Made by a program: the position numbers and the translations under genes. A stretch of 64,000 nt of DNA from Eggerthellaceae bacterium (GTDB taxonomy: Bacteria > Actinomycetota > Coriobacteriia > Coriobacteriales > Eggerthellaceae), in assembly GCA_017459925.1 (NCBI GenBank), contig JAFUCC010000026.1, positions 1 through 64,000 of the forward strand, given 5' to 3'. This document shows, one piece after another, positions 1-64,000 of the stretch. Within the stretch, counting starts at the first letter, position 1, and each line of letters opens with the position of its first letter. The notes below the pieces were generated by a model, which ran no database searches, had not been told where the DNA came from, and worked only from the letters and a program-made list of their open reading frames with translations.

Positions 1-29
1 CAATCCTTGCGTAGGAATTCTTCCTCAAA

Positions 30-119
30 TTGAACATCTTCCCTGGGGTCATGCTCAATCCGAGCGCCTTCCCTGGGGTCATGCTCAATCCGAGCGCCTT
101 CCCCGGGATAACGTTCGAC
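30..119. repeat. Family A palindromic element with tandem 30-bp units
   Basis: A TTGAACATC arm is followed by two exact 30-bp tandem copies (41-70 and 71-100) and a diverged third half-unit ending just before the larE stop codon. The core TTCCCTGGGG and the arm match five other elements in the window. The preceding 1-29 resembles the spacer of the copy at 61483-61588, so this is probably the right half of an element cut by the window edge. Its location 3' of larE suggests terminator or mRNA 3'-end function (inference). Confidence 0.8.
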
Positions 120-947
120 TTACAGCGTTTCGTTCATGCTTCCCGTGCGGTAGCCCTGGAGGTCGAGCGAAATGTACGCAAAGCCGAGCTCCTTAAGCTT
201 GCCGGCGATTTCAGTCCTCTGGCTTTCGCTTGCAAGCCGCTCGATATCCGTTGGCGGCACTTCGATGCGCGCAGTCTCGTCCTGCATGCGCACGCGTACC
301 TGCGAAAAGCCCGCATCGCGAATGACGTCTTCTGCTTTGTCGACCATCATGAGCCGTTCGCTCGTGAGGAGGTCGCCGTATGCGAAGCGCGTGTTCAGGC
401 ATGCGAACGCAGGCTTATCCCAAACAGAGAGACCGAGGAATCGGGCGAGGTTTCGAACGTCGGCTTTCGTAAGGCCTGCTGCACGCAGCGGGCTCACGAT
501 GTCCATTTCCGCGACGGCCTTGAAACCTGGGCGGTAATCGCCTTCGTCATCGAGGTTCGATCCTTCGGCGATTGTCCAAATATCATGAGTAGCTGCTTCT
601 CGGCGAATGCAATTGAAGAGCTCGCGTTTGCAGTGATAACAACGGTCGACGGGATTGTGGTCGAACCCCTCGATATCGAACTCGTGGGTTTCCACGAGCA
701 GATGGCGCACGCCTTCATCTCGGCAAAACTGACGCGCTTCCTCGATTTCCCGTGTCGGGATGGAAGGGCTGCAGCCGGTGACGGCGACGGCATCGTCTCC
801 TAGCACGTCATGAGCCACCTTAAGAAGCAGCGTCGAGTCAACTCCGCCGGAAAACGCCACGGCCAGGCGCTCGTAGGCGCCCAGTGTTTCGCAGAGGATG
901 TCGAATTTGCCCGCTAGCTCTTTATCCAATTTGATTTCTTGTTCCAT
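120..947 (-). CDS. larE: ATP-dependent sacrificial sulfur transferase LarE
   Basis: 275 residues, usual LarE length. LarE adenylates the pyridinium dinucleotide carboxylate and donates sulfur from its own cysteine while the nickel-pincer cofactor of lactate racemase and related enzymes is built. An N-type ATP pyrophosphatase loop SGGVDS lies at residues 33-38, a DRCYHCKREL segment at 101-110, and the PAFACLNTR segment carries Cys183, at the place of the sacrificial cysteine in family members. The ATG at 947 follows GGAG. No larB or larC is visible here, so the cofactor's client enzyme is unknown. Divergent from ribF. Other LarE-family sulfur transferases cannot be excluded. Confidence 0.88.
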   Translation of the reverse strand: MEQEIKLDKELAGKFDILCETLGAYERLAVAFSGGVDSTLLLKVAHDVLGDDAVAVTGCSPSIPTREIEEARQFCRDEGVRHLLVETHEFDIEGFDHNPVDRCYHCKRELFNCIRREAATHDIWTIAEGSNLDDEGDYRPGFKAVAEMDIVSPLRAAGLTKADVRNLARFLGLSVWDKPAFACLNTRFAYGDLLTSERLMMVDKAEDVIRDAGFSQVRVRMQDETARIEVPPTDIERLASESQRTEIAGKLKELGFAYISLDLQGYRTGSMNETL

Positions 948-980
948 TGTTTGCTCCGTTAGTCGTAGTTGTTCCCGTGC

Positions 981-988
981 ATTATAAT
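981..988. promoter_or_regulatory. Shared -10 palindrome between larE and ribF
   Basis: ATTATAAT reads TATAAT on both strands. Minus strand: TTCCAC, 17 bp, TATAAT. Plus strand: TTAGTC, 18 bp, TATAAT. Both -35 boxes are weak, so only the -10 is convincing. Confidence 0.35.
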
Positions 989-1022
989 GCCCTCCTGTAA
1001 ACAGTGGAACGAAAGATGCTCG

Positions 1023-1940
1023 ATGGCACGCTATTTGGCTGACAATTCCTTTGATTACGGACTGTTCGACGGCGCATCATGCGCATTCGGCGTCTTCGAT
1101 GGCCTGCACACCGGCCATCAATACCTTATACGGTGCGCCATCGAAACACGGCCTGCGGAGAACCGAAGCATTGCCATGACCTTTGACATAGACCCGGACG
1201 AAGTCTTTCATCCCGATCGATTGAAGAAGCTCATGCGTAACCCCGATAGGCTTGCCGCGTTGGAGGAATCGGGCGTTGACGATGTCGTGGCTTTTCCGTT
1301 CACGAAAGAGCTGTTCACGCTCGAGCCCATGAGCTTTCTCGAAAGCGCCTTTCCCGCCGGTGCGCCTTCGCACTTGCATGTCGGCGAGGATTTCCGTTTC
1401 GGCGCAAAGGCGGCAGGCACTGTTGAAACGCTACGGGAATGGGGTGCACGAGTAGGCTGCGCTATTCATGCGCATCATCTTGTAAGCGCCGATGGCAAGC
1501 CGATTACCGCCACGCGCATTAGGCTGCTGCTCTTGGAAGGCAACGTGCGAGAGGCGGCAAGGCTGTTGGGACACCCCTATTCCCTCCGTGAAACCGTGCG
1601 AAAAGGCCGTGGCGAGGGGGCTGATTTCGGGTTCGCAACTGCAAACCTCGTGGTAAAACCGCATGACAGGGTTCTCGGCGAGGGCGTATATGCGGCATAT
1701 GCGCTTGTCGGCGGAGAATCATACAAAGCAGCTGTATCAGTGGGCGTCTCTCCCACCTTCGAGTCTTCATCTACGGCGAACATGGAAGCGCACATTCTCG
1801 ATTTCGAGGGAAACCTCGTCGACCGGGATATCGTTCTTCAGTTCGTCGAGTATCTCAGGCCCATGATCAAATTCGATTCCACCGAAGAACTCATCGCTAC
1901 AGTGATGTCGAACATCGAGTGGGTTCGCGAAAACCTTTAG
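1023..1940 (+). CDS. ribF: Bifunctional riboflavin kinase/FAD synthetase RibF
   Basis: 305 residues from the ATG at 1023; an upstream start at 969 would add an unconserved 18-residue leader. Converts riboflavin to FMN and FMN to FAD. The N-terminal nucleotidyltransferase domain has FDGLHTGH at 25-32. The C-terminal flavokinase domain has the GFATANL segment (PTAN is canonical) and the ANMEAHILDF segment with the expected acidic residue. The stop codon overlaps that of the convergent flavoprotein gene. No FMN riboswitch is visible upstream. Confidence 0.93.
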   Translation: MARYLADNSFDYGLFDGASCAFGVFDGLHTGHQYLIRCAIETRPAENRSIAMTFDIDPDEVFHPDRLKKLMRNPDRLAALEESGVDDVVAFPFTKELFTLEPMSFLESAFPAGAPSHLHVGEDFRFGAKAAGTVETLREWGARVGCAIHAHHLVSADGKPITATRIRLLLLEGNVREAARLLGHPYSLRETVRKGRGEGADFGFATANLVVKPHDRVLGEGVYAAYALVGGESYKAAVSVGVSPTFESSSTANMEAHILDFEGNLVDRDIVLQFVEYLRPMIKFDSTEELIATVMSNIEWVRENL

Positions 1941-3190
1941 CGGCAACCCGCTTCGATTCTCAGCGTCAGCATGGCGCCGGTATCGTAAGCCACGCTTCCT
2001 GGTTCGTCCTTATCGCAAACGAGGTTGAAGCCGACGAGGCGACGTGGCTTCCCTTCGCGATTCTCGAATATGTACACGACCGTCATGTCCTCCGCCTCGC
2101 GCACTTCGATTGAACGCTCGGGCGTGATTTCCATGGTGCCGGCGGAGATGAACAGCGTTCCGTTCACGGCGATGGTGTTCGTTGAAATTGACCCCTTGAA
2201 AGCACATTCTTCGTCGGGTTGCCCACCAGCTAGCTCGGCAGCGATAGCAGCGCCCGCAGTTGCGCCTTGAAGCGCAGCGTTCTTCCAAATTCCCACGATG
2301 CGCTTTTCGCCCGATATCAACTCTGTTGCCTGAGCAACATCGCCCGCCGCATATACGTCGGGATCGCTTGTGCGCATGAACTCGTCGACGATAAGCGCGC
2401 GATCGGTTTCCAACGCTCCTTCGACGACGAAGTCGAGGTTCGATTTCATGCCATGGGCAACCGATATCTCGTCGAAAACGTCGGTATCGCCCGAAGAAAA
2501 CGTGACTTCTAGTTTATCGCCTATGCGTTTGACTGCTTTAATGCTCTGACCGAGTCGGAGCTCGACGCCCTTCTCGCGCAGGCCCTTTTCAAAGCGGATA
2601 GCAGCTTCTGGAAGCGCGTTGAAGTCGAGCACATGGGGATTTATGCCCACGAGCGTGCATTCGAGGCCGTGGTTCAAGCATGCCTCGAGCGTTTTAAGGG
2701 CCACCATCGATGCGCCGCTGACCAAGATGCGTTTAATGCCAGGGCGCTCAAGGGCGTCTTTCAAGCGCTGCGCATCGGCCATCGACCTCAGGACAAGCGG
2801 TCTATAGGCGGAGTCGCCTTCGACCTCGGGAAACCCCCAACACATGGGAGTTGCGCCTGTGGCAATGACGCACTTGTCGTAACCATACGTTCCTTTGGAA
2901 GTCGTGATAGCGTGCGTGACGGTATCGAGCGCTTCGACTGGTTCGTCATAGAGTATGTCGAGGTTCAAGTCTGCAACTTCTTCTGCGCTCCAGGGAAAGC
3001 ACTCTTCGTATGTCTTGTCACCCCAGGCGTAATACGATGTGAGGATAGGGCTGTATGGCAACGTGTCGATATCGGAAAACACGAGCACACGTCCGCCGAA
3101 ACCTGCGTTTCGCAAAGCAATCGCAGCATTCATGCCCGCCGTGCCGAAGCCGATGATCGCAACCGTTTTCGAATTCGATTGATCTGCCAT
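1937..3190 (-). CDS. FAD/NAD(P)-dependent oxidoreductase
   Basis: 417 residues with the layout of pyridine nucleotide-disulfide reductases. A Rossmann motif GFGTAGMNAA lies near residue 15, an IATGATP motif follows the first FAD subdomain, a second nucleotide-binding region lies mid-protein, and YAAGDVAQATE marks the C-terminal FAD contact. There is no CxxxxC redox pair, so it is not a thioredoxin- or lipoamide-type reductase; NADH:acceptor or nitrite reductase-like flavoproteins fit better. It lies 49 nt downstream of an Fe-S protein gene in the same direction, suggesting a two-protein electron-transfer unit (inference). Substrate unknown. Confidence 0.8.
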   Translation of the reverse strand: MADQSNSKTVAIIGFGTAGMNAAIALRNAGFGGRVLVFSDIDTLPYSPILTSYYAWGDKTYEECFPWSAEEVADLNLDILYDEPVEALDTVTHAITTSKGTYGYDKCVIATGATPMCWGFPEVEGDSAYRPLVLRSMADAQRLKDALERPGIKRILVSGASMVALKTLEACLNHGLECTLVGINPHVLDFNALPEAAIRFEKGLREKGVELRLGQSIKAVKRIGDKLEVTFSSGDTDVFDEISVAHGMKSNLDFVVEGALETDRALIVDEFMRTSDPDVYAAGDVAQATELISGEKRIVGIWKNAALQGATAGAAIAAELAGGQPDEECAFKGSISTNTIAVNGTLFISAGTMEITPERSIEVREAEDMTVVYIFENREGKPRRLVGFNLVCDKDEPGSVAYDTGAMLTLRIEAGCR

Positions 3191-3239
3191 GTCTATCCCC
3201 TCGCCCTTAAAGCTACGTAATTGCCGTTGATTCGGGTCG

Positions 3240-4439
3240 TTACGCGAACACGCTTGCGAGCCAAGCGCCGTATTCGCCCGACCACATGCTTCCGAGCTGG
3301 TAGAAAACGAGGTTCCAATCGAACTGGCTCTCGAACATGAGCTCGGTGTAATGCTTGTTCTGGATGTCCCGCGGTGCGCTCATGAGGCGGTATGCGTACG
3401 TGTACGTGCAGGTTGGGCACATGGTGATGACGGTTGAGCCGTCAGGGGCGAAGGACATCTTGCTGTCGGCTTGTTGGGCTTGCCGGTCGGGCTGGAAGGC
3501 GCTGACCGCGCCGCCTGCGCCACAGCAACCGTGGAAGATCGACGGCGTCGTCGGGTCGATTCCAAGCACCTCGCACGTTTGCCGCAAGTAGGTGCCGTCT
3601 CGATCCTGACACGACTTCGAAAGATAAAGGTTTCCCTCTGGCGCTTGCCGTTTCGCCGTGAATCCGTGATCTGACAGGAAAGCCGCAAGGGAGACGACTT
3701 CGATGTCGGCTCCGCGAATCGAAAGGGCCTTAGCCATGTCGTTGGCGCAACCGGGGCACACGCACACGAGTTGCGATACGCCAGATTGAACGAGCTCGTC
3801 GATATTGCGCTGGCATAGGTTCTCGGCGCGGTCGAAGAACCCGGCGCTCTTCAATGACGACCCGCAGCAACTATCGAGCATGGTTGCCTTCTCGCACATG
3901 CCGTCGATCGTCTCGAAAATTTCCCGCGTGAGCTCGGGGCCATAAGCGGCAAGAGAGCATCCCGGCATGAAGGCGACATCGCAATCGGCCGAAGCCTCAT
4001 GGTGCTCGTTTGCGATATGGCGCGTAAGGTCGACGTAGCCAATGCCGTGGATAGCGCGATACGCCTTGAAGATATCCCATTCCTCATCTACGAGAACGCT
4101 CGACCATGCTTCTCGCTCTATGAGGCCGAGGCTCTGGAAATCGACGCGGGCATGGTAAATGAGATCGCACACGTCGTTATGGGCAAAGCACGTGTTCTTG
4201 CACGACGTGCAGAAGAAGCACCCGCGCACTGCCTGCACAAGTTGCGGGTTCATCGCGATGTTCAGGCGAACGTCATCTTCGGATTCCGCCCCACGCTCGA
4301 CTTCAAGCATGGCTTTGGCAATGTCGCCGAGCGTCATGTCTGCGGCAACGAGCGATGTGCAGGCGCCTTTGCAATGCCCGCATTCAGTGCATGTTCCGGA
4401 AAACGACCGATACGTATCGGAGCACTTGAGAATCCCCAT
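3240..4439 (-). CDS. Fe-S protein with two 4Fe-4S sites and two CCG domains
   Basis: 399 residues. Two ferredoxin-type sites of CX2CX2CX3C spacing lie at Cys17/20/23/27 and Cys74/77/80/84. Two CCG domains follow, each with an early Cys, a central Cys-Cys-Gly and a late CxxC (CPGC, then CPTC). This is the architecture of HdrD, GlpC and related quinone or heterodisulfide-linked subunits, where CCG domains bind a non-cubane cluster. No membrane segment is obvious. Together with the following flavoprotein it could pass electrons between NADH and a disulfide, quinone or organic substrate. The specific reaction cannot be named. Confidence 0.8.
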   Translation of the reverse strand: MGILKCSDTYRSFSGTCTECGHCKGACTSLVAADMTLGDIAKAMLEVERGAESEDDVRLNIAMNPQLVQAVRGCFFCTSCKNTCFAHNDVCDLIYHARVDFQSLGLIEREAWSSVLVDEEWDIFKAYRAIHGIGYVDLTRHIANEHHEASADCDVAFMPGCSLAAYGPELTREIFETIDGMCEKATMLDSCCGSSLKSAGFFDRAENLCQRNIDELVQSGVSQLVCVCPGCANDMAKALSIRGADIEVVSLAAFLSDHGFTAKRQAPEGNLYLSKSCQDRDGTYLRQTCEVLGIDPTTPSIFHGCCGAGGAVSAFQPDRQAQQADSKMSFAPDGSTVITMCPTCTYTYAYRLMSAPRDIQNKHYTELMFESQFDWNLVFYQLGSMWSGEYGAWLASVFA

Positions 4440-4481
4440 TGCAACTCCCTTTCAAACTGCAAAATTAACGGAGCTTGCGCA

Positions 4482-5012
4482 TTAACCCCACGTCGATGAA
4501 CCCGATGAGCCTATTGAAGGCGATATACCCGTCAAGGCGCCAAGATCGGTACCTTGGAGGGTTTCGGCAACCATCGGATACAAGAATACTAGGGCGACGA
4601 TGTTCAGGACAAGGGCGAAAGCGGCTACGGCGATGACGAGCATACCCGACCTTCTGATTGTGCGTTGCAATTCTGGATTGCCATAGCGGTTTTCGGCAAG
4701 CTGGTTGAGCTTTCCGTATGCGACGCATCCGAACCCAATGGCAACCGCGCTGAGGAAGACACCTCCGAAGAACAGCGAGAAGACGGCGATAACCTGAGAT
4801 GCCGTAATGTACTTGCGAGCGCTTTGAAACACCTTGAATTCTTCGGCGTTCAGGCTGAATTTCGTCTTGCCGATTACGGCAGTAGCAGCCTGAGACGAAA
4901 CCCGCCGATTTGAAGACGGAGCTTCGTTCAGCGATTCGGGCTGTTCCGGCGCCTCAGAGTCTTCGGGGTTCCACCGAACGGGCGGCTCGGGCTTGTTCGC
5001 GTTATCTCCCAT
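4482..5012 (-). CDS. Hypothetical membrane protein, two TM segments
   Basis: 176 residues, not recognised. The first 45 residues are Pro/Glu/Asn/Ser-rich and probably disordered. Hydrophobic segments lie around residues 72-95 and 123-150, separated by a short polar loop, and the C-terminus is a Ser/Gly tail. The start abuts the dut stop with no spacer, so it is translated from the dut mRNA and may be coupled to it. The layout resembles small DUF4190-type membrane proteins, but no family can be assigned by eye. Confidence 0.6.
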   Translation of the reverse strand: MGDNANKPEPPVRWNPEDSEAPEQPESLNEAPSSNRRVSSQAATAVIGKTKFSLNAEEFKVFQSARKYITASQVIAVFSLFFGGVFLSAVAIGFGCVAYGKLNQLAENRYGNPELQRTIRRSGMLVIAVAAFALVLNIVALVFLYPMVAETLQGTDLGALTGISPSIGSSGSSTWG

Positions 5013-5462
5013 TTAAGCGCTGACGCCGCTGCTGCCGAAGCCGCCTGCGCCACGCTGCGTTTCGGAGAGCTCGTCTGCCTCTTCGAGCGTGACGGTGGGA
5101 ACAGGCATGATGACCAATTGAGCGATACGATCGCCGTGCTCGATTTCAAAATCGGTACTAGGATCGAGGTTGACGAGAATCGCCTTGATTTCGCCGCGAT
5201 AATCGCTGTCGATGAGGCCTGGAGCGTTGACGATGGAGATGCCGTGCTTTGCAGCAAGACCGCTACGCGGCAACACGAAACCCGCGTAGCCACGTGGGAT
5301 GGCGATGGCTATGCCGCAGGAAACAAGCTTCCTTTCAAACGGCTTGAGGACTGCCGACTCAGCGGCACGCAAATCGAGGCCGGCATCGCCCGGATAAGCG
5401 TAAGCCGGCATGTCGAGCGTTTTATCAAGTCGTTTGATGGGGAGCGTTACCTGGTCGGTCAT
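5013..5462 (-). CDS. dut: dUTP diphosphatase
   Basis: 149 residues from the ATG at 5462, 1 nt after the nrdR stop; a longer reading frame would overlap nrdR and lacks conservation. Homotrimeric enzyme hydrolysing dUTP to dUMP and PPi. Motifs in order: the AGLDLRA segment, the PRSGLA segment, the GLIDSDYRGEI segment with the catalytic Asp, the GDRIAQLV segment, and a C-terminal GAGGFGSSG arm that closes the active site. Cotranscription with nrdR couples two steps of deoxynucleotide control. Confidence 0.95.
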   Translation of the reverse strand: MTDQVTLPIKRLDKTLDMPAYAYPGDAGLDLRAAESAVLKPFERKLVSCGIAIAIPRGYAGFVLPRSGLAAKHGISIVNAPGLIDSDYRGEIKAILVNLDPSTDFEIEHGDRIAQLVIMPVPTVTLEEADELSETQRGAGGFGSSGVSA

Positions 5463-5463
5463 G

Positions 5464-5910
5464 CTATCGGAGCTCCTCGAGCGCGGCGGCAAACTCTTCG
5501 ATGTTCTTGAAATCCTTGTATACGCTTGCAAAACGAACGTATGCGACGTCGTCGAGAGACTCGAGGCGGTCGAGCACTTTCGTGCCGAGGTTCTTCGAGG
5601 TTATCTCGTTACGGGGAGCTGCACGCAGTTCGGATTCGATATCGTCGATGAGGCCGGTGATTTGGTCGGGGGAAATCGGACGCTTCGCGCAGGCGAGGGT
5701 GACGCTGCGCAGCAGCTTGTTGCGGTCGTATGTCTCAGATGAGCCATCTGATTTCGTAACGAGCAGGGGGCTGTCGCCCAAACGCTCGTACGTCGTGAAA
5801 CGATGCTTGCAGTCTAGGCACTCGCGGCGACGACGAATTGTGGCGCCGTCGTCAGACGGGCGAGAGTCTACGACTTTCGATTCGGGGAAACCGCAAGATG
5901 GGCAACGCAT
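5464..5910 (-). CDS. nrdR: Transcriptional repressor NrdR
   Basis: 148 residues from the ATG at 5910, preceded by AAGGAG. The zinc ribbon starts MRCPSC and closes with CLDCKHRF; an ATP-cone domain follows (KSDGSSETYDRNKL onward). NrdR senses ATP/dATP and represses ribonucleotide reductase operons through tandem NrdR boxes. No nrd reductase gene is in the window. A NrdR-type box lies about 73 nt upstream, suggesting autoregulation (inference). Confidence 0.94.
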   Translation of the reverse strand: MRCPSCGFPESKVVDSRPSDDGATIRRRRECLDCKHRFTTYERLGDSPLLVTKSDGSSETYDRNKLLRSVTLACAKRPISPDQITGLIDDIESELRAAPRNEITSKNLGTKVLDRLESLDDVAYVRFASVYKDFKNIEEFAAALEELR

Positions 5911-5982
5911 GGTGCATACTCCTTCGTTTAAACTACGTTGCCCATAGAATACCACGTATATGAGGGAATTAACCTACAAATA

Positions 5983-5992
5983 CAATATATTG
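5983..5992. promoter_or_regulatory. NrdR-type box upstream of nrdR
   Basis: CAATATATTG is an exact match to the palindromic core CWATATATWG described for NrdR boxes. Only one clear copy is seen, whereas functional sites are usually paired, so regulation is plausible but unproven. The box lies next to the left arm of the repeat at 5995. Confidence 0.45.
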
Positions 5993-5994
5993 AT

Positions 5995-6105
5995 TTTGCA
6001 AATGAGTAGCAGGACGTTCCTGCGACTCATTTTGCAGGGCGCTCCAGCCCTCAGCTTCACCTACGGGAAATGAGTCGCAGGAACGTCCTGCTACTCATTT
6101 GCAAA
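5995..6105. repeat. Family B palindromic element, copy 1
   Basis: Perfect 38-nt inverted repeat (5995-6032 against 6068-6105) around a 35-nt spacer containing CTCCAGCCCT. Each arm is itself nearly palindromic: ATGAGTAGCAGGA, then CGT, then TCCTGCGACTCAT. Two relatives lie at 30050 and 55756. The element is 18 nt after the stop of the upstream minus-strand gene. Confidence 0.85.
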
Positions 6106-6123
6106 GCGCCCCTGCGAGAAACG

Positions 6124-6462
6124 TTACGCACCGAGAATCAGCGATACGATAGCGATAGCGCCAGAGCAAGCTGACAAGATGGCGATTCCCTGTTTGGTGA
6201 ACAGGTTGTACGGACAACCGAGCATGCTCTCGAGCTTAAGGCTGCAGTACATCTCGCTCGATTCGAGGATGCGCTTCGCCGTTGCCGTCTTCCGCTCTGC
6301 GGCAGGCTTTTCTTGCGCGTGAGCGCGAACGTTATGCACGGCAGGGGCGCTGTTCCGCGTTGGGAACATGATGATCTTCGCATCTTCGGCGGTTTCGGCC
6401 CATCGGGGCATCTTCAATGCGGCGGTTCCGTTCGTGTACGCATTGAAATTTCTCTTGCCCAT
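6124..6462 (-). CDS. SOS-controlled small tail-anchored membrane protein (unknown)
   Basis: 112 residues, no recognised family. The N-terminal 90 residues are basic and soluble; residues 92-112 form one hydrophobic segment running to the C-terminus. The start follows AGGAGG. The promoter is TTGACA, 17 bp, TATTAT, with a LexA box filling its spacer, and the gene is divergent from lexA. In other Gram-positives the gene beside lexA is often an SOS cell-division inhibitor (YneA, DivS), but those have an N-terminal TM and often LysM, which are absent here. A role in the SOS checkpoint is inferred from position only. Confidence 0.75.
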   Translation of the reverse strand: MGKRNFNAYTNGTAALKMPRWAETAEDAKIIMFPTRNSAPAVHNVRAHAQEKPAAERKTATAKRILESSEMYCSLKLESMLGCPYNLFTKQGIAILSACSGAIAIVSLILGA

Positions 6463-6483
6463 TTTTCCTCCTGCACTTGCACA

Positions 6484-6551
6484 GAACCTTTGTTCGTGTG
6501 TATAATAAGCCGAACAAAAGTTCTTGTCAACGAAAAATCAAACATTTGTTC
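6484..6551. promoter_or_regulatory. Three LexA boxes in the lexA divergent promoter
   Basis: GAACCTTTGTTC (6484-6495) and GAACAAAAGTTC (6512-6523) match GAAC-N4-GTTC exactly; AAACATTTGTTC (6540-6551) has one deviation and ends 14 nt before the lexA ATG. Box 2 lies inside the promoter of the 112-residue gene and box 3 overlaps the lexA leader, so both genes should be LexA-repressed. Confidence 0.9.
6502..6530 (-). promoter_or_regulatory. Sigma-A promoter for the SOS membrane protein
   Basis: On the minus strand TTGACA (6525-6530), 17-bp spacer, TATTAT (6502-6507). The spacer contains LexA box 2. One of the best promoters in the window. Confidence 0.8.
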
Positions 6552-6565
6552 TGAAAGGATGAAAC

Positions 6566-7201
6566 ATGGCTGATAAGTTGACGAAGCGCCAGCAAGCTGT
6601 CATGGACAGCATCGAGAAAAGCATTCGCGAAAAGGGCTACGGTCCCACCGTGCGCGAAATCTGCGCAGACTTGGGCCTCTCCTCCCCCTCCACTGTCCAC
6701 GTTCATCTTAAGACGCTCGAGCAGAAGGGCTACATTGTCCGCGACCCGTTGAAGTCCCGTTCAATCTCTCTGCCGACTCAGCATGCCGATGAGGCGCCCT
6801 CCAATGTCATCAGGCCCAGCTTCAGCAAAATCGTCGACGTGCCGCTCGTCGGCAACGTGGCGGCTGGCGAGCCCATTCTTGCCGAGGAGAACATCACCGA
6901 CACCATCTCGCTTCCGACCGACATCGTCGGCGACGCCCCGTCGTTCATGCTGTCAGTTCGCGGAGAATCCATGATCGAGGCAGGCATCAACGACGGCGAC
7001 TACGTGGTCGTGAAAGAGCAGCCCGTTGCCAATAACGGCGACATCGTCGTCGCCATCATCGAAGACGGCGCCACAGTGAAGCGCTTTTACAAGGAACGCG
7101 ACCATATTCGCTTGCAGCCGGAAAACTCAGCCATGAGCCCCATCATCACGACCGATTGCACCATCGCGGGAAAGGTCGTCGCCGTGTTCCGCAGAATTTA
7201 G
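6566..7201 (+). CDS. lexA: SOS repressor LexA
   Basis: 211 residues. N-terminal winged helix-turn-helix (about 1-65, with PTVREICADLGLSSPSTV), then a peptidase S24 domain. The autocleavage site is Ala100-Gly101, the catalytic Ser135 lies in RGESMIEAG and Lys172 in GATVKRFY; all are intact. The ATG at 6566 follows GAAAGGA. RecA filaments trigger cleavage; recA in this window carries a matching box. The stop overlaps that of convergent hflX. Confidence 0.97.
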   Translation: MADKLTKRQQAVMDSIEKSIREKGYGPTVREICADLGLSSPSTVHVHLKTLEQKGYIVRDPLKSRSISLPTQHADEAPSNVIRPSFSKIVDVPLVGNVAAGEPILAEENITDTISLPTDIVGDAPSFMLSVRGESMIEAGINDGDYVVVKEQPVANNGDIVVAIIEDGATVKRFYKERDHIRLQPENSAMSPIITTDCTIAGKVVAVFRRI

Positions 7202-8472
7202 CTGGCGAATTCCGCGAACATATGAGCACAATCGGGCGGCGCGTACAGCATGATGTGCGTGCCGTCTTCTTCATGGGCCTCGCTGATTATGTGGCATCGT
7301 TTATGCGCGATAGCAACGAGGTCTCCGCGCATATAGGGAATCACGACGGTTAACAAGTCATCACGCGAGGCAGCGACTTTGGCTATACGCTCGATAAGCT
7401 CTTCAATTCCCTCGCCGGTTTCAGCGGAAACCAAAACCGCATCGGGATGCGTTTCGGATAAACGCCTGACTGCGTCGCTCGATTCAAGCAGGTCCTTCTT
7501 GTTGAACACGGTCAGGCGCTCGATTCTCTCGGCACCGATTTGGTGGAGCACCTCTTCGACCGTCTCCATCTGATATGCGAGCTCTTCGGAGGACCCATCG
7601 ACGACATGCAGTATGAGGTCTGCCCCATTGATCTCGTCGAGCGTCGATTTGAATGACTCGACCAAGGTGGTGGGAAGTTTTCGAATGAACCCGATGGTGT
7701 CCGTAACCGTCACTTCGCGGCCTTCCGGGAGCCTCAGCTTTCGCGTAGTCGGGTCGAGCGTTGCGAACAGCTTGTCGTAACTGAGCACGTCGGCGTTTGT
7801 CAGTCGGTTGATGAGGCTCGATTTGCCAGCGTTCGTGTAACCTGCGAGGGCGATTTTGAACGTGCCGCTCTTGTATCGTCCCTCGCGCTGAACGGAGCGA
7901 ATCTCGTCGAGCCTCGCAAGTTCTCGCTTAATCGAAGAAATGCGCTTCCTGACCATGCGTCGGTCAACCTCGAGCTGGCTTTCACCTTCGCCGAAGCGCG
8001 AACCGACGCCGCCACCCATTCGGTTCGAGGCGAGATGCGCCCACATGCCGCGAAGTCGCGGATACAGGTACTCGTTTTGCGCTAATCGCACCTGCAGACG
8101 CCCCTCTTTCGTCGTGGCGTGGAGGGCGAATATGTCAAGGATGAGCGCTGTTCGGTCGATTACTTTCACATCACGATCGACGATTTTCTCAAGGTTAGCC
8201 TGCTGGGAAGGCGTGAGCTCGTCATCGAACACGACGAGGTCTGCGGCATACGCCCTGCACATATCGGCAATTTCCTCAGCCTTGCCACTACCCACGAATG
8301 TGCGAGGGTTTGGCGCATCAAGTCGCTGCGTCGTCGTTGCAATCGTTTCAGCGCCGACTGTGTCGATGAGCCGCGCGAGTTCCTCGAGCGACGATTCTGC
8401 CGGCCAAGGCGACCCTGGCCAGTCGATTCCCACTAGTATCGCGCGTTCTTTGATCTCAACGATTTCCTGCAT
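7198..8472 (-). CDS. hflX: GTPase HflX
   Basis: 424 residues. HflX binds the large ribosomal subunit and rescues or splits stalled ribosomes. The N-terminal HflX domain includes the GSGKAEEIA segment and a long helical linker (RMGGGVGSRFGEGESQLEVDRR region). The G domain has GYTNAGKSS (G1), DTIGFIRKLP (G3) and NKKD (G4). It is the last gene of the miaB-miaA-dapF run, separated from dapF by a family A hairpin. Confidence 0.95.
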   Translation of the reverse strand: MQEIVEIKERAILVGIDWPGSPWPAESSLEELARLIDTVGAETIATTTQRLDAPNPRTFVGSGKAEEIADMCRAYAADLVVFDDELTPSQQANLEKIVDRDVKVIDRTALILDIFALHATTKEGRLQVRLAQNEYLYPRLRGMWAHLASNRMGGGVGSRFGEGESQLEVDRRMVRKRISSIKRELARLDEIRSVQREGRYKSGTFKIALAGYTNAGKSSLINRLTNADVLSYDKLFATLDPTTRKLRLPEGREVTVTDTIGFIRKLPTTLVESFKSTLDEINGADLILHVVDGSSEELAYQMETVEEVLHQIGAERIERLTVFNKKDLLESSDAVRRLSETHPDAVLVSAETGEGIEELIERIAKVAASRDDLLTVVIPYMRGDLVAIAHKRCHIISEAHEEDGTHIMLYAPPDCAHMFAEFAS

Positions 8473-8520
8473 GCCTTAATGATATCCGATAGTTCGCAAG
8501 ACGCGCTTCACCAAGGCGCG

Positions 8521-8567
8521 CCCGCGAATTTGAACATCAGCCCTGGGGTAATGTTCAAATTCGCGGG
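8521..8567. repeat. Family A palindromic element, copy 2
   Basis: 17-nt perfect inverted repeat (8521-8537 against 8551-8567) around a core with CCCTGGGG. The stem is extended by CCCGCG/CGCGGG. It ends 2 nt before the dapF stop codon; probably a strong 3' hairpin between dapF and hflX. Confidence 0.82.
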
Positions 8568-8569
8568 AG

Positions 8570-9448
8570 TTATAGGGAAAACGTTCCCGTGAACGACTCT
8601 TCGGCAGGGCCGGTCATAAGGACGCTTCCACCTGGGGTATAGGCGATATGAAGCGTGCCGCCGAGCAAGATGAGGTCGTTCTCGGCACCCGTTCTGCCCG
8701 TCAGGAAGGCTGCAACGCCGGTTGCGCATGCCCCGGTACCGCATGCAAGCGTCTCGCCGCATCCGCGCTCATACACGCGCATGTGAATGCCATCGTCTTT
8801 CACGGTGGCAAACTCGATGTTCGCCTTTTCGGGGAACGCATCGCAGCTTTCGAAGTAAGCGCCGATACAGTCGATGTCGATGCTTTCGCAATCGTCTACA
8901 AATGTGACGGCATGCGGGTTGCCCATCGAAATGCACGTGAAATCGAACGTGCCATACGGCGATTCGATCGGGGATTCTTTGACGAATGCCTCTCCGAGCT
9001 CCGTCATGGCATTGAACGCAAGCGTCGTCGGCACAAGGTGGGGGCTGAGAATCGGCGCGCCCATGTCAACTGTGGCGGTTAGCAGCTTCCCTTCATCAGT
9101 AGTCGAATAGCTGATCACCTTCACGCCTGCGCGCGTCTCGACGTTTAATAAAGGCGTGTTCTTTTCGACTATTCCGTAATCGACAAGGTATTTCGCAAAA
9201 CAGCGCACCCCGTTACCGCACATTTGGGCGATGCTTCCATCTGCGTTCCTGTAATCCATGAAACCCGAATTGCAAGGATCTTCCGGCGGTCTCACGAAGA
9301 TGACGCCGTCAGCTCCGACGCCGAAATGCCTGTCGCATATCCGCGCGATCTCCTCAGGCGTTAAATCGATTTGATTGTTGAGGTCCTCGATGAAAACGAA
9401 GTCGTTACCTGCTCCGTGGAGCTTCACGAAATCATAGTCGTTGCGCAT
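8570..9448 (-). CDS. dapF: Diaminopimelate epimerase
   Basis: 292 residues from the ATG at 9448, preceded by GAAGGAG; the start lies 25 nt inside miaA, implying coupling. Interconverts LL- and meso-diaminopimelate for lysine and peptidoglycan. The two catalytic cysteines are visible in CGNGVRCF and in ETLACGTGACA. dapA and dapB lie 17 kb away on the same strand. Confidence 0.95.
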   Translation of the reverse strand: MRNDYDFVKLHGAGNDFVFIEDLNNQIDLTPEEIARICDRHFGVGADGVIFVRPPEDPCNSGFMDYRNADGSIAQMCGNGVRCFAKYLVDYGIVEKNTPLLNVETRAGVKVISYSTTDEGKLLTATVDMGAPILSPHLVPTTLAFNAMTELGEAFVKESPIESPYGTFDFTCISMGNPHAVTFVDDCESIDIDCIGAYFESCDAFPEKANIEFATVKDDGIHMRVYERGCGETLACGTGACATGVAAFLTGRTGAENDLILLGGTLHIAYTPGGSVLMTGPAEESFTGTFSL

Positions 9449-10410
9449 GACGGCTCTCCTTCTCGGTTGCCGTCGATTGTAGCAACGATGCCAAGCGCCT
9501 CTTCGAGCATGTAATCGAGATTTAACGTGTCGGCGTTTATCCAGTGAATGCGGGCGTCTTTCCTGAACCACGTGCGCTGTCGCTTCGCATAACGTCTCGT
9601 TGCGAGCTTGATTTGCCCAATTGCCTCGTCAAGCGATATCTCGCCATCCAAAGCAGCGACGATCTCCTTGTAACCAATGGCCTGCGGAGCCGTGATGCCC
9701 TCTCTGAAACCCTTGTCGAGAAGGCCCTTAACTTCTTCGACTAACCCCGATTCGACCATCTCGTCGACGCGGTCGTCGATTCGTTTCTTCAACACTTCGA
9801 CATCGACGGAAAGCCCTATGAAGACCGCGGGTACATGTTGCGGAATCGTTGAAAGCATCTCCTTGCGTTTCGCGTAGCTCTCCCCAGCTTCAAGCATCTC
9901 GAAGGCCCTTACGACGCGTTTGACGTCGTTTTCGGGAATGACTGCAGCACTGTCCGAATCGGCCTCGTCGAGGAGCTTCCAGAGCTCATGAGAACCGCGT
10001 TCGGCGGCTATCTTCATGTACCGTTTGCGAACCGGGTTATCGATTTGCTCTCCTTCGGCGAAGTCATAGTCGTCGATTGCGGCCCTTACGTAAAAGCCCG
10101 TGCCGCCGCACAAAAGCGGTCTTTTGCCCCTCGACTGAATGTCATTGAAGCGCTCGCGTGCGTACGTTTGGAATAGGGCTGCAGAATACGGCTCGCCAGG
10201 ATCGACGAGATCGAGCCCGAAATGAGGCACGAGCCGTTGCTCGTCAGGAACCTTTCCCGTCCCGATATCCATGCCTCTGTACACTTGCATGGAATCAGCG
10301 CTCACGATTTCGCCGTCAAGGGTTTGCGCGAGCCTTATCGCGAGCGAGGACTTTCCCGAAGCAGTGGGGCCGACTACGCAAACGACGTCCTTGTGGGAGT
10401 TTCCTTCCAT
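9424..10410 (-). CDS. miaA: tRNA dimethylallyltransferase MiaA
   Basis: 328 residues. Adds the isopentenyl group to A37 of tRNAs reading UNN codons, giving i6A, the substrate of MiaB encoded just upstream. P-loop GPTASGKSSLA at about 14-24, DSMQVYRGMDIGTGK region, and a C-terminal RYAKRQRTWFRKD motif. Starts 8 nt after the miaB stop. Confidence 0.96.
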   Translation of the reverse strand: MEGNSHKDVVCVVGPTASGKSSLAIRLAQTLDGEIVSADSMQVYRGMDIGTGKVPDEQRLVPHFGLDLVDPGEPYSAALFQTYARERFNDIQSRGKRPLLCGGTGFYVRAAIDDYDFAEGEQIDNPVRKRYMKIAAERGSHELWKLLDEADSDSAAVIPENDVKRVVRAFEMLEAGESYAKRKEMLSTIPQHVPAVFIGLSVDVEVLKKRIDDRVDEMVESGLVEEVKGLLDKGFREGITAPQAIGYKEIVAALDGEISLDEAIGQIKLATRRYAKRQRTWFRKDARIHWINADTLNLDYMLEEALGIVATIDGNREGEPSCATTMIS

Positions 10411-10417
10411 TTGCGGA

Positions 10418-11782
10418 CTACGCGAGCGTGCCGCGAAGGTACCAGGTCTTCGCTTCGGCGATTTCGACGTTTGCGATCGAGCCCATGAGCGCCTCAGCGC
10501 TCATTTCGTCTGGCAGGGGTACGTTTACCGTGATGTTCTCGGGGCTGCGACCCGTGATCGTCCGCTCGTCTTTCTTAGAAGCGCCTTCGAAAAGCACGGG
10601 AACGGTCTTACCTGCTTGCGCCTGATTGAAGTCGTACGCGCCCTTCTCGACTGCCACGCGCAGCCTGTCAAATCGGTCTTGGATAACTTCTCGGGGCGTA
10701 TCGTCAACGAGTTTCGCAGCAGGAGTTCCTTCACGCTTGGAGTATATGAACGTGAAAACCTGCGAATATCCGATATCCTCTACGAGCCGGTACGTAGCCT
10801 GGAAATCCTCTTCGGTCTCTCCTGGAAAACCGACGATGATGTCAGTCGACATCGAGATGCCCGGGCAGGCTTCGCGCAGCTTGGATACAAGCTCGCGATA
10901 ATGCTCGACTGTATACGAGCGATGCATTGCCTTCAGGATGCTGTTAGAGCCATGCTGTGCCGGAAGGTGCAGCGCCGGCATGAGGTTAGGCACGCTGCCG
11001 AATTTCGCGATTACTTCATCGGTGAGGTCTTTCGGATGGCTTGTCGCGAAACGGAGTCGTTCGATTCCCGTTTCCGCAACCGCCTGGAGGATATCGGCGA
11101 ACCGGGGGTTGCCATACAGGTCGCGCCCATACGAATTCACGTTCTGGCCTAAGAGCGTTATTTCCTTCACGCCAGCGGCCACGTACCCTTCCGCTTCGCG
11201 CACGATATCCTCGAACGGGCGCGACTTTTCCCGTCCGCGAACATAGGGAACGATGCAATAGGTGCAAAAGTTGTTGCATCCGATGGTGATGGGAAGCCAT
11301 GCGGCCCAGGAGTGCTCGCGCGTTGTCGGCAACTCGGTCGGAAACGCCTCGGACTCCTCGACGGTTTCCGAAAGGCGCGACCCGTCGTCGAGCACCGATT
11401 CGAGCATGCTCGGCAGGGATGCGAGGTTGTTCGTTCCGAACACGACGTCGACATGGGGTAGCTCGTCGAGAAGCTTTCCACCGTCGCGCTGCCCTATGCA
11501 ACCGCCAATGGCGACCATGCGTTTGCGCAAGGGGCTCCCGGCGCGCAAGGCTATGTTCTTCATGCTGGAAACCTGCCCCATGAGGCGCACGTCAGCCGCT
11601 TCGCGCACACAACATGTCATGAACACGACGATGTCGGCTTCTTCGACGGAATCGACGGATAATGCCCCAAGCGCCTCGAGCATGCCCGTGACGCGCTCCG
11701 AATCGTGCTTGTTCATCTGGCAGCCAAACGTTTGCACGTGGAACGTGAGGTTCCAGAAAGCTGCAGATGACAGATTAGACAT
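10418..11782 (-). CDS. miaB: tRNA-2-methylthio-N6-dimethylallyladenosine synthase MiaB
   Basis: 454 residues. Radical-SAM methylthiotransferase converting i6A37 to ms2i6A37. UPF0004 domain with QTFGCQMN and further cysteines for the auxiliary cluster, radical-SAM CNNFCTYC motif, and a C-terminal TRAM domain. One of three methylthiotransferases in the window, with rimO and mtaB. Confidence 0.96.
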   Translation of the reverse strand: MSNLSSAAFWNLTFHVQTFGCQMNKHDSERVTGMLEALGALSVDSVEEADIVVFMTCCVREAADVRLMGQVSSMKNIALRAGSPLRKRMVAIGGCIGQRDGGKLLDELPHVDVVFGTNNLASLPSMLESVLDDGSRLSETVEESEAFPTELPTTREHSWAAWLPITIGCNNFCTYCIVPYVRGREKSRPFEDIVREAEGYVAAGVKEITLLGQNVNSYGRDLYGNPRFADILQAVAETGIERLRFATSHPKDLTDEVIAKFGSVPNLMPALHLPAQHGSNSILKAMHRSYTVEHYRELVSKLREACPGISMSTDIIVGFPGETEEDFQATYRLVEDIGYSQVFTFIYSKREGTPAAKLVDDTPREVIQDRFDRLRVAVEKGAYDFNQAQAGKTVPVLFEGASKKDERTITGRSPENITVNVPLPDEMSAEALMGSIANVEIAEAKTWYLRGTLA

Positions 11783-11790
11783 GCACGGCC

Positions 11791-12135
11791 TTAATCGAGC
11801 AACGTCGTGCTGAAGCCGTCGGAATCGTAATCGGCTGCACCGCGCAGGTATTGCGCCTTAATTGCGAAGTGAATGGCCGTGCGGTATTCCCCGTCGATGA
11901 TGATGTCGGCAAAAGACGGGATGCAGGCTATTTCTATTCCGACAGGAGACAGAAACCCTCTGGATATCGCAATTGCCTTTATTGCCTGGTTGACGGCGCC
12001 GGCGCCAACGGCTTGCATTTCAACGGGAACGCCGTCTTTCACCATGCCCGCAATTGCGCCAGCAACTGATGCAGGGGATGATTTCGAGGAAACCTTCAGG
12101 CAATTGACGCCAGAATGCTGTTCGCTTGTCTGCAT
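11791..12135 (-). CDS. spoVS: SpoVS family nucleic acid-binding protein
   Basis: 114 residues. Typical SpoVS body: KVSSKSSPASVAGAIAG, then VGAGAVNQAIKAIAISRGF and a conserved IPSFADIIIDGEYRTAI end. SpoVS is an Alba-like small protein required for stage V in Bacillus but is also found in non-sporulating bacteria, where its role is unclear. It has its own promoter and AAAGGAA ribosome site, and miaB follows 8 nt later. No other sporulation gene is present. Confidence 0.93.
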   Translation of the reverse strand: MQTSEQHSGVNCLKVSSKSSPASVAGAIAGMVKDGVPVEMQAVGAGAVNQAIKAIAISRGFLSPVGIEIACIPSFADIIIDGEYRTAIHFAIKAQYLRGAADYDSDGFSTTLLD

Positions 12136-12211
12136 ACCATTCCTTTTGCGTGTTAGCGTTTCGAGAGCGAAAATGGTTCGTTCGATATGCTAGTCCGTCT
12201 ATGATTTGTCT

Positions 12212-12240
12212 ATTCTAGCTGCAATTAATCGTGTTTTCAA
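12212..12240 (-). promoter_or_regulatory. Promoter of the spoVS-miaB-miaA-dapF operon
   Basis: TTGAAA (12235-12240), 17 bp, TAGAAT (12212-12217) on the minus strand, about 77 nt before the spoVS ATG. Confidence 0.7.
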
Positions 12241-12295
12241 CGGGCAGATATTCCGCCTAAAGCTAGCTTGAGCGGCACATTTTGGGCCTGTTGGA

Positions 12296-13378
12296 CTACG
12301 GCAGCTTCACGATTGGCACCGAAATGAGAATGCGGTGCTTGGAGCTTCGGACCGTAGGCGCTACATCCCCTTCTAAGTAGTAGCGCTCGGCGATATCGGC
12401 GAAGGTGACTGAAACAGCGTCAGCAAGCCTGGAAGCGTCGTCTTTTGAAAGCCTGAAGCTCCTCGCGTCTCCAAGATCGGTGGTTCTTCTTCTCTGCCTT
12501 GGTTTTTGGGGCTCATGGCCCACAATGGAAACCCTCTCCAAAACAGCGTCGAGCTCGGCGATTTCGCCGTCGATTATCCTTCGTGCGCTACGAGGCGATA
12601 TGTCCAATCCCATCTGAGACGCGAGCTCTGAAAACGATTCCGGATCGGCTGTGGCTGCGAGCCTCTTCGTCAACGGAAGCTGGCTTATGTCCCTGCAAAA
12701 AGCACGGTCTACAGTTGATAGGGCGGAAAGCCCGAAGGCGTAAAGGGATGCGGCGATTTCGACAGGCGAGCCTATGTACACCTCGCACGCGTCGCGAGAC
12801 TCGATGGCGAATTCGCACGTCGTTCGAAGAATGTTCCTCGGCCCACGCACGTTGACGCTTCCAGTTTCCGCAAGCTCGAATGTCGGGAAGCTCGACTGGT
12901 CCTTGCGTTCGGGTAAGCTGGTAACGTTCGTTTCAACGCGTATCGCGCAACCAAGCGAAGGGCGCGAATCGGCGACATATGCCTTCTCGGCGTTCACGCG
13001 TATCGAATACAAGGCCATTCCCCGGCCGTGCATGCCCCAGGCATCCATATGGTTCGTGTCGAGCTTCGAGGTAACGCGCGGTTCGAACACGTGGTCGTAC
13101 ATGTCCTCGGGCATTCCGTCGCCATTGTCGATAACCGTCAGCACGCGCTTATCGCCTTCGCGCGACATGGCGACGTAAATGCGGCTCGCATGCGCATCGC
13201 GTGAGTTCCTCAGAAGCTCCAACACGATGCTTTCGGTGTTTCTGATGTCTTGGGCAGCTTGCCTTCGTTCTGCCTCAGACGTCCTGAGACGAACGAAGCC
13301 ACCGCCGAAGTCATGCTCGACTCGGAGGTGGCTTTCGCCGTTTACAGATGCCACAAAGCCTGTGAGCGTCTGATCCAT
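12296..13378 (-). CDS. GHKL (Hsp90-like) ATPase-domain protein
   Basis: 360 residues. The N-terminal half carries a complete Bergerat fold: ELLRNSRDA (N box, 54-62), DNGDGMP (G1, 84-90) and GMHGRGMALYS (G2, 115-125). There is no histidine phosphoacceptor, receiver or membrane segment, so it is not an ordinary sensor kinase; MutL-, topoisomerase- or Morc-like ATPases are better comparisons. The C-terminal half is unrecognised, Arg-rich near 290-300. It starts 3 nt after the rny stop, so it is cotranscribed with rny. In Bacillus this slot between rny and spoVS holds ymdB. Function unknown. Confidence 0.8.
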   Translation of the reverse strand: MDQTLTGFVASVNGESHLRVEHDFGGGFVRLRTSEAERRQAAQDIRNTESIVLELLRNSRDAHASRIYVAMSREGDKRVLTVIDNGDGMPEDMYDHVFEPRVTSKLDTNHMDAWGMHGRGMALYSIRVNAEKAYVADSRPSLGCAIRVETNVTSLPERKDQSSFPTFELAETGSVNVRGPRNILRTTCEFAIESRDACEVYIGSPVEIAASLYAFGLSALSTVDRAFCRDISQLPLTKRLAATADPESFSELASQMGLDISPRSARRIIDGEIAELDAVLERVSIVGHEPQKPRQRRRTTDLGDARSFRLSKDDASRLADAVSVTFADIAERYYLEGDVAPTVRSSKHRILISVPIVKLP

Positions 13379-13381
13379 ACG

Positions 13382-14917
13382 TTACTTCGCGATGCCGATG
13401 GCGCGGCTTTCCCTGATCACGACAACTTTGACTTGACCGGGGTACTGAAGCTCGTTTTCGATTCGGCTGGCAATATCGTGCGCCAACACGACGGTACGAG
13501 CTTCGTCGACCTTCTCGGGCTCGACCATGACACGAACCTCGCGGCCCGCCTGAATAGCATACGTTCGCTCGACGCCATCGTAAGACATGGCGATTTCCTC
13601 GAGCTTTTCAAGACGCTTGATGTACGCATCGAGCGTTTCCTTGCGAGCGCCGGGACGAGCTGCGGATACAGCATCTGCAGCCTGCACGAGGACATCGAGA
13701 ACGCTGTTGGGCTCGATGTCGTTGTGGTGGGCTTCGATAGCATGCACGATTGCGTCGTTTTCGCCAAACCGACGGGCGAGGTCTGCGCCGATGACAGCAT
13801 GGTTGCCTTCGACTTCGCGGTCGATTGCCTTGCCGATATCGTGGAGCAGGCCCGCACGTTTCGCAGGAACCGGATCGAGCCCGAGCTCGCTTGCCATGAC
13901 GCCGCAAAGATACGCAACCTCAAGCGAGTGATTGAGAACGTTCTGGCCGTATGAAGTGCGGTAGCGCAAGCGACCAAGCGTCTTGACGAGTTCAGGGTCC
14001 ATATCGTGAATGCCGGTATCGAACGCAGCTTGCTCGCCGGCTTCCTGCACGCGCTGGTTCACGAGCTTTTCGGCCTTGGCGAACATCTCCTCGATACGGG
14101 CGGGATGAATGCGACCATCGGAGATGAGGTTTTCCATCGTGACGCGCCCGATTTCACGGCGAACGGGATCGAAGCATGAAATCGTAACGCATTCAGGCGT
14201 GTCGTCGATGATGAGATTCGTGCCCGTTATCTGTTCGAACGAGCGGATGTTCCTGCCCTCGCGGCCAATGATCCTGCCCTTCAGGTCGTCGGAGGGAATC
14301 TGAATGGTCGAAACGGTGTTCTCGACCGTGAACTCCGAAGCAATACGCTGCATTGCCTGGCTGAGAATCGAACGAGCCGTCTTGTCGGCCTCGGCCCTGG
14401 TGCGTGCTTCGGAATCGCGGATTATGGCAGCGCTTTCATGCGCAACGTCGTCTTTGAGGTTGTTGAGAAGCTCTTCCTTGGCTTCTTCCGGCGACATGCC
14501 CGCCACGCTTTCGAGCCTGCGGTTGATTTCCTCTTCGGCATCGTCGAGCTCACGTTGACGCTTTTCAACCTGGCCCTGCAGAGAGGAAATCTGATGCTCG
14601 CGCTTGTCGAGGGAATCGGTGCGACGGTCGAGCGATTCCTCACGTTGCTGAACACGGTGCTCGGCTTCGCGTACCTCGCGCTGACGCTCCTTGCGTTCAG
14701 ACTCTATCTCGGCGCGCATCTTGTACGCCTCATCCTTAGCCTCGACTTCTGCTTCCCGTTTTATCGTCTCGGCTTGGCGACGGGCATCGGTAAGGATGGA
14801 TTCTGCTTCCTCGGTCTTCTTCTTTGCTGATGCGTTAGCAAGGTAACGTGCGATTACGAAGCCAAGGAGAACGCCGATGATGATTGCTACGATTCCTATG
14901 ACTATGCTGGTGATCAT
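13382..14917 (-). CDS. rny: Ribonuclease Y
   Basis: 511 residues from the ATG at 14917, preceded by AAGGAG; an upstream start adds 19 unconserved residues. Membrane-anchored endoribonuclease initiating mRNA decay. N-terminal TM (about 3-25), long charged coiled coil to about 190, KH domain (LKGRIIGREGRNIRSFE), then an HD domain with LLHDIGKAID. PNPase and RNase J are also in the window, so three main degradation enzymes lie within 17 kb. Confidence 0.97.
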   Translation of the reverse strand: MITSIVIGIVAIIIGVLLGFVIARYLANASAKKKTEEAESILTDARRQAETIKREAEVEAKDEAYKMRAEIESERKERQREVREAEHRVQQREESLDRRTDSLDKREHQISSLQGQVEKRQRELDDAEEEINRRLESVAGMSPEEAKEELLNNLKDDVAHESAAIIRDSEARTRAEADKTARSILSQAMQRIASEFTVENTVSTIQIPSDDLKGRIIGREGRNIRSFEQITGTNLIIDDTPECVTISCFDPVRREIGRVTMENLISDGRIHPARIEEMFAKAEKLVNQRVQEAGEQAAFDTGIHDMDPELVKTLGRLRYRTSYGQNVLNHSLEVAYLCGVMASELGLDPVPAKRAGLLHDIGKAIDREVEGNHAVIGADLARRFGENDAIVHAIEAHHNDIEPNSVLDVLVQAADAVSAARPGARKETLDAYIKRLEKLEEIAMSYDGVERTYAIQAGREVRVMVEPEKVDEARTVVLAHDIASRIENELQYPGQVKVVVIRESRAIGIAK

Positions 14918-15142
14918 CGCTGCTCCTTTCTTGGTACGTACAAATAATGCCCAGCGCAGCATAGCGCGGGGCATGAGAATAGAGTCTCGGTGCGGTGTCG
15001 ATATTCAACTGGTTATATAAACACCCTAGCGGGTTCGTATTCTCATACAGATTCAATATTAAGCGCATATGAATCGCTTGAATACGAAATAGGACCTATC
15101 GACATAAAAAGTGCGGGAACGTATAGGTCTCGAAACGTTCAG
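14918..15142 (-). other. Intergenic region and likely leader of rny
   Basis: 225 nt between recX and rny. Several nested inverted repeats are visible: CGTATTC/GAATACG, GATTCA/TGAATC, AAGCG/CGCTT, and GACCTAT/ATAGGTC nearer recX. It is A+T-richer than the flanks. No convincing promoter hexamer pair or terminator was found. It could be a structured rny leader or a small RNA (inference). Confidence 0.35.
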
Positions 15143-15721
15143 CTAGGAATGCAGCCGTTCTTCCCACATTCGCGCTGCAGAAGAGGCAACTGCGCTCGGA
15201 TATCCTCTTTGAACGAGCTTGCGATACGCCCCTTCTCGCTTGTTCTTCGACCGAGGCGGCTTTCTTTCGATGATCGAGAGCGCACGTTCGAGCTCATCAT
15301 CGAACGAAAGCGGGTATTCGTCGGGCCAGCCAGGCACCTCGAACGGATCGATGCCGTTATCTGATAGCTCGCGTGCGATGAGCACGCTTCCCTTTCCCTG
15401 GGAAATACGGCTTCTGACAAGCACTTCGCCAAAACGGATATCGTCGATGAACCCGCATTCTTTGGCGCGGATTACAGACTCTTCGATTTCCTCTGCTTCG
15501 AAGTCATCGCGCTCGAGACGTTCGCGAATCGCCTTTTCGGATCGGTCGCTTACGTTCACGAGCGCAATGATCTTCTTGAAAGCGTCGCGTTCGGTTGAAT
15601 CCTTCGATGAGGAACGTGATGAACGCGACGCCTCATGGTCGATGTCCGCCCGGCCTGAGTCGCCGCTTTCGATCGTGCGAATATCAGCTTTAAGCTGAGC
15701 TATAAGTTCGGTCTTGGGCAT
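15143..15721 (-). CDS. recX: Regulatory protein RecX
   Basis: 192 residues. RecX caps and limits RecA filaments. Three-helix repeats are visible (RSEKAIRERLERDDF; DDIRFGEVLVRSRISQGKG; KREGAYRKLVQRGYP). A Ser/Asp-rich N-terminal extension of about 45 residues precedes the core. It lies 9 nt downstream of recA, the usual cotranscribed arrangement, and so shares its SOS promoter. Confidence 0.92.
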   Translation of the reverse strand: MPKTELIAQLKADIRTIESGDSGRADIDHEASRSSRSSSKDSTERDAFKKIIALVNVSDRSEKAIRERLERDDFEAEEIEESVIRAKECGFIDDIRFGEVLVRSRISQGKGSVLIARELSDNGIDPFEVPGWPDEYPLSFDDELERALSIIERKPPRSKNKREGAYRKLVQRGYPSAVASSAARMWEERLHS

Positions 15722-15730
15722 GAAGCGACG

Positions 15731-16789
15731 TTAGCGTTTCTTCGTGGGCTTTTCTACGGGAGTGATGGCATCTGCCTCTTCCGCTGAGCGAGAAATGATG
15801 GGAATTTCAAAGTGCTCACGAACTTTCGTCTCAAGCTCTCTGAGCAAATCGGGATTGTCGTGAAGGGTCTGCTTCGCAGCCTCGCGACCTTGGCCGAGAC
15901 GCTCTTCGCCATAGGTGTACCAAGCACCGCTCTTCTTTGCGACGCCGGCTTCAACGGCCATGTCGATGACGCAGCCTTCCTTCGAGATGCCCTGACCGTA
16001 CATGAGGTCGAACTCAGCCTGCCTGAACGGGGGCGCCACCTTGTTCTTTACCACCTTCGCACGCACGCGGTTGCCCACGACCTCGCCGTTGAGCTTTATG
16101 GAATCGATTCTACGGATATCGATACGCACGCTCGAGAAGAACTTGAGCGCACGGCCGCCCGTCGTCGTTTCAGGGTTGCCGAACATGATGCCGATCTTCT
16201 CGCGGAGCTGGTTGATGAATATGCATGTCGTGTTCGACTTGGAAAGCGAGCCGGCAAGCTTGCGGAGCGCTTGCGACATGAGCCTTGCCTGAAGCCCGAC
16301 AGTCGTATCGCCAATTTCGCCTTCGATTTCCGCGCGTGGGACAAGCGCCGCAACGGAGTCGATGACGATGCAATCGATTGCGCCGGAACGGACGAGCATA
16401 TCGCAGATTTCGAGCGCTTGCTCTCCCGTGTCGGGCTGCGAGATAAGCACCTCGTCGATGTCGACGCCAAGGCGAGCTGCGTACACCGGGTCGAGCGCAT
16501 GCTCGGCATCGATGAATGCGACGATGCCGCCTAAAGCCTGCGCTTCTGCGAGAATTTGCAGCGCAAGCGTGGTTTTACCGCTCGATTCAGGGCCGTACAC
16601 CTCGATTATGCGGCCGCGCGGCACACCGCCGATGCCGAGAGCCGCATCGAGGGGCAACGCGCCCGTAGGAATGGCGTCGACCTTCAAGTCGACCCCGGCA
16701 TCTCCGAATTTCATGATGGAGCCTTTGCCGAACTTGCCTTCGATTTGGTCTGTCGTGAGCTTGAGCGATTTCAGTTTTTCTTCGTTCAT
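15731..16789 (-). CDS. recA: Recombinase RecA
   Basis: 352 residues from the ATG at 16789, preceded by AGAAGG; an in-frame start at 16822 overlaps the promoter and is rejected. ssDNA-dependent ATPase for strand exchange and LexA coprotease. [12 protein letters not shown] is the Walker [12 protein letters not shown] and the Walker [11 protein letters not shown] follow, and loop L2 contains the [12 protein letters not shown] segment. Full length. Confidence 0.98.
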
Positions 16790-16820
16790 GATGCCTTCTC
16801 TCGTGATTTCCGATATTTGC

Positions 16821-16848
16821 ATTATACCGAACAGATGTTTGCGGTCAA
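16821..16848 (-). promoter_or_regulatory. recA promoter with LexA box in its spacer
   Basis: TTGACC (16843-16848), 16 bp, TATAAT (16821-16826) on the minus strand. The spacer holds AAACATCTGTTC (16829-16840), the same one-off variant of GAAC-N4-GTTC as LexA box 3 at lexA. Confidence 0.85.
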
Positions 16849-17008
16849 GTATTCACTTGAACGGTAGGCAAAATCCTACCAAGCTCATGGCGCCATCAAT
16901 GCGTTTGCCTCTACGCGCGTAGTCCAGAAACGATCATTGGAAAAGATTGATGCGGCTACCGAAGTTCGCTGAGAATTCGGTTTAACGCCAAAAAGAATCG
17001 CCCAGAAT

Positions 17009-18136
17009 TCAGCTGAAATGCGCCAAAAGTGCTTCAAGGGCAGCATCGACGGTTGAATTGCGCACGTCGTCCCTATCTCCCTCGAAATGGAAAACCGTGG
17101 CCTTCGTCCCTTCGTCAGTGGAAACCGCCATCCACACCGTTCCCACTGGCTTATCGGGCTCTTCCCCTCCCGGCCCGGCAATGCCGGTCACGGAAACCGC
17201 GATATCAGCTCCGACGAGCCTGCGAACGCCTTCGGCCATCTCGATGGCGCACTCTTCGCTCACAACGCCAACGGACCCGATGGTTTCCGACGCGACGCCG
17301 AGCACGCCCTGCTTTACCGCGCTCGCATAGCTCATCACGCCGCCGAGGAACACTTCCGACGACCCCGGCACTTCCGTAATCGACGCTCCTATTAAACCGC
17401 CCGTGAGGCTTTCTGCCGTGGCGATGGTCATATGCCGTGAACGGGCAGCATCGACAACCCTGTGGGCCAGCGCTGGTTGGCCGTCATGTGCGGAATCTTC
17501 GACTGAACCGTTTCCAAGCCCGATGATGTCCCGTGCTTTCACGAGGTAGTCGATCATGGATGCAATGGTCAATCCGACTGCGATAAGCATGACAAACCAG
17601 CTGAACACCCATAGCGTATCGCTGAAAGCTTCCCCGATATCGCCGATCATGTGCGAGTCTTTTATGGTGAAAAGCACAATGGCGATCATTTGGAACACCG
17701 TCTTGAACTTGCCGATCATGCTCGCGGCTATGACGACTCCCTTGCTTGCCGCCATCATGCGCACGCCCGATACGATGAATTCCCGTGCAAGGATTATCAA
17801 CACGACCCACGTGGGCAGAGAGCCAAGGTCAACGAGCGCAATGAGCGCAGCCGCAACGAGGATCTTGTCAGCAAGCGGATCCATGAATTTCCCGAAATCG
17901 GTGACCTCGTTGCGCGATCGCGCAAGGTAGCCGTCTAACCAGTCGGTGCAGGAAATGAGCACGAAAATCGCCGCTGCGATTATCGACTTCCAGTCGTTGC
18001 TGAAGGCGGCGTTCATGCCGAACCATTCTGGCCAGGGCGCCAGCAATGCCGCAACGAACACGGGAACGAGCAGGATGCGCGTTATCGTGATGACGTTGGA
18101 AGGCGTCCAGATGGAGGCTTTGGTCGATTCGCTCAT
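17009..18136 (-). CDS. pgsA: Fused PgsA-CinA: phosphatidylglycerophosphate synthase plus PncC amidohydrolase domain
   Basis: 375 residues in one uninterrupted frame. Residues 11-205 are a CDP-alcohol phosphatidyltransferase with the signature DWLDGYLAR (65-73) continuing to Asp90, and several TM helices. Residues 221-375 are a CinA C-terminal (PncC) domain with AESLTGG (241-247) and SVTGIAGPGG, the family that deamidates nicotinamide mononucleotide. The N-terminal MoaB-like domain of full CinA is missing. pgsA and cinA are neighbours in Bacillus, so the fusion probably arose from adjacent genes. The start overlaps the rimO stop by 4 nt. Confidence 0.9.
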   Translation of the reverse strand: MSESTKASIWTPSNVITITRILLVPVFVAALLAPWPEWFGMNAAFSNDWKSIIAAAIFVLISCTDWLDGYLARSRNEVTDFGKFMDPLADKILVAAALIALVDLGSLPTWVVLIILAREFIVSGVRMMAASKGVVIAASMIGKFKTVFQMIAIVLFTIKDSHMIGDIGEAFSDTLWVFSWFVMLIAVGLTIASMIDYLVKARDIIGLGNGSVEDSAHDGQPALAHRVVDAARSRHMTIATAESLTGGLIGASITEVPGSSEVFLGGVMSYASAVKQGVLGVASETIGSVGVVSEECAIEMAEGVRRLVGADIAVSVTGIAGPGGEEPDKPVGTVWMAVSTDEGTKATVFHFEGDRDDVRNSTVDAALEALLAHFS

Positions 18137-19452
18137 GAAACCACCGTGCCTTCCAGTTCGTACATGAGGGAATCCTCTAAACGCACCCGCACGACTTCGC
18201 CCGGTTCCCCGGCATCGATGTACGTGACCCCGTCAACGTCGGGAGCTTGGCACATCGCCCGTCCAAACAGCTGGCCGTCTTCTTCTTGTCCGCATACGAG
18301 GACGTCGACCTCCCTGCCGACGCGCGATGCAATACGCGGCGCGCATACCGCGTCAGCCAAGTCGCGAATTTCCTGTGCGCGGGAAAGCTTCTCGTCCTCG
18401 TCAATCTGGCCATCGAGGTCGTATGCGCGCGTGCCCTCTTCCCTTGAATACGGGAACACGCCGATGTAGTCCAGGTCAGCAGCCTCGACGAAGTCCTTCA
18501 GCTCCTCGAAATCGTCTTCCGTCTCCCCGGGGTATCCGGCTATGAGCGTCGTCCGCAGCGTCACGTCGGGAATAGCCGCCCTGATGCGCGCAAGGAGGTC
18601 CAGATACTCGCTTCCCGAACCGCTGCGGTTCATCGATTTCAATATCCGGCCATTAGAATGCTGGAACGGGATGTCGAAATACTTGCAAACGTTAGCGTGC
18701 TCCGAAACGGCCTTGATGAGTTCGTCGGTAATGCCCTCTGGCTGTATGTACATGACGCGGAACCATAGGTTGGGATACGCGTCTGCGACGGTGCCGACGA
18801 GTTCGGCAAGCGATGAAGGAACGTTCAAATCGGTTCCCCATCTGCCAGTGTCCTGCGCGATGAGCACGATTTCCCGTGCACCACGGGATGCGACGCGTTC
18901 GATTTCACTCATGATGTCTGAAAGCTCAAACGAGTGGTAACGTCCGCGGATATACGGGATCGTGCAGTAAGCGCAGAACCGATCGCACCCATCGGAGATC
19001 TTGACGTAGGCAGAAACCCTGTCGACGACAGGCCTCGCTTCAACTGCGATATCCGAGCCAGGCATGCGCTCGATTCCCAAAAGCTCGTCGACGACGTTGA
19101 CTATGGTCGTTTCGTCTGCGCAAGGTACGAACGCGCCGGCTTCCGGAAGTTCTTGCGCGAGATCGTCGCCATAGCGAGCCGGCATGCACCCGGCGACGAC
19201 AAGGTGCGCTCTCCCCTCGGAAACCGAAGCGTATCCGGCAACTTCGAGTATCGCATCGATGCTCTCCTCAGTTGCCGCCTGGATGAACGAGCACGTGTTC
19301 ACGACGACGACGTCAGCCGTTTCAGGGTCATCTGAAATCGAATAGCCAGCCCTTTGGAGGCGTTCGCCCATATGGTCGCTATCAACTTCGTTCTTAGCGC
19401 ATCCCATCGTGATGAAAGCGACGGAGCGCTGTTCGGGGCCTGTCTGCGTCAT
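18133..19452 (-). CDS. rimO: Ribosomal protein S12 methylthiotransferase RimO
   Basis: 439 residues. Methylthiolates an aspartate of S12. MGCAKNEVDSD opens the UPF0004 domain, CDRFCAYCTIPYIRG is the radical-SAM site, and a TRAM domain ends the protein. MGCAKN and the GRYHS continuation distinguish it from MiaB and MtaB. Last residues overlap the pgsA start. Confidence 0.94.
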   Translation of the reverse strand: MTQTGPEQRSVAFITMGCAKNEVDSDHMGERLQRAGYSISDDPETADVVVVNTCSFIQAATEESIDAILEVAGYASVSEGRAHLVVAGCMPARYGDDLAQELPEAGAFVPCADETTIVNVVDELLGIERMPGSDIAVEARPVVDRVSAYVKISDGCDRFCAYCTIPYIRGRYHSFELSDIMSEIERVASRGAREIVLIAQDTGRWGTDLNVPSSLAELVGTVADAYPNLWFRVMYIQPEGITDELIKAVSEHANVCKYFDIPFQHSNGRILKSMNRSGSGSEYLDLLARIRAAIPDVTLRTTLIAGYPGETEDDFEELKDFVEAADLDYIGVFPYSREEGTRAYDLDGQIDEDEKLSRAQEIRDLADAVCAPRIASRVGREVDVLVCGQEEDGQLFGRAMCQAPDVDGVTYIDAGEPGEVVRVRLEDSLMYELEGTVVS

Positions 19453-19458
19453 GCGCTG

Positions 19459-19956
19459 CTACCGGTAATTCACATATTGAAGCGGTTGGCCGTAATCTTG
19501 GCCTTTCAAGAACGCAATGACATCCTGCAGCGTATCGCGGGAAGCCGAGCTGACGCGCAGATGGTCCCCTTCGATTGTGACTTTCACCTTAAGCTTCAGC
19601 GCCTTGATGTCCTTGTTGATGGCGCCGGCGGTATCGCGGTCGATCCCTTCCACGATAGACGCAGTCTTGGTGACAGACTGGCCGGCGGAGGCAACTGGTT
19701 CTCCCCAGTGTATTGCCGCGAGGTCGATCTTCCGCTTCACGAGTTTCGACGATATGACATCGATGACCTGGTTGGCTGTGAAATCGCTCGGCGCTTTCAC
19801 GGTAATCGACTTCCCCGCCTTGTCGAAGCTGATTTGCGCCCCGGAATCCTTCAGGTCGTATCGTTGGGAAAGCTCCTTTTTCGCTTGCTGGAATGCGTTG
19901 TCGACTTCTTGCAAGTCGATGGTGGAAACTACGTCGAAGCTCGATTCTTTGGCCAT
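19459..19956 (-). CDS. YajQ family nucleotide-binding protein
   Basis: 165 residues, full length. The start SSFDVVSTIDLQEVDNAF and the LKVKVTIEGDHLRVSSASRDTLQDVI end are typical. Family members bind nucleotides, and some bind cyclic di-GMP as transcription cofactors; that activity is not evident here. It lies 6 nt upstream of rimO in the same direction. Confidence 0.93.
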   Translation of the reverse strand: MAKESSFDVVSTIDLQEVDNAFQQAKKELSQRYDLKDSGAQISFDKAGKSITVKAPSDFTANQVIDVISSKLVKRKIDLAAIHWGEPVASAGQSVTKTASIVEGIDRDTAGAINKDIKALKLKVKVTIEGDHLRVSSASRDTLQDVIAFLKGQDYGQPLQYVNYR

Positions 19957-19998
19957 ATCGGTGCCTTTCGGTTAGCGTGACATTGATCACGCATCATG

Positions 19999-21282
19999 TT
20001 ATTCCTCTTCGGAGCTTTCTCCCTCGGGCTCTTCCCCTTCATCGGGTTCCTGCTGCTGCTCTTCGGCAACTGGCTCGCTTGTTTGAGGAGCGGGAGTTTG
20101 GTTCGCCGTGCTTTCCGCGGTGGCGACCGCAGCCGACCTCTGGGCTTCCTTCGAAGTATGGGTGGCACGCCAGTTTTCGAGGATCTTCGGGAAGTCGACC
20201 GTATAAGCGTACATGCCGTTGTACTGGTCGTTCGAGGTAAGCTCGACCACCACCCCGTCGACGGTCACCTTCACGTATTCGGGTGTCCATGTCGCTATGG
20301 TGAGGACGCCGGTGACCTCGATGTTTTCCTGCGCAGGGCCGGTCATCATGTAAGTTGAAGTCGAGTTGTTCTCGCCATAGGTTTCGAGATAGCACTCCTC
20401 GCCTTGCTTGACGCTCAAAACCACGCGAGAGCTCGAAGGAGCGACTTCCACGAGGCCGGTCTCGCTGTCGTTATCGGCAGTGCCCGTGGTGTCGCTGATT
20501 CCCGACACCGGAAGCTTCGAAACGTCCTCCTCGGCTGGCGCGCTCCGGTTGCCGAGCAGTACGACGGCGACGATGACGATTATGACGATGACGACAAGCG
20601 CGATTCCCCCGATGGCGATGCGGGACTGAAGGAACGACGGCATGCGCGAAGCGCTGTACTCCATTGGCGTTTGGCCAACGTGGACAGGTCGCACCGTCGC
20701 AGGGGTCTGAGCGCCGACGGAACCGTAGTCATCTGCAGAATAACCTGAATGATGGCTCATGAAATCGCGCTCGGATTTCCCGGGCCGCTCAGTCCTTTCG
20801 CGCGTGATGCCGTACCCGTCATGCGAAAACGGTGTTCTGTCGTCGTACAGAGCCCTGGTGTATCGCGTGCCGCCATCTGTGTAAGCATCGCGAATCGAGC
20901 CCTGACCTTCGTCTACGTAAGCATTGTTTCCCGTGCCGGTTACATCTCGCAGGCCCCTTGCCCTTCTGCTTGCGGCGCGGCGGCTCGTGTCGACGGAAAA
21001 AGCCCCCGCGGGCTCTCGCCCACGCGCTTTCTCAACCTGCGCCGCATACGCCTCGTCAAGGTACATGTTCACGATTTCAGTTGGGTTCAAGCCGAGCAAG
21101 CGCGCGTAGGCGTTCACCATGTTACGCGCGTAGCCCCTTGGCGGCATGCTTGCGAAATCGCCGGCTTCGATCGAGCGGAGTATATCCGGCCTGATGCGCA
21201 GGCGGCGCGCTACAGTGTTAAGGTCGTATCCTTTGCGCTCTCGAGTTTCTCGGAGCACTTTGCCAGACGTCATCTGAGTCAC
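19999..21282 (-). CDS. RodZ-like helix-turn-helix membrane protein
   Basis: 427 residues from a GTG preceded by AAGGGG. Cro-type HTH at about 6-75, low-complexity basic linker, a single TM at 222-244, then an extracytoplasmic beta-rich domain (about 265-375) of the DUF4115 type and a Glu/Gln-rich tail. RodZ links MreB to the cell wall, but no mreB is in the window. The Bacillus counterpart in the same gene order is ymfM. Its stop is 42 nt from the yajQ start. Confidence 0.82.
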   Translation of the reverse strand: MTQMTSGKVLRETRERKGYDLNTVARRLRIRPDILRSIEAGDFASMPPRGYARNMVNAYARLLGLNPTEIVNMYLDEAYAAQVEKARGREPAGAFSVDTSRRAASRRARGLRDVTGTGNNAYVDEGQGSIRDAYTDGGTRYTRALYDDRTPFSHDGYGITRERTERPGKSERDFMSHHSGYSADDYGSVGAQTPATVRPVHVGQTPMEYSASRMPSFLQSRIAIGGIALVVIVIIVIVAVVLLGNRSAPAEEDVSKLPVSGISDTTGTADNDSETGLVEVAPSSSRVVLSVKQGEECYLETYGENNSTSTYMMTGPAQENIEVTGVLTIATWTPEYVKVTVDGVVVELTSNDQYNGMYAYTVDFPKILENWRATHTSKEAQRSAAVATAESTANQTPAPQTSEPVAEEQQQEPDEGEEPEGESSEEE

Positions 21283-21299
21283 GTTAACCCCTTACGCCC

Positions 21300-23810
21300 T
21301 TACTCGTCGGCCGATTCGAACGCTTTGAGCGCTTCGAGCTCCATTGCGTCGACGAGCACGTCGCGCGGCTTGCTTCCATTCGGCGGCCCCACGACGCCCT
21401 TCTCCTCGAGCATGTCCATTATACGGCCGGCACGTGAATACCCGACTTTCAGCTTGCGCTGTATATTGGAAGTAGACCCGAGACCGCTTGCGACGACGAT
21501 TTCAGCCGCCTCCCAGATAAGCGGATCGTCCGACCCGCCTGACCCGCCAGAGCCATCGGGCATGGAATCGCCGATCGTGATGAGGTTCGTCTTGAGGATC
21601 TCGGAGTGGTAATCGGGCTCTCCTTGCGCTTTGACCGCCTCCACGACAGCGGCGATTTCCTCGTCGGAGGTGTAGCAGCCCTGAACGCGCAACGGCTTGG
21701 GATACTCCGGCTTCGAGAGCAAAAGGTCGCCGTTGCCGATGAGGCTCTCGGCCCCTGAAGTGTCGAGCACGACACGGCTGTCGAGGCTCGAGGCCACGTT
21801 GAATGCAATTCTGTTCGTGATGTTCGCCTTGATGAGGCCCGTGACGACGTTCGCAGACGGGCGCTGCGTTGCGACGATGAGGTGGATGCCCGCCGCGCGT
21901 GCCAGCTGCGCGATGCGGCTGATCGAGAACTCGACTTCTTTGCCGACGTTCATCATGAGGTCGGCAAGCTCGTCGATGACGATGACGATGTAGGGCATCG
22001 GCTCGTCGATGTATTGTTGTTGGGGCAAATCCGACTGCTTTATGGACCCGTCCTCGATCATGCCCTTCAGCTTTCCCGATGTGACGAGCTCGTTATACGA
22101 AGCGATATTGCGCACGCCTACTTTCGAGTAGGTCTTCAGGCGCAGTTCCATTTCCGCAACACCCCATGAAAGGGCGCTTGCGGCTTCCTTGGGCTCGGTT
22201 ACGACGGGAACGTACAGGTGCGGAATGTCGGCATACGGCGCGAATTCCACGCGCTTCGGGTCGATCATGATGAACCGAACCTGGCTCGGCGTGGCCCGCA
22301 TGAGCATCGACATGATCATGGCGTTTATGCCGACCGACTTGCCGGAGCCCGTCGTGCCGCCGATGAGGAGGTGAGGCATCTTGGCGAGGTCGCAGATGAT
22401 CGCATTTCCCTCGACGTCTTTGCCGATGGCCATCTCGAGGGGGCCGCCATGCACTTCTTTGAGCACGTCTCCGAGCAACACGTTTTCGCGCGTGGCGTTC
22501 GGCACCTCGATGCCGACGTAATGAGTACCGGGAATGGGTGCGAAAATTCGCACGCCAGGCGCGGCGAGCGCAAGAGCGATGTCGTCGTTGAGCGCCGTGA
22601 TGCGGCTTACGCGAACGCCTGAAGGAAGCTCGACTTCGAACAGGGTTACCGTTGGCCCCGCGACCCAATCGACGACGGTGGCCATGATGCCGAAATCCTC
22701 GAGCGTTTGCTGTAGGCGCGCGGCGGTTTCCTCAAGTTCGTTTTCAAAGGCCTTGGTCTTTCGCTTGCCCTTCCCGACCTTGAGCAACGACATGCTCGGC
22801 AATTCGAAGGTGTCGCCGGGTATCGCACCCACGACGCCGTTTTCCGCCATGTCCTTTTTAGGCGATGCTCCCGCTTTCTTCTCGGGAAGCGGGACGGTGT
22901 TGTCGCTTTGCCCGTCGCGGGCACCGAGTTTACGCGTGAGCTGCTGGGTTGTTCCAGCTGTGGTGCTCGGCGCGGTGCGCCCGCCGGAGATTCGCTCAGA
23001 CAGGCGACCTGATTGGCCCGACGGCATCGGCGCCATGGCGGGCTCGATGAGCTGTGTGCGGGCAGAGCTGCTCACGCTTCCGGAATTCCTCGAACGCCTC
23101 GGTGTCATGGGCAGGTATGGTTGGTCAGGGGCGACGCCGAGTTCTTCGTCTTCGCGGAGCTGCGCTTCTTCGCGCCTGCGTTGCACTGCCGCGACTACTT
23201 TGCGAATCGAGAACCCGATTACCACGAGCCCGATGGCGATGATGCCGATTACGATGATGACGGATACCGGCAAGCCGAGCAGCATGAGGCCTAGATAAGC
23301 TGGCCCAGCTCCAATGTAGCCGCCTCGGTACACGACCTGGTTTTCATCGAAGATCGCCATGGTCGCCTTGCCGTTCGCATCGAGGGCGTCGGGCGTGAAG
23401 AGGGCGAATAGAACCAACAACGCAATGAATATGAGCGCCAAGCCGATGATGACGCGCGTCGGCACCCTTTCCGATTCGAATCGCGCGATGAACGTGCCGG
23501 CGACGATGATGAGGAGAATGGGCAAGATATACGCCCCGATGCCCAATCCGCGACGCAATACAAGCGAAAGGAACGAGGTCACAACCGCATTTGTCGGCCA
23601 CGCTACGATGAGAATGAGGGCCAGCGCCACGACAGCGCAGACAATTCCGATTATGTTTCTCCTGGAGCTGTCGTCGATAAGGGGCGCAGGCGCGGGAGTT
23701 TCTGAAATGCGCTTGCGCCCGCTCTTTTCTGCAGGCGTAGCGGCGCGTTTGCGCTTGGCTGCTTGGCCGTTGCTTGCGCTCCGAGAACCAGATGAAGAAG
23801 ATTTGGCCAC
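21300..23810 (-). CDS. ftsK: DNA translocase FtsK/SpoIIIE
   Basis: 836 residues. The GTG start follows AAAGGAGG. Four or five N-terminal TM helices (about 50-215), a Pro/Ser/Arg-rich linker, then the RecA-like motor with GGTTGSGKS (Walker A) and YIVIVIDELADL (Walker B). The C-terminal gamma winged helix (SNIQRKLKVGYSRAGRIMDM) reads orienting DNA sequences. Pumps chromosome through the septum. The RodZ-like gene follows after 17 nt. Confidence 0.96.
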   Translation of the reverse strand: MAKSSSSGSRSASNGQAAKRKRAATPAEKSGRKRISETPAPAPLIDDSSRRNIIGIVCAVVALALILIVAWPTNAVVTSFLSLVLRRGLGIGAYILPILLIIVAGTFIARFESERVPTRVIIGLALIFIALLVLFALFTPDALDANGKATMAIFDENQVVYRGGYIGAGPAYLGLMLLGLPVSVIIVIGIIAIGLVVIGFSIRKVVAAVQRRREEAQLREDEELGVAPDQPYLPMTPRRSRNSGSVSSSARTQLIEPAMAPMPSGQSGRLSERISGGRTAPSTTAGTTQQLTRKLGARDGQSDNTVPLPEKKAGASPKKDMAENGVVGAIPGDTFELPSMSLLKVGKGKRKTKAFENELEETAARLQQTLEDFGIMATVVDWVAGPTVTLFEVELPSGVRVSRITALNDDIALALAAPGVRIFAPIPGTHYVGIEVPNATRENVLLGDVLKEVHGGPLEMAIGKDVEGNAIICDLAKMPHLLIGGTTGSGKSVGINAMIMSMLMRATPSQVRFIMIDPKRVEFAPYADIPHLYVPVVTEPKEAASALSWGVAEMELRLKTYSKVGVRNIASYNELVTSGKLKGMIEDGSIKQSDLPQQQYIDEPMPYIVIVIDELADLMMNVGKEVEFSISRIAQLARAAGIHLIVATQRPSANVVTGLIKANITNRIAFNVASSLDSRVVLDTSGAESLIGNGDLLLSKPEYPKPLRVQGCYTSDEEIAAVVEAVKAQGEPDYHSEILKTNLITIGDSMPDGSGGSGGSDDPLIWEAAEIVVASGLGSTSNIQRKLKVGYSRAGRIMDMLEEKGVVGPPNGSKPRDVLVDAMELEALKAFESADE

Positions 23811-23885
23811 GAATGGCCTCCTTTATGCTGCGTTTAAAGATCGTTTATATACGGCAATTATATATCTTTCAGCCCGTCAAACCAA

Positions 23886-23913
23886 ATGAGGCAGGCTGCT
23901 TAGCCTGCCTCAT
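23886..23913 (-). terminator. Terminator after rnj
   Basis: Perfect 11-bp stem ATGAGGCAGGC with a 6-nt loop, followed on the minus strand by a T-rich stretch (TTTGGTTT). It lies 23 nt after the rnj stop and before the ftsK leader. Confidence 0.75.
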
Positions 23914-23936
23914 GAGCGTTATCTGAAGGAATTCCG

Positions 23937-25850
23937 CTATACCTCCAAAATCGTCGCTATCGCCATAGGACGTTGTTTCGTGCGTTCCCAAAGGAGGTTC
24001 AGCAATGTATCGCGTCCGACCTTGCGAAGCTCGACTGCCGTGGCGCCTTTCCCAAGCTGGCGCTTAAGGGCGGTCTCCACGGCTTCTTGCGCTTCGATGG
24101 CGACATACGGGTCGTCGCCGCCCGTGATGCCGTGCATCTCGATGGAAACGGGAGCGGCGAGCTTCCGTTCGGACATCGATACCGCGGCTGACAAAGCGGC
24201 GAATCCCTGAGCTCCGAGCGTGACGCGTTCGTCGAGCACGTCTTGCGAAGTGTCACCGACAGATAACCCGTCGACGTACACGACGCCGCTTTGCACATGT
24301 TCGCCGGGCTGCACGCCGGAAGCGTCGAGCACGAGGCTCTCCCCGTTCTCGCAAATGAAGATGTTATCGGCGGGAACGCCAGTTTGCTCTGCCAGCGCGG
24401 CATGCGCTCGCAAGTGAGTAGCCTCGCCGTGAACGGGCATGAAAGCGCGCGGATGCGTGATCGAGAGCACCAGTTTGAGCTCCTCTGCGCCGGCATGTCC
24501 TGACACGTGCACGAGGGCGCGCGACTTGTCATACACATCGGCGCCGATCTTCGAGAGCATGTTGATGACGCGCGTGACGGCTTTCTCGTTGCCCGGCACG
24601 GGCGTAGCAGAAATGATGACCGTGTCGCCTTCGTCGATTTCTATCGTCTTGTGCAGGCCGCCCGCTATGCGCGAAAGGGCCGAGAGCGGCTCGCCTTGGC
24701 TTCCCGTGCACATGACGACGATTTTCTCGGGAGGTATACCCGACAGTTCGTAGGCGTCGACGAGGTCCTTGTCGTCGATGCTCAGGTAGCCGAGCTTTCG
24801 CGCGATATCGGTGTTCTGGATCATCGAGCGTCCGGTAACGACAACCTTGCGGCCATTTGCGACTGCTGCATCGCAAATCTGCTGCATACGGTGAATATGG
24901 CTTGCAAAAGAGGCGATGACGACGCGTCCTTGGGCCTGCGCGATTATCTTGCTGAGGGTCTTGCCGACTTCGCTTTCAGATTTCGTGAAGTTGGGGTTGT
25001 TGGCGTTCGTCGAATCGGAGAGCATGAGGTCGACTCCCTCGTCGCCAAAGCGGGCCAACGCGGCGAAATCGGTGTGCACGCCGTCAATCGGGCTCTGGTC
25101 GAGCTTGAAGTCGCCGGTATGCAGGACGTTTCCGGCAGGGCTGCGGAAGAAAACGCCGACGGCACCGGGAATCGAATGGTTCACGGCGAAAAACTCGGCT
25201 TCGATGCATCCAAGGTTGATCTTGTCGCCGGGCTTTATTTCCACGAGTTTCGCGTTCTTGATGCGATGCTCGGCGAACTTGCCCTCGATGAGGCCGAGCG
25301 TCATCTTCGTGCCGTAAATGGGCACCTGCTTGTCTAGGTCCTTGTATAAGTACGGCAAGCTTCCCGTATGGTCTTCATGGCCATGGGTGATGACGATGCC
25401 GCGCAGTTTGTCGGCATGCTCGAGGACGTACGTGTAATCGGGTAAGATCAGGTCGATGCCGGGATGGTCGTCATCGGGGAACATAAGGCCCGCGTCATCG
25501 AGCACGATGTCGTTGCCGCATTCGAACACGGTCATGTTCTTGCCGATGGCGTCGAGACCGCCAAGCGGAATGACCTTGAGCTGGGCCCCTTGTTTCTTTC
25601 CCTCGCCCGAGCTGCCGCGTTTGCGATGGGCCTTCTTCTGCTCGCCCTTCGATATATCGCGCGTTAGCGCTGGACGCTCCTTCTCGAGTTTCACGAACTT
25701 GACCGATTGCGTTCCGCGCTTCTTCTTCTGGTTGTTTTGCTGCTGGCCTTGTTGGCTTTGCTTATCCTGCCCGTTGTTCTGGGCTTTGCCGTTTGAAGGC
25801 GCAGCTGTACGACGCCGCCTGGGCGTTCTGGCATTATCGGAATCTGCCAT
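23937..25850 (-). CDS. rnj: Ribonuclease J
   Basis: 637 residues, longer than usual because of an N-terminal Gln/Asn/Lys-rich extension of about 75 residues likely to bind RNA or partners. The metallo-beta-lactamase core has THGHEDHTGS, and the beta-CASP domain has MCTGSQGEPLSALSRIA and GHAGAEEL. Acts as 5'-3' exonuclease and endonuclease on RNA. The dapA-rnj order matches dapA-rnjB of Bacillus. Confidence 0.95.
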   Translation of the reverse strand: MADSDNARTPRRRRTAAPSNGKAQNNGQDKQSQQGQQQNNQKKKRGTQSVKFVKLEKERPALTRDISKGEQKKAHRKRGSSGEGKKQGAQLKVIPLGGLDAIGKNMTVFECGNDIVLDDAGLMFPDDDHPGIDLILPDYTYVLEHADKLRGIVITHGHEDHTGSLPYLYKDLDKQVPIYGTKMTLGLIEGKFAEHRIKNAKLVEIKPGDKINLGCIEAEFFAVNHSIPGAVGVFFRSPAGNVLHTGDFKLDQSPIDGVHTDFAALARFGDEGVDLMLSDSTNANNPNFTKSESEVGKTLSKIIAQAQGRVVIASFASHIHRMQQICDAAVANGRKVVVTGRSMIQNTDIARKLGYLSIDDKDLVDAYELSGIPPEKIVVMCTGSQGEPLSALSRIAGGLHKTIEIDEGDTVIISATPVPGNEKAVTRVINMLSKIGADVYDKSRALVHVSGHAGAEELKLVLSITHPRAFMPVHGEATHLRAHAALAEQTGVPADNIFICENGESLVLDASGVQPGEHVQSGVVYVDGLSVGDTSQDVLDERVTLGAQGFAALSAAVSMSERKLAAPVSIEMHGITGGDDPYVAIEAQEAVETALKRQLGKGATAVELRKVGRDTLLNLLWERTKQRPMAIATILEV

Positions 25851-25880
25851 TAATACCTCGTTTCTGTTGCAAATCCTATG

Positions 25881-25896
25881 AGGCCGTATTCGGCCT
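25881..25896 (+). terminator. Small hairpin with T-run on the plus strand
   Basis: AGGCCG, four-base loop, CGGCCT, followed by GTTTTT on the plus strand. No plus-strand gene ends here, so it would act on antisense transcription, or it is simply a hairpin between dapA and rnj. Confidence 0.3.
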
Positions 25897-25904
25897 GTTT
25901 TTAA

Positions 25905-25939
25905 AATTTGAACATTACCCCAGGGGTGATGTTCAAATT
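25905..25939. repeat. Family A palindromic element, copy 3
   Basis: The minimal form of the family: a 35-nt palindrome, AATTTGAACAT arm and its complement with one mismatch around CCCCAGGGG. It overlaps the dapA stop codon (25938-25940), so the stop lies in the base of the hairpin. Confidence 0.82.
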
Positions 25940-26828
25940 ACAGTACTCCAACTTCGCGCATGATGGAGGCCAAGCGTTCTGATTGCTCAGGCGTCGCGTC
26001 GACGAGCGGCAAGCGGACGCCGCCGACCGGGAAACCGTCGAGCGCGAGCGCTTCCTTCACGAGAATCGGGTTCGTCGTCTCGAACAGCCCGTTCATAAGC
26101 GGGAGAAGGCGCTCGTTAGCCTCAGTTGCCTCGTCCCACTTCCCTGCTGCGCACAAATCGACGATTTCCTTCATGCGAGCTGTGGCGACATTGGAAATCG
26201 TCGAGATGACGCCCACGCCGCCTGCCTGCATGAGCGGGTAGGTGAACGAGTCGTCACCGGAATACACGGAGAAGCCCTCGGGCGCGCCCGCGACGATAGC
26301 CTTCACTTGCTCGATATCACCCGAAGCCTCTTTGATGGCCACAATGTTGTCGAGCTCGTTCGCAAGGCGCAGCGTCGTTTCGGCTTTCATGTTGACGACG
26401 CAACGACCTGGGATGTTGTACAGGATGATGGGCAAGTCAGTCGACTGCGCGATAGCCTTGAAGTGCTGGTACAGGCCCTCTTGCGGGGGCTTGTTGTAGT
26501 ACGGCACCACGCACATGAAGCCGTCAACGCCAAGCTTGCTGACGTCGGCGGCGAAGTCGATCGTGTCGGCTGTGCAGTTGTCGCCCACGTTGGCGATGAT
26601 GGGAACGCGTCCATCAGCAGCCTCGATGACGCGACGGATGACTTCGATCTTCTGAGGGTAGAACACCGTCGGGCTTTCGCCGGTCGTCCCGCACACGATG
26701 ATGGAGTCGGTGCCACCTTCGATGAGGCGGTTCACGAACTCGTCCGTGCGCTTGAGGTCGATATCGCGGTTCTCATCGAATGGGGTGATCATCGCGGTTA
26801 TCAGACGACCAAATCTCGGCTCAGCCAT
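25938..26828 (-). CDS. dapA: 4-hydroxy-tetrahydrodipicolinate synthase
   Basis: 296 residues. Condenses pyruvate with aspartate semialdehyde. GTTGESPT, the catalytic Tyr in LYNIPGR and the Schiff-base Lys in AIKEASGD are present. The ATG follows AAAGGAG. Directly downstream of dapB (21 nt) in the same direction. Confidence 0.97.
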   Translation of the reverse strand: MAEPRFGRLITAMITPFDENRDIDLKRTDEFVNRLIEGGTDSIIVCGTTGESPTVFYPQKIEVIRRVIEAADGRVPIIANVGDNCTADTIDFAADVSKLGVDGFMCVVPYYNKPPQEGLYQHFKAIAQSTDLPIILYNIPGRCVVNMKAETTLRLANELDNIVAIKEASGDIEQVKAIVAGAPEGFSVYSGDDSFTYPLMQAGGVGVISTISNVATARMKEIVDLCAAGKWDEATEANERLLPLMNGLFETTNPILVKEALALDGFPVGGVRLPLVDATPEQSERLASIMREVGVL

Positions 26829-26849
26829 TAGATGCTCCTTTTCTAGTTC

Positions 26850-27614
26850 TTAATTCATGAAACTCTCGAGGCCAATGATAAGGCCACTCTTGTCGCCCAC
26901 GTTTCGGATTCCCAACAGAACGCCCGGCATATACGACGAACGGTCCCATGAATCGTGTTTAATGGTCAGCGTTTGGCCCATCGAACCGAAAATGACCTCT
27001 TGCGTGGCGACAAAGCCCATCGACCTTACGGAATGAACGGGAACGCCATCGACCAACGTGCCACGTGCGCCCTCGCAACCCGCTATCTCGGTTTCCTTTC
27101 CAGGAGCCGCGCTCGTGAAATCGCGAGCATCGGCAATCATCTGAGCAGTTCGAACCGCGGTTCCAGAAGGCGCGTCCTTCTTGTTGCAATGATGGAACTC
27201 AATGACTTCGGCCTCCGGGAAGAACGGTGCTGCCGCCTTGGCGAATTGCATCATGAGAACGGCGCCAGTCGTGAAGTTCGGAGCATAGAACAGGCACGTG
27301 CCCTCCGGCGCGAGCGACGCCAGCTCTTCAAGTTTCTCGTTCGAAAGGCCGGTCGTCCCTACGACGCAGTCAACTCCCGCGGGAAGCGCGACTTCAAGGT
27401 TTCCGGCTACGACACTCGGCTGCGTGAAGTCGACGAGCACGTCGAACGATGCGCCCTCGATTGCCTCGGCAACGGTTTCGAACGTCGGGAAATCGACGTC
27501 CTTGCCGAACGGGTCGATGCCGCACGCGACTTCCATGTCGTCAGCAGCGGTTACGGCATCAACAACAGCAGAGCCCATACGCCCGGCATATCCTGCAACG
27601 GCAACCTTGATCAT
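26850..27614 (-). CDS. dapB: 4-hydroxy-tetrahydrodipicolinate reductase
   Basis: 254 residues from the ATG at 27614, which has GGAG 6 nt upstream; an ATG 12 nt earlier lacks such a site. Rossmann start VAGYAGRMGSAV, and the EFHHCNKKDAPSGTA segment with the catalytic His and Lys. Second step of diaminopimelate synthesis after dapA. Confidence 0.95.
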   Translation of the reverse strand: MIKVAVAGYAGRMGSAVVDAVTAADDMEVACGIDPFGKDVDFPTFETVAEAIEGASFDVLVDFTQPSVVAGNLEVALPAGVDCVVGTTGLSNEKLEELASLAPEGTCLFYAPNFTTGAVLMMQFAKAAAPFFPEAEVIEFHHCNKKDAPSGTAVRTAQMIADARDFTSAAPGKETEIAGCEGARGTLVDGVPVHSVRSMGFVATQEVIFGSMGQTLTIKHDSWDRSSYMPGVLLGIRNVGDKSGLIIGLESFMN

Positions 27615-27640
27615 ACGTTTCTCCATTTCATATTAGATTA

Positions 27641-27815
27641 GCCCGAGGAGCGGGAATGGGCCTTCGTAACTCTCTGAGGCTGCGACGAATGAAGGCGGAG
27701 CGGTTTTGCGAGGACTGTCTGAGCGAGCGAAGCGAGCGAGTTCCGCAGCAGCTCCGCCGTAATGAGGAGCGGTTAGCCTCAGCGTGTTGCGAAGGCCCAT
27801 TCCCGCTCCTCGGGC
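27641..27815. repeat. Cloverleaf-like inverted-repeat element between pnp and dapB
   Basis: A perfect 26-bp terminal inverted repeat (27641-27666 against 27790-27815) encloses further pairs: CTGAGGCT/AGCCTCAG (27674, 27775) and GGCGGAGC/GCTCCGCC (27694, 27751), with a core of GAGCGAGCGAAGCGAGCGAG. Single copy in the window. It fills nearly the whole gap, 12 nt after the pnp stop. It may be a non-autonomous mobile element or a large 3' hairpin. Confidence 0.75.
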
Positions 27816-27827
27816 GGACAAGTATAA

Positions 27828-30014
27828 CTACGCTTCGTGGCTACGACGGGGCTTGCGGTCGCGGTTGTTGCTGCGACCTGGCTTGCTATCATCGCGCTCG
27901 CGGCGAGCCGGAGCGGAACCAGCAGGCGCATCGGGCTTGTCGAGGCGATCGAGCGAGATCTTGCCGGTCTTCTCGTCGACCTCGAGCACCTTCACCTTGA
28001 TGACATCGCCGAGGTTCAGCACGTCTTCGACCTTGCCTACGCGGCCGTTGGCGACGCGGGAAATATGAAGCAAACCGTCCTTGGCAGGCGTGAGCTTCAC
28101 GAAGGCGCCGAAGTCCTTGATGCCGACGACCTCGCCTTCGTACTCCTCGCCCACCTCGGGCTCCTTCACGATGCCGAGGATCATCTTCTTCGCAGCCTCG
28201 CCAGCCGTGCCTTGAACTGCTGCGATATGAATGGTTCCGTCTTCCTGAATGTCGATCTGCGCGCCGGTTTCCTCCTGGATGCCGCGAACGACCTTGCCGC
28301 CCGAGCCGATGACGTCGCGAATCTTGTCGACGGGGATATGGATGGTCTCGATGCGCGGTGCGTAATCGGAAAGCTCTGCACGCGGCTCGGCGATCTGCTC
28401 GAGCATGGCCGAGAGGATGTGAGCGCGGCCACGCTTGGCCTGCTCGAGGGCGCGTGCGAGGATCTCGACCGACAATCCGCGGGCTTTGTTGTCCATCTGA
28501 AGGGCGGTGATGCCGTTTTCGGTACCTGTCACCTTGAAGTCCATGTCGCCGAGGAAGTCCTCGATGCCCTGGATATCGGAAAGGATGACGACATCGTCGC
28601 CTTCCTTGATGAGGCCCATGGCGATGCCGGATACGGGAGCCTTGATGGGCACGCCAGCGTCCATGAGAGCGAGCGTGGAACCGCACGTGGAAGCCATGGA
28701 AGAGGAACCGTTCGACTCGAGCACCTCGGAAACCACGCGAATGGCGTACGGGAAGTCGTCCTCGGAAGGCAGCACGGGGATGAGCGCGCGCTCGGCCAGG
28801 GCGCCATGGCCCACTTCGCGGCGCTTAGGAGCGCCCATGCGGCCGACTTCGCCCGTGCAGTAGGGCGGGAAGTTGTATTGGTGCATGTAGCGCTTGCCCT
28901 CGACGGGCTCGATGGTGTCGAGTCGCTGCCATTCGTTGAGCATGCCGAGCGTGGCGATGGAGAGCACCTGGGTTTGACCGCGCTGGAAGAGGCCCGAGCC
29001 ATGCACGCGCGGCAGGTAGCCGGGAACGATATGCAGCGGGCGGATTTCCTCGGGCGTGCGGCCGTCGGCACGTTCGCCCGTCTCGATGACCATGGCGCGC
29101 ATCGCATGCTTCTCCAGCAGTTTCAGCTCGGCTGCGATGTCTGCGCCCCAAGCCGCGAGCTCTTCCTCGGTGAACTTCTCTGCCTTGATGCGCTCCTTCA
29201 GGTCTTCGACCTTGCCCATGCGCGCCTGCTTGTCAGCATCCTTGAGGGCGGCGGACATCTCGCCAGCGAACGGCTCGATGCGCTCGGCGATGGAGGGATC
29301 TGCCTGGTGAACCGGCCATTCGCGCTTCTCGATGTTGCAACGGTCGAGGAAGCGCTGTTGCGCCTCGCAGAACTTCGCAATCGCAGTCTGGCCGAACTGC
29401 ATGGCGGCGAGCATGTCCTCTTCGGAAATCTCCTTCGCGCCCGCCTCGATCATCGAAATGTAATCGGTCGTGCCTGCGATGATGAGGTCCAGATCGGAGT
29501 TCGCCTGCTCCTCGTACGTGGGGTTGCAGATGAAATCGCCCGTATCGATGTCGCGCGCAACGCGCACGCATGCGCAGGGGCCATCGAACGGCGCGTCGCC
29601 GATCATCAGGGCGGCGGAAGCTCCCATGACGCAGATGTTGTCGATGGGGTTGACCTGGTCGGCAACGAGCGTGGTTGCGACCACGTGCACCTCGCGCTTG
29701 AAGCCCTCGGCGAAACCGGGGCGGATGGGGCGGTCGATCATGCGGGCCGTGAGGGTGCCCTTTTCGGACGGACGTGCCTCGCGCTTGAGGTAACCGCCCG
29801 GAATGCGGCCGACGGCGTACATCTTCTCGATGTAGTCGACGGTCAGCGGGAAGAAGTCGTAATCTTTCTCCTGGTTGGAGATGACTGCCGTCACGAGCAC
29901 CGTGGTGTCGCCCTGGCCGACGAGCACCGCGCCCGTCGTCTGTTTGGCCAGCTCGCCCGTTTCGAGGCGGTACTCCTTGCCGTACAGTTCGAACTTCTCG
30001 ACGATCTTTTCCAT
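27828..30014 (-). CDS. pnp: Polyribonucleotide nucleotidyltransferase (PNPase)
   Basis: 728 residues from the ATG at 30014 with AAAGGAAAC upstream; the longer frame reads through a family B palindrome and is rejected. Phosphorolytic 3'-5' exonuclease. Two RNase PH domains joined by a helical domain, a KH domain (IRDVIGSGGKVVRGIQ) and an S1 domain (GIKDFGAFVKL), then an Arg/Ser/Asp tail. Downstream of rpsO as in many bacteria. Confidence 0.97.
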   Translation of the reverse strand: MEKIVEKFELYGKEYRLETGELAKQTTGAVLVGQGDTTVLVTAVISNQEKDYDFFPLTVDYIEKMYAVGRIPGGYLKREARPSEKGTLTARMIDRPIRPGFAEGFKREVHVVATTLVADQVNPIDNICVMGASAALMIGDAPFDGPCACVRVARDIDTGDFICNPTYEEQANSDLDLIIAGTTDYISMIEAGAKEISEEDMLAAMQFGQTAIAKFCEAQQRFLDRCNIEKREWPVHQADPSIAERIEPFAGEMSAALKDADKQARMGKVEDLKERIKAEKFTEEELAAWGADIAAELKLLEKHAMRAMVIETGERADGRTPEEIRPLHIVPGYLPRVHGSGLFQRGQTQVLSIATLGMLNEWQRLDTIEPVEGKRYMHQYNFPPYCTGEVGRMGAPKRREVGHGALAERALIPVLPSEDDFPYAIRVVSEVLESNGSSSMASTCGSTLALMDAGVPIKAPVSGIAMGLIKEGDDVVILSDIQGIEDFLGDMDFKVTGTENGITALQMDNKARGLSVEILARALEQAKRGRAHILSAMLEQIAEPRAELSDYAPRIETIHIPVDKIRDVIGSGGKVVRGIQEETGAQIDIQEDGTIHIAAVQGTAGEAAKKMILGIVKEPEVGEEYEGEVVGIKDFGAFVKLTPAKDGLLHISRVANGRVGKVEDVLNLGDVIKVKVLEVDEKTGKISLDRLDKPDAPAGSAPARRERDDSKPGRSNNRDRKPRRSHEA

Positions 30015-30049
30015 GTTTCCTTTTCTCTCTTCCTCTTTTGTCCTCTTGC

Positions 30050-30147
30050 AAATGAGTCGCAGGACGTTCCTGCCACTCATTTCGCAGCACGTTCCAGCCC
30101 TTGCGCTCATATTCAAAATGAGTGGCAGGAACGTCCTGCGACTCATT
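30050..30147. repeat. Family B palindromic element, copy 2
   Basis: Perfect 31-nt inverted repeat (30051-30081 against 30117-30147), each arm nearly palindromic with GCAGGACGTTCCTGC at its centre. The spacer shares TTCCAGCCCT with the CTCCAGCCCT of copy 1 at 5995. It lies between the rpsO terminator and pnp. Confidence 0.85.
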
Positions 30148-30155
30148 ATTTAAAA

Positions 30156-30176
30156 GAACCCGCGAGAAGCGGGTTC
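30156..30176 (-). terminator. Terminator after rpsO
   Basis: 8-bp stem GAACCCGC/GCGGGTTC with a 5-nt loop, followed on the minus strand by TTTTAAAT. 8 nt after the rpsO stop. Confidence 0.85.
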
Positions 30177-30184
30177 CCTTTCAC

Positions 30185-30472
30185 CTAGATGTTGTCGCGG
30201 ATGCCGAGCTTCTTCACCAGCGCGCGGTATTCGTCGATATCGCGGTTCTTGATGTACTTGAGGAGCCCGCGACGGCGGCCGATGAGCTTCATGAGGCCGC
30301 GGCGCGTGTGGTTGTCCTTCTTGTGCACCTTGAGATGCTCGGTGAGGTTGCGGATGCGCTCGGTCAGGATTGCGACCTGAACCTCGACGCTGCCGGTGTC
30401 GTTCGCGTCCTTGCCGTACTCCGCGATGAGTTCGGCCGTGCGCTCCTTGGTGATGCTGAGCTTGTCTGCCAT
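30185..30472 (-). CDS. rpsO: 30S ribosomal protein S15
   Basis: 95 residues from the ATG at 30472. Typical S15: [39 protein letters not shown] and a LLKYIKNRD segment. Binds 16S rRNA in the platform. A longer upstream frame covers the leader and is rejected. A hairpin at 30525-30540 in the leader could be an autoregulatory site (inference). Confidence 0.97.
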
Positions 30473-30524
30473 TTCTTCCACCTTTCTTTCCCTTGCGGGG
30501 TTAACCTGGCTCCCAACTGAGTTG

Positions 30525-30610
30525 CATGCGGTGGCGCATGAAACCAAGTAAGAAGTCACCGCGCGTTTGCGCAGCTTGTCCATTCTATGGAAGCGGACCC
30601 TCCCGTTCAA
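30525..30610 (-). promoter_or_regulatory. rpsO promoter and leader hairpin
   Basis: TTGAAC (30605-30610), 17 bp, TAGAAT (30582-30587) on the minus strand. The leader of about 105 nt contains hairpin CATGCG/CGCATG (30525-30540), a possible S15 autoregulation site. Confidence 0.65.
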
Positions 30611-30649
30611 GGAAAACCCCGCTCCCCCACAGTTTCTGCATTTCAAGCG

Positions 30650-31417
30650 TTAGAAAAGACCTGCCGTGAAAAGAAAGTCGAGCGATTTGAGGTTCTTGCC
30701 GACATGCGCGCGCGTCCATTGCTGAGCAAGTTGCAAAACCGAGAAGAGCGTTCCCAAGTCAGGCTCGTATGCGAGGACGTCTTCGAAGCGTGACCGCATG
30801 AGGGCGTCGCACCAACGCAGGACTTCGGCATCGATATGCACCGAATCAGATGGCCTGGGGCATTCTAGGCATACCGCCCCGCCTTCGACGGTGGAAAACG
30901 GCACTGTTTCCCAGGCGGCGTTTTCTATGGGCTCGCCACATGCGATGCAGTTCACGAAACTGGGCCTAAATCCTGCGTAAGCGAGCGCCTTGAGCAAGGC
31001 GGAGCACGTGAGCTTCAACCCGTCGACGGGGTCTTCGCGCGCAATACCCTGAAACGCGGCGCTTGCCATCGGGAAGAGGCGGTCATGCGGCAAGCCCTCT
31101 TGCGCGAGAACCGATAGAAGCTCTGCGAGAACCGATGCGCAAGCCGACTGCTCGATTCCGAATTCTGATAAGCCGCTGCCGTCGGCAAGCTTGGCGCTCG
31201 TCACGACGTCAAGGCTCTTTCCCTCAGCGCACATGACGTCGACTATTGAAAAGAGCTCCAGCCTGGCGGCATACGACCCGCCGGGACGCCTCGCGCCTTT
31301 CGCCACGACGCGCAGCAGCGCCCCCGATTCGTCGAGCATGGTGACTATGAGGTCCTTTTCGCCAAGCTTCGTTTTCCGAAGGACGATGCAGCGGGTTTTG
31401 TACGCCTTGCCTGCCAC
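30650..31417 (-). CDS. recO: DNA repair protein RecO
   Basis: 255 residues from a GTG start. OB-fold N-terminus (CIVLRKTKLGEKDLIVTML), a helical core, and a zinc finger with CIACGEP and VCLECP. Loads RecA with RecR/RecF. Starts 2 nt after the stop of the upstream PASTA gene, so they are cotranscribed. Confidence 0.93.
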   Translation of the reverse strand: MAGKAYKTRCIVLRKTKLGEKDLIVTMLDESGALLRVVAKGARRPGGSYAARLELFSIVDVMCAEGKSLDVVTSAKLADGSGLSEFGIEQSACASVLAELLSVLAQEGLPHDRLFPMASAAFQGIAREDPVDGLKLTCSALLKALAYAGFRPSFVNCIACGEPIENAAWETVPFSTVEGGAVCLECPRPSDSVHIDAEVLRWCDALMRSRFEDVLAYEPDLGTLFSVLQLAQQWTRAHVGKNLKSLDFLFTAGLF

Positions 31418-31419
31418 GC

Positions 31420-32832
31420 TTACGAAATGCCCGCAACCTCGTTATCTGCCGTGAAGGTGATCACTCCGGAGACCTTCTGAGGGTCGCCTTCCACGTACAC
31501 GCCGAAAAACACCGTGTACGGCCGCGCGGTCACGGTGAACGAAACCTGGTCGCCGCCGAGGTACGAAGCGGAATCGAGCGAGCTTACGATGTAGTTCGTG
31601 CCGTCGATGGTCAACTCGTAGCCGGGAGTTATGACGTCTTTGGTAATTTGCGTGAGCTGCACCCCGCGTGCGCGCGCCACGTTGATAGACACAACGGTAT
31701 CGCTTTTGACCTTGGCGTTTGCTTCAGGTTCGGTTCCGAGGACGGTTCCTTCGGGATAGTCCTGCGTTTCGACATACGCGATGTCGTAAGGAAGGCCCGC
31801 GTCCTGCACAGCGGCGATCGCCTCGTCTACGCTCATTCCCGCCGTATCGGGAACCGTATACGCCTCCGCCACTTTCACGATGATGGAAATAGAGCTTTTT
31901 GCCCTCGTGCCGGCTTCAGGCGAAACGGACAGGACCGTGCCCTCCGCAGAATCAGAGCGTTCCTTCTCGTAGGAAACGTTTTCATACCCCTCTTCCTCGA
32001 ACGCCTCCTTGGCCTCTTCCTCGGTCTTGCCGATGACGTTCGGAACAGATCGGGCCGTTGCAATGTGGATGACGATTTCGTCGCCTTCGTTCGCGCGGGC
32101 GCCTGCAGTCGGGTCGGTTATCAACACGAGCCCTTCGGTATCATCGGATTTCACCTGGGCCGAGCGAACTTCGAACCCGCTCTCCTCGAGCACGCTCGTT
32201 GCATCCGCCTCGGTCAAGCCGCGCACGTCGGGAACAGCCTTGCCGCCCCACAGCTGCATTTGATACGTCGCGAAAGCGACGATGGCAACGACCGCGACGA
32301 TCGCGATGACGATTCCTGCGATCGTTTTGCCGTTTCGCTTCTGCTTCGTCGTCGTGGATGCGAGGAAATCCTTGCTCTTCGGCGCCTCCTCGCCTTCGAT
32401 GCGTGGCATCTGCATGGTATTGCCATCGCGCCAATTCGGCTGGGGGTTTTGGTAATTGGGATCGACCAGCCGCTCGCCGTATTCGCCTTCGATTTGGTCG
32501 AAACCGCTGAGGTCAGAGCCGATGACGGCGGTTGCATCAGGAGCGGCAGCCTGGTCTTCGGGTAGCTCGCCTTCCTCGGCATCGGTTGTTTCATCGTCGG
32601 ACGAAGGGCCTTGCTGCGCTTCCTCGTCGTGGGTTGGTTCGTCACCCGCGACCTCGACGGCGTCGATAGCTTCGGTGACGTCTGTTTCAGGTTGTATTCC
32701 TGATGGCTCTTCAGTATCGGATGATGCAATTTCAGCCGCCCGCGCGGCAATGGCCCCAGTTAGCGGGAACCCGCACTCATCGCAGAATTTCGCGCCGTCT
32801 CGGTTTTCGGTTTCGCAGTTCGGGCACAACAT
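31420..32832 (-). CDS. Zinc-ribbon membrane protein with three PASTA domains
   Basis: 470 residues. N-terminal zinc ribbon (Cys3, 6, 17, 20), long acidic linker, one TM at about 171-192, then three extracellular PASTA repeats (about 198-262, 263-327, 328-392), each starting VP and ending in a VxIxVA-like strand, and a C-terminal beta-rich domain of about 75 residues. PASTA domains bind muropeptides and normally sit on Ser/Thr kinases; here the cytoplasmic side has no kinase, only the zinc ribbon. Could be a wall sensor or scaffold (inference). Confidence 0.8.
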   Translation of the reverse strand: MLCPNCETENRDGAKFCDECGFPLTGAIAARAAEIASSDTEEPSGIQPETDVTEAIDAVEVAGDEPTHDEEAQQGPSSDDETTDAEEGELPEDQAAAPDATAVIGSDLSGFDQIEGEYGERLVDPNYQNPQPNWRDGNTMQMPRIEGEEAPKSKDFLASTTTKQKRNGKTIAGIVIAIVAVVAIVAFATYQMQLWGGKAVPDVRGLTEADATSVLEESGFEVRSAQVKSDDTEGLVLITDPTAGARANEGDEIVIHIATARSVPNVIGKTEEEAKEAFEEEGYENVSYEKERSDSAEGTVLSVSPEAGTRAKSSISIIVKVAEAYTVPDTAGMSVDEAIAAVQDAGLPYDIAYVETQDYPEGTVLGTEPEANAKVKSDTVVSINVARARGVQLTQITKDVITPGYELTIDGTNYIVSSLDSASYLGGDQVSFTVTARPYTVFFGVYVEGDPQKVSGVITFTADNEVAGIS

Positions 32833-32885
32833 GTTTATTCCCCTTCACCTTTGGTTAACCACATATTGTATCCGAAGAGGATGAA

Positions 32886-33066
32886 GTTGAACACCGCCCC
32901 AGGGGAAGTTGAGTTGAACACCGTCCCAGGGGTGATGTTCAAATTGAAGTACCGATCATTCTCGATTGAACCTTACTAGAATTTGAACATCACCCCTGGG
33001 ACGGTGTTCAGCTCCATCACCCCTGGGACGGTGTTCAGCTCCATCACCCCTGGGGCGGTGTTCAAC
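32886..33066. repeat. Family A palindromic element, copy 4, with 27-bp tandem repeats
   Basis: Left half (32886-32945) has two TTGAACACC arms; right half (32981-33066) holds three 27-bp tandem units (32988-33014, 33015-33041, 33042-33066) of the complementary type ending GGTGTTCA. The halves can pair as a very long hairpin. The last unit abuts the era stop codon (33067-33069). Confidence 0.88.
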
Positions 33067-33984
33067 TTATGCGCCTTCGCCGTAGCCGAAGCGGCGGATT
33101 TGACTTGCATCGCGGCGCCAGTTCTTCTTCACCTTGACCGAGAGGTCGAGGAACACGCGAGCGCCGAGGATGCGCTCAAGGTCCCCACGGGCTTCTGTGC
33201 CGATGCGCTTTATGGCCGCGCCGCCCTTTCCGATGATCATGCCCTTTTGGCTGTCGTGCTCGGTGTAGACGATAGCGCGAATCCGGTAGAGGTCCTTCTT
33301 GCGCACATAGCTCATTTCCTCGGTTTGCACGCCGATGGCGTGCGGAATCTCATCGCGGAAGCTCCTCAGAATCTTCTCGCGGATGAACTCCGCCACGATG
33401 ACTTCGAGAGGCTGGTCGGTTTCCATGTCTTCGGGGAACCATTGCGGACCTTCTGGCAAGAAGCCCACGAGCGTTTCGACGACATCGTCGACGCCTTCGA
33501 GCGATTCGGAGGAGCATGCGACCACCGCGTCCCAATCGGCAAGCTTCTCGGCGGCTTTACGCTGCAGCTCCAATGCCGCCTCGTCTACCAGGTCGGTTTT
33601 CGACAGCACGAGCACTTTGCTTGTCCGCGCGTTCTTTACCTGATTGGCCACCCATTCGTCACCCGTTCCAACAGGCTGCGAGGCATCCACGAGCATTGCG
33701 ACGACATCGACGTCCTCAAGCGCCTTGAGTGCGGACGTGTTGAGCTCTTCTCCGAGGGCGTCGTGGGGCTTGTGAATACCCGGCGTGTCAACGATGACGA
33801 GCTGGAAATCGTCGGTGGTCTTCACCGCGCGGAAACGGTGGCGCGTGGTTTGGGCGGTGCTGGACGTGATCGCGATCTTCTTGCCCATGATCGCATTGAG
33901 CAACGTGGACTTTCCCGCGTTCGGGCGCCCCACAAACGTGGCGAATCCGGACTTGTACCCGTTGAACATTCCCTCAAATGACAT
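33067..33984 (-). CDS. era: GTPase Era
   Basis: 305 residues. Binds the 3' end of 16S rRNA during 30S assembly. G1 GRPNAGKSTLLN, G3 DTPG, G4 SKTD, and a C-terminal KH domain with GMIIGKGGAAIKRIG. Last gene of phoH-ybeY-dgkA-era; the dgkA stop is 9 nt upstream. Confidence 0.97.
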   Translation of the reverse strand: MSFEGMFNGYKSGFATFVGRPNAGKSTLLNAIMGKKIAITSSTAQTTRHRFRAVKTTDDFQLVIVDTPGIHKPHDALGEELNTSALKALEDVDVVAMLVDASQPVGTGDEWVANQVKNARTSKVLVLSKTDLVDEAALELQRKAAEKLADWDAVVACSSESLEGVDDVVETLVGFLPEGPQWFPEDMETDQPLEVIVAEFIREKILRSFRDEIPHAIGVQTEEMSYVRKKDLYRIRAIVYTEHDSQKGMIIGKGGAAIKRIGTEARGDLERILGARVFLDLSVKVKKNWRRDASQIRRFGYGEGA

Positions 33985-33993
33985 ACGCGCCCC

Positions 33994-34359
33994 TTAGCTG
34001 AACAAAGAGAAGACTTTCGGCAGGATGATTATCGCCTCTACGATGACGGCCGCTATCGAGCATACGAGAACGCCAGCTGCGGCGCAGTCTTTGGCGCGCT
34101 TCGCGAGTTCGTGGTAATCGGGCGACACGAGGTCCACGACAGCCTCGATGGACGTGTTCACGCACTCGCCTCCAAGCACGCAACCCATGCAAAGTATGAC
34201 GGCAAGCCATTCATGAGGTTCGATGCGGAATGCGAAACCAAGCGCAATAGCCGCAACGGCAAACCCAAGCTGCACTTTGAAATTGCGCCCCTCGCGAAAC
34301 GTTTGCGCTATGCCCGAAAACGCATAGCCAAACGATTTGATGAACGGAGCCCTGCTCAC
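33994..34359 (-). CDS. dgkA: Diacylglycerol/undecaprenol kinase
   Basis: 121 residues with a GTG start overlapping the ybeY stop (GTGA). Three TM helices and the family motif ECVNTSIEAVVDL; the DYHELAKRAKDCAAAGVL segment follows. Gram-positive members phosphorylate undecaprenol rather than diacylglycerol, so it probably recycles the wall lipid carrier. Confidence 0.92.
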   Translation of the reverse strand: MSRAPFIKSFGYAFSGIAQTFREGRNFKVQLGFAVAAIALGFAFRIEPHEWLAVILCMGCVLGGECVNTSIEAVVDLVSPDYHELAKRAKDCAAAGVLVCSIAAVIVEAIIILPKVFSLFS

Positions 34360-34847
34360 AGCTCGTCCCTTTCAGCCGCCGAACGAGCGAACGGCTCTCC
34401 CCAGAACTCGCTCAACAGCTCGCGTTCACGCGCTTCCATGACGAGCGCCTCATCGTCTTCCATATGGTCGTACCCGCACAAATGCAAAAGCCCATGCGTC
34501 ACGAGCAGGCTCATCTCATGTTCGAAGGAAAGCCCATACACCGGGGCTTGGGCCTGCGCCACATCGGGAGCTATCACGATATCGCCGAGCTCGTACGCCT
34601 CGCCTTCCTCCCATGGCATGTCGTCATCGAAGCCGTCGCATTCAAACGAGAGGACATCGGTAGGCCTGTCGACATCGCGCCATTCGCGGTTGAGCTCGTG
34701 AATGCGCTCGTCTGTTACGAAGCTGATGGAAACCTCGGTCTCTTCGGGCTTTCCCTCGGCGCCGATAACCAAGCGAGCGAGGGCCTCGACATCTATAAGG
34801 TCCCGCATGTCCTCTTCGCGGTAGTCGTAGTTCACGTAAACTTCCAT
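34356..34847 (-). CDS. ybeY: Endoribonuclease YbeY
   Basis: 163 residues from the ATG at 34847, 8 nt after the phoH stop; the 27-residue upstream extension overlaps phoH and is rejected. Metal-dependent RNase for rRNA maturation and quality control. The zinc motif HGLLHLCGYDH is intact; RPTDVLSFECDG is the usual upstream motif. Confidence 0.95.
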   Translation of the reverse strand: MEVYVNYDYREEDMRDLIDVEALARLVIGAEGKPEETEVSISFVTDERIHELNREWRDVDRPTDVLSFECDGFDDDMPWEEGEAYELGDIVIAPDVAQAQAPVYGLSFEHEMSLLVTHGLLHLCGYDHMEDDEALVMEARERELLSEFWGEPFARSAAERDEL

Positions 34848-34855
34848 AGGGCTAT

Positions 34856-35806
34856 TTATTCCTCGTAAGCTGCGACGATGCGCGCGACAAGGGAATTTCG
34901 CACGACGTCGGCGCCTGACAGCTCGCAAAACGCGATATCGTCGATTCCCGCCAGCTTCTCGCGCGCGCTCCGAATGCCTGCGGGACCCTTTGGATTGTCC
35001 GACTGCGATTCGTCGCCTGTTATGACCATGCGCGACCCGAAACCGAGACGCGTTAGAAACATCTTCATCTGGTCGGGCGTGGTGTTTTGCGCTTCATCCA
35101 AAATGACGAAGCTGTCGTTGAACGTGCGCCCGCGCATGAACGCAAGCGGCGTGATTTCGATGGTCCCATTCTCTATGGCGTGTTGCGCGCGGTCAGTGTC
35201 CATCATCTCGAACAGCGCGTCATACAGCGGGCGGATGTAGGGGTCGACCTTTTCCATCATGGTGCCCGGTAAAAAGCCCAGGCTCTCCCCTGCTTCGACG
35301 ATGGGGCGCGTTAAAACAATTCGACCTACTTCCTTTCGCTGCAACGCAGCAACGGCCATGGCGCACGTGAGATACGTTTTTCCCGTACCCGCAGGCCCAA
35401 GGCCGAATGTGATGGTATTTGACCGAATTGCGTCGACGAAGCGCTTCTGGCCTGCCGTCTTGGGGCGTATTGCCTTTCCCCGATACGTGAGCAGCACGTC
35501 TTCGCGCAGTTCGTTGGGCGCAAGCTCGGCCGTGCGCAAAAGCCCGATGAGCCGTCCGACCGATTTTTCATCGGGAATGCCCCCGTTCGAAACTTCCTTG
35601 AACAGGTCGGCGAACAGCATTTCGAGCGATTTCACCGCAGCAGCATCGCCCGAAAGGGACACTTCGTCGCCTCGCACTGAAATGCGGGCATCGAAGCTTT
35701 CTTCCACAATGCGCAAAAGCGAGTCTGCCGGCCCGGTAACGAGCGCCATATCTACGCCATACGGCGCTTTGAGGGTGGTTTCAGAATTATTTGCCATGCG
35801 CGTCAT
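34856..35806 (-). CDS. phoH: PhoH family ATPase
   Basis: 316 residues. N-terminal KH-like segment, then a RecA-like ATPase with GLGPAGTGKTYL (Walker A) and FVILDEAQNTT (Walker B). PhoH-like proteins are predicted RNA helicases/ATPases working with YbeY. The start may be the second ATG, 9 nt downstream; neither has a strong ribosome site. Confidence 0.94.
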   Translation of the reverse strand: MTRMANNSETTLKAPYGVDMALVTGPADSLLRIVEESFDARISVRGDEVSLSGDAAAVKSLEMLFADLFKEVSNGGIPDEKSVGRLIGLLRTAELAPNELREDVLLTYRGKAIRPKTAGQKRFVDAIRSNTITFGLGPAGTGKTYLTCAMAVAALQRKEVGRIVLTRPIVEAGESLGFLPGTMMEKVDPYIRPLYDALFEMMDTDRAQHAIENGTIEITPLAFMRGRTFNDSFVILDEAQNTTPDQMKMFLTRLGFGSRMVITGDESQSDNPKGPAGIRSAREKLAGIDDIAFCELSGADVVRNSLVARIVAAYEE

Positions 35807-35824
35807 TGTACCCGATATACGACG

Positions 35825-37204
35825 CTAGTAGTTTCCGCCTTCTATCTTGCCGAGGGGAACGAAGTCGACGCCCGGCTCGAGCCACCCGCCTTCCACCCCC
35901 ACAACCCAATCCTGGCCGTTCACGTTGCCCTGATACACATGGTCGTACGCGACGTCTGCACGCACATGGTTTCCGTCGGTCCCCTGATACACGTTGTAAC
36001 CGCCGATCATCTCGGATTGCATGTTCGCGACGCGATCGTGGCTTGCCGCGTTCGAGGCCATCATGTCATGCATGACGTTACTGGTGTAATTGTTCGTGTC
36101 TTTGATAATCGAGGACATGCGGTCAAAATGCGCGGCATTGTCGGCTGCCATCTGGGCCATCGCGTTGTTGACAGTTGCCTGCGTCTGCATGGCCGACTTC
36201 TGCATGAACTGCCGAAGCCATGCTTCTTGCGACTTGAAATCTGCGCCGAGCCGTATGGACTCGCGCACGCGGTCGCATTCCCCAAGCACTTGCTCGAACT
36301 TGTCGACTGGGCAGTACATGAACATCTCGTAATCGGTCTGCCATGTTCTCTGCTGCATGGCAGAACCGATTGACTGCGCAACCTGCCCCACGAGGTTGGC
36401 GAAGAACCCGCCGCCTGATTGCTGTTGCTGCTGTTCGTTATATCCGACAGCCGTTACCTCGGCTTCGACGTAGACCGCGAACTCGCTTCCGTCACGGCTC
36501 GTCGCTCGATACAACTTGCGGTGCCATTCGGACCGCAGCGAATTGAGCATATCGGGAGGCGCGGTTTTCAAGAGCTCTTGGTACTTCGCCTGCGCGATGG
36601 CGTCGGGCTGGTCGCTTTCCTGCACCACCTGGATAATCTGGAGCCCGTATTTGCTCGCCCGAAACGCCGCCACCTCGTCGCATATCTGCGATGCGCTCGC
36701 CAACGGCCTCTTGCGGAGATACGTCTGGGGATCGAGCATGCTCGGGTCGCCGGAAGCGCCAGCAGCGGCACCGAGGGCGCCCATGATGCCGCCCAGCAAG
36801 CCGCCTCCCATGGCGGGCATTCCGACTCCCATCTGCGGCGCATCGAGATACGCGTTCGAGGTCGTGTGCGCGATGAGGCACCTTCCGTCTTCCGAATACA
36901 TGTTGATGGTGGGAACCAACGGCGTTGAAACGGACCCGTACCGGAAGTTCAGGTTTGCCAACTCGATGTTGTAACGCCAGCCCTCTGGAAGCCAGGAATC
37001 GTAATACACGACCCCGCAATCCTCGCCATCGGGCACCGGGCGCGGAGCGACGCACCCTCCCCTGAACGTATTCTCCAACATGGCGCGTCGCGGATCGCGA
37101 GGCGTCATCTGGTAGCGCATTCCACACGCTTCGCAGGTGACTATTTCACTATAGCCGTCCCATGCAAGCGCTGCGCCGCAGCTTTGGCATTGCAGTTTGC
37201 GCAT
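35825..37204 (-). CDS. Hypothetical zinc-ribbon protein
   Basis: 459 residues, not recognised. N-terminal zinc ribbon (Cys6, 9, 24, 27). A mid-region Gly/Met/Ala-rich hydrophobic patch (about 125-155) could associate with membrane; a Gln-run lies near 255, and residues 320-420 are helical and rich in Met/Asn/Ala. It follows the lipoprotein gene by 2 nt and is 18 nt from phoH. It may be a phage-shock or SPFH-like associated factor, but nothing visible proves that. Confidence 0.6.
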   Translation of the reverse strand: MRKLQCQSCGAALAWDGYSEIVTCEACGMRYQMTPRDPRRAMLENTFRGGCVAPRPVPDGEDCGVVYYDSWLPEGWRYNIELANLNFRYGSVSTPLVPTINMYSEDGRCLIAHTTSNAYLDAPQMGVGMPAMGGGLLGGIMGALGAAAGASGDPSMLDPQTYLRKRPLASASQICDEVAAFRASKYGLQIIQVVQESDQPDAIAQAKYQELLKTAPPDMLNSLRSEWHRKLYRATSRDGSEFAVYVEAEVTAVGYNEQQQQQSGGGFFANLVGQVAQSIGSAMQQRTWQTDYEMFMYCPVDKFEQVLGECDRVRESIRLGADFKSQEAWLRQFMQKSAMQTQATVNNAMAQMAADNAAHFDRMSSIIKDTNNYTSNVMHDMMASNAASHDRVANMQSEMIGGYNVYQGTDGNHVRADVAYDHVYQGNVNGQDWVVGVEGGWLEPGVDFVPLGKIEGGNY

Positions 37205-37206
37205 GC

Positions 37207-38040
37207 TTAAAACTTCGCTCCGACGGCGATGACGTCGTAATCGGCGATCATGGCCATCGTGCAGCCGACAGGCAGGCCGTATCCGTCAATCGAGAATTCT
37301 TGCGAAGCTCCAGGAGCCACGTTCACGAGGATGTCCCCCGCAACGCCGAGCAGGTTTCCTTCGTTGTCGAGGAACATGGCCGTGACCTCGATAAGATCGG
37401 CGTTTTCGGAATCGTCGTTCGTGACCGTTCCGGTTACGGTCGGCACGCCATGTCCGTCATCGGAAATCCTCTGATTCGAAATCGGGTATTCCCACACTTC
37501 CTTGCATGCGTTGACATCGGCTGTCGCCGTAAGCTGGTAGTCATCGCTCGACGAGTACCCGCTCGGCATCGGAATGGGGCTTCCCGAGTAGATGAAGCCG
37601 ATGTCCCCGACGCGCAAGTACGACGGGCCCGTGAAAATGGCGTTACCGGTTGCGTTGACGAGCTCGTTTCCGACGCCATCGTAAATTTTGATGGCGCTTG
37701 CGCCTATGGTCAGCGGCACGTTGCCCGTATTCACGATTTCGACAACCGCATCGGCAACGGGCCCTTGGCCGTCATCGTGAACATCGAGGACGAACATGTT
37801 TCCCAGGCTATACGATGCCGTCCCAGTTGATGCGGCAGATGAAGCAGAAGCCGAAGCCGAGGAGCCGCTTGCAGCCGAGCTCGACGCTTCGCTTGCCGAA
37901 GACGACGCCTCAGCGCTGCTCGAGCTGTCCGAATCGCTTTCGGTCGACGCCTTCTGAACGTTGACCGTAACGCAACCTGCAAGGCAGGCGGCAAGCGCGA
38001 ACGCAGAGCACACGGATAGGAACGCAAGGAACTTCTTCAT
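37207..38040 (-). CDS. Ser-rich lipoprotein with FxLYD-like domain
   Basis: 277 residues. Signal peptide with lipobox LAGC (Cys23), then a low-complexity Ser/Ala linker (about 33-73) that spans the wall, then two beta-sandwich-like halves with conserved VVEIVNTGNVPLTIG and GTVTNDDSENADLIEV, resembling FxLYD/DUF4352-type domains. Surface protein, probably structural or ligand-binding. Cotranscribed with the zinc-ribbon gene 2 nt downstream. Confidence 0.75.
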   Translation of the reverse strand: MKKFLAFLSVCSAFALAACLAGCVTVNVQKASTESDSDSSSSAEASSSASEASSSAASGSSASASASSAASTGTASYSLGNMFVLDVHDDGQGPVADAVVEIVNTGNVPLTIGASAIKIYDGVGNELVNATGNAIFTGPSYLRVGDIGFIYSGSPIPMPSGYSSSDDYQLTATADVNACKEVWEYPISNQRISDDGHGVPTVTGTVTNDDSENADLIEVTAMFLDNEGNLLGVAGDILVNVAPGASQEFSIDGYGLPVGCTMAMIADYDVIAVGAKF

Positions 38041-38145
38041 GGTTCTCCCCTCTTTTCAGCACGGGAAACGAGGCACTTCGGCCTATGAACCATTATGCAT
38101 CTTGCGCTGGGATTCTTTCGCCGTAACCGATTGCCAATTAGGCAA

Positions 38146-39345
38146 TTACAGTGCCAGTTGCACCAATTCGCCCGGTTTGCAGCCTGTGGGAGCTTCCATC
38201 TCGTGATAGCTTTCGCTCAGGCACGTCGCCTCCTCGACAAGACAGTATTCTAAACGGCCCTTGCGCGACTCGAGATCAGAACGCGCAAGGTCACTTCCGA
38301 TGTCGCGAAGGGTTGCAGCGCGGCTCTTCTTGACCGCGGAATCGACTTGGTCCGGCCGATCGGCCGCCGGCGTTCCCTCTCGACGGGAATAGGGGAACAC
38401 GTGCAAGCGCATGAAGCCGCAATCCTTGACGAGTTTGCATGTCTCATCGAAATCTTCGTCGGTTTCTCCGGGAAAGCCTACGATGACGTCGGTCGACAGG
38501 GCTATGGAGGGAACGCGAGACCGGATCTTTTGCACAAGCGCACGATACTCTTCGGCCGTGTACGGACGGTCCATTTCTCGCAGCACCTTGGAACTCCCTG
38601 ACTGCAACGGCACATGCAGATGACGGCACAGCCTTCCATCCGCAGCCACGAGCAATTCTATGAGCTCGTCGTCGATGCTTCGAGGCTCGATGCTCGAAAT
38701 GCGTATGCGGGCTGGCGCCTCGTCTCCGCTGTGGGCTTCATCTGCTTCCTTAAGGAGCAGCGCGACCAATTCGGGAAGCCTCGTGGTTCCGTCTTGGTAT
38801 GCGCCGATGTCGATGCCGGTGAGGACGATCTCCTTCACGCCTGCTTGCAGATACGCCCTTGCTTCGCGCACCACATCCTGAACGCCGACGCTCCGCGCTT
38901 TCCCTCGCGCAACGTGGACGATGCAGTACGTGCACGCATGGTCGCAACCGTCTTGCACTTTTAACCCGACGCGGGTGCGAAACTCATCGCCTATTCGAAG
39001 CAACGGCTCCTGACGTCCTTCGGAGAACTCCATCTCGAGCTCGAGCTTGCTTGCGACCCTTACGCGTGGGCTCATCGCATTGAAGACGTCTTGCGAGATA
39101 GCCGCGGCACAGCCAGTCACGACGACCTTTGCGAGCGGGTTCACGGCAAGTGCGTGGTGAACCGCCTTACGGGCTTTCTTGTCGGCTTCTGCTGTGACCG
39201 TGCATGTGTTAACAATAATAAGGTCAGCGGCTTCCTCTTGCGCGTAAGCAGCCCCCTTGGCCATGAGGGCCGCATGCATGGAATCCGCCTCGACGCGGTT
39301 AACCTTGCAGCCGAGGTTTACGATGTGAAAGCTAGTTGAAGGCAT
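38146..39345 (-). CDS. mtaB: tRNA t6A37 methylthiotransferase MtaB
   Basis: 399 residues from the ATG at 39345, overlapping the dnaJ stop by 14 nt. [13 protein letters not shown] marks the MtaB branch; [15 protein letters not shown] is the radical-SAM motif. Adds methylthio to t6A37 in tRNALys. The C-terminal TRAM domain is short. Downstream of hrcA-dnaJ, a placement common in Gram-positives. Confidence 0.92.
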
Positions 39346-40468
39346 CGCGCAAACGCTCAAGGGGCGACTTCGCCTGGACGTAATCCTCGCCAAGGTCCTC
39401 GGCAAGCTTTTCGAGCAGTTCGCGTTGGGTCTTCGTCAGCTTCTTCGGAATCATGACATCGACGTGCACGTACAAATCGCCGCGCATGTCGCTGCGGAAC
39501 TTCGGCATGCCGTGGCCCTTCACGCGCAGAACCTGGTCGTTCTGGCAGCCTTCCGGAATGCGCACGCTCACCTTCTCGTCGGGAAGGATTCCGTCGATTT
39601 CGATTTCCGCCCCGAGGGCAGCCTGCGTCATGGAGATCTTGGCCATGGCGTGCAGGTTGTCGCCCTCGCGCTCGAAGAAATCGTGAGGCTCGATACGGCA
39701 TGTGACGATGAGGTTGCCCGACGTTGCGCCGCGCAAACCCGCTTCGCCAAATCCGGTGATGCGCAGCTGCTGAGAGTCGCGGATGCCCGCGGGAACCTCG
39801 ACCGTGACGCGCTGACGGTCGGGAACGCGGCCCTGACCCTCGCACTCGGGGCAGGCGTTTTCGATAGTGTGGCCCGTGCCGCCGCAACGGGTGCAAGTGG
39901 ATGTCGTCCTCATGTCGCCGAGGAACGTTCGCTGCACCGAGTACACGCGGCCTGAGCCGTTGCAATCGGGGCACGTCACCTCGTGCCCACCTTCGCCCAG
40001 GCCCGTTCCGTCGCAGTCGGGGCACGGCGCCAAGCGGTCGTAGACGATTTCCTTCTTCGCGCCGGTTGCGACTTCTTCAAGCGTCAGTCGCAAGCCAACG
40101 CCCATGTCGCGACCTTCCCTGCGCGCAGTGGCCCCGCCGCCCATGCCGCTGAAGAACGAGCTGAAGATATCGCCCATGCCGCCGAAGCCGCCACCGAAGA
40201 TGTCTTCGAAATCGACGTAGCCCGTACCATACGGGCCGGCTCCTCCGGCTGCTCCCGGGGTCGAACCGGTGCGGTCGTAATATGCGCGTTTGTTCGGATC
40301 GGAAAGCACGTCGTACGCTTCGTTGAGTTCCTTGAACTCTTCTTCGGCGTTCGGCGACTTGTTTACATCAGGATGCAGTTTCCGCGCTTGCTTGCGAAAC
40401 GCCTTCTTTATCTCTTCGTCAGTTGCGTCACGCGAAACACCCAGAACTTCGTAAAGGTCCTTTGCCAT
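39332..40468 (-). CDS. dnaJ: Chaperone DnaJ
   Basis: 378 residues from the ATG at 40468. J domain with HPD, Gly/Phe-rich region, and four CxxCxGxG repeats ([32 protein letters not shown]). It is cotranscribed with hrcA; dnaK and grpE are not nearby, so a second heat-shock locus must exist (inference). Confidence 0.97.
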
Positions 40469-40488
40469 TACCGTGCTAGCCTTTCGTC

Positions 40489-41217
40489 CTACTGCGACGA
40501 CTCGTCGCCAAGCGTCTTGCTCGCAATACGCACAGCGGCGAGCGCTTTCGTGTAATCCATCCGCGTAGGCCCTATGACGGCGACGATGCCGCCGTCTGGG
40601 CCAATTCCGTACCTGCATGCGACAACCGACACGCCGGCCAGCTGTTCAGCTTCGTTTTCCCTCCCGATGCGAACCTGCGGGCCGTCGTCTGAAGGGGCGG
40701 TCGTATCGAGCACATGCAAGAGCACCGTATCGTCTTCGAGCACTTGCATGACGGGCAGGAGCGATTCGGTGAGCGTGAACTCGGGCTGCCTCATAAGAGA
40801 CATGATGCCCGTTCTGCTTGGATGAGCATAGCCGGGCGGCGTTACGACGGAAAGGCAATCGGTGAACTGCGAGAGGGCCTTCGATGTACGGTCGAGCAAT
40901 TCATCGAGCTCGCGGGCGGACTCGCGCAACCGCCCAATCGCCTCGCCCGCTTCCTCGTCTTGGGAAACCGCCCCAGATTCGATGAGGTCGTCGACGAATG
41001 TACGGTAACCGAAATCGGTCGGAATGCGCCCAGCCGATGTATGGGGCTGGGAGATGTAGCCTTCGTCTTCGAGGGCGGAAAGCTCGTTGCGGATGGTGGC
41101 GGGGCTGACGCCGAAACGGTACCGTTCGGTGAGCGTGCGCGACCCGACGGGCAATGCACGCGCCACATATTCCTCGATGAGCGCAGCGAGCACACGCTGT
41201 CGCCTATCCGAGAGCAT
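40489..41217 (-). CDS. hrcA: Heat-inducible repressor HrcA (short form)
   Basis: 242 residues, about 100 fewer than usual. Winged helix intact ([30 protein letters not shown]), C-terminal [12 protein letters not shown] end intact; the shortfall lies in the middle, in the GAF-like and dimerisation region. ATG follows AGGAGG. Binds CIRCE; a degenerate copy is upstream. Confidence 0.92.
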
Positions 41218-41256
41218 TCCTACCTCCTCTGCGAAATCTGTTCCAACTTGGTAATT

Positions 41257-41283
41257 CTAGCAGCCGCAAACGTCGAGTGCTAA
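41257..41283. promoter_or_regulatory. Degenerate CIRCE operator and hrcA promoter
   Basis: Right arm GAGTGCTAA (41275-41283) is exact, the spacer is 9 nt, and the left arm CTAGCAGCC keeps six of nine positions of TTAGCACTC. On the minus strand TTAGCA, 18 bp, TAGAAT (with TGC before it) gives a promoter overlapping the operator. Confidence 0.65.
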
Positions 41284-41306
41284 TGCGTTACTCAAGCGTC
41301 ATATGG

Positions 41307-41464
41307 GTTGAACGTTACCCCAGTGACGGCTGCCGGTTGAACATCATCCCAGGGAAGATGTTCAATTTGAGAAGTGATCCCACGCAAAGACAAGGCCTCA
41401 GCAAATTGAACATCTTCCCTGGGGTGATGTTCAACCGGCAGCCGTCACTGGGGTAACGTTCAAC
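41307..41464. repeat. Family A palindromic element, copy 5 (62-nt arms)
   Basis: 41307-41368 and 41403-41464 are inverted repeats matching at 61 of 62 positions around a 34-nt spacer. Each arm contains two unit types, one with TTGAACGTTACCCC and one with TTGAACATC. The spacer shares GCAAAGA and GGCCTCAG with copy 6. It ends 12 nt from the hemW stop. Confidence 0.92.
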
Positions 41465-41476
41465 TGCCCGCCGTAG

Positions 41477-42592
41477 CTACGGTGCGATGTCGAGTAGGCG
41501 GCCGTAAAGTTCGTTTCCGCAAAGCCATCCTTGCCGTGTGGGCCGCCACCTATTCTCTACGCGCTCGACAAATCCCTCTTCGACGAGGCTTTCCATTGAG
41601 TTTCGCGCTTCCGGAATGAAGTTGCATGCCTTTGCGAGCCGCTCGTCTGAAATACCGCAAGCCATGCGCATGCCGAGCATGAGGTCTTCCGCCTCCATTT
41701 GGTTGCGGTTCAGGTCGTCTACCACTTCCCCGTTCATGACGCGCATGCGGCGCTCGTCGTTCTGCGTCATCGTCGTGGCGCTGGCGCCAATGCCCAGGTA
41801 GGGTATCCCCGTCCAGTACGACGAATTGTGCTTCGACTCGTACCCTGGAAGCGCATAGCTTGCGACTTCATAGCGGGCAAAGCCGTGAGCAGCCAATACG
41901 CGCTCGGCAATTTCCATATGCTCGGCCTCGACATCGTCGTCGGGCTCGTCCATTTCGCCAGCGAGCACCAGCTTGTCGAACATCGTATGAGGCTCGATCG
42001 CCAACGGGTACACGCTCACGTGCTTCACGCCCAAGGCGACGGCTTCCTCGACGCTCGCTTCGAACGTTTCGGCGCTTTGCCCGGGAATCCCGCACATGAG
42101 GTCTACGCTTATGTTCTCGAATCGTTCCTTGGCTTCGCGAATCGCTTCCTTTGCGCGGGCGGCATCATGCGCCCTGCCGAGAATCCGAAGCACGTCATCG
42201 TCGAAGCTTTGCACGCCTATCGAGATCCTGTTCACCCCAAGCGCCCACATATCTTTGACGAGGCGCCCATCAAGGCTTTCCGGGTTTGCCTCGACCGTGA
42301 ACTCAAGGTCGTCTCGCGTCAAGTCCATCGATACAGACAGCGCGTAAAGAAGGCTCGACAGCCTTGCTGCTCCAATGTGGGTCGGGGTTCCCCCTCCGAT
42401 GTACACCGTGTCGATTGCCGTTAGCTCACCGGCTTTCGCCTGCTTTCGGATGTCTAATACGAGCTGTTCGACATATTCGTCGATGCGCACGTCGTCTCGC
42501 GGTACCGCCGCAGTCGCGAAATCGCAGTACCCACAACGTTTCACGCAGAACGGGATGTGCATGTACAGGGCTTTATACGGATCGTGAGGCAT
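41477..42592 (-). CDS. hemW: Heme chaperone HemW / radical SAM coproporphyrinogen oxidase-like
   Basis: 371 residues. Radical-SAM motif CVKRCGYC follows MHIPF, then GGGTPTHIG and the HemW_C domain. HemW proteins bind heme and differ from true HemN by lacking its N-terminal extension, as here. Downstream of dusB, start overlapping its end. Confidence 0.9.
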   Translation of the reverse strand: MPHDPYKALYMHIPFCVKRCGYCDFATAAVPRDDVRIDEYVEQLVLDIRKQAKAGELTAIDTVYIGGGTPTHIGAARLSSLLYALSVSMDLTRDDLEFTVEANPESLDGRLVKDMWALGVNRISIGVQSFDDDVLRILGRAHDAARAKEAIREAKERFENISVDLMCGIPGQSAETFEASVEEAVALGVKHVSVYPLAIEPHTMFDKLVLAGEMDEPDDDVEAEHMEIAERVLAAHGFARYEVASYALPGYESKHNSSYWTGIPYLGIGASATTMTQNDERRMRVMNGEVVDDLNRNQMEAEDLMLGMRMACGISDERLAKACNFIPEARNSMESLVEEGFVERVENRWRPTRQGWLCGNELYGRLLDIAP

Positions 42593-43541
42593 AGTCGCTC
42601 AATTCGTCGAACACTCGGTTGAAATCCTCGAGGCTTACGCATTCGTTGAACATTCCCCGAGCGCGCGCCGCGCCCGGAAGCCCGGTCACGTACCATGCCG
42701 CATGTTTGCGCATCCGCACGATGTTGCGGCCTTCGCGATGCGTGAGCAACTCGGCATGACGCCGCGCCATGGCAAGGCGCTCGTCAAGCATGGGTGGCGT
42801 GAAATCGGTTCCGTCAAGCGCAGCTTTCACTTCGGCAAACACCCACGGATTTCCTTCGGCAGCTCGGGCGATCATGATTGCATCGCAACCCGTCTGCTCA
42901 GCCATGGCCACGGCCGCAGAGCCGTCAACGACGTCCCCGTTTCCCACCACGGGTATGGAAACCGCCTGCTTCACTTTGCCAATGACTGCCCAATCTGCTC
43001 TTCCCCGGTACATTTGCTCGGCGAAACGGCCATGAACGGTTACCGCCGAAGCTCCCGCCTGTTCCATTTGCTTGGCGAACTCGACTGCGGACTCGTCGCC
43101 CAGAGCGAATCCCCGGCGGAATTTGCATGTGACGGGATGGCTCACCGCGCTGACGATCGAGCTCACGATTCGGGCAGCGAGCTTAGGGTCGCGCATGAGG
43201 GCGGCGCCATCGCCCTTTCCCGCAATCTTCCTAACTGGGCACCCCATATTAATGTCGAGATACGCAAGCGTATCGCCCATCGACTCTTCCACCCAAGCGG
43301 CCTGCGCGGCCATGGTGTCGGATTCGTGGCCGAAAAGCTGTACCGCCACCTTTTCTTCGCCCAGTGCGAGGTCGAGCAGATGGCGGGTCTTCTCGTTCGC
43401 ATACGAAAGCCCTTTCGCCGATACCATTTCGCAGAACGTCATATCGGCGCCTTGCTCGCTGCAGAGCGTTCTAAGCGCGATATCGCTTACGCCTGCCATA
43501 GGCGCGAGGATCGCGCGGTATGTCCCGAACAAGCCCTTCAA
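42573..43541 (-). CDS. dusB: tRNA-dihydrouridine synthase
   Basis: 322 residues if it starts at the TTG at 43541, which has GGAGG 11 nt upstream; a TTG at 43631 would overlap the preceding small gene and add a Ser-rich leader. FMN-binding TIM barrel with APMAGVSD, DINMGCPVRK containing the catalytic Cys, and GKGDGAAL. Reduces uridine in tRNA; DusB class by similarity. Confidence 0.9.
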   Translation of the reverse strand: MKGLFGTYRAILAPMAGVSDIALRTLCSEQGADMTFCEMVSAKGLSYANEKTRHLLDLALGEEKVAVQLFGHESDTMAAQAAWVEESMGDTLAYLDINMGCPVRKIAGKGDGAALMRDPKLAARIVSSIVSAVSHPVTCKFRRGFALGDESAVEFAKQMEQAGASAVTVHGRFAEQMYRGRADWAVIGKVKQAVSIPVVGNGDVVDGSAAVAMAEQTGCDAIMIARAAEGNPWVFAEVKAALDGTDFTPPMLDERLAMARRHAELLTHREGRNIVRMRKHAAWYVTGLPGAARARGMFNECVSLEDFNRVFDELSDYASRSV

Positions 43542-43572
43542 ATAATCAATTTCCTCCGAGGTAATTGATTCG

Positions 43573-43749
43573 TCACTGAAGCGATCCGAGAATGCCGACG
43601 ACGCCGAACCCGATGAGGAGGATGGCTGCAATTAAAACGACGACGAGCAACAATCCGGCGAGCTTCGGCCCGCGGGCGCGTTCCATGTCCTCGGCGGTCT
43701 TCTTGTCGTCGAACGCGTCGTCGATCCAATCGAATTCTTCTCGAGCCAC
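43573..43749 (-). CDS. 58-residue single-TM membrane protein
   Basis: A GTG 1 nt after the lepA stop opens a 58-codon frame ending TGA. The first 29 residues are acidic then basic (MAREEFDWIDDAF, RARGPK), and residues 30-55 form one hydrophobic helix rich in Leu/Val/Ile/Gly. The tight junction with lepA and the strong hydrophobicity argue that it is real, although it is below common length cut-offs. Function unknown. Confidence 0.65.
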   Translation of the reverse strand: MAREEFDWIDDAFDDKKTAEDMERARGPKLAGLLLVVVLIAAILLIGFGVVGILGSLQ

Positions 43750-43750
43750 G

Positions 43751-45580
<1,830 letters not shown>

Positions 45581-45605
45581 ACTGGCTCACTTTCGGAATA
45601 CTTGG

Positions 45606-45633
45606 TTTCAGTTGGAATATTCTATGCTAAGAT
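45606..45633 (+). promoter_or_regulatory. rpsT promoter
   Basis: TTTCAG (45606-45611), 16 bp, extended -10 TGCTAAGAT (TAAGAT 45628-45633). GGAGG precedes the GTG start of rpsT. Confidence 0.6.
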
Positions 45634-45681
45634 TTACGGGTTTCGTCTGGAAACAAGATTTAAACAACGGAGGAATTAAGA

Positions 45682-46242
45682 GTGGCAAACATCAAGTCTC
45701 AGAAGAAGCGCAACATCACCAACGAGAAATCGCGCATGCGCAACCGCGCTGTTAAGTCCGAGCTCAAGACCGCAACCCGTCGCGTCCGCGAAGCCGTCGC
45801 CGCAGAGAACGGCGCAGAAGCTTACGCAGCCGCCCTGGCCGCTTGCCGCCTGATGGACAAGGCCGTTTCCAAGGGCGTTATCCACAAGAACCAGGCTGCC
45901 AACCGCAAGAGCGGCATCATGGCGCTCGCGAACACCATCGTCACCGACGAGGACCGCGCCGCTTACGTGAAGCCCGCCCCCAAGGCTGCCAAGACCGGCT
46001 CCAAGAAGGCTGCCCGCAAGGAAGAGCGCGCCGCCGAGATGGCCAAGGCCAACGAGGAGAAGGCCAAGCGCCGCGAGAAGCAGCTGAAGGAAGAGAAGAA
46101 GGCCCTTGAGCGCAAGGCCAAGGAAGCTGAAGAGGCTGCAAAGGCCGAGGCAGAGGCTGCTGCCGCTGAAGCCGCCGCGGCTGAGGCCGAGGCTGAAGAG
46201 GCCGCCGAAGAGGAAGCTCCTGCTGAAGAGGCTGCCGAATAA
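45682..46242 (+). CDS. rpsT: 30S ribosomal protein S20 with a long charged C-terminal tail
   Basis: 186 residues against the usual 85-90. Residues 1-86 are ordinary S20 ([10 protein letters not shown] start, [11 protein letters not shown], a [19 protein letters not shown] segment). Residues 95-186 are a low-complexity tail, first Lys/Arg-rich ([10 protein letters not shown]) then Ala/Glu-rich, predicted to be a long helix. The GTG start follows GGAGG. No frameshift or second gene is evident, and the terminator lies 37 nt after the stop, so the tail is part of the product. Confidence 0.93.
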
Positions 46243-46279
46243 CAACGGCATGTGGACCTCGGTCCATCCGCATATCAAG

Positions 46280-46313
46280 ATAGAAACGCCCCGTTTAAAC
46301 GGGGCGTTTCTAT
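46280..46313. terminator. Bidirectional terminator between rpsT and holA
   Basis: A 34-nt perfect palindrome with ACGCCCCG/CGGGGCGT centre around TTTAAA; T-rich on one side and A-rich on the other, so it can stop both convergent genes. The holA stop codon begins at its last base. Confidence 0.88.
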
Positions 46314-47281
46314 TACTTGCAGATTGTTTCGAACAGCCATGTTCGGAAAGCCGCATCGGGATCTGAGCCCGATTTCATGGCACGTTCGCAATCGCGTGCT
46401 GTCGTGAACGCGTCTTGAAGCTCGCGATTGGTAAAGCCCCTCGACCATGCGATATGGTTCTTCACGCGCCAAGAGGGAACTTTAAGGGTTTCGGCAAGCG
46501 CATGCCCCTCGCCACGGTCGTCGAGCGATTTTGCGCAACACAGCTCGCGAAGGCGGGTCGTGCACATGCCGATGAGCGCGTACGATGACGTTGAGCCAAG
46601 CAAAGGCAGCAGGCGCAGGCACGTTTTTGCATCACGGGCCGAAAACGCGTCGACGAGCTCCCAGGGCTTGGCCTCGTTTGTCCGGGCGACCAGCAATTCA
46701 ATTTCGCCATCGGAAATGGGGCCTGAGCCTGCATGGGCAAGTGCGAGCTTGCGCAATTCGGTGTCGAGCTTAATCGTGTCCTCTCCCACGTACATCACGA
46801 GCTTTTCAGCCGCTGACTCCGTGAGCGTGACGCCGTGGCCCACCGCCATCGACCGAAGGGCGCGCACGAGCTCGTAACGCTTCATCGGCGCGCAATCTAT
46901 GATCGATGCTTTTCCGATAGAGGCTGCAGCCTTGTAAAGGCGAGTGTTCTTGGCAAGCTTCTCGGCGGAAAGCACCAGGACGGTTGAATCGCTGGGCGCC
47001 GACAAGTATGCGCAAAGCACGTCGACGTCCTGCTTTCCGAGCTTTTCGGCATGGGCTACTTCGACGAGCCTCAAATCGCTCGCAAAGGGCAGCGTGTTGC
47101 ACGCTACGGCGATGTCGGAGCCGCTAGCGCGCTCGCCGTCGAATTCATCGTGGTTGAACTCGAGGTCGCCAAGCTGCGACACGCGTTTACGAAGGCGCTC
47201 CAAGACCGTACGGCGCTTGAGCGCGTCTTCGCCAACGGCGAGGTATGCTGGAAGCAGTTTTGATTGTTCTTGTGCAGCCAT
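46313..47281 (-). CDS. holA: DNA polymerase III subunit delta
   Basis: 322 residues. Clamp-loader subunit that opens the beta clamp. Family features: LLPAYLAVGEDALKRR, ELRKLALAHAG and the PSWRVKNHIAWSRGFT end. Downstream of comEC with 4 nt between them; the comEA-comEC-holA order is common. Confidence 0.9.
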   Translation of the reverse strand: MAAQEQSKLLPAYLAVGEDALKRRTVLERLRKRVSQLGDLEFNHDEFDGERASGSDIAVACNTLPFASDLRLVEVAHAEKLGKQDVDVLCAYLSAPSDSTVLVLSAEKLAKNTRLYKAAASIGKASIIDCAPMKRYELVRALRSMAVGHGVTLTESAAEKLVMYVGEDTIKLDTELRKLALAHAGSGPISDGEIELLVARTNEAKPWELVDAFSARDAKTCLRLLPLLGSTSSYALIGMCTTRLRELCCAKSLDDRGEGHALAETLKVPSWRVKNHIAWSRGFTNRELQDAFTTARDCERAMKSGSDPDAAFRTWLFETICK

Positions 47282-47285
47282 GTCC

Positions 47286-49604
47286 TCATTGTAGACTAAC
47301 GCGAATCGATTCTGGCGTGAACGTGCACTTAACCTGACCGTCTAGGTCGCTACGGTACACCTTGCAACCTACCGACTCGAGCATACCGAGCGCCTCCTGC
47401 GACGGATGCCCGTACCTGTTGTTCTCGCCTACACCGATCAGCGCGATTTCCGGATCGAGGATTTCTATTTGCCTTTGGTTAAATGCCGCCTTTGATCCGT
47501 GATGCCCGACTTTGAGAAGGTCGACATCGCCGATATGCCCCGATCTCAGGATCGCATCTATCTGCTCGCTTTCCACATCCCCTGCGAACAGGGCTTTTGC
47601 ATCGACGGCGCCATCGTTGTCCCCGTCGTATTCGAACAGGACGCAGACGCTGTCCGCATTGCCGCCATCGTCGCGGTATTCATCGGGCCACACAACATAT
47701 CCTGTATATGAACCAACCTCGAACGCGTCACCCGCCCGGACGCCGACGACTTCGCCTGCTGTCCGTTGTGCCTGCTCGACGACGGCAGCGTTCTTCGCCG
47801 AATCGCTCGACAGCGCATCGGACATCATGAGGACCCGGTCTACGGTCACCACTCGCTGCAAGGCGTCGAGGCTTCCGCAGTGATCTTCGTCTTGATGGGT
47901 TATTAGAACGGAATCGACCTTGAACGTTCCGCTCCGACCGAGTTGCTCGATGAGCTGGGAGTCGTGGTTGCCCGTGTCGATGAGCATCGTCGCCCCCTTG
48001 CTCCTAACGAGAAACGCGTCGCCTTGGCCGACATCGAGCATGATGATGCTGTCTTCACCGTATAGCGAAGCGGCGTGAACGATAAGGGCCACGAGTAACG
48101 AGACAATAGCCGGGAAAGCCCTTCTCAGATTGCCAGTCGGCCATGCGAGCCAGAACGCACAGCCGAGCGCGATGGTCGATCCTATGGCAAACTCAGTTGA
48201 AACCGAAGCGGGTATCGATGCGAACGGAAGCGATGAAATCGCCGACACCGCAGCATCGAGCACCATTGCGGGAATGAGCATGATGCAAGTTATCGGCATC
48301 GGAAGAACCCCCGCTATCGCCGAGATCACGGCGATAGCCAACGCCCCCGCGCAGGCGAATGGGAATACGGGGGCGGTAAGCACGTTGGCCATCGGGGCTA
48401 TAAGCGGTAGCTGATGAAACACCGAGCAAGCGTACAGCTGCGAGAGGATGTTCGCCGAAAACGTAAGCGCGAGCGCGTCTTTCGCCATTTTCGCATGACG
48501 AATGGGCGTGCGTGACAGCCATGTGCCGATCAACTGCGAAAACAGCACGATTCCCGCTGTCGAAAGAACCGACAAGACAAACGAAACGGAAACGGAGGCC
48601 GCCGGGTTCGAGCACACGATCGCCACGATTCCCAAACCCAGTGCGTTTTGGGAAGACGGCCTCCGCTTTCCTAACAACGCTAAGACGCCAATGGACGACA
48701 TGATGGTTGCGCGTACGGCGGATATCGGCACACCCGACATGACGAGGTACGCACCCATGATTGCCACGAGAAGCGCGATTGACAGCCTTCGGGGAACGCC
48801 CGCCGCATTCACGATTGCTGCAACCAAACCGGTGAGAATTACCAGGTGGGCTCCTGAAACGGCGACAAGATGGGCCAGCCCCGCCCGTTGAAACGATGCG
48901 TAAGCAGACGTTTGCTCGATGTCGCGGCGATACCCGCATGCGAGGGCCTTCGCAAGAGCAGGCGCTTCGCCAGCCGTTCCCATATTCTGTATGGCCGACT
49001 TCCGCAATGCCCTCAAGAACGCAATCGGGGAATCATCTGTAACGCTTTCCGCCCCCGTGATGGTAAACGTTCCGATTGCGTTGTTTTGCCAAAGGTAACC
49101 GTCTTTTCGCCAATCGGCTTCTCGAAACGAGCCCGCCGCCTTTACCGTATCGCCGCACAAACGGGCTTCGCCATCGCTAAACACCGCTTGCACTGCGACC
49201 GGGACATCGCCAATTCGGACATACGCGAACGCCGCCTCGCCTGAAGCGCTCGCTTTCGTGTCGTTTCTCAATTCAAGAACTAGCTCTTCCGATCCGTCGA
49301 TTTCAAATGAAGCTGCATTCATCTGACATGCCGAGGCGGCACCGCATCCCAAGCCTATGCCGAGCAATCCTGCAGTTAGCAAGAGGGCTATCAGCGATCG
49401 CTTGGCCATGACTGTAATGACTATGCTGGCAACCGCAAGAAACGCCGCTGAAATGCCAACCGAAAGCAGCAGATGGGCATCTTGAAGCCTTCCAGCCGAA
49501 TAAGAGGCGGCGCATGACAGCCAAAGGACGAGCGCGCAGGAGAAAACAGGTGTGATCGACGGCCGAATTGCGATTGCGTTATGGTTATCGGCCATGCTCG
49601 TCAT
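47286..49604 (-). CDS. comEC: ComEC/Rec2 DNA uptake channel
   Basis: 772 residues from the ATG at 49604, overlapping the comEA stop (ATGA). N-terminal TM helices and an OB-fold, a competence domain (HLVAVSGAHLVILTG) with more TM helices, then a C-terminal metallo-beta-lactamase domain with ITHQDEDHCGS and VGHHGSKAAFN. Forms the channel for transforming DNA. No pilus or comF genes are in the window, so natural competence is possible but not shown. Confidence 0.93.
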   Translation of the reverse strand: MTSMADNHNAIAIRPSITPVFSCALVLWLSCAASYSAGRLQDAHLLLSVGISAAFLAVASIVITVMAKRSLIALLLTAGLLGIGLGCGAASACQMNAASFEIDGSEELVLELRNDTKASASGEAAFAYVRIGDVPVAVQAVFSDGEARLCGDTVKAAGSFREADWRKDGYLWQNNAIGTFTITGAESVTDDSPIAFLRALRKSAIQNMGTAGEAPALAKALACGYRRDIEQTSAYASFQRAGLAHLVAVSGAHLVILTGLVAAIVNAAGVPRRLSIALLVAIMGAYLVMSGVPISAVRATIMSSIGVLALLGKRRPSSQNALGLGIVAIVCSNPAASVSVSFVLSVLSTAGIVLFSQLIGTWLSRTPIRHAKMAKDALALTFSANILSQLYACSVFHQLPLIAPMANVLTAPVFPFACAGALAIAVISAIAGVLPMPITCIMLIPAMVLDAAVSAISSLPFASIPASVSTEFAIGSTIALGCAFWLAWPTGNLRRAFPAIVSLLVALIVHAASLYGEDSIIMLDVGQGDAFLVRSKGATMLIDTGNHDSQLIEQLGRSGTFKVDSVLITHQDEDHCGSLDALQRVVTVDRVLMMSDALSSDSAKNAAVVEQAQRTAGEVVGVRAGDAFEVGSYTGYVVWPDEYRDDGGNADSVCVLFEYDGDNDGAVDAKALFAGDVESEQIDAILRSGHIGDVDLLKVGHHGSKAAFNQRQIEILDPEIALIGVGENNRYGHPSQEALGMLESVGCKVYRSDLDGQVKCTFTPESIRVSLQ

Positions 49605-50236
49605 ACGCACACGAGGTCGACGAGCGCCTCCAGTTTCTTGTCGCCGATTCCGGAGACGCGCGTTAGATCCTGAACGCTTTTGAACGGTCCGTTACTTTCA
49701 CGGTCTTTCACAATTTTGGCTGCCGTTGAGGCGCCAATGCCCGGCAACGTCTCGAGTTGGGCTTCAGAGGCGGTGTTTATGTTTATGAGGGATGCCGCAT
49801 TCGAAGAACCCTCGCCTGATGTGGACGGGCTTTCAGGGGTTTCTTCGGCATAGCGCGCTATGACGATGTGCTCGCCATCGTCAAGGACCCGCGCGAGGTT
49901 GCACGAATCCGCATCGGCATCTTCGGCAAACCCCCCAGCCGCTTGCACGGCATCCGCGACACGTGAACCTTGCCCAACCTCGTACAGCCCCGGACTGTTA
50001 ACCGCTCCGGAAACATGCACGAAGAGCGTGCGCTCGCTCTCGAGAGCCTGCTTTGCGGGCTCTGCCTCATAAGAGTTTTCGAGCTCGAAGTTGCTGGAGG
50101 TGGCAGCGCCCGACAGAACGAATCCGACAGCGACTGCCACCATGGCCAGAAGCGCCGCCATGCCGATGAGCACAGTACGGCTCGAGCCGCCAGCGCCGAG
50201 TTTGCTTCGTATCTCGCTGATGATGCCGCGATCCAT
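49601..50236 (-). CDS. comEA: Competence protein ComEA (helix-hairpin-helix)
   Basis: 211 residues from the ATG at 50236, which has AAGGA 6 nt upstream. N-terminal TM (about 26-46), a SLBB-type domain (FVHVSGAVNSPGLYEVGQGSRV) and a C-terminal double helix-hairpin-helix (NINTASEAQLETLPGIG). Surface dsDNA receptor delivering DNA to ComEC. Confidence 0.93.
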   Translation of the reverse strand: MDRGIISEIRSKLGAGGSSRTVLIGMAALLAMVAVAVGFVLSGAATSSNFELENSYEAEPAKQALESERTLFVHVSGAVNSPGLYEVGQGSRVADAVQAAGGFAEDADADSCNLARVLDDGEHIVIARYAEETPESPSTSGEGSSNAASLININTASEAQLETLPGIGASTAAKIVKDRESNGPFKSVQDLTRVSGIGDKKLEALVDLVCV

Positions 50237-50384
50237 GCTCCGTCCTTCCAACATTGACGACGCATGAAACGATACGGGGTAATCGGCTCACCTTATGTGG
50301 CGAACCGATAGCGGAATCCCGTGAAATGTCGTTCAAACCGCGATGGAATCACCGCGAATGTGCGCTATTGTGCGGCGAATCACA

Positions 50385-51617
50385 TTAGTCTTCCGACGCG
50401 TTGACGACGTGCTTGGGCGGTTTGTACGATGCGCATGCGTAATCATGGGGTTCTGCCGCATCTGCGAGCTCTTTGACCCATGCATCGATGGGCAGCGACT
50501 CTTCGGCTTTCAGCACATCCCTCAGGCGCGCATGCGTCTCGGGATTTCTCGGCATGAACAGCGTGCAGCAATCCGGGGCGTCTTGCGATGATATGTCGAA
50601 CGAGCCGAGGCGCTGCGCCTCGGCGATGATATCGAGCTTGTCGGTTCCTATAAGGGGCCTGAAAACGGGAATGTCGACTGATTGGTCGGTTGCTCGAATG
50701 TTGTCAAGCGTTTGAGATGCCACCTGACCAAGGCTCTCGCCAGTCACAAGCGCTCCCGCCCGCTCCCTTTTCGCGATTTCCTCTGCGACCTTGAACATGA
50801 GGCGCCGGTACATGATCACGCGCAAAGACGGCGGCACCTTCAGCATGATCTCCTTCTGGTAATCGCCGAATGCGACGATGTAGACGCGGGCAACGCACCC
50901 CGACTTTTCCAGCACATGCGCTATGTCATCTACGAGGTACTCGCTCGTATCGGCTGTCTGCGGTCGCCCGGAGAAGTGGACGCCGACGCATTCGGCGCCA
51001 CGGCGTGCGAGCCTCCAAAGCGCAACGGGAGAATCGATCCCGCTCGAGAGCAGGCATACAACGCGCCCAGAGCTTCCGACGGGCAAGCCCCCGACGCCGC
51101 GCACGCTTCGCGCGTATATGTACACGGCATTTTGAACGACCTCGACGCCGACGGTTATGTCGGGGTCTTTCATCTTCACGCCCTTATCGGGAAACGCATC
51201 GCATAGGTATCCGCCGATGATGCGGTTCATCTCCATAGAATCAGTCTCGAAATCGGTGTGATTGCGACGGGCGTGAACCTTGAACGTCTCGAAATCCTCG
51301 CATTCGGCCAAGGCGCTCACCGCGACCGAGCCCATCTCCTCCAAATCGCGGTCGCATTTGAAGCCGCATGAAACGCGGGCGACGCCGGGAATGACCTTCA
51401 ACGTCTCCGTGAGGTCGAGCGCCGTCGCGCGATCGGTTCCCTCGCGCAGGAACACGCACAACCTGCCGGCAATCCTGTGAATGGTGACAACCGGGTAATC
51501 GACCACGATTGACTCGATGTTCTTCAAGAGGCGGTTTTCGAAATTGGCGCGGTTTCTACCCTTCAATCCGATTTCGTGGTAATGAACGAGACAGATGCGC
51601 TGGTGTTCCTCAGTCAT
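50385..51617 (-). CDS. thiI: tRNA 4-thiouridine synthase ThiI
   Basis: 410 residues. Ferredoxin-like and THUMP domains followed by the PP-loop LLSSGIDSPVAL and a QDAPDCCTLFMPRNP motif with a Cys pair. Makes 4-thiouridine at tRNA U8. The rhodanese domain of some ThiI proteins is absent. A short palindrome sits in its leader next to the ribosome site. Confidence 0.94.
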   Translation of the reverse strand: MTEEHQRICLVHYHEIGLKGRNRANFENRLLKNIESIVVDYPVVTIHRIAGRLCVFLREGTDRATALDLTETLKVIPGVARVSCGFKCDRDLEEMGSVAVSALAECEDFETFKVHARRNHTDFETDSMEMNRIIGGYLCDAFPDKGVKMKDPDITVGVEVVQNAVYIYARSVRGVGGLPVGSSGRVVCLLSSGIDSPVALWRLARRGAECVGVHFSGRPQTADTSEYLVDDIAHVLEKSGCVARVYIVAFGDYQKEIMLKVPPSLRVIMYRRLMFKVAEEIAKRERAGALVTGESLGQVASQTLDNIRATDQSVDIPVFRPLIGTDKLDIIAEAQRLGSFDISSQDAPDCCTLFMPRNPETHARLRDVLKAEESLPIDAWVKELADAAEPHDYACASYKPPKHVVNASED

Positions 51618-51635
51618 GGCTCTCCCCTGTTTTGC

Positions 51636-51664
51636 GTGTCAAACTGACCAGGCAAGTTTGACAC
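51636..51664. repeat. Short palindrome (family D) in the thiI leader
   Basis: Perfect arms GTGTCAAACT and AGTTTGACAC flank the 9-nt loop GACCAGGCA. The loop recurs exactly at 53952-53980 ahead of pyrF. It ends about 15 nt before the thiI ATG, close to the ribosome site, so it may control translation or bind a regulator. Confidence 0.7.
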
Positions 51665-51670
51665 AAAAGA

Positions 51671-51693
51671 AAGGCGCGAGGTAATCGCGCCTT
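51671..51693 (-). terminator. Terminator after rpoZ
   Basis: 8-bp stem AAGGCGCG/CGCGCCTT with a 7-nt loop, followed on the minus strand by TTTCTTTTGT. Confidence 0.8.
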
Positions 51694-51718
51694 CTCGCAA
51701 CCAATGTAAAGCAAGCGA

Positions 51719-51979
51719 TTAATGGTTCTTGACGTCAATGGAGTCGGGGTCGTACGACACGTCCTCGCGTGCAATCTCGGAAAACGCAATGGAAAGCGGC
51801 TTCTTGTCGGAAGCTCGCGCAATCTCGACAGCCGTCTGAAGCTGGATGGCGCGGTCGCGCTGTCCGCGAAGCATGTCGTTGATATCGTGCGCGCGCTTGC
51901 TCGCCAACGAGCACAGCAGGAAACGGTCGTTGTCGGTCTCGTCGAGCAGGACGTCAATTTTAGGTTCGATGATGCTCAT
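51719..51979 (-). CDS. rpoZ: RNA polymerase omega subunit
   Basis: 86 residues. IIEPKIDVLLDETDNDRFLL then ASKRAHDINDMLRG, typical of omega, which helps fold beta-prime. 5 nt after gmk, the usual gmk-rpoZ order. Confidence 0.93.
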   Translation of the reverse strand: MSIIEPKIDVLLDETDNDRFLLCSLASKRAHDINDMLRGQRDRAIQLQTAVEIARASDKKPLSIAFSEIAREDVSYDPDSIDVKNH

Positions 51980-51984
51980 GCCTG

Positions 51985-52557
51985 TTAACCTCGCGTCTCT
52001 TCGGCTTTTTCGTTCACGTAGGCGACCAATTCCGCAACCGCGGTTTCGAGGTCGTCGTTCACAAGCCGTATATCATACTCTTCTTTGCGGGAAAGTTCCA
52101 CCTTTGCGGCTTCCATTCTCCGTAAAACCGTTTCATTGTCTTCAGTGCCGCGGCCGCGAAGGCGCTGCTCGAGCACTTCAATGGAAGGCGGCTCTATGAA
52201 GACGAGGTGCGATTGCGGCATTTTCTCGCGTATCTGGAAAGCGCCTTGCACGTCGATTTCAAGAATGACCTGATGTCCGGCGGCAATGTGGTCTTGGACG
52301 CTCTTTAACGGCGTTCCGTAGCAGTTGCCGGAATACTCGGCCCATTCCAAGAGCTCGCCGCGCTCGACCATGCCCATGAACTCGTCGCGCGTTTTGAAGT
52401 AATACTGAACGCCGTCGGTTTCGCCTTCGCGCGGCTTGCGCGTTGTTGCAGAAACGGAAACCCACGTATCGGGAACTTCCTGCAACAGTCGGGCCACCAG
52501 CGTGCCCTTCCCAGCACCTGATGGCCCTGAAATTACAAACAGATTGCCGTGCCTCAT
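51985..52557 (-). CDS. gmk: Guanylate kinase
   Basis: 190 residues from the ATG at 52557, 1 nt after the mihF stop. P-loop SGPSGAGKGTLV and the TTRKPREGETDGVQYYF segment. Phosphorylates GMP to GDP. Part of the mihF-gmk-rpoZ operon. Confidence 0.96.
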   Translation of the reverse strand: MRHGNLFVISGPSGAGKGTLVARLLQEVPDTWVSVSATTRKPREGETDGVQYYFKTRDEFMGMVERGELLEWAEYSGNCYGTPLKSVQDHIAAGHQVILEIDVQGAFQIREKMPQSHLVFIEPPSIEVLEQRLRGRGTEDNETVLRRMEAAKVELSRKEEYDIRLVNDDLETAVAELVAYVNEKAEETRG

Positions 52558-52558
52558 A

Positions 52559-52867
52559 CTAGCCAAGGCGCTCCAGCAACGCAGCCTGCTGACGTTCGCC
52601 CAAACCGCGCAGGCGGCGGCTTTCGGCGATCTGCAGCTCGTTCATGATCTTCTCGGACTTGGCTTTGCCATAGCCGGGAAGCGTCTCGATGAGCGTGGAA
52701 ACCTTCATACGGCCGATGATGGGATCGTCCTTCATGTCGATGACCTGCTTGAGCGTGAGCTTGCCGCTCTTCAGATCCTCGCGCACCTCTGCTCGCTTGA
52801 TGCGGGCTTCCTTGGCCTTCTCCAGTGCAGCCTTGCGCTCGGCCTCAGTCAAAGTGGGGATTGCCAT
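52559..52867 (-). CDS. mihF: Integration host factor, actinobacterial type (mIHF)
   Basis: 102 residues. Begins MAIPTLTEAERKAALEKA and ends with the helix-two-turn-helix DNA-binding part (LIETLPGYGKAKSEKIMNELQI). The actinobacterial mIHF is a nucleoid protein upstream of gmk in Streptomyces and Mycobacterium, as here. It supports the actinobacterial assignment. Has a long structured leader. Confidence 0.95.
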   Translation of the reverse strand: MAIPTLTEAERKAALEKAKEARIKRAEVREDLKSGKLTLKQVIDMKDDPIIGRMKVSTLIETLPGYGKAKSEKIMNELQIAESRRLRGLGERQQAALLERLG

Positions 52868-53200
52868 TGTTCCTCTCCTTTATGCCATTTATGTACCGCC
52901 GTCGGGTGAAGGAGCCTTCACTAAGACGGCGTCTCATCGCAAACATCTCATGCCACTGACATGACGATATAAACGCGATGCTGTGATTAGGGAATGTTTG
53001 CGATTAGCGTGCGCACATTCTACGACGGGTAAGGTGTTCAATACAAGGACAATTTGCCTAAACGGTGTTAAATCAACTCGGAAATGCAAATATTCTTCAT
53101 CTGCGCCCTCATCGGGTAACTATTACATTAATAGATGCATATTCAATAAGCCGATAATTCAGCGCTCTCGCAAAGCCGATCCAACCTGGACTTTCCTCGT
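52868..53200 (-). other. 333-nt leader/intergenic region of mihF
   Basis: On the minus strand it carries a candidate promoter TTGTAT (53041-53046), 18 bp, TAGAAT (53017-53022), giving a leader of about 145 nt. Within it lie a strong two-tier hairpin, CGCCGTC/GACGGCG enclosing GTGAAG/CTTCAC (52897-52931), and a wider inverted repeat TCGCAAACAT (52937) against ATGTTTGCGA (52994). No ORF of note. The rest, towards pyrF, is A+T-rich without visible features. Confidence 0.55.
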
Positions 53201-53929
53201 TCAGCTCACTTCGGCGACAATAGTATCGAACGCCGCCGCAGGGTCGTCGGCCTTCGTGATGGGCCGGCCGATGACGATGTGCGAAGCTCCGTTTTCAAAT
53301 GCCTGCGCAGGCGTTGCGATACGGCTTTGGTCCCCTGCGTCAGCGCCTGCAGGACGTATGCCGGGCGTGACGATGTAGGCCTGCGGCCCGAGAATCTCAC
53401 GCAAGGCGGCAGCTTCCTGCGCAGATGCTACGACACCTGAAATGCCCGAGTCCTTAGCGACTCCTGCAAGCAACTTCACTTGCTCAGCAGGCGTGCGCTC
53501 AATGCCGATCTGGCTCAGCGAATTCTCGTCCATGCTCGTTAGAACCGTGATGCCAAGCGTGACTGCCGTTTGCCCGTTTCTTTCCTTCGCGGCAGCATTG
53601 ACGCCGCGCTGCGCAGCTTCGAGCATGGCCTGGCCGCCCAGCGTGTGCATTGTGATCATATCGGCACCTGTCAGTGCGGCCGATTTCGCAGCGCCTTCGA
53701 TTTGGAAGGGAATATCGTGCAGCTTCAGGTCAAGGAAAACCCTGTACCCGCGCTGCTTGAACGCCGCGACGATAGATGGACCGCATGCGTAATAGAGCGT
53801 CATGCCGACCTTCACCCACTTAGCACGACCGCGCAGCTTCTCTGCGAGCTCAACCGCCTCATCTCGGCCGCAATCGAGCGCTACGATGATACGCTCCTCG
53901 GCTGGTGTGTTCGCAAACACGTTCTCCAT
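53201..53929 (-). CDS. pyrF: Orotidine 5'-phosphate decarboxylase
   Basis: 242 residues from the ATG at 53929; the longer frame covers a leader palindrome. Final step of UMP synthesis. IVALDCGRDEA, then VFLDLKLHDIP with the catalytic Lys and Asp residues. 58 nt after pyrD. Confidence 0.95.
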   Translation of the reverse strand: MENVFANTPAEERIIVALDCGRDEAVELAEKLRGRAKWVKVGMTLYYACGPSIVAAFKQRGYRVFLDLKLHDIPFQIEGAAKSAALTGADMITMHTLGGQAMLEAAQRGVNAAAKERNGQTAVTLGITVLTSMDENSLSQIGIERTPAEQVKLLAGVAKDSGISGVVASAQEAAALREILGPQAYIVTPGIRPAGADAGDQSRIATPAQAFENGASHIVIGRPITKADDPAAAFDTIVAEVS

Positions 53930-53951
53930 AGCCCAACTTCCTTCCCTTAGC

Positions 53952-53980
53952 GTGTCAATCTGACCAGGCAAGAGCGACAC
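53952..53980. repeat. Short palindrome (family D) in the pyrF leader
   Basis: GTGTC and GACAC ends and the exact 9-nt loop GACCAGGCA of the thiI copy, with imperfect inner arms. It ends about 22 nt before the pyrF ATG. Confidence 0.6.
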
Positions 53981-53987
53981 GTTCGAA

Positions 53988-54920
53988 TCATTCGAGCGCG
54001 CCGACCAATTCGTTGACGTCCTTCACTCCGCACTGCTCGCAATAATCGATTATCCCGTCGATGACGTCGACCGTCGCAGTTGGGTTCGAGAAGTTCGCCG
54101 TGCCGATTGCGACGGCTGTGGCACCCGCAAGCATGAACTCGATTGCGTCGATTCCCGAGCTGATGCCGCCCATGCCGAGTAACGGAACCTGCACGGCGTT
54201 ATGGACTTCCCAAACCATGCGCAAGGCAACAGGCTTCACGGCGGGACCGGAAAGCCCTCCCACGGCACGCGCAAGCTGGGGCTTGCGCCTGTACGCGTCG
54301 ATGGCCATCCCAAGAAGGGTGTTTATGAGCGAAAGCGCATCGGCGCCAGCTTCCACGGCCGCTTCGGCAATCGCCGTTACGTCAGTCACGTTTGGCGTGA
54401 GCTTCACGATCATCGGCTTTGCCGTGGCTTTGCGGCACATCCCGATGACCTCGCGCACGCTTGCGGGGTCCGTTCCGATCGTCATGCCCCCTGCGTCGAC
54501 GTTTGGGCATGAGATGTTGATCTCGTAGGCATCGACTAATTCCGTCGTTTCAAGCACTTCGATAACCTGGACATACTCCTCGAAGCTATGGCCTGACACG
54601 TTGACGATGGTCGTCGCGCCTATTTCGCGCAACCACGGCAGGTCGTGTTCGACGAGATGCGCCACGCCGGGGTTTTGCAAGCCGATGGAATTCAACATGC
54701 CCGATGGGGTTTCGGCGATGCGGGGGCTCGCGTTGCCTTCCCATCCGTTAAGCGACACGCCCTTTGTGGTGACCGCGCCCAGAGCGGCAACGTCAACGAA
54801 ATCAGAATACTCATGTCCTGCCGCGAACGTTCCCGAAGCGACTGTGACAGGGTTCTTCATGGCGAGGCCGCCCAGGTTCACGGCAAGGTTCACGTTCGTT
54901 TCACGAGGAGTCGCAGCCAT
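53988..54920 (-). CDS. pyrD: Dihydroorotate dehydrogenase, class 1B catalytic subunit
   Basis: 310 residues from the ATG at 54920 that overlaps the pyrK stop; a GTG 6 nt upstream is possible. FMN barrel with [11 protein letters not shown], the [12 protein letters not shown] segment and the [14 protein letters not shown]-phosphate loop. Works with PyrK to pass electrons to NAD+. Confidence 0.94.
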
Positions 54921-55711
54921 TACCACACCACCTCCTCAGCCTCGAAGATGGGGCCGTCAACGCATGAACGTCGTTTGCCGTTCACGGTGTCGACCACGCA
55001 TGACAGGCAAGCGCCGACACCGCATGCCATGCGCTTTTCCATCGAAACCTGCGTGCGGACCTTTGCTTGCGCGCCCATGTTCGCGACGATCTTCATCAAC
55101 GGCTCAGGACCGCAGACTGCCAAGAAATCGTAAGGCTCGTTATCTGCGAGGCACCCTTCTGCGAGCCGTTCTTCGACGAGCGATGTGCAAAAGCCCGCTC
55201 GGCCATACGAGCCGTCATCGGTCGCACAGCAAGGCTCGCATCCCAAAAGGTCCGCGTAGCGTTCCCTTGCCACGAGAGCGCTTTTCGTTTGCGCGCCGAG
55301 CACGACATCGAACGGAATAGCAGCGGCCTTGAGCGTTTCGGCAAGCATGAACAGCGGCGCAGCCCCAACGCCGCCGCCGACGAGCAGCGCATGCGAGCAA
55401 TCGGTTGCCCACGTATTGCCAATTGGGCCGATCATCTCCACTACCGAACCTTGAAGAGCGGGCATGAGGCGCGTCACCGTGCCGACTTCCTGATACAGGA
55501 TTTCCAGGGTCCCGGCATCTGCATTTCGCGCGTACACGGAAAACGGGCGCCTGAGGATATGCGATTCGAATTCGGGGAGCTTCATGTGCACGAATTGGCC
55601 AGGCAGGATTTTGCTGGCTATGAGCGGTGATTCGAGCACCATCACGTGCAATCGCGGCCCTTCCGGCTCGTTCGAGACAATGCGGGCGGATTCGTTCACA
55701 AGCTGGGACAT
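54920..55711 (-). CDS. pyrK: Dihydroorotate dehydrogenase electron-transfer subunit PyrK
   Basis: 263 residues from the ATG at 55711. Ferredoxin reductase-type FAD domain ([10 protein letters not shown]), NAD domain ([13 protein letters not shown]) and a C-terminal 2Fe-2S site with CGVGACLSC plus a further Cys in RRSCVDGP. The upstream ATG-containing extension reads through a repeat and is rejected. Confidence 0.94.
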
Positions 55712-55755
55712 ATGGCCTCCCCCACGCGGTTTGCGTTGGGAAGATTGTATCAGGT

Positions 55756-55855
55756 AATGAGTAGCAGGACGTTCCTGCGACTCATTTTGCGTAGCCAGAA
55801 TCGAAGGCCGGAGCACTCTACGGAAATGAGTAGCAGGAACGTCCTGCTACTCATT
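55756..55855. repeat. Family B palindromic element, copy 3
   Basis: 31-nt inverted repeat (55756-55786 against 55825-55855) with one mismatch; same AATGAGTAGCAGGACGTTCC arm as the other two copies. The spacer is unrelated to theirs. 9 nt after the stop of the secreted-protein gene and upstream of pyrK. Confidence 0.83.
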
Positions 55856-55864
55856 ACGCGTCGG

Positions 55865-57514
55865 TTATTCTTTCGTGATGCCGTCAGTTTCGATGACGAA
55901 TTTGACCGATCCCGTCGTGCCGGGCGTGATGCCGCCGAAGTTCGTGTAAGACTTCGCCGCATCGGAAAGCGCGTTCATGCGGTCGAGCAATCCGCCATAA
56001 TCGTTTTGCAGCGTGCTCACAAGCTGAGACACGCCTTGGTCGTTGAGCGTCTGCATGCCCTCCGTGAGCTTCTTGGAACCTTCGGCAGCAGCCTGCATGG
56101 CCTCGGTGAGCTTCGGCACCGCGGCGTTCAACTGCGCGGCACCGTCCTCGAGAGAGCTTGCTCCAGCGGCAAACGCCTTCGCCCCCTTGACGGCTTCCGA
56201 CGCGCCGGAAGCAAGGTCGGCGGCGTTCTTCTTGGCCTCGTCGAGCTTGGCGTTCAGGGCGCCAAGCGATTCGATGGCCGTCCCCAAACCAGCCGACACT
56301 CCGCTGAGGGAGCTGTACATGGCCGTTCCAGCGGTTATCGCCTCGCTGAGCGATTTATAGTCTTCGCCAAGTTCGGTCGAGTGCTTATCGAGGAGCTCCT
56401 GTGCGCCGTCAAACGGGTTGGCGGCGGGAACCGAGGAGTCCAGCGCCGTTTTCGCCTCTTCAAGCTTCGCCTTCAATTCCGCGGTCGAGCCCGCTATAAG
56501 GACAATGCCGTCCTCGAACGCGCTCGCTCCAGAGCTCAGCGCTCCGAGACCTTCGTCGCCTGCCATCTCGTAAAGCCCGCTGCTCAGGGCACCCGCACCC
56601 TCTTGCAGCGCGGCAACGCCCGATTCAAGCTGCTTGGCGTTGCTCGCCATTTCCTCGAGACCTGTCGTCAGCGTGCTCGAGCCGTCTATGAGCTGTCCCA
56701 TGGCTTCGGTAAGGGCGCTTGCATCGTCGAGGTTCGAAATGCCGAGGCTTTCCGTGTCGACATCGGACATCAGCCCAGCCGTGACGATGGTCATGGTCGA
56801 TTTAAGCTCGAAATCGGTTACGTCGGCAGATACGGTGAAATGATCGGGGACATCGGCATCGTTCGCCATCGAACCCAAGCTCTGCTTCAGCCCGGGCATC
56901 GCGTAACCCGCGACAATCGTATCGCTTCCGTCGTTAATCACCTTGCCGTTTTCGACTTCGATGTTCTTGAAATCCTTGCCGTCAAGCATGATCGCCGTAA
57001 TGCATGTGAACGGCGTGTATATGGTTTGGGACACGCCGTTAACCGTCGCGTTCGTAGCCGAATGGTTCTCGAAGTCGTAGCGGATGGTTACATGCCCAGA
57101 TTTCCCCGCAAGCTGATCTGCTGCAATAGCTTGTCCATCGAGCGTGTACGACACGCGAATGCTCACGGGGGCTTCTGCTGATGTGGCGCCCGTATAAGCG
57201 ACATCTTCGCCAGCGGCATTCCAGACAATCGAGCCACCGCTTCCCTGGAATGTCGCGTCGTCCTTGCCCTCGATTGAACTCAGCGAAGAGTAGTCTGAAA
57301 GCTCAGCGGCGCCGTTCGAGTTCTTGAGAACAGTCGAAACCTCTTCGCTCTTCACCGTTCCATCGGCGGTCGTGTATACATACACGGTCTCGTCTTTTTG
57401 CGATGCCACTGGCGCATCGTCGGCCACGGCCATGTTCGGCCCGAGGGCGATGCCGCAAAGCGCAATTGCGGAAAGCGCCAGTCCTGCAGCAGTTCTTTTA
57501 ACACGATTCTTCAC
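55865..57514 (-). CDS. Secreted helical-repeat protein (YhgE/Pip-like region)
   Basis: 549 residues from the GTG at 57514, preceded by GGAGG; an ATG 39 nt earlier lacks a ribosome site. Signal peptide (about 1-32, cleavage near AVADDA), a beta-rich N-terminal part, then from about 250 to 520 a series of helical repeats of the form L-x2-G-x3-L (for example GVAALQEGAGALSSGLYEMA), as in YhgE/Pip-type proteins. No C-terminal TM or sortase motif is seen. It sits between pyrC and pyrK with its own promoter, unrelated to pyrimidine synthesis. Function unknown. Confidence 0.7.
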   Translation of the reverse strand: MKNRVKRTAAGLALSAIALCGIALGPNMAVADDAPVASQKDETVYVYTTADGTVKSEEVSTVLKNSNGAAELSDYSSLSSIEGKDDATFQGSGGSIVWNAAGEDVAYTGATSAEAPVSIRVSYTLDGQAIAADQLAGKSGHVTIRYDFENHSATNATVNGVSQTIYTPFTCITAIMLDGKDFKNIEVENGKVINDGSDTIVAGYAMPGLKQSLGSMANDADVPDHFTVSADVTDFELKSTMTIVTAGLMSDVDTESLGISNLDDASALTEAMGQLIDGSSTLTTGLEEMASNAKQLESGVAALQEGAGALSSGLYEMAGDEGLGALSSGASAFEDGIVLIAGSTAELKAKLEEAKTALDSSVPAANPFDGAQELLDKHSTELGEDYKSLSEAITAGTAMYSSLSGVSAGLGTAIESLGALNAKLDEAKKNAADLASGASEAVKGAKAFAAGASSLEDGAAQLNAAVPKLTEAMQAAAEGSKKLTEGMQTLNDQGVSQLVSTLQNDYGGLLDRMNALSDAAKSYTNFGGITPGTTGSVKFVIETDGITKE

Positions 57515-57543
57515 CGCAAAACCTCCTAGAAGCTTTTGGCTAA

Positions 57544-57572
57544 AGTATCGCATAGTTAACTATTAATGTCAC
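57544..57572 (-). promoter_or_regulatory. Promoter with palindromic operator before the secreted protein
   Basis: GTGACA (57567-57572), 17 bp, GATACT (57544-57549) with TGC before the -10. The spacer holds the 12-nt perfect palindrome ATAGTTAACTAT (57552-57563). The -35 overlaps the pyrC stop codon. Confidence 0.55.
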
Positions 57573-58876
57573 AGGTGAATCGGGTCGGCCGTGAGTTTTC
57601 CATCCTCCATGGTCGCATAACCGCCGACATAGACGTCGGTAGCGCGCCCCGTGAGCTCCCAGCCGATGAAACCGGAATTGTTCGAACGCGATTCGAACCC
57701 GTCAACTGACACAGTCCACTTCAGCTCAGGATCGATTATGGTGAAGTCGGCACGGCACCCCGGCTCAATCGCAACTCGATCGATGCCAAGGATCTTACGC
57801 GGATTCACGCTCATGAGCTCGACCATGCGCTGCCACGTGATCTTGCCCGTGTTCACCAGGTTCCCCACGACAAGGCCGACGCTCGTCTCGATGCCCGTCA
57901 TGCCGAACGGGGCCAGCTCGAACTCGCGCGCTTTCTCGTGGTCGGCATGGGGCGCATGGTCGGTGACGATACAGTCGACCGTGCCGTCGACGACGCCCGC
58001 AATTACCGCTTCCGCATCTTCGGCGGTGCGCAGCGGAGGGTTCACCTTGAAATTCGTGTTGTAATCGTCGCCGATCGATTCCTCGGTCAGGAACATATGA
58101 TGCGGCGTGACTTCGCACGTCACAGGAGCGCCGTCTTCCTTGCCTCGCCGCACAAGATCGAGCCCGTGAGCCGAAGACAGGTGCTGCACATGAATATGGC
58201 AGCCAGTGAGCTTGGAAAGCTCGATATCGCGTGCGATTTGAATTTCCTCGCCAGCGGCAGGCCAGCCTAGCAGGCCCAGGCGCGTCGACACGGCGCCTTC
58301 ATTCATCTGGCCTTTTCCAACGAGGCTTTCATCCTGACAATGGCTGCTTACGGCCTTTCCGAATTGAACGGCGTAATCCATGACGCGCCTCATCATGCCG
58401 GCGTCTTGCACGCCACGGCCATCGTCGGTGAACATAACCGCACCATGAGCGACCATGTCGCCCATCTCGGAAAGCGCTTCGCCCTTCTCGCCGGCCGTGC
58501 ACGCGCCTGACACATGAACGCGGCACTTCCCCACCTCTGCGGCCTTCGTCCGAACGTACTCGACTACCGATCCGGTGTCGATAATCGGGTTCGTGTTCGG
58601 CATGCAGCAGATGTCGGTGAACCCGCCATGAGCGGCTGCACGCGTGCCCGTTTCGATGTCTTCCTTGTACTCTTGGCCGGGATCACGCAGGTGAACGTGC
58701 ATATCGACCAAACCCGGCACGAGCACCTTGCCCGAAAGGTCACGTTCAACGCCCTTTTCTATCGCCAGGTCATGCCCGACTTCAACGATGACGCCATCTC
58801 GTACGAGCACATCGCACACCTCGTCAAGACCGACTTGTGGATCGATCACGCGAGCGTTCTTAAGCAGCAAAGCCAT
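57569..58876 (-). CDS. pyrC: Dihydroorotase
   Basis: 435 residues, class I. Zinc ligands in DMHVHLRDPGQEYKED; GGFTDICCMPNTNP and the C-terminal VTDHAPHADHEK segment are intact. Cyclises carbamoyl-aspartate. The start overlaps the pyrB end by 17 nt. Confidence 0.96.
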   Translation of the reverse strand: MALLLKNARVIDPQVGLDEVCDVLVRDGVIVEVGHDLAIEKGVERDLSGKVLVPGLVDMHVHLRDPGQEYKEDIETGTRAAAHGGFTDICCMPNTNPIIDTGSVVEYVRTKAAEVGKCRVHVSGACTAGEKGEALSEMGDMVAHGAVMFTDDGRGVQDAGMMRRVMDYAVQFGKAVSSHCQDESLVGKGQMNEGAVSTRLGLLGWPAAGEEIQIARDIELSKLTGCHIHVQHLSSAHGLDLVRRGKEDGAPVTCEVTPHHMFLTEESIGDDYNTNFKVNPPLRTAEDAEAVIAGVVDGTVDCIVTDHAPHADHEKAREFELAPFGMTGIETSVGLVVGNLVNTGKITWQRMVELMSVNPRKILGIDRVAIEPGCRADFTIIDPELKWTVSVDGFESRSNNSGFIGWELTGRATDVYVGGYATMEDGKLTADPIHL

Positions 58877-59804
58877 CTTCGCCTCCTCCTAACAGCAGGT
58901 ACAGAGCCGCCATGCGAACGAGCACGCCGGCATACACTTGGTCCAAGATGACCGAACGAGTTGGATGATCGGCCATGAACGCGTCGAGCTCGACGCCGCG
59001 GTTAATGGGCCCGGGGTGACACACGATGGCATCGGGCCGCATCAGCTTGTCGCGACGCTCGTTCAACCCGAACAGCATCGAATACTCGCGCAGGCTCGGG
59101 AACGGCGCGCCTTCGAGCCGCTCCTGTTGGATGCGCAGCATGTACACGACATCGAGTTCGGGTAGCGCCTCGTCGAGGTTGCTCGTAACCGCATCGGCAC
59201 CGAGCGCTTCGGGAACAGGCGGCATGAGCGTCTGGGGCGCGATGAGCGTCACGTGAGCGCCCATCGTTTTCAAAGCCGGCACGAGCGAGCCGCAAACGCG
59301 CGAATGACCGATATCGCCAACGATGCCTACGCGCAAGCCGCGTATGCGGCCTTTCTCCTCGCGAATGGTGTACAGGTCGAGCAGGGCCTGCGTCGGATGC
59401 TGATGCTTGCCGTCGCCCGCATCGATGACCGACACGCCCGATTTCTGCGCCACCTTGTACGGGACGCCGGCGTGCTTGTCGCGCACGACGATCATGTCGA
59501 TCTTGTACGCGCAGAGGGTTTCAACCGTGTCGTCGAGGCTTTCGCCCTTCACGGTCGACGTCGAGCTTCCGCCGAAGTTAAGGGTGTCGCAGCTGAGGCG
59601 CTTTTCGGCGATTTCGAACGAAGAGCGCGTGCGAGTCGACGGCTCGTTGAACATGTTCACGACCGTGAAGCCCTTTAGCACCGGAACCTTCTTGATGCGG
59701 CGCTCGTTGATGGCCTTGAACCGTTCGGCGGTGTCGAGTAGAAGCGTGATATCCTCTTCGCTGTACTCGCGGATGTCGATGAGGTGCTTATGGTCGAACG
59801 CCAT
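58860..59804 (-). CDS. pyrB: Aspartate carbamoyltransferase catalytic subunit
   Basis: 314 residues from the ATG at 59804, with GGAGG 8 nt upstream. EPSTRTRSSFE binds carbamoyl phosphate; HPTQALLDLYT and the PGPINRGVE end are present. No pyrI regulatory subunit, as in Gram-positives; control is through PyrR. Confidence 0.96.
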   Translation of the reverse strand: MAFDHKHLIDIREYSEEDITLLLDTAERFKAINERRIKKVPVLKGFTVVNMFNEPSTRTRSSFEIAEKRLSCDTLNFGGSSTSTVKGESLDDTVETLCAYKIDMIVVRDKHAGVPYKVAQKSGVSVIDAGDGKHQHPTQALLDLYTIREEKGRIRGLRVGIVGDIGHSRVCGSLVPALKTMGAHVTLIAPQTLMPPVPEALGADAVTSNLDEALPELDVVYMLRIQQERLEGAPFPSLREYSMLFGLNERRDKLMRPDAIVCHPGPINRGVELDAFMADHPTRSVILDQVYAGVLVRMAALYLLLGGGEDGFAA

Positions 59805-59805
59805 G

Positions 59806-60402
59806 CTACTCACCTCCCAATGGGGCGCTGCCGGCGCGCTTGCCGGGCTCGACTTCCAGGATCTCGACCTCCGACTTCCCGTCGGTTTCCTCGAGGAACA
59901 GCCTCACGTTCTCGTTGGCCGCAGATGGCACGTTCTTGCCGACGTAATCGGCGCGGATGGGAAGCTGCCTATGGCCGCGGTCGATGAGCACGGCAAGCTG
60001 GACCGTCTCGGGCCGGCCGATGTCCATGAGCGCGTCGAGCGCAGCCCGGATGGTACGGCCCGTGTACAGGACGTCGTCGACGAGGATGACATCGCGCCCG
60101 TCGATGTCGAACATGATGTCGGTTGAGAGCACTTCGGGCGAAAGGTAGCTTGCGAAATCGTCGCGGTAGAAGCTGATGTCGAGACGCCCAAGCGGCACGC
60201 GAACGCCTTCGATCTGCTCGATTCTCTCGACGAGCATCTTCGCCAGCAAATCACCGCGCGTGACGATACCGACAACGGCTAAGTTGCCAGCCCCCTTGTT
60301 CTTCTCCAGGATTTCGTGGGCGATGCGCGTGAGCGACCGCTCGATGCCGTCGCCGTCCATCACGATGGACTTCACGTGTGCCCCATGTGCGTTATCTGCC
60401 AT
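59806..60402 (-). CDS. pyrR: Bifunctional pyr operon regulator/uracil phosphoribosyltransferase PyrR
   Basis: 198 residues. PRPP loop [18 protein letters not shown] and the [15 protein letters not shown] segment. Binds UMP and the pyr leader RNA, and has weak UPRTase activity. First gene of pyrR-pyrB-pyrC; a matching binding hairpin lies about 70 nt upstream. GGAGG precedes the ATG. Confidence 0.95.
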
Positions 60403-60470
60403 ACACCCTCCATTCCGAAGCGCCTTGCGCGCCTCACCTGTGTATGTACAGATAGACCTGCTGCATTTAT

Positions 60471-60498
60471 GGTTCCTTGCCGGTCTCTCTGTACCGTC
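60471..60498 (-). promoter_or_regulatory. PyrR-binding hairpin in the pyr leader
   Basis: The minus-strand RNA reads ACAGAGAGACCGGCAAGG, matching the PyrR loop consensus (CAGAGAGG..., GCAAGG), enclosed by GGT/ACC. No rho-independent terminator is visible between it and the pyrR start, so the mechanism may be translational as described in mycobacteria. Confidence 0.75.
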
Positions 60499-60535
60499 TT
60501 AAAGGACTGGAAGCATGATACCCCATCCGCTCGCG

Positions 60536-60541
60536 TATAAT
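60536..60541 (+). promoter_or_regulatory. -10 box of a probably leaderless RNase gene
   Basis: TATAAT ends 7 nt before the ATG at 60549. Transcription would start at or next to the A of ATG. No -35 match or ribosome site is visible. Confidence 0.5.
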
Positions 60542-60548
60542 CGCTGAC

Positions 60549-61121
60549 ATGAAGAAGATTGCATCCCTCATATCCACACTCGCGCTGGCGATTCTCCTTG
60601 CGTTCTCGCTTTCCGCTTGCATTGGAAATACCGGGGCGCCTTCGTCATCGGGCGCAGCGGCATCTTCGTCGGCAAGCGCGTCTGCATCGTCTTCGTATTC
60701 CACCCCTGCGGCAATCGGCGATGACTCGTATGCGGAAAACCACCTGGTAAGCAAGGCGTATTCCCCACCTGATATCACCGTAACCAAGAACGGCGAATAC
60801 ACCGACAAGGACTCGGTGGCGCTTTACATCCACACCTACGGCACCGTGCCTTCGAACTACGTCTCGAAGACGAAAGCCCGCAATGCCGGATGGGTGAACA
60901 CGAAGGGAAACCTATGGGACGTGCTGCCCGGCAAGAGCATTGGCGGAGGCGGCTTCTACAACGATGACGGCATGATGCCCGACGCGCCAGGTCGCGAATG
61001 GTTCGAATGCGACATCGACTACGACGGCGGTTTCCGAAATGCAAAGCGCATCGTGTATTCGAACGACGGGCTTATTTACTACACCGACGATCACTACAAC
61101 ACGTTCCAGCGACTGTATTAG
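60549..61121 (+). CDS. Barnase-type ribonuclease lipoprotein
   Basis: 190 residues. Lipoprotein signal with lipobox LSAC (Cys24), a Ser/Ala linker, then a barnase domain (about 75-190): ALYIHTYGTVPSNYVSK, KGNLWDVLPGKSIGG and DHYNTFQRLY. Glu153, Arg167 and His182 have exactly the spacing of barnase Glu73, Arg87 and His102; Lys107 and Arg163 match Lys27 and Arg83. Positions equal to Arg59 and Glu60 (guanine loop and barstar contact) are Asp139 and Asp140. Predicted to be a surface-anchored RNase, made safe inside the cell by the barstar gene 42 nt downstream. Confidence 0.92.
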   Translation: MKKIASLISTLALAILLAFSLSACIGNTGAPSSSGAAASSSASASASSSYSTPAAIGDDSYAENHLVSKAYSPPDITVTKNGEYTDKDSVALYIHTYGTVPSNYVSKTKARNAGWVNTKGNLWDVLPGKSIGGGGFYNDDGMMPDAPGREWFECDIDYDGGFRNAKRIVYSNDGLIYYTDDHYNTFQRLY

Positions 61122-61163
61122 CCCAATGGGGATACTCCCCTTTGGGCTACCCGGGAGGATACG

Positions 61164-61451
61164 ATGAACGACATACGCGAAGTTCGCATCATCGGCGCAC
61201 GCTGCACCTCGCAAGAGGATTTGCACGCATTCGTGGCGAAGAAGCTCGGCTTTCCCGATTACTATGGCGCGAACCTCGCCGCCTTGGCCGATTGCCTCTC
61301 AGAAATGGGCGAACCTGCACGCATCACATTCGCCATCGGCGAGCACGACGTGGAACCGGGCATGCAGGCATACCTGCTGCGTTTCGTCCAAGTATGCGCA
61401 AGAGAGGCCCTCGTGAACGAGAACCTCTCTTTGATAATCGAGCACCTATAA
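61164..61451 (+). CDS. Barstar family RNase inhibitor
   Basis: 95 residues. The binding helix reads PDYYGANLAALADCL; Asp43 equals barstar Asp39, the main hot spot, but the Asp35 and Trp38 equivalents are both Ala (39 and 42). Cytoplasmic (no signal), as an immunity protein should be. The ATG follows GGGAGG. With the preceding gene it forms a toxin-immunity pair. Confidence 0.92.
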   Translation: MNDIREVRIIGARCTSQEDLHAFVAKKLGFPDYYGANLAALADCLSEMGEPARITFAIGEHDVEPGMQAYLLRFVQVCAREALVNENLSLIIEHL

Positions 61452-61482
61452 CAAACGCCGCCCCAACCGCCGCTTAGTCGGC

Positions 61483-61588
61483 TGGTTGAACATCACCCCA
61501 GGGAAGATGTTCAAATTGAAAGAACGTTCCTGCGCAAAGATAGGGCCTCAGTAAATTTGAACATCTTCCCTGGGGTGATGTTCAACCA
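61483..61588. repeat. Family A palindromic element, copy 6
   Basis: Perfect 35-nt inverted repeat (61483-61517 against 61554-61588) with a 36-nt spacer whose GCGCAAAGA and GGGCCTCAG parts are shared with copy 5. It fills the convergent gap between barstar and the oxidoreductase operon, so it probably terminates both. Confidence 0.9.
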
Positions 61589-61602
61589 ATCAGGCGATTC
61601 TT

Positions 61603-62136
61603 CTACGCTTCCATTCCCAGCTTCAGCGCCTGCAGGTTCTTCTCGACGAGGGCGGCTTTGCGGGCGGGAACAGCCTTGCGAATGGCGGCTTCGATGGTTT
61701 CAGGCGCGCAGAACGACGTCTCCTTCAGCATCTTGCCGACCAGCACGATATTGGCCAGTCCCTTAAGCTCGGCTTCCTCGGCCATGTTGGTGGCCTCAAG
61801 CGCGAACACCTCGACGTCGGCGCGCTCGGGAAGGCGGTTCACGAGCGACGTGTCGACGAAAATGCGGCCACCAGGCGTGACCTCGTTCTCGAACTTCAGA
61901 AGCGAGGGCTGGTTCATGGCGATGAGGTTGTTCGGATCCATGATGAGCGGGCTGCCGATGGGCTCGTCGGAAAGCGTGACCGAGCAGTTGGCGGTGCCGC
62001 CGCGCATTTCGGGACCGTACGAAGGAAGCCACGAAACCTCGCGGTCATCGATGAGGCCCGCGTAAGCGACGACCTTGCCGGCGAACAGCAGGCCCTGACC
62101 GCCGAATCCTGCGAAAACGATGCGCATCTCTTCCAT
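61603..62136 (-). CDS. 2-oxoacid:acceptor oxidoreductase gamma subunit
   Basis: 177 residues from the ATG at 62136 that overlaps the beta-subunit stop (TAATG). FAGFGGQGLLFAGK start and SYGPEMRGGTANC are diagnostic of the gamma domain. Third subunit of the ferredoxin-dependent complex encoded by the three final genes. A longer upstream frame lies inside the beta gene and is rejected. Confidence 0.93.
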   Translation of the reverse strand: MEEMRIVFAGFGGQGLLFAGKVVAYAGLIDDREVSWLPSYGPEMRGGTANCSVTLSDEPIGSPLIMDPNNLIAMNQPSLLKFENEVTPGGRIFVDTSLVNRLPERADVEVFALEATNMAEEAELKGLANIVLVGKMLKETSFCAPETIEAAIRKAVPARKAALVEKNLQALKLGMEA

Positions 62137-63014
62137 TATTGCGCACCTCCCTGAGCGTTGTTCGCAGCATGAATCTCGTCGAGCTGCGGATTGTCTGCCA
62201 TGGCGATGGGGCATGCGGCAGCGCGTGCTGCTGCAGCCTCGGCAGCCGTCGCGTATCCTTCGGCGACGACGTCCTTGTACACGCCGAGCGGATAGTACGG
62301 GAGCATATTTTCGCGCATCCACGCGAACGCGTCAGTCGGCGTCATGCCCCAGTTCGTCGGACACGTGGAAACGACCTCGACAAGCGAGTAGCCGATGCCG
62401 TCGATCTGGTTCTGGAACGCCTTCTTGATGGCCTTCTTCGCGTTCACGATGTTGCGCTTGTTATCGACCGTCACGCGTTCGAGGTACGCCACGCCGTCGA
62501 GCGACGAGAGCAGCTCGCACACGCGCACCGGATAGCCGGCCGTGGAAACATCGCGGCCATACGGCGAGGTCTGCGTCACCTGGTTCGGCAGCGACGTCGG
62601 GGCCATCTGGCCGCCTGTCATGCCGTAAATGGCGTTGTTGATGAAGATGATGGTGATCTTCTCGCCACGCGTTGCAGCGTGCACCGTCTCGGCCATGCCG
62701 ATGGAAGCCAAGTCGCCGTCGCCCTGGTAGGCGAACACGACGTTGTCCGGATTCACGCGCTTCACGCCCGTGGCGACCGCGGGAGCGCGACCGTGCGCGG
62801 CCTCGATCATGTCGCAGTTGAAGAAGTTGTACATCATGACCGAGCAGCCGACCGGCGAGATGCCGATGGTCTTGCCCTCGATGCCGAGTTCGTCGATGAC
62901 CTCGGCGACGAGGCGGTTCACGATGCCGTGCGTGCAGCCGGGGCAATAGTTCGTGACGACCGGCGCCAGCGAATGCGGGCGCTCGAAGATGAGTTTCTCT
63001 TCAGCTTGGGCCAT
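62136..63014 (-). CDS. 2-oxoacid:acceptor oxidoreductase beta subunit (TPP-binding)
   Basis: 292 residues from the ATG at 63014. CPGCTHG near residue 28, and the TPP/Mg motif GDGDLASIGMAE with NNAIYGMTGGQ. Decarboxylates a 2-oxoacid and transfers electrons to ferredoxin. Kor (2-oxoglutarate) or Vor (branched-chain) type; the substrate cannot be fixed from sequence alone. Confidence 0.92.
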   Translation of the reverse strand: MAQAEEKLIFERPHSLAPVVTNYCPGCTHGIVNRLVAEVIDELGIEGKTIGISPVGCSVMMYNFFNCDMIEAAHGRAPAVATGVKRVNPDNVVFAYQGDGDLASIGMAETVHAATRGEKITIIFINNAIYGMTGGQMAPTSLPNQVTQTSPYGRDVSTAGYPVRVCELLSSLDGVAYLERVTVDNKRNIVNAKKAIKKAFQNQIDGIGYSLVEVVSTCPTNWGMTPTDAFAWMRENMLPYYPLGVYKDVVAEGYATAAEAAAARAAACPIAMADNPQLDEIHAANNAQGGAQ

Positions 63015-63015
63015 G

Positions 63016-64000
63016 CTACTCACCCAACCCTTCGTTGATCTGGCGAATCTTCTCGAGCACTTCTGCGGGCGTGGGAATGACGCCGCCCACGCGGCCGTAG
63101 AACTCGACGGGGGCGTTTCCTTCGACGACCAGGCGCACGTCGTCGATCATCTGGCCCATGTTCATCTCGACGGACAGGTAGGCCTTCGCCTTGCCGACCG
63201 TCTGCTTCAGCGCGTCAACCGGGAACGGCCACAGCGTGATCGGGCGGAACAGGCCCGCCTTGATGCCCTGCTCGCGTGCTGCGCGCACAGCCGAGCGCGC
63301 AATGCGCGACGAGGCGCCGAACGCGACGACAACGATGTCAGCGTCTTCACAGTCGACCTGTTCGGACATCTGCTCGGTGGCCTTGATGACGTCGTAGCGC
63401 TCGTAACGCTCCTTGTTCGATTTCTCGAGCAGTTCGGCGTCGAGGTACAGCGAGTTCGTAATGTTCTTCTTGCGCTCGTTCTTGTGGCCTGTAGTCGCCC
63501 ACGGCTTCTCGGGAAGGCTCGTGCGCGGCTCGGGCAGCGCGACAGGCTCCATCATCTGACCGAGCATGCCGTCACCCAAAATCATCACGGGCGTGCGGTA
63601 CTTATCAGCGACGTCAAAGGCGCCGTACGTGAGGTCGGCCATTTCCTGCACCGTGGAAGGCGCGTAGACGACCATCTGGAAGTCGCCGTGGCCAAGGGCG
63701 CGCGTGGCCTGCCAGTAATCGGACTGGGAAGGCTGAATGGAGCCGAGGCCCGGGCCGCCACGCTCGATGTTGATGATGAGGCACGGCAAATCGGAGCCGG
63801 CGATATAAGACACGCCCTCGCTCTTCAGGGAGATGCCGGGCGACGAAGACGACGTCATGACGCGAGCGCCTGCCGAAGCTGCGCCGTACACCATGTTGAT
63901 GGCCGCGATTTCGGATTCAGCCTGCAGGTACGTGCCGTTTTCTTTCGGCATGCGCTTGGCCATGTAGGCCGCAAGCTCGGTCTGAGGCGTGATGGGATAG
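63016..64000 (-). CDS. vorB: 2-oxoacid:acceptor oxidoreductase alpha subunit, 5' end missing
   Basis: Partial; the frame is open to the window edge, reading YPITPQTELAAYMAKRM before the first internal Met. Typical alpha-subunit sequence follows: LQAESEIAAINMVYGAA, TSSSSPGISLKSEG, RGGPGLGSIQPSQSDYWQ and GDGMLGQMMEPV, most like the VorB/KorA group. 1 nt before the beta subunit. A ferredoxin-type subunit is expected just outside the window. Confidence 0.9.
   Translation of the reverse strand, partial: YPITPQTELAAYMAKRMPKENGTYLQAESEIAAINMVYGAASAGARVMTSSSSPGISLKSEGVSYIAGSDLPCLIINIERGGPGLGSIQPSQSDYWQATRALGHGDFQMVVYAPSTVQEMADLTYGAFDVADKYRTPVMILGDGMLGQMMEPVALPEPRTSLPEKPWATTGHKNERKKNITNSLYLDAELLEKSNKERYERYDVIKATEQMSEQVDCEDADIVVVAFGASSRIARSAVRAAREQGIKAGLFRPITLWPFPVDALKQTVGKAKAYLSVEMNMGQMIDDVRLVVEGNAPVEFYGRVGGVIPTPAEVLEKIRQINEGLGE

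Follow-up and report, generated by a model that had tools for sequence, protein, structure and literature searches.

The gene that lies divergently from lexA in this Eggerthellaceae contig raises two questions: whether it encodes a checkpoint protein of the SOS response, and whether such a protein, devoid of the LysM domain of the lexA-linked division inhibitor YneA, can nevertheless be related to it. The window analyzed (the whole stretch of DNA, 64,000 nucleotides long) contains both genes as a divergent pair:

6124..6462, minus strand: gene of P0001, a tail-anchored 112-aa candidate SOS protein and probable LysM-less YneA relative (ORF, hydropathy, AlphaFold2, dN/dS)
6566..7201, plus strand: lexA (TIGR00498, 7.7e-69)

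The P0001 ORF (6124-6462, minus strand) has an ATG start and a good ribosome-binding site. When compared with an 87%-identical orthologue (L012) from a deer-gut Eggerthellaceae genome (L010/L012), dN/dS was 0.096, and we therefore conclude that the ORF is a real coding gene under purifying selection; eleven further pairs of relatives gave values of 0.14-0.58. A scan of genome contigs with P0001 as query returned a single close orthologue. As the family evolves fast, sequence searches find few relatives, and hence its members were gathered by lexA synteny. Between the P0001 gene and nrdR (5995-6105) there is also a perfect 38-nt inverted repeat with a 35-nt gap; related sequence occurs at seven places in the genome, which suggests a dispersed palindromic element.

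An earlier sequence-only reading of this DNA had placed two perfect and one near-perfect LexA box between lexA and the 112-residue protein, together with a consensus promoter for the small gene, and all of them are found in the intergenic region. They are listed here along with the recA elements of the same window:

6483..6496: LexA box 1, perfect GAACN4GTTC (AGAACCTTTGTTCG), within the spacer of the lexA promoter
6511..6524: LexA box 2, perfect GAACN4GTTC (CGAACAAAAGTTCT), within the spacer of the P0001 promoter
6539..6552: LexA box 3, near-perfect (CAAACATTTGTTCT), with one half-site AAAC
6502..6530, minus strand: P0001 promoter, TTGACA-N17-TATTAT, 11/12 to consensus
6478..6506, plus strand: lexA promoter, TGCACA-N17-TATAAT, 10/12 to consensus
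16828..16841: LexA-type box (CGAACAGATGTTTG) just upstream of the recA start
15983..16771, minus strand: recA domain

The window includes three perfect GAACN4GTTC sites, the shuffle mean being 1.32, and this count is by itself unremarkable. Boxes 1, 2 and 3 follow one another in exact 28-bp steps, and at 62 of the 73 Eggerthellaceae loci that have the gene boxes 1 and 2 are likewise spaced by 28 bp. Because of this recurrence, chance does not account for two perfect boxes at that distance with a third, near-matching one in register. Two promoter matches were found, against 0.6 in shuffles, and both promoters overlap at their -10 elements; judging from this layout, LexA bound to box 1 or box 2 would sit between a -35 and a -10 element. 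The same operator form precedes ruvC (L149) and rarA (L159) elsewhere in the genome. Of the genes so marked, recA and ruvC belong to the classical SOS set, and rarA acts in replication repair. As the form recurs at these three genes, it is sound to take the boxes as the LexA operator of this organism. When a degenerate box pattern was run genome-wide, most other matches were no commoner than in a reversed control, and therefore an isolated box elsewhere cannot on its own be taken as evidence. Sites recorded in addition are a LexA-like box that immediately precedes the gene of a radical SAM protein (PF04055), possibly a DNA-repair enzyme (L150, G000:C42:4060-4072), a perfect GAACN4GTTC adjoining a RhuM-family gene (L102, G000:C79:1029-1040) and another one where a 177-aa ORF without Pfam match begins (L106, G000:C223:24210-24221). 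With the boxes lying in the promoter spacers and the same operator at recA, ruvC and rarA, the SOS control that had been proposed for the small gene almost certainly holds. Pairing LexA with Eggerthella or Coriobacteriia in the open-licence literature retrieved no description of their SOS response.

We then considered the protein itself. Two of its features can be placed on the DNA:

6127..6195, minus strand: predicted C-terminal TM helix, residues 90-112 (AlphaFold2 helix 90-111; hydropathy)
6415..6429, minus strand: N-terminal motif GTAAL, residues 12-16, common to LysM-bearing relatives from two related families (f2 and f3)

The hydropathy peak corresponds to the last 20 residues, and AlphaFold2 predicts a confident helix at residues 90-111 (block mean pLDDT of 92 and 97 for residues 91-110). 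The N-terminal half is modeled with low confidence, helices being drawn at 54-68 and 70-77; apart from the TM helix, the predicted fold is made up of coil and helices of low confidence. Only one TM helix is predicted and it ends at residue 111/112, in agreement with the membrane protein with a C-terminal TM segment that had been described from the sequence. A charge bias ahead of this helix is the sole sequence hint on orientation, which is otherwise taken by analogy. Neither Pfam nor NCBIfam gave a LysM or any other meaningful domain match for P0001, the NCBIfam YneA model (NF010723) included, and Pfam likewise gave no LysM and no meaningful match for 60 Eggerthellaceae relatives. The absence of LysM noted earlier is thus correct.

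To place P0001 within its family, the gene divergent from lexA was read at 90 loci of the Eggerthellaceae (f1). At 73 of them its product is short, with a TM helix forming the extreme C-terminus. A G[T/S/N]xAL motif (GTSAL-type) is present in 67 of these 73 proteins, nearly always at residues 11-14; about 13 residues beyond it the alignment shows IIxFP, followed by a variable linker. An LRxGxxxG-like juxtamembrane stretch is found in 46 of the 73 proteins, in 5/7 proteins of other LysM-less families and in 0/34 LysM forms, counts that are descriptive and carry no test, the pattern having been written after the sequences were seen. In the LysM-less clade, conservation lies on the presumed cytoplasmic side. 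No gene passing the filter was found at the remaining 17 loci, and the gene is therefore dispensable. At two of these (L067 and L097, genus g33) only a TM microprotein of 33-34 aa remains behind the same LexA boxes, a size similar to that of SidA of Caulobacter. Compared with one another, both microproteins show a dN/dS of 0.39 on 33 codons, and they are the most reduced forms, in which little but the TM segment has been kept.

Among the other Coriobacteriia families sampled, most have a YneA-type protein with TM and LysM in the slot divergent from lexA. Pfam LysM is matched by 31 of the 34 proteins of this kind, and the NCBIfam YneA model by all 34 with E below 0.01, the best of them reaching 59.6 of the 60 bits required. 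A single search of genomes of the order with the YneA model gave matches in 12/12 of family f3, 10/13 of f2 and 0/13 of f1; in 60 f1 genomes there were two weak matches only, and the genome of P0001 gave none. In view of this near-absence, YneA has not merely moved elsewhere in the Eggerthellaceae. A putative YneA-model match in one genome each of the families f4 and f6 (G377 and G378) counts against the account favored below; that of G378 lies on a contig other than the one bearing lexA.

The N-terminal segment connects the proteins with and without LysM. A profile of the f1 N-termini matches those of f2 and f3 in register, with 12.6 bits for the best LysM-bearing protein (L117) and 18.2 for the LysM-less L121, the maximum in 1600 shuffles being 4.7 bits. 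When f1 was aligned by hhalign with the LysM-bearing f2/f3 proteins alone, the probability was 88 and P 3.3e-6, the match being a short one of 28 columns (f1 columns 6-38 with f2/f3 columns 10-37). Among the 17 f2/f3 proteins, 15 have a GTSAL-type motif within residues 1-27, as against a shuffle mean of 0.24. These similarities point to a start, presumably cytoplasmic, common to the LysM-less protein and to the LysM proteins of f2 and f3. The motif is present in 0/19 proteins of the outer families, so that continuity with the LysM forms of these families rests on position and architecture; the TM segments are not specific enough to demonstrate homology.

It might be argued that an unrelated SOS membrane protein replaced YneA at lexA, taking over its promoter and its position. 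P0001 has no LysM, another domain order and no match to the YneA model, and the juxtamembrane motif is missing from all LysM forms, which would favor such a replacement. Nevertheless, the N-terminal segment is common to LysM-bearing proteins at the very same locus, and the LysM-less L121, which has the same start, lies inside family f2; replacement is consequently an unlikely explanation. The locus relatives bear also on a second alternative, namely that P0001 is a membrane-depolarising toxin of the TisB/Hok kind which slows growth upon SOS induction. A small protein with a hydrophobic C-terminus and probable SOS control would suit that role, as would the very short TM forms L067 and L097, but P0001, at 112 aa, is no short peptide: its soluble N-terminal part is conserved, and its relatives have LysM and match the YneA model. 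We regard a toxin of this type as most improbable.

The history of the LysM domain was followed on a tree of LexA, which is one short protein; its bootstrap is not fully settled and some character states were set by eye. Within the order, the families f4, f6, f26, f28 and f29 also have LysM-less proteins with a C-terminal TM at lexA, several of them with GTSAL, and the f5 slot protein has a LysM or LysM-like end. Two states of the second tree were assigned by eye: that of L118, with a GSLAL start and a LysM-like end in translation, and that of L122, with a weak LysM. On this tree, presence and absence of LysM amount to two changes: the first falls on the branch leading to f1+f4+f6+f26+f28+f29 (support 97/84), and the second is an isolated one at L121 of f2. 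L121 stands apart in that it has GTSAL and a C-terminal TM but no LysM, a domain retained by the rest of its family. A first LexA tree had suggested that the loss was special to the Eggerthellaceae, an idea that was dropped when f4, f6 and f26-f29 were added and the loss turned out to be deeper. The distribution agrees with LysM having been lost once, close to the root of a clade to which the Eggerthellaceae belong.

Taking these data together, descent of P0001 from a lexA-linked YneA is quite probable. Most likely, it is a LysM-less descendant of such a YneA-type protein, tail-anchored and with conserved, presumably cytoplasmic segments. The sequence-only reading was correct as to the facts, but only half so in considering the protein not YneA-like and possibly new. 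Lack of LysM and of a YneA-model match agrees with the first of these statements, but the slot is a YneA-type one and the N-terminal motif is that of the f2/f3 proteins; according to the LexA tree and the N-terminal motif, the LysM-less form is best read as derived from YneA.

We next compared P0001 with the SOS division inhibitors already characterized. YneA of B. subtilis and L. monocytogenes (NF010723) is a small single-TM protein linked to lexA, with LexA boxes in the common region and under SOS control; P0001 is likewise small and lexA-linked with such boxes, its single TM being predicted and its SOS control deduced from its operators. P0001 differs from YneA in having no LysM and no match to the YneA model, and in that the TM segment stands at the extreme C-terminus, after a presumably cytoplasmic part of about 90 residues. 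SosA of Staphylococcus aureus is lexA-linked and SOS-induced, has a single TM and no LysM, and still inhibits division (PMC6851548). Nevertheless, SosA (77 aa) carries its TM in the N-terminal half and has an extracellular C-terminal part, whereas almost nothing follows the TM of P0001, whose family is conserved on the presumed cytoplasmic side; this comparison is by description, not by sequence. SidA and DidA of Caulobacter are cited in PMC13396833 and PMC6051672 as small membrane proteins that are induced by DNA damage and act on FtsW/FtsN; their host belongs to a different phylum and the likeness is by description. Other Actinobacteria have the lexA-linked SOS division inhibitors ChiZ/Rv2719c and DivS, each with one TM, DivS being devoid of LysM (PMC6851548). 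These also are likened to P0001 by description only, and ChiZ has a LysM that P0001 has not.

In B. subtilis, the TM helix of YneA binds FtsW TM7 and LysM is needed for inhibition; the TM segment without LysM reaches midcell, does not block division and is not toxic (PMC13396833). From this inactivity of the TM segment alone, loss of LysM predicts loss of YneA-type inhibition unless LysM has been replaced. P0001 might hence be a relic: having given up division inhibition, it would serve the SOS response at the membrane in some other way, for example by using its cytoplasmic motifs to anchor or modulate a repair, envelope or protease factor. The harmless YneA TM (PMC13396833), the conservation on the presumed cytoplasmic side and the loss of the gene in several lineages would be in keeping with this proposal; a dN/dS of 0.10 and retention in most Eggerthellaceae genera show a kept function, and SosA does inhibit division without LysM (PMC6851548). 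We consider a relic improbable.

We favor instead a LysM-less YneA descendant that acts as an SOS division inhibitor, a reading to which, as a whole, we assign a probability of about 0.6. LexA would repress both lexA and the P0001 gene, and DNA damage, through RecA-driven cleavage of LexA, would derepress both. P0001 would then insert into the membrane with its N-terminus in the cytoplasm, and its TM helix would dock on the septal wall-synthesis complex, at FtsW as for B. subtilis YneA, so that division is held back. Without a LysM to bind the nascent wall, either the TM helix itself or conserved cytoplasmic segments would have to do the inhibiting, the candidates among the latter being the GTSAL motif, IIxFP and the LRxGxxxG-like stretch next to the membrane. 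For recovery, P0001 would have to be turned over, possibly by an S41 (CtpA-type) protease or by a cytosolic protease. An S41 protease is present in this genome; YneA is cleared by CtpA-type proteases (PMC6051672), and the same has been proposed for SosA. A bolder version, which we hold as tentative and rather doubtful, is that a large gut Coriobacteriales clade dropped LysM and moved inhibition to the juxtamembrane cytoplasmic motifs, stopping division from the cytoplasmic face. If true, this would be YneA turned inside-out, a mode not known from YneA, SosA or SidA.

A lexA-linked lineage that has long been kept without LysM puts to the test the B. subtilis model, in which LysM is essential for the septal block by YneA (PMC13396833): either the TM helix together with the cytoplasmic part is enough for inhibition, or the protein has a different function. 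P0001 is, in any case, a candidate DNA-damage checkpoint for the Eggerthellaceae, which are common gut bacteria.

What the first reader, a model, noticed from the sequence alone, without database searches (positions are those of the whole stretch)
60549..61451. Lipid-anchored barnase with cognate barstar and linked interface substitutions
Seen: a lipobox-bearing barnase domain whose Lys107, Glu153, Arg163, Arg167 and His182 sit at exactly the spacings of barnase Lys27, Glu73, Arg83, Arg87 and His102, followed 42 nt later by barstar. The residues equal to barnase Arg59 and Glu60 are Asp-Asp, and the barstar residue equal to Asp35, which contacts Arg59, is Ala, while the Asp39 equivalent is kept. 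This looks like a compensated change at the inhibitor interface, with possibly altered guanine recognition. Membrane anchoring of a barnase is unusual and suggests contact-dependent or surface RNA degradation (inference).
Basis: partly seen in the sequence, partly recalled or inferred. Interest (0 to 1): 0.75.

Follow-up and report, generated by a model that had tools for sequence, protein, structure and literature searches.

The report
Barnase–barstar pair with reversed salt bridge
A gut bacterium carries a probably membrane-tethered RNA-cutting enzyme and its matching inhibitor in which a key electrical contact between the two proteins looks reversed, apparently nature's version of a classic laboratory protein-engineering swap and widespread in one bacterial class.

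Summary
60549-61121 is a barnase-family RNase behind a lipobox; 61164-61451 is its barstar. The five named barnase residues and Asp-Asp at 59-60 are confirmed by an ungapped alignment; a predicted structure agrees.

Barstar Glu76, ionic partner of barnase Arg59, is Arg here (window R80). In 101 distinct Coriobacteriia pairs, acidic 59 goes with Arg76 in 74 of 74 and non-acidic 59 in 0 of 27. Of 8549 inter-protein column pairs, 59-76 covaries most and 60-35 second. All five inferred changes at 59 share a branch with a change at 76, though most rows descend from one old switch. It is the natural counterpart of the engineered R59E/E76R swap (known here only through a review).

Membrane tethering looks common in this class, not unusual, and selection is purifying. 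A surface RNase harvesting RNA, with a cytoplasmic inhibitor, fits better than contact-dependent killing. Altered guanine recognition through D60 is possible and untested. Verdict: real, a new variant of a known kind. Binding and activity were not measured.

The parts
60549..61121 (+). Lipobox-bearing barnase-family ribonuclease, 190 aa (P0001)
   Evidence: PF00545 E 7e-17; 35 distinct PDB sequences matched, named barnase, binase, ribonuclease or fusions of these
60609..60620 (+). Lipobox L-S-A-C (residues 21-24), after MKK and a hydrophobic stretch
   Evidence: read from the sequence; own genome has LspA and Lgt
60621..60809 (+). Tether between lipobox and catalytic domain, its first half Ser/Ala-rich
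   Evidence: read from the sequence
60810..61115 (+). Barnase catalytic domain (residues 88-189 = barnase 8-109)
   Evidence: ungapped phmmer alignment; Foldseek rmsd 0.6-0.8 A in the ten best rows
60963..60968 (+). Asp139-Asp140 = barnase positions 59 and 60 (Arg, Glu in barnase), guanine-binding loop
   Evidence: loop named in PMC11408511 passage
61005..61007 (+). Glu153 = catalytic Glu73
   Evidence: E in 99 of 101 Coriobacteriia pairs
61092..61094 (+). His182 = catalytic His102
   Evidence: H in 101 of 101
61164..61451 (+). Barstar-family inhibitor, 95 aa (P0002), no signal peptide seen by eye
   Evidence: PF01337 E 6.2e-14; PDB barstars
61278..61280 (+). Ala39 = barstar Asp35 position
61290..61292 (+). 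Asp43 = barstar Asp39 (kept)
   Evidence: D in 101 of 101
61401..61403 (+). Arg80 = barstar Glu76 position; proposed partner of barnase Asp59
   Evidence: profile alignment to PDB barstar; covariation
59806..60402 (-). pyrR, divergent neighbour (pyrB and pyrC follow); context, not part of the system
   Evidence: NCBIfam; pyrR found beside the pair in all 11 other same-genus genomes that have it

Best explanation
A genuine barnase-barstar pair in a Coriobacteriia lineage whose inhibitor interface has been electrically inverted. The RNase is exported, lipid-anchored on the outer face of the membrane by its lipobox cysteine (inferred), and probably digests RNA near the cell surface for nucleotide or phosphate supply (inferred). 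Barstar stays in the cytoplasm and blocks enzyme that has not left the cell (inferred from the known pair). It docks as barstar does (inferred from covariation): Asp39 still fills the active site against Arg83, Arg87 and His102, while the salt bridge barnase Arg59 - barstar Glu76 is replaced by barnase Asp59 - barstar Arg76, and Asp35 is lost where position 60 has become Asp.
For: Family and catalytic residues. 59-76 is the top covarying inter-protein column pair of 8549 (Z 9.9) and 60-35 the second (Z 7.2); both are known contacts of barnase-barstar (PMC4207830 passages). Acidic 59 with Arg76: 74 of 74; non-acidic 59 with Arg76: 0 of 27. Five of five inferred changes at 59 share a branch with a change at 76; 0 of 20000 random placements did so on either tree. 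I59-I76 in 4 pairs, N59-Q76 in 1, and an apparent reversion Y59-D76 in L112. dN/dS 0.02-0.25 in ten locus pairs (several dS above 1, so rough). A same-genus pair with a longer spacer was predicted with pTM 0.79.
Against: No binding or activity data. The main switch is one old event: the independent-pairs test found only 2 pairs on starred branches (both agreeing in most pairings, median p 0.5). One of the five co-changes depends on where the Arg59 clade is placed. The window pair itself gave pTM 0.53, so its docking was not confidently predicted, and no coordinates could be inspected. In the Bacillus pair E76A weakens binding only about tenfold (PMC4148194 passage) and has little effect on dissociation in simulation (PMC11408511 passage), so the 59-76 bridge is a modest contributor there. 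Outside Coriobacteriia two Tyr59 rows, L016 and L043, have Arg76, and in the RNase Sa-like rows Arg59 shows no clear acidic partner. RNA harvesting is inferred only.
Confidence: 0.8

Rival explanations
1. The 59-76 and 60-35 links are phylogenetic by-products: one old switch inherited by a big clade, with no physical coupling.
For: Most of the acidic-59 pairs sit in one clade; only 2 independent pairs on starred branches, median p 0.5.
Against: The same two column pairs rank first and second in three data sets and are the known contacts; further joint changes inside the clade: L112 (Y-D), L149/L152/L195 (I-I), L189 (N-Q).
Confidence: 0.12
2. An interbacterial weapon: the tethered barnase is a toxin for neighbours, barstar is immunity, and the charge swap makes lineages mutually non-immune.
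For: Barnase-barstar modules occur in polymorphic toxin systems (PMC3482391 passages); Arg59-type and Asp59-type pairs both occur in one bacterial family, f2.
Against: Pfam finds only the RNase domain on the 190-aa window protein; purifying selection in ten locus pairs; same position beside pyrR throughout the genus; no match in phages and only 4 of 72,556 plasmid records, three of them chromosome-sized.
Confidence: 0.12
3. The driver is a change of base specificity: Asp60 in place of Glu60 alters guanine binding, and loss of barstar Asp35 merely follows.
For: D60 goes with non-Asp35 in 52 of 52 Coriobacteriia pairs; D35 binds the loop backbone at 59/60.
Against: 48 of 101 rows keep Glu60, and 14 of these, all with acidic 59 and 8 of them with an inserted loop, have lost Asp35 without D60; cleavage was not measured; Asp keeps the carboxylate.
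Confidence: 0.25

Closest known systems
Barnase-barstar of Bacillus amyloliquefaciens (PF00545 / PF01337)
   Same: Fold, catalytic residues, barstar Asp39, an RNase with a dedicated inhibitor
   Different: Asp59/Arg76 instead of Arg59/Glu76, Asp60/Ala35 instead of Glu60/Asp35, Ala38 instead of Trp38; acidic RNase domain (net -4 against +1 over barnase 8-109); lipobox and tether instead of a Sec signal plus propeptide (PMC8294519 passage)
Engineered barnase R59E with barstar E76R (Jucovic & Hartley 1996; original not held, described in PMC10932960)
   Same: Acidic residue at 59 and Arg at 76 as a compensated pair
   Different: Natural and widespread in a class; mostly Asp (66) rather than Glu (8) at 59, with further changes at 60 and 35; the review's table calls the engineered compensation partial
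Simple barnase-barstar gene pairs noted in the polymorphic toxin survey (PMC3482391, passages)
   Same: Toxin gene followed directly by the barstar gene
   Different: The passages read do not mention an interface inversion; no delivery domain found here
Balifase and YrdF of Bacillus licheniformis (PMC5021464, passages)
   Same: RNase and barstar orthologue in one operon; its phosphate-starvation control suggests nutrient supply
   Different: That gene order is called unique there, but adjacency is nearly general in the loci held here (197 of 200)

Membership tests
Barnase family (microbial RNase N1/T1, PF00545) | Profile match over the curated cut-off | tested here: met
   62.2 bits against 24
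Barnase family (microbial RNase N1/T1, PF00545) | Glu73, Arg83, Arg87, His102 and Lys27 | tested here: met
   All present at the right spacing
Barnase family (microbial RNase N1/T1, PF00545) | Barnase fold | tested here: met
   AlphaFold model, Foldseek E about 1e-15, rmsd 0.6-0.8 A in the ten best rows
Barnase family (microbial RNase N1/T1, PF00545) | Guanyl-preferring RNase activity | not testable with these tools
   No assay; position 60 is Asp instead of Glu
Barstar family (PF01337) | Profile match and Asp39 on the inhibitory helix | tested here: met
   52.2 bits against 23.4; D43 = Asp39
Barstar family (PF01337) | Tight binding to the cognate RNase | not testable with these tools
   Covariation supports it; docking prediction pTM 0.53 for the window pair and 0.79 for relative L177
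Bacterial lipoprotein | N-terminal signal with lipobox cysteine; Lgt and LspA in the genome | tested here: met
   LSAC at 21-24; LspA E 5.6e-34, Lgt E 6.7e-76; lipidation itself not shown
Polymorphic toxin system | Delivery domain or repeats ahead of the toxin domain | tested here: not met
   Signal, tether and RNase in 190 aa; Pfam finds PF00545 alone at E up to 1

The most novel reading that the evidence does not exclude
Coriobacteriia hold a natural, charge-inverted barnase-barstar system that is orthogonal to the Bacillus-type system, so inhibitors of one type do not protect against enzymes of the other; the Asp-Asp loop also shifts base preference away from strict guanine, making co-resident gut lineages mutually unprotected.
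Probability: 0.25. Interest if true: 0.8.

Novelty: new variant of a known kind. Interest (0 to 1): 0.6.

Why it matters
Barnase-barstar is a textbook model of tight protein binding, and acidic 59 with Arg 76 is a classic engineered compensation. Finding it widespread in nature, with possible intermediates (Asp59 that keeps Asp35), alternatives (I-I, N-Q) and an apparent reversion (Y-D), gives a ready-made series for testing how a very tight interface can change both partners without losing protection from a lethal enzyme on the way.

Tried and rejected
Viral contigs: 14 stretches matched a pattern, none encoded a relative by tblastn. Phages: no match. Plasmids: 4 of 72,556 records, three of them of 2.6-4.1 Mb. 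padloc: none for either protein at E 0.01. NCBIfam: nothing over a cut-off for either protein. Rfam hits at 61484-61587 are microRNA families below their gathering scores, lying on a dispersed inverted repeat, and were set aside. A sigma-70-type promoter scan found none where 0.7 is expected by chance. A first mixed alignment of the fused chain with single proteins was dropped because, judging by identities of 9-27%, it had laid nearly all barstars on the wrong half. A first lipobox scan called 38 of 100 'none' because its pattern was too strict; a looser one replaced it, and it too has visible misfires. Barstar Asp35 alone as the compensation was rejected: nine of 66 Asp59 pairs keep Asp35, all with Glu60, and all have Arg76.

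Papers: ten searches. Several lists were capped (for example 15 of 148, 12 of 227), only open-licence papers are held, and passages were read in seven papers (eight with PMC5021464). None of the titles and passages seen describes a natural 59/76 charge swap. One search found no paper holding barnase, Coriobacteri- and ribonuclease together.

Rows left out: L002 (same gene as L001) and L040 from the pair counts from then on; duplicates merged, leaving 175 pairs; the 43 RNase Sa-like rows from the trees and from two of three covariation runs; L155 from the covariation runs; L155, L156, L148, L153, L154, L144, L038, L037 from the 124-row trees (the 101-row tree left out six of these and had no later loci). 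L097's Arg76 was read by eye, because the alignment misplaced it; without it the count is 73 of 73.

Full report
OBSERVATION. The first matches Pfam Ribonuclease (7e-17) and the second Barstar (6.2e-14), both over cut-off. phmmer aligns query 88-189 to barnase 8-109 with no gap, which confirms K107, E153, R163, R167, H182 as barnase 27, 73, 83, 87, 102 and D139-D140 as 59-60. In the barstar, D35 is A39, W38 is A42 and D39 is D43. A profile of 39 barstars (A4) aligned to PDB barstar puts the window's R80 at barstar Glu76. The own genome (3.44 Mb, 224 contigs, 94.8% complete, 8.4% contaminated) has one match to each family.

HOW COMMON IT IS. 75 of 396 Coriobacteriia genomes have PF00545, in 77 places; 27 of 138 in the window's family and 68 of 140 in another family of the order. 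In the window's genus 12 genomes have it and 3 listed ones do not. Of 200 barnase ORFs in the 199 loci then held, 197 have a barstar just downstream; L100, L157 and L199 do not. These 200 include duplicates and loci from Bacillota, archaea, Streptomyces and Proteobacteria. After merging duplicates and leaving out L002 and L040, 175 distinct pairs remained: 101 Coriobacteriia, 31 mostly Bacillota and methanogens, 43 RNase Sa-like.

THE INTERFACE. In the known complex the Arg59 side chain pairs with Glu76, and the backbone of 59 and 60 with Asp35 (PMC4207830, passages; PMC11408511, passages). In the 101 Coriobacteriia pairs, position 59 is D 66, R 14, E 8, Y 7, I 4, S 1, N 1. Acidic 59 goes with Arg76 in 74 of 74 (one, L097, read by eye). 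The other 27 never have Arg76: R59 with E 8, D 4, Q 2; Y59 with D 4, A, I, V; I59 with I 4; N59 with Q 1; S59 with S 1. All eight E59 rows carry a four-residue insertion after position 59. D60 goes with Ala or Ser at 35 in 52 of 52; E60 goes with D35 in 34 of 48, and the 14 others all have acidic 59, eight of them with the insertion. Nine D59 pairs keep D35, all with E60. Outside the class position 35 is Asp in all 74 rows and 59 is never acidic. Two of these, L016 and L043, pair Tyr59 with Arg76, and among RNase Sa-like rows Arg59 shows no clear acidic partner at 76; the alignment of that helix is less sure there.

COVARIATION. Mutual information with average-product correction and sequence weighting ranks 59-76 first (Z 9.9) and 60-35 second (Z 7.2) of 8549 column pairs over 131 rows. 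They are first and second also in Coriobacteriia alone (100 rows, Z 8.7 and 6.5) and over 174 rows with the RNase Sa-like ones (7719 pairs, Z 7.0 and 6.3). A smaller first run of 107 pairs gave the same order. Other high pairs, such as 29-76 and 54-76, are not known contacts and show that linkage by descent is also in the signal.

PHYLOGENY. Trees were built from both domains with the trait columns left out (101 rows; 124 rows, quick; 124 rows, careful). By parsimony, with residues grouped by kind, 59 changes five times and 76 seven times; all five changes at 59 fall on branches where 76 changes. Changes thrown at random on branches by length never matched this in 20000 trials on either tree. 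For 60 and 35, four of ten changes at 60 coincide (1 and 3 of 20000 trials). The caveats are plain. The large acidic clade is one event. One of the five, the return to Arg59 or Tyr59 in a clade of 16, depends on topology: on the 101-row tree that clade lies outside, and changes at 59 number three. The stricter independent-pairs test on starred branches has only two pairs, agreeing in most pairings, and cannot reach significance.

STRUCTURE. The window pair, read as one chain through its natural spacer, folds with pLDDT 88.0 but pTM 0.53, so the docking is not confident. Its barnase half superposes on PDB barnases at 0.6-0.8 A in the ten best rows. A same-genus pair with a longer spacer (L177: D59, D60, S35, R76) gives pLDDT 86.5 and pTM 0.79 with a poorly predicted linker. 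This suggests a defined arrangement of the two domains, but the coordinates could not be inspected, so agreement with the crystal complex is not shown. Its halves match PDB barnase (Z 20.9, 0.9 A over 110) and barstar (Z 12.8, 2.1 A over 89).

CONSERVED CORE AND SELECTION. Barstar Asp39 and barnase Arg83, Arg87, His102 are invariant in 101 of 101; Lys27 is kept in 95 and Glu73 in 99. The two without Glu73 (L154, a deletion; L156, a degraded copy) keep their barstar. dN/dS is 0.02-0.25 for both genes in ten locus pairs; several dS values exceed 1, so the figures are rough, but they point to purifying selection and not an arms race.

LOCATION. A crude scan finds a lipobox-like site in 59 of 100 Coriobacteriia loci, a hydrophobic anchor or signal without it in 34, neither in 3, and too little upstream sequence in 4; in the 31 mostly Bacillota and methanogen loci 14, 15, 1 and 1. 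The scan has visible misfires, so these are estimates. Bacillus barnase instead has a Sec signal and a propeptide (PMC8294519, passages). The own genome has Lgt and LspA. Membrane tethering therefore looks frequent here, not special.

NEIGHBOURHOOD. The pair is divergent from pyrR-pyrB-pyrC and is followed by genes for a 2-oxoacid:ferredoxin oxidoreductase. Within the stretches fetched, pyrR lies beside the pair in all 11 other same-genus genomes that have it and the oxidoreductase gene in 9 of the 11; pyrR is also found beside the pair of G220 (L123, L172), of another genus. Together with starvation-induced RNases in Bacillus (PMC5021464, passages) this favours RNA harvesting, but only as inference.

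HOW IT WORKS. Shown: families, residues, gene order, covariation, purifying selection. Inferred: lipid anchoring, RNA digestion at the surface, inhibition in the cytoplasm, the D59-R76 contact. In the Bacillus pair D35A or R59A raises the off-rate about a hundredfold, while E76A has little kinetic effect in simulation (PMC11408511, passages) and about a tenfold effect on affinity (PMC4148194, passage). A barstar with Ala at 35 in complex is in the PDB and is the window barstar's best hit (1b2u, residue read from its letters). Here the loss of Asp35 goes with D60, which suggests relief of repulsion with the acidic loop (inference). Both proteins are acidic (net -4 and -6), unlike the barnase 8-109 stretch (+1), so long-range steering should be weaker (inference).

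NOVELTY. The engineered pair R59E/E76R restores the complex, in part according to the same review's table (Jucovic & Hartley 1996; original not held; account in PMC10932960, passages). None of the titles listed by ten library searches, several of them capped lists, nor the passages read, reports a natural version. It is a new variant of a known kind.

Noticed in passing
window 61483-61588: Perfect 35-nt inverted repeat, each arm itself a near-palindrome TTGAACATC..CCC.GGG..GATGTTCAA; 74 places in the own genome, several as inverted pairs about 70 bp apart: a dispersed REP- or MITE-like element.
   Followed up: partly
window 41337-41434: A second inverted pair of the same repeat in this window.
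   Followed up: no
L154 (G276) and L156 (G353): Barnase copies that lost Glu73 by deletion or decay while the barstar next to them stays readable.
   Followed up: partly
L145, L148, L150, L151, L194, L196, L197, L198: A subgroup with a four-residue insertion in the guanine-binding loop, Glu59 and Arg76; L194 has Arg at barstar 35.
   Followed up: no
L121 994-3946: Two near-identical barnase-barstar pairs about 2.4 kb apart; one copy lacks its start beside ambiguous bases.
   Followed up: no
L028, L029, L031-L035: Methanosphaera and Methanobrevibacter pairs with Arg59 that have Gln instead of Glu at position 60, again at the guanine-binding residue.
   Followed up: no
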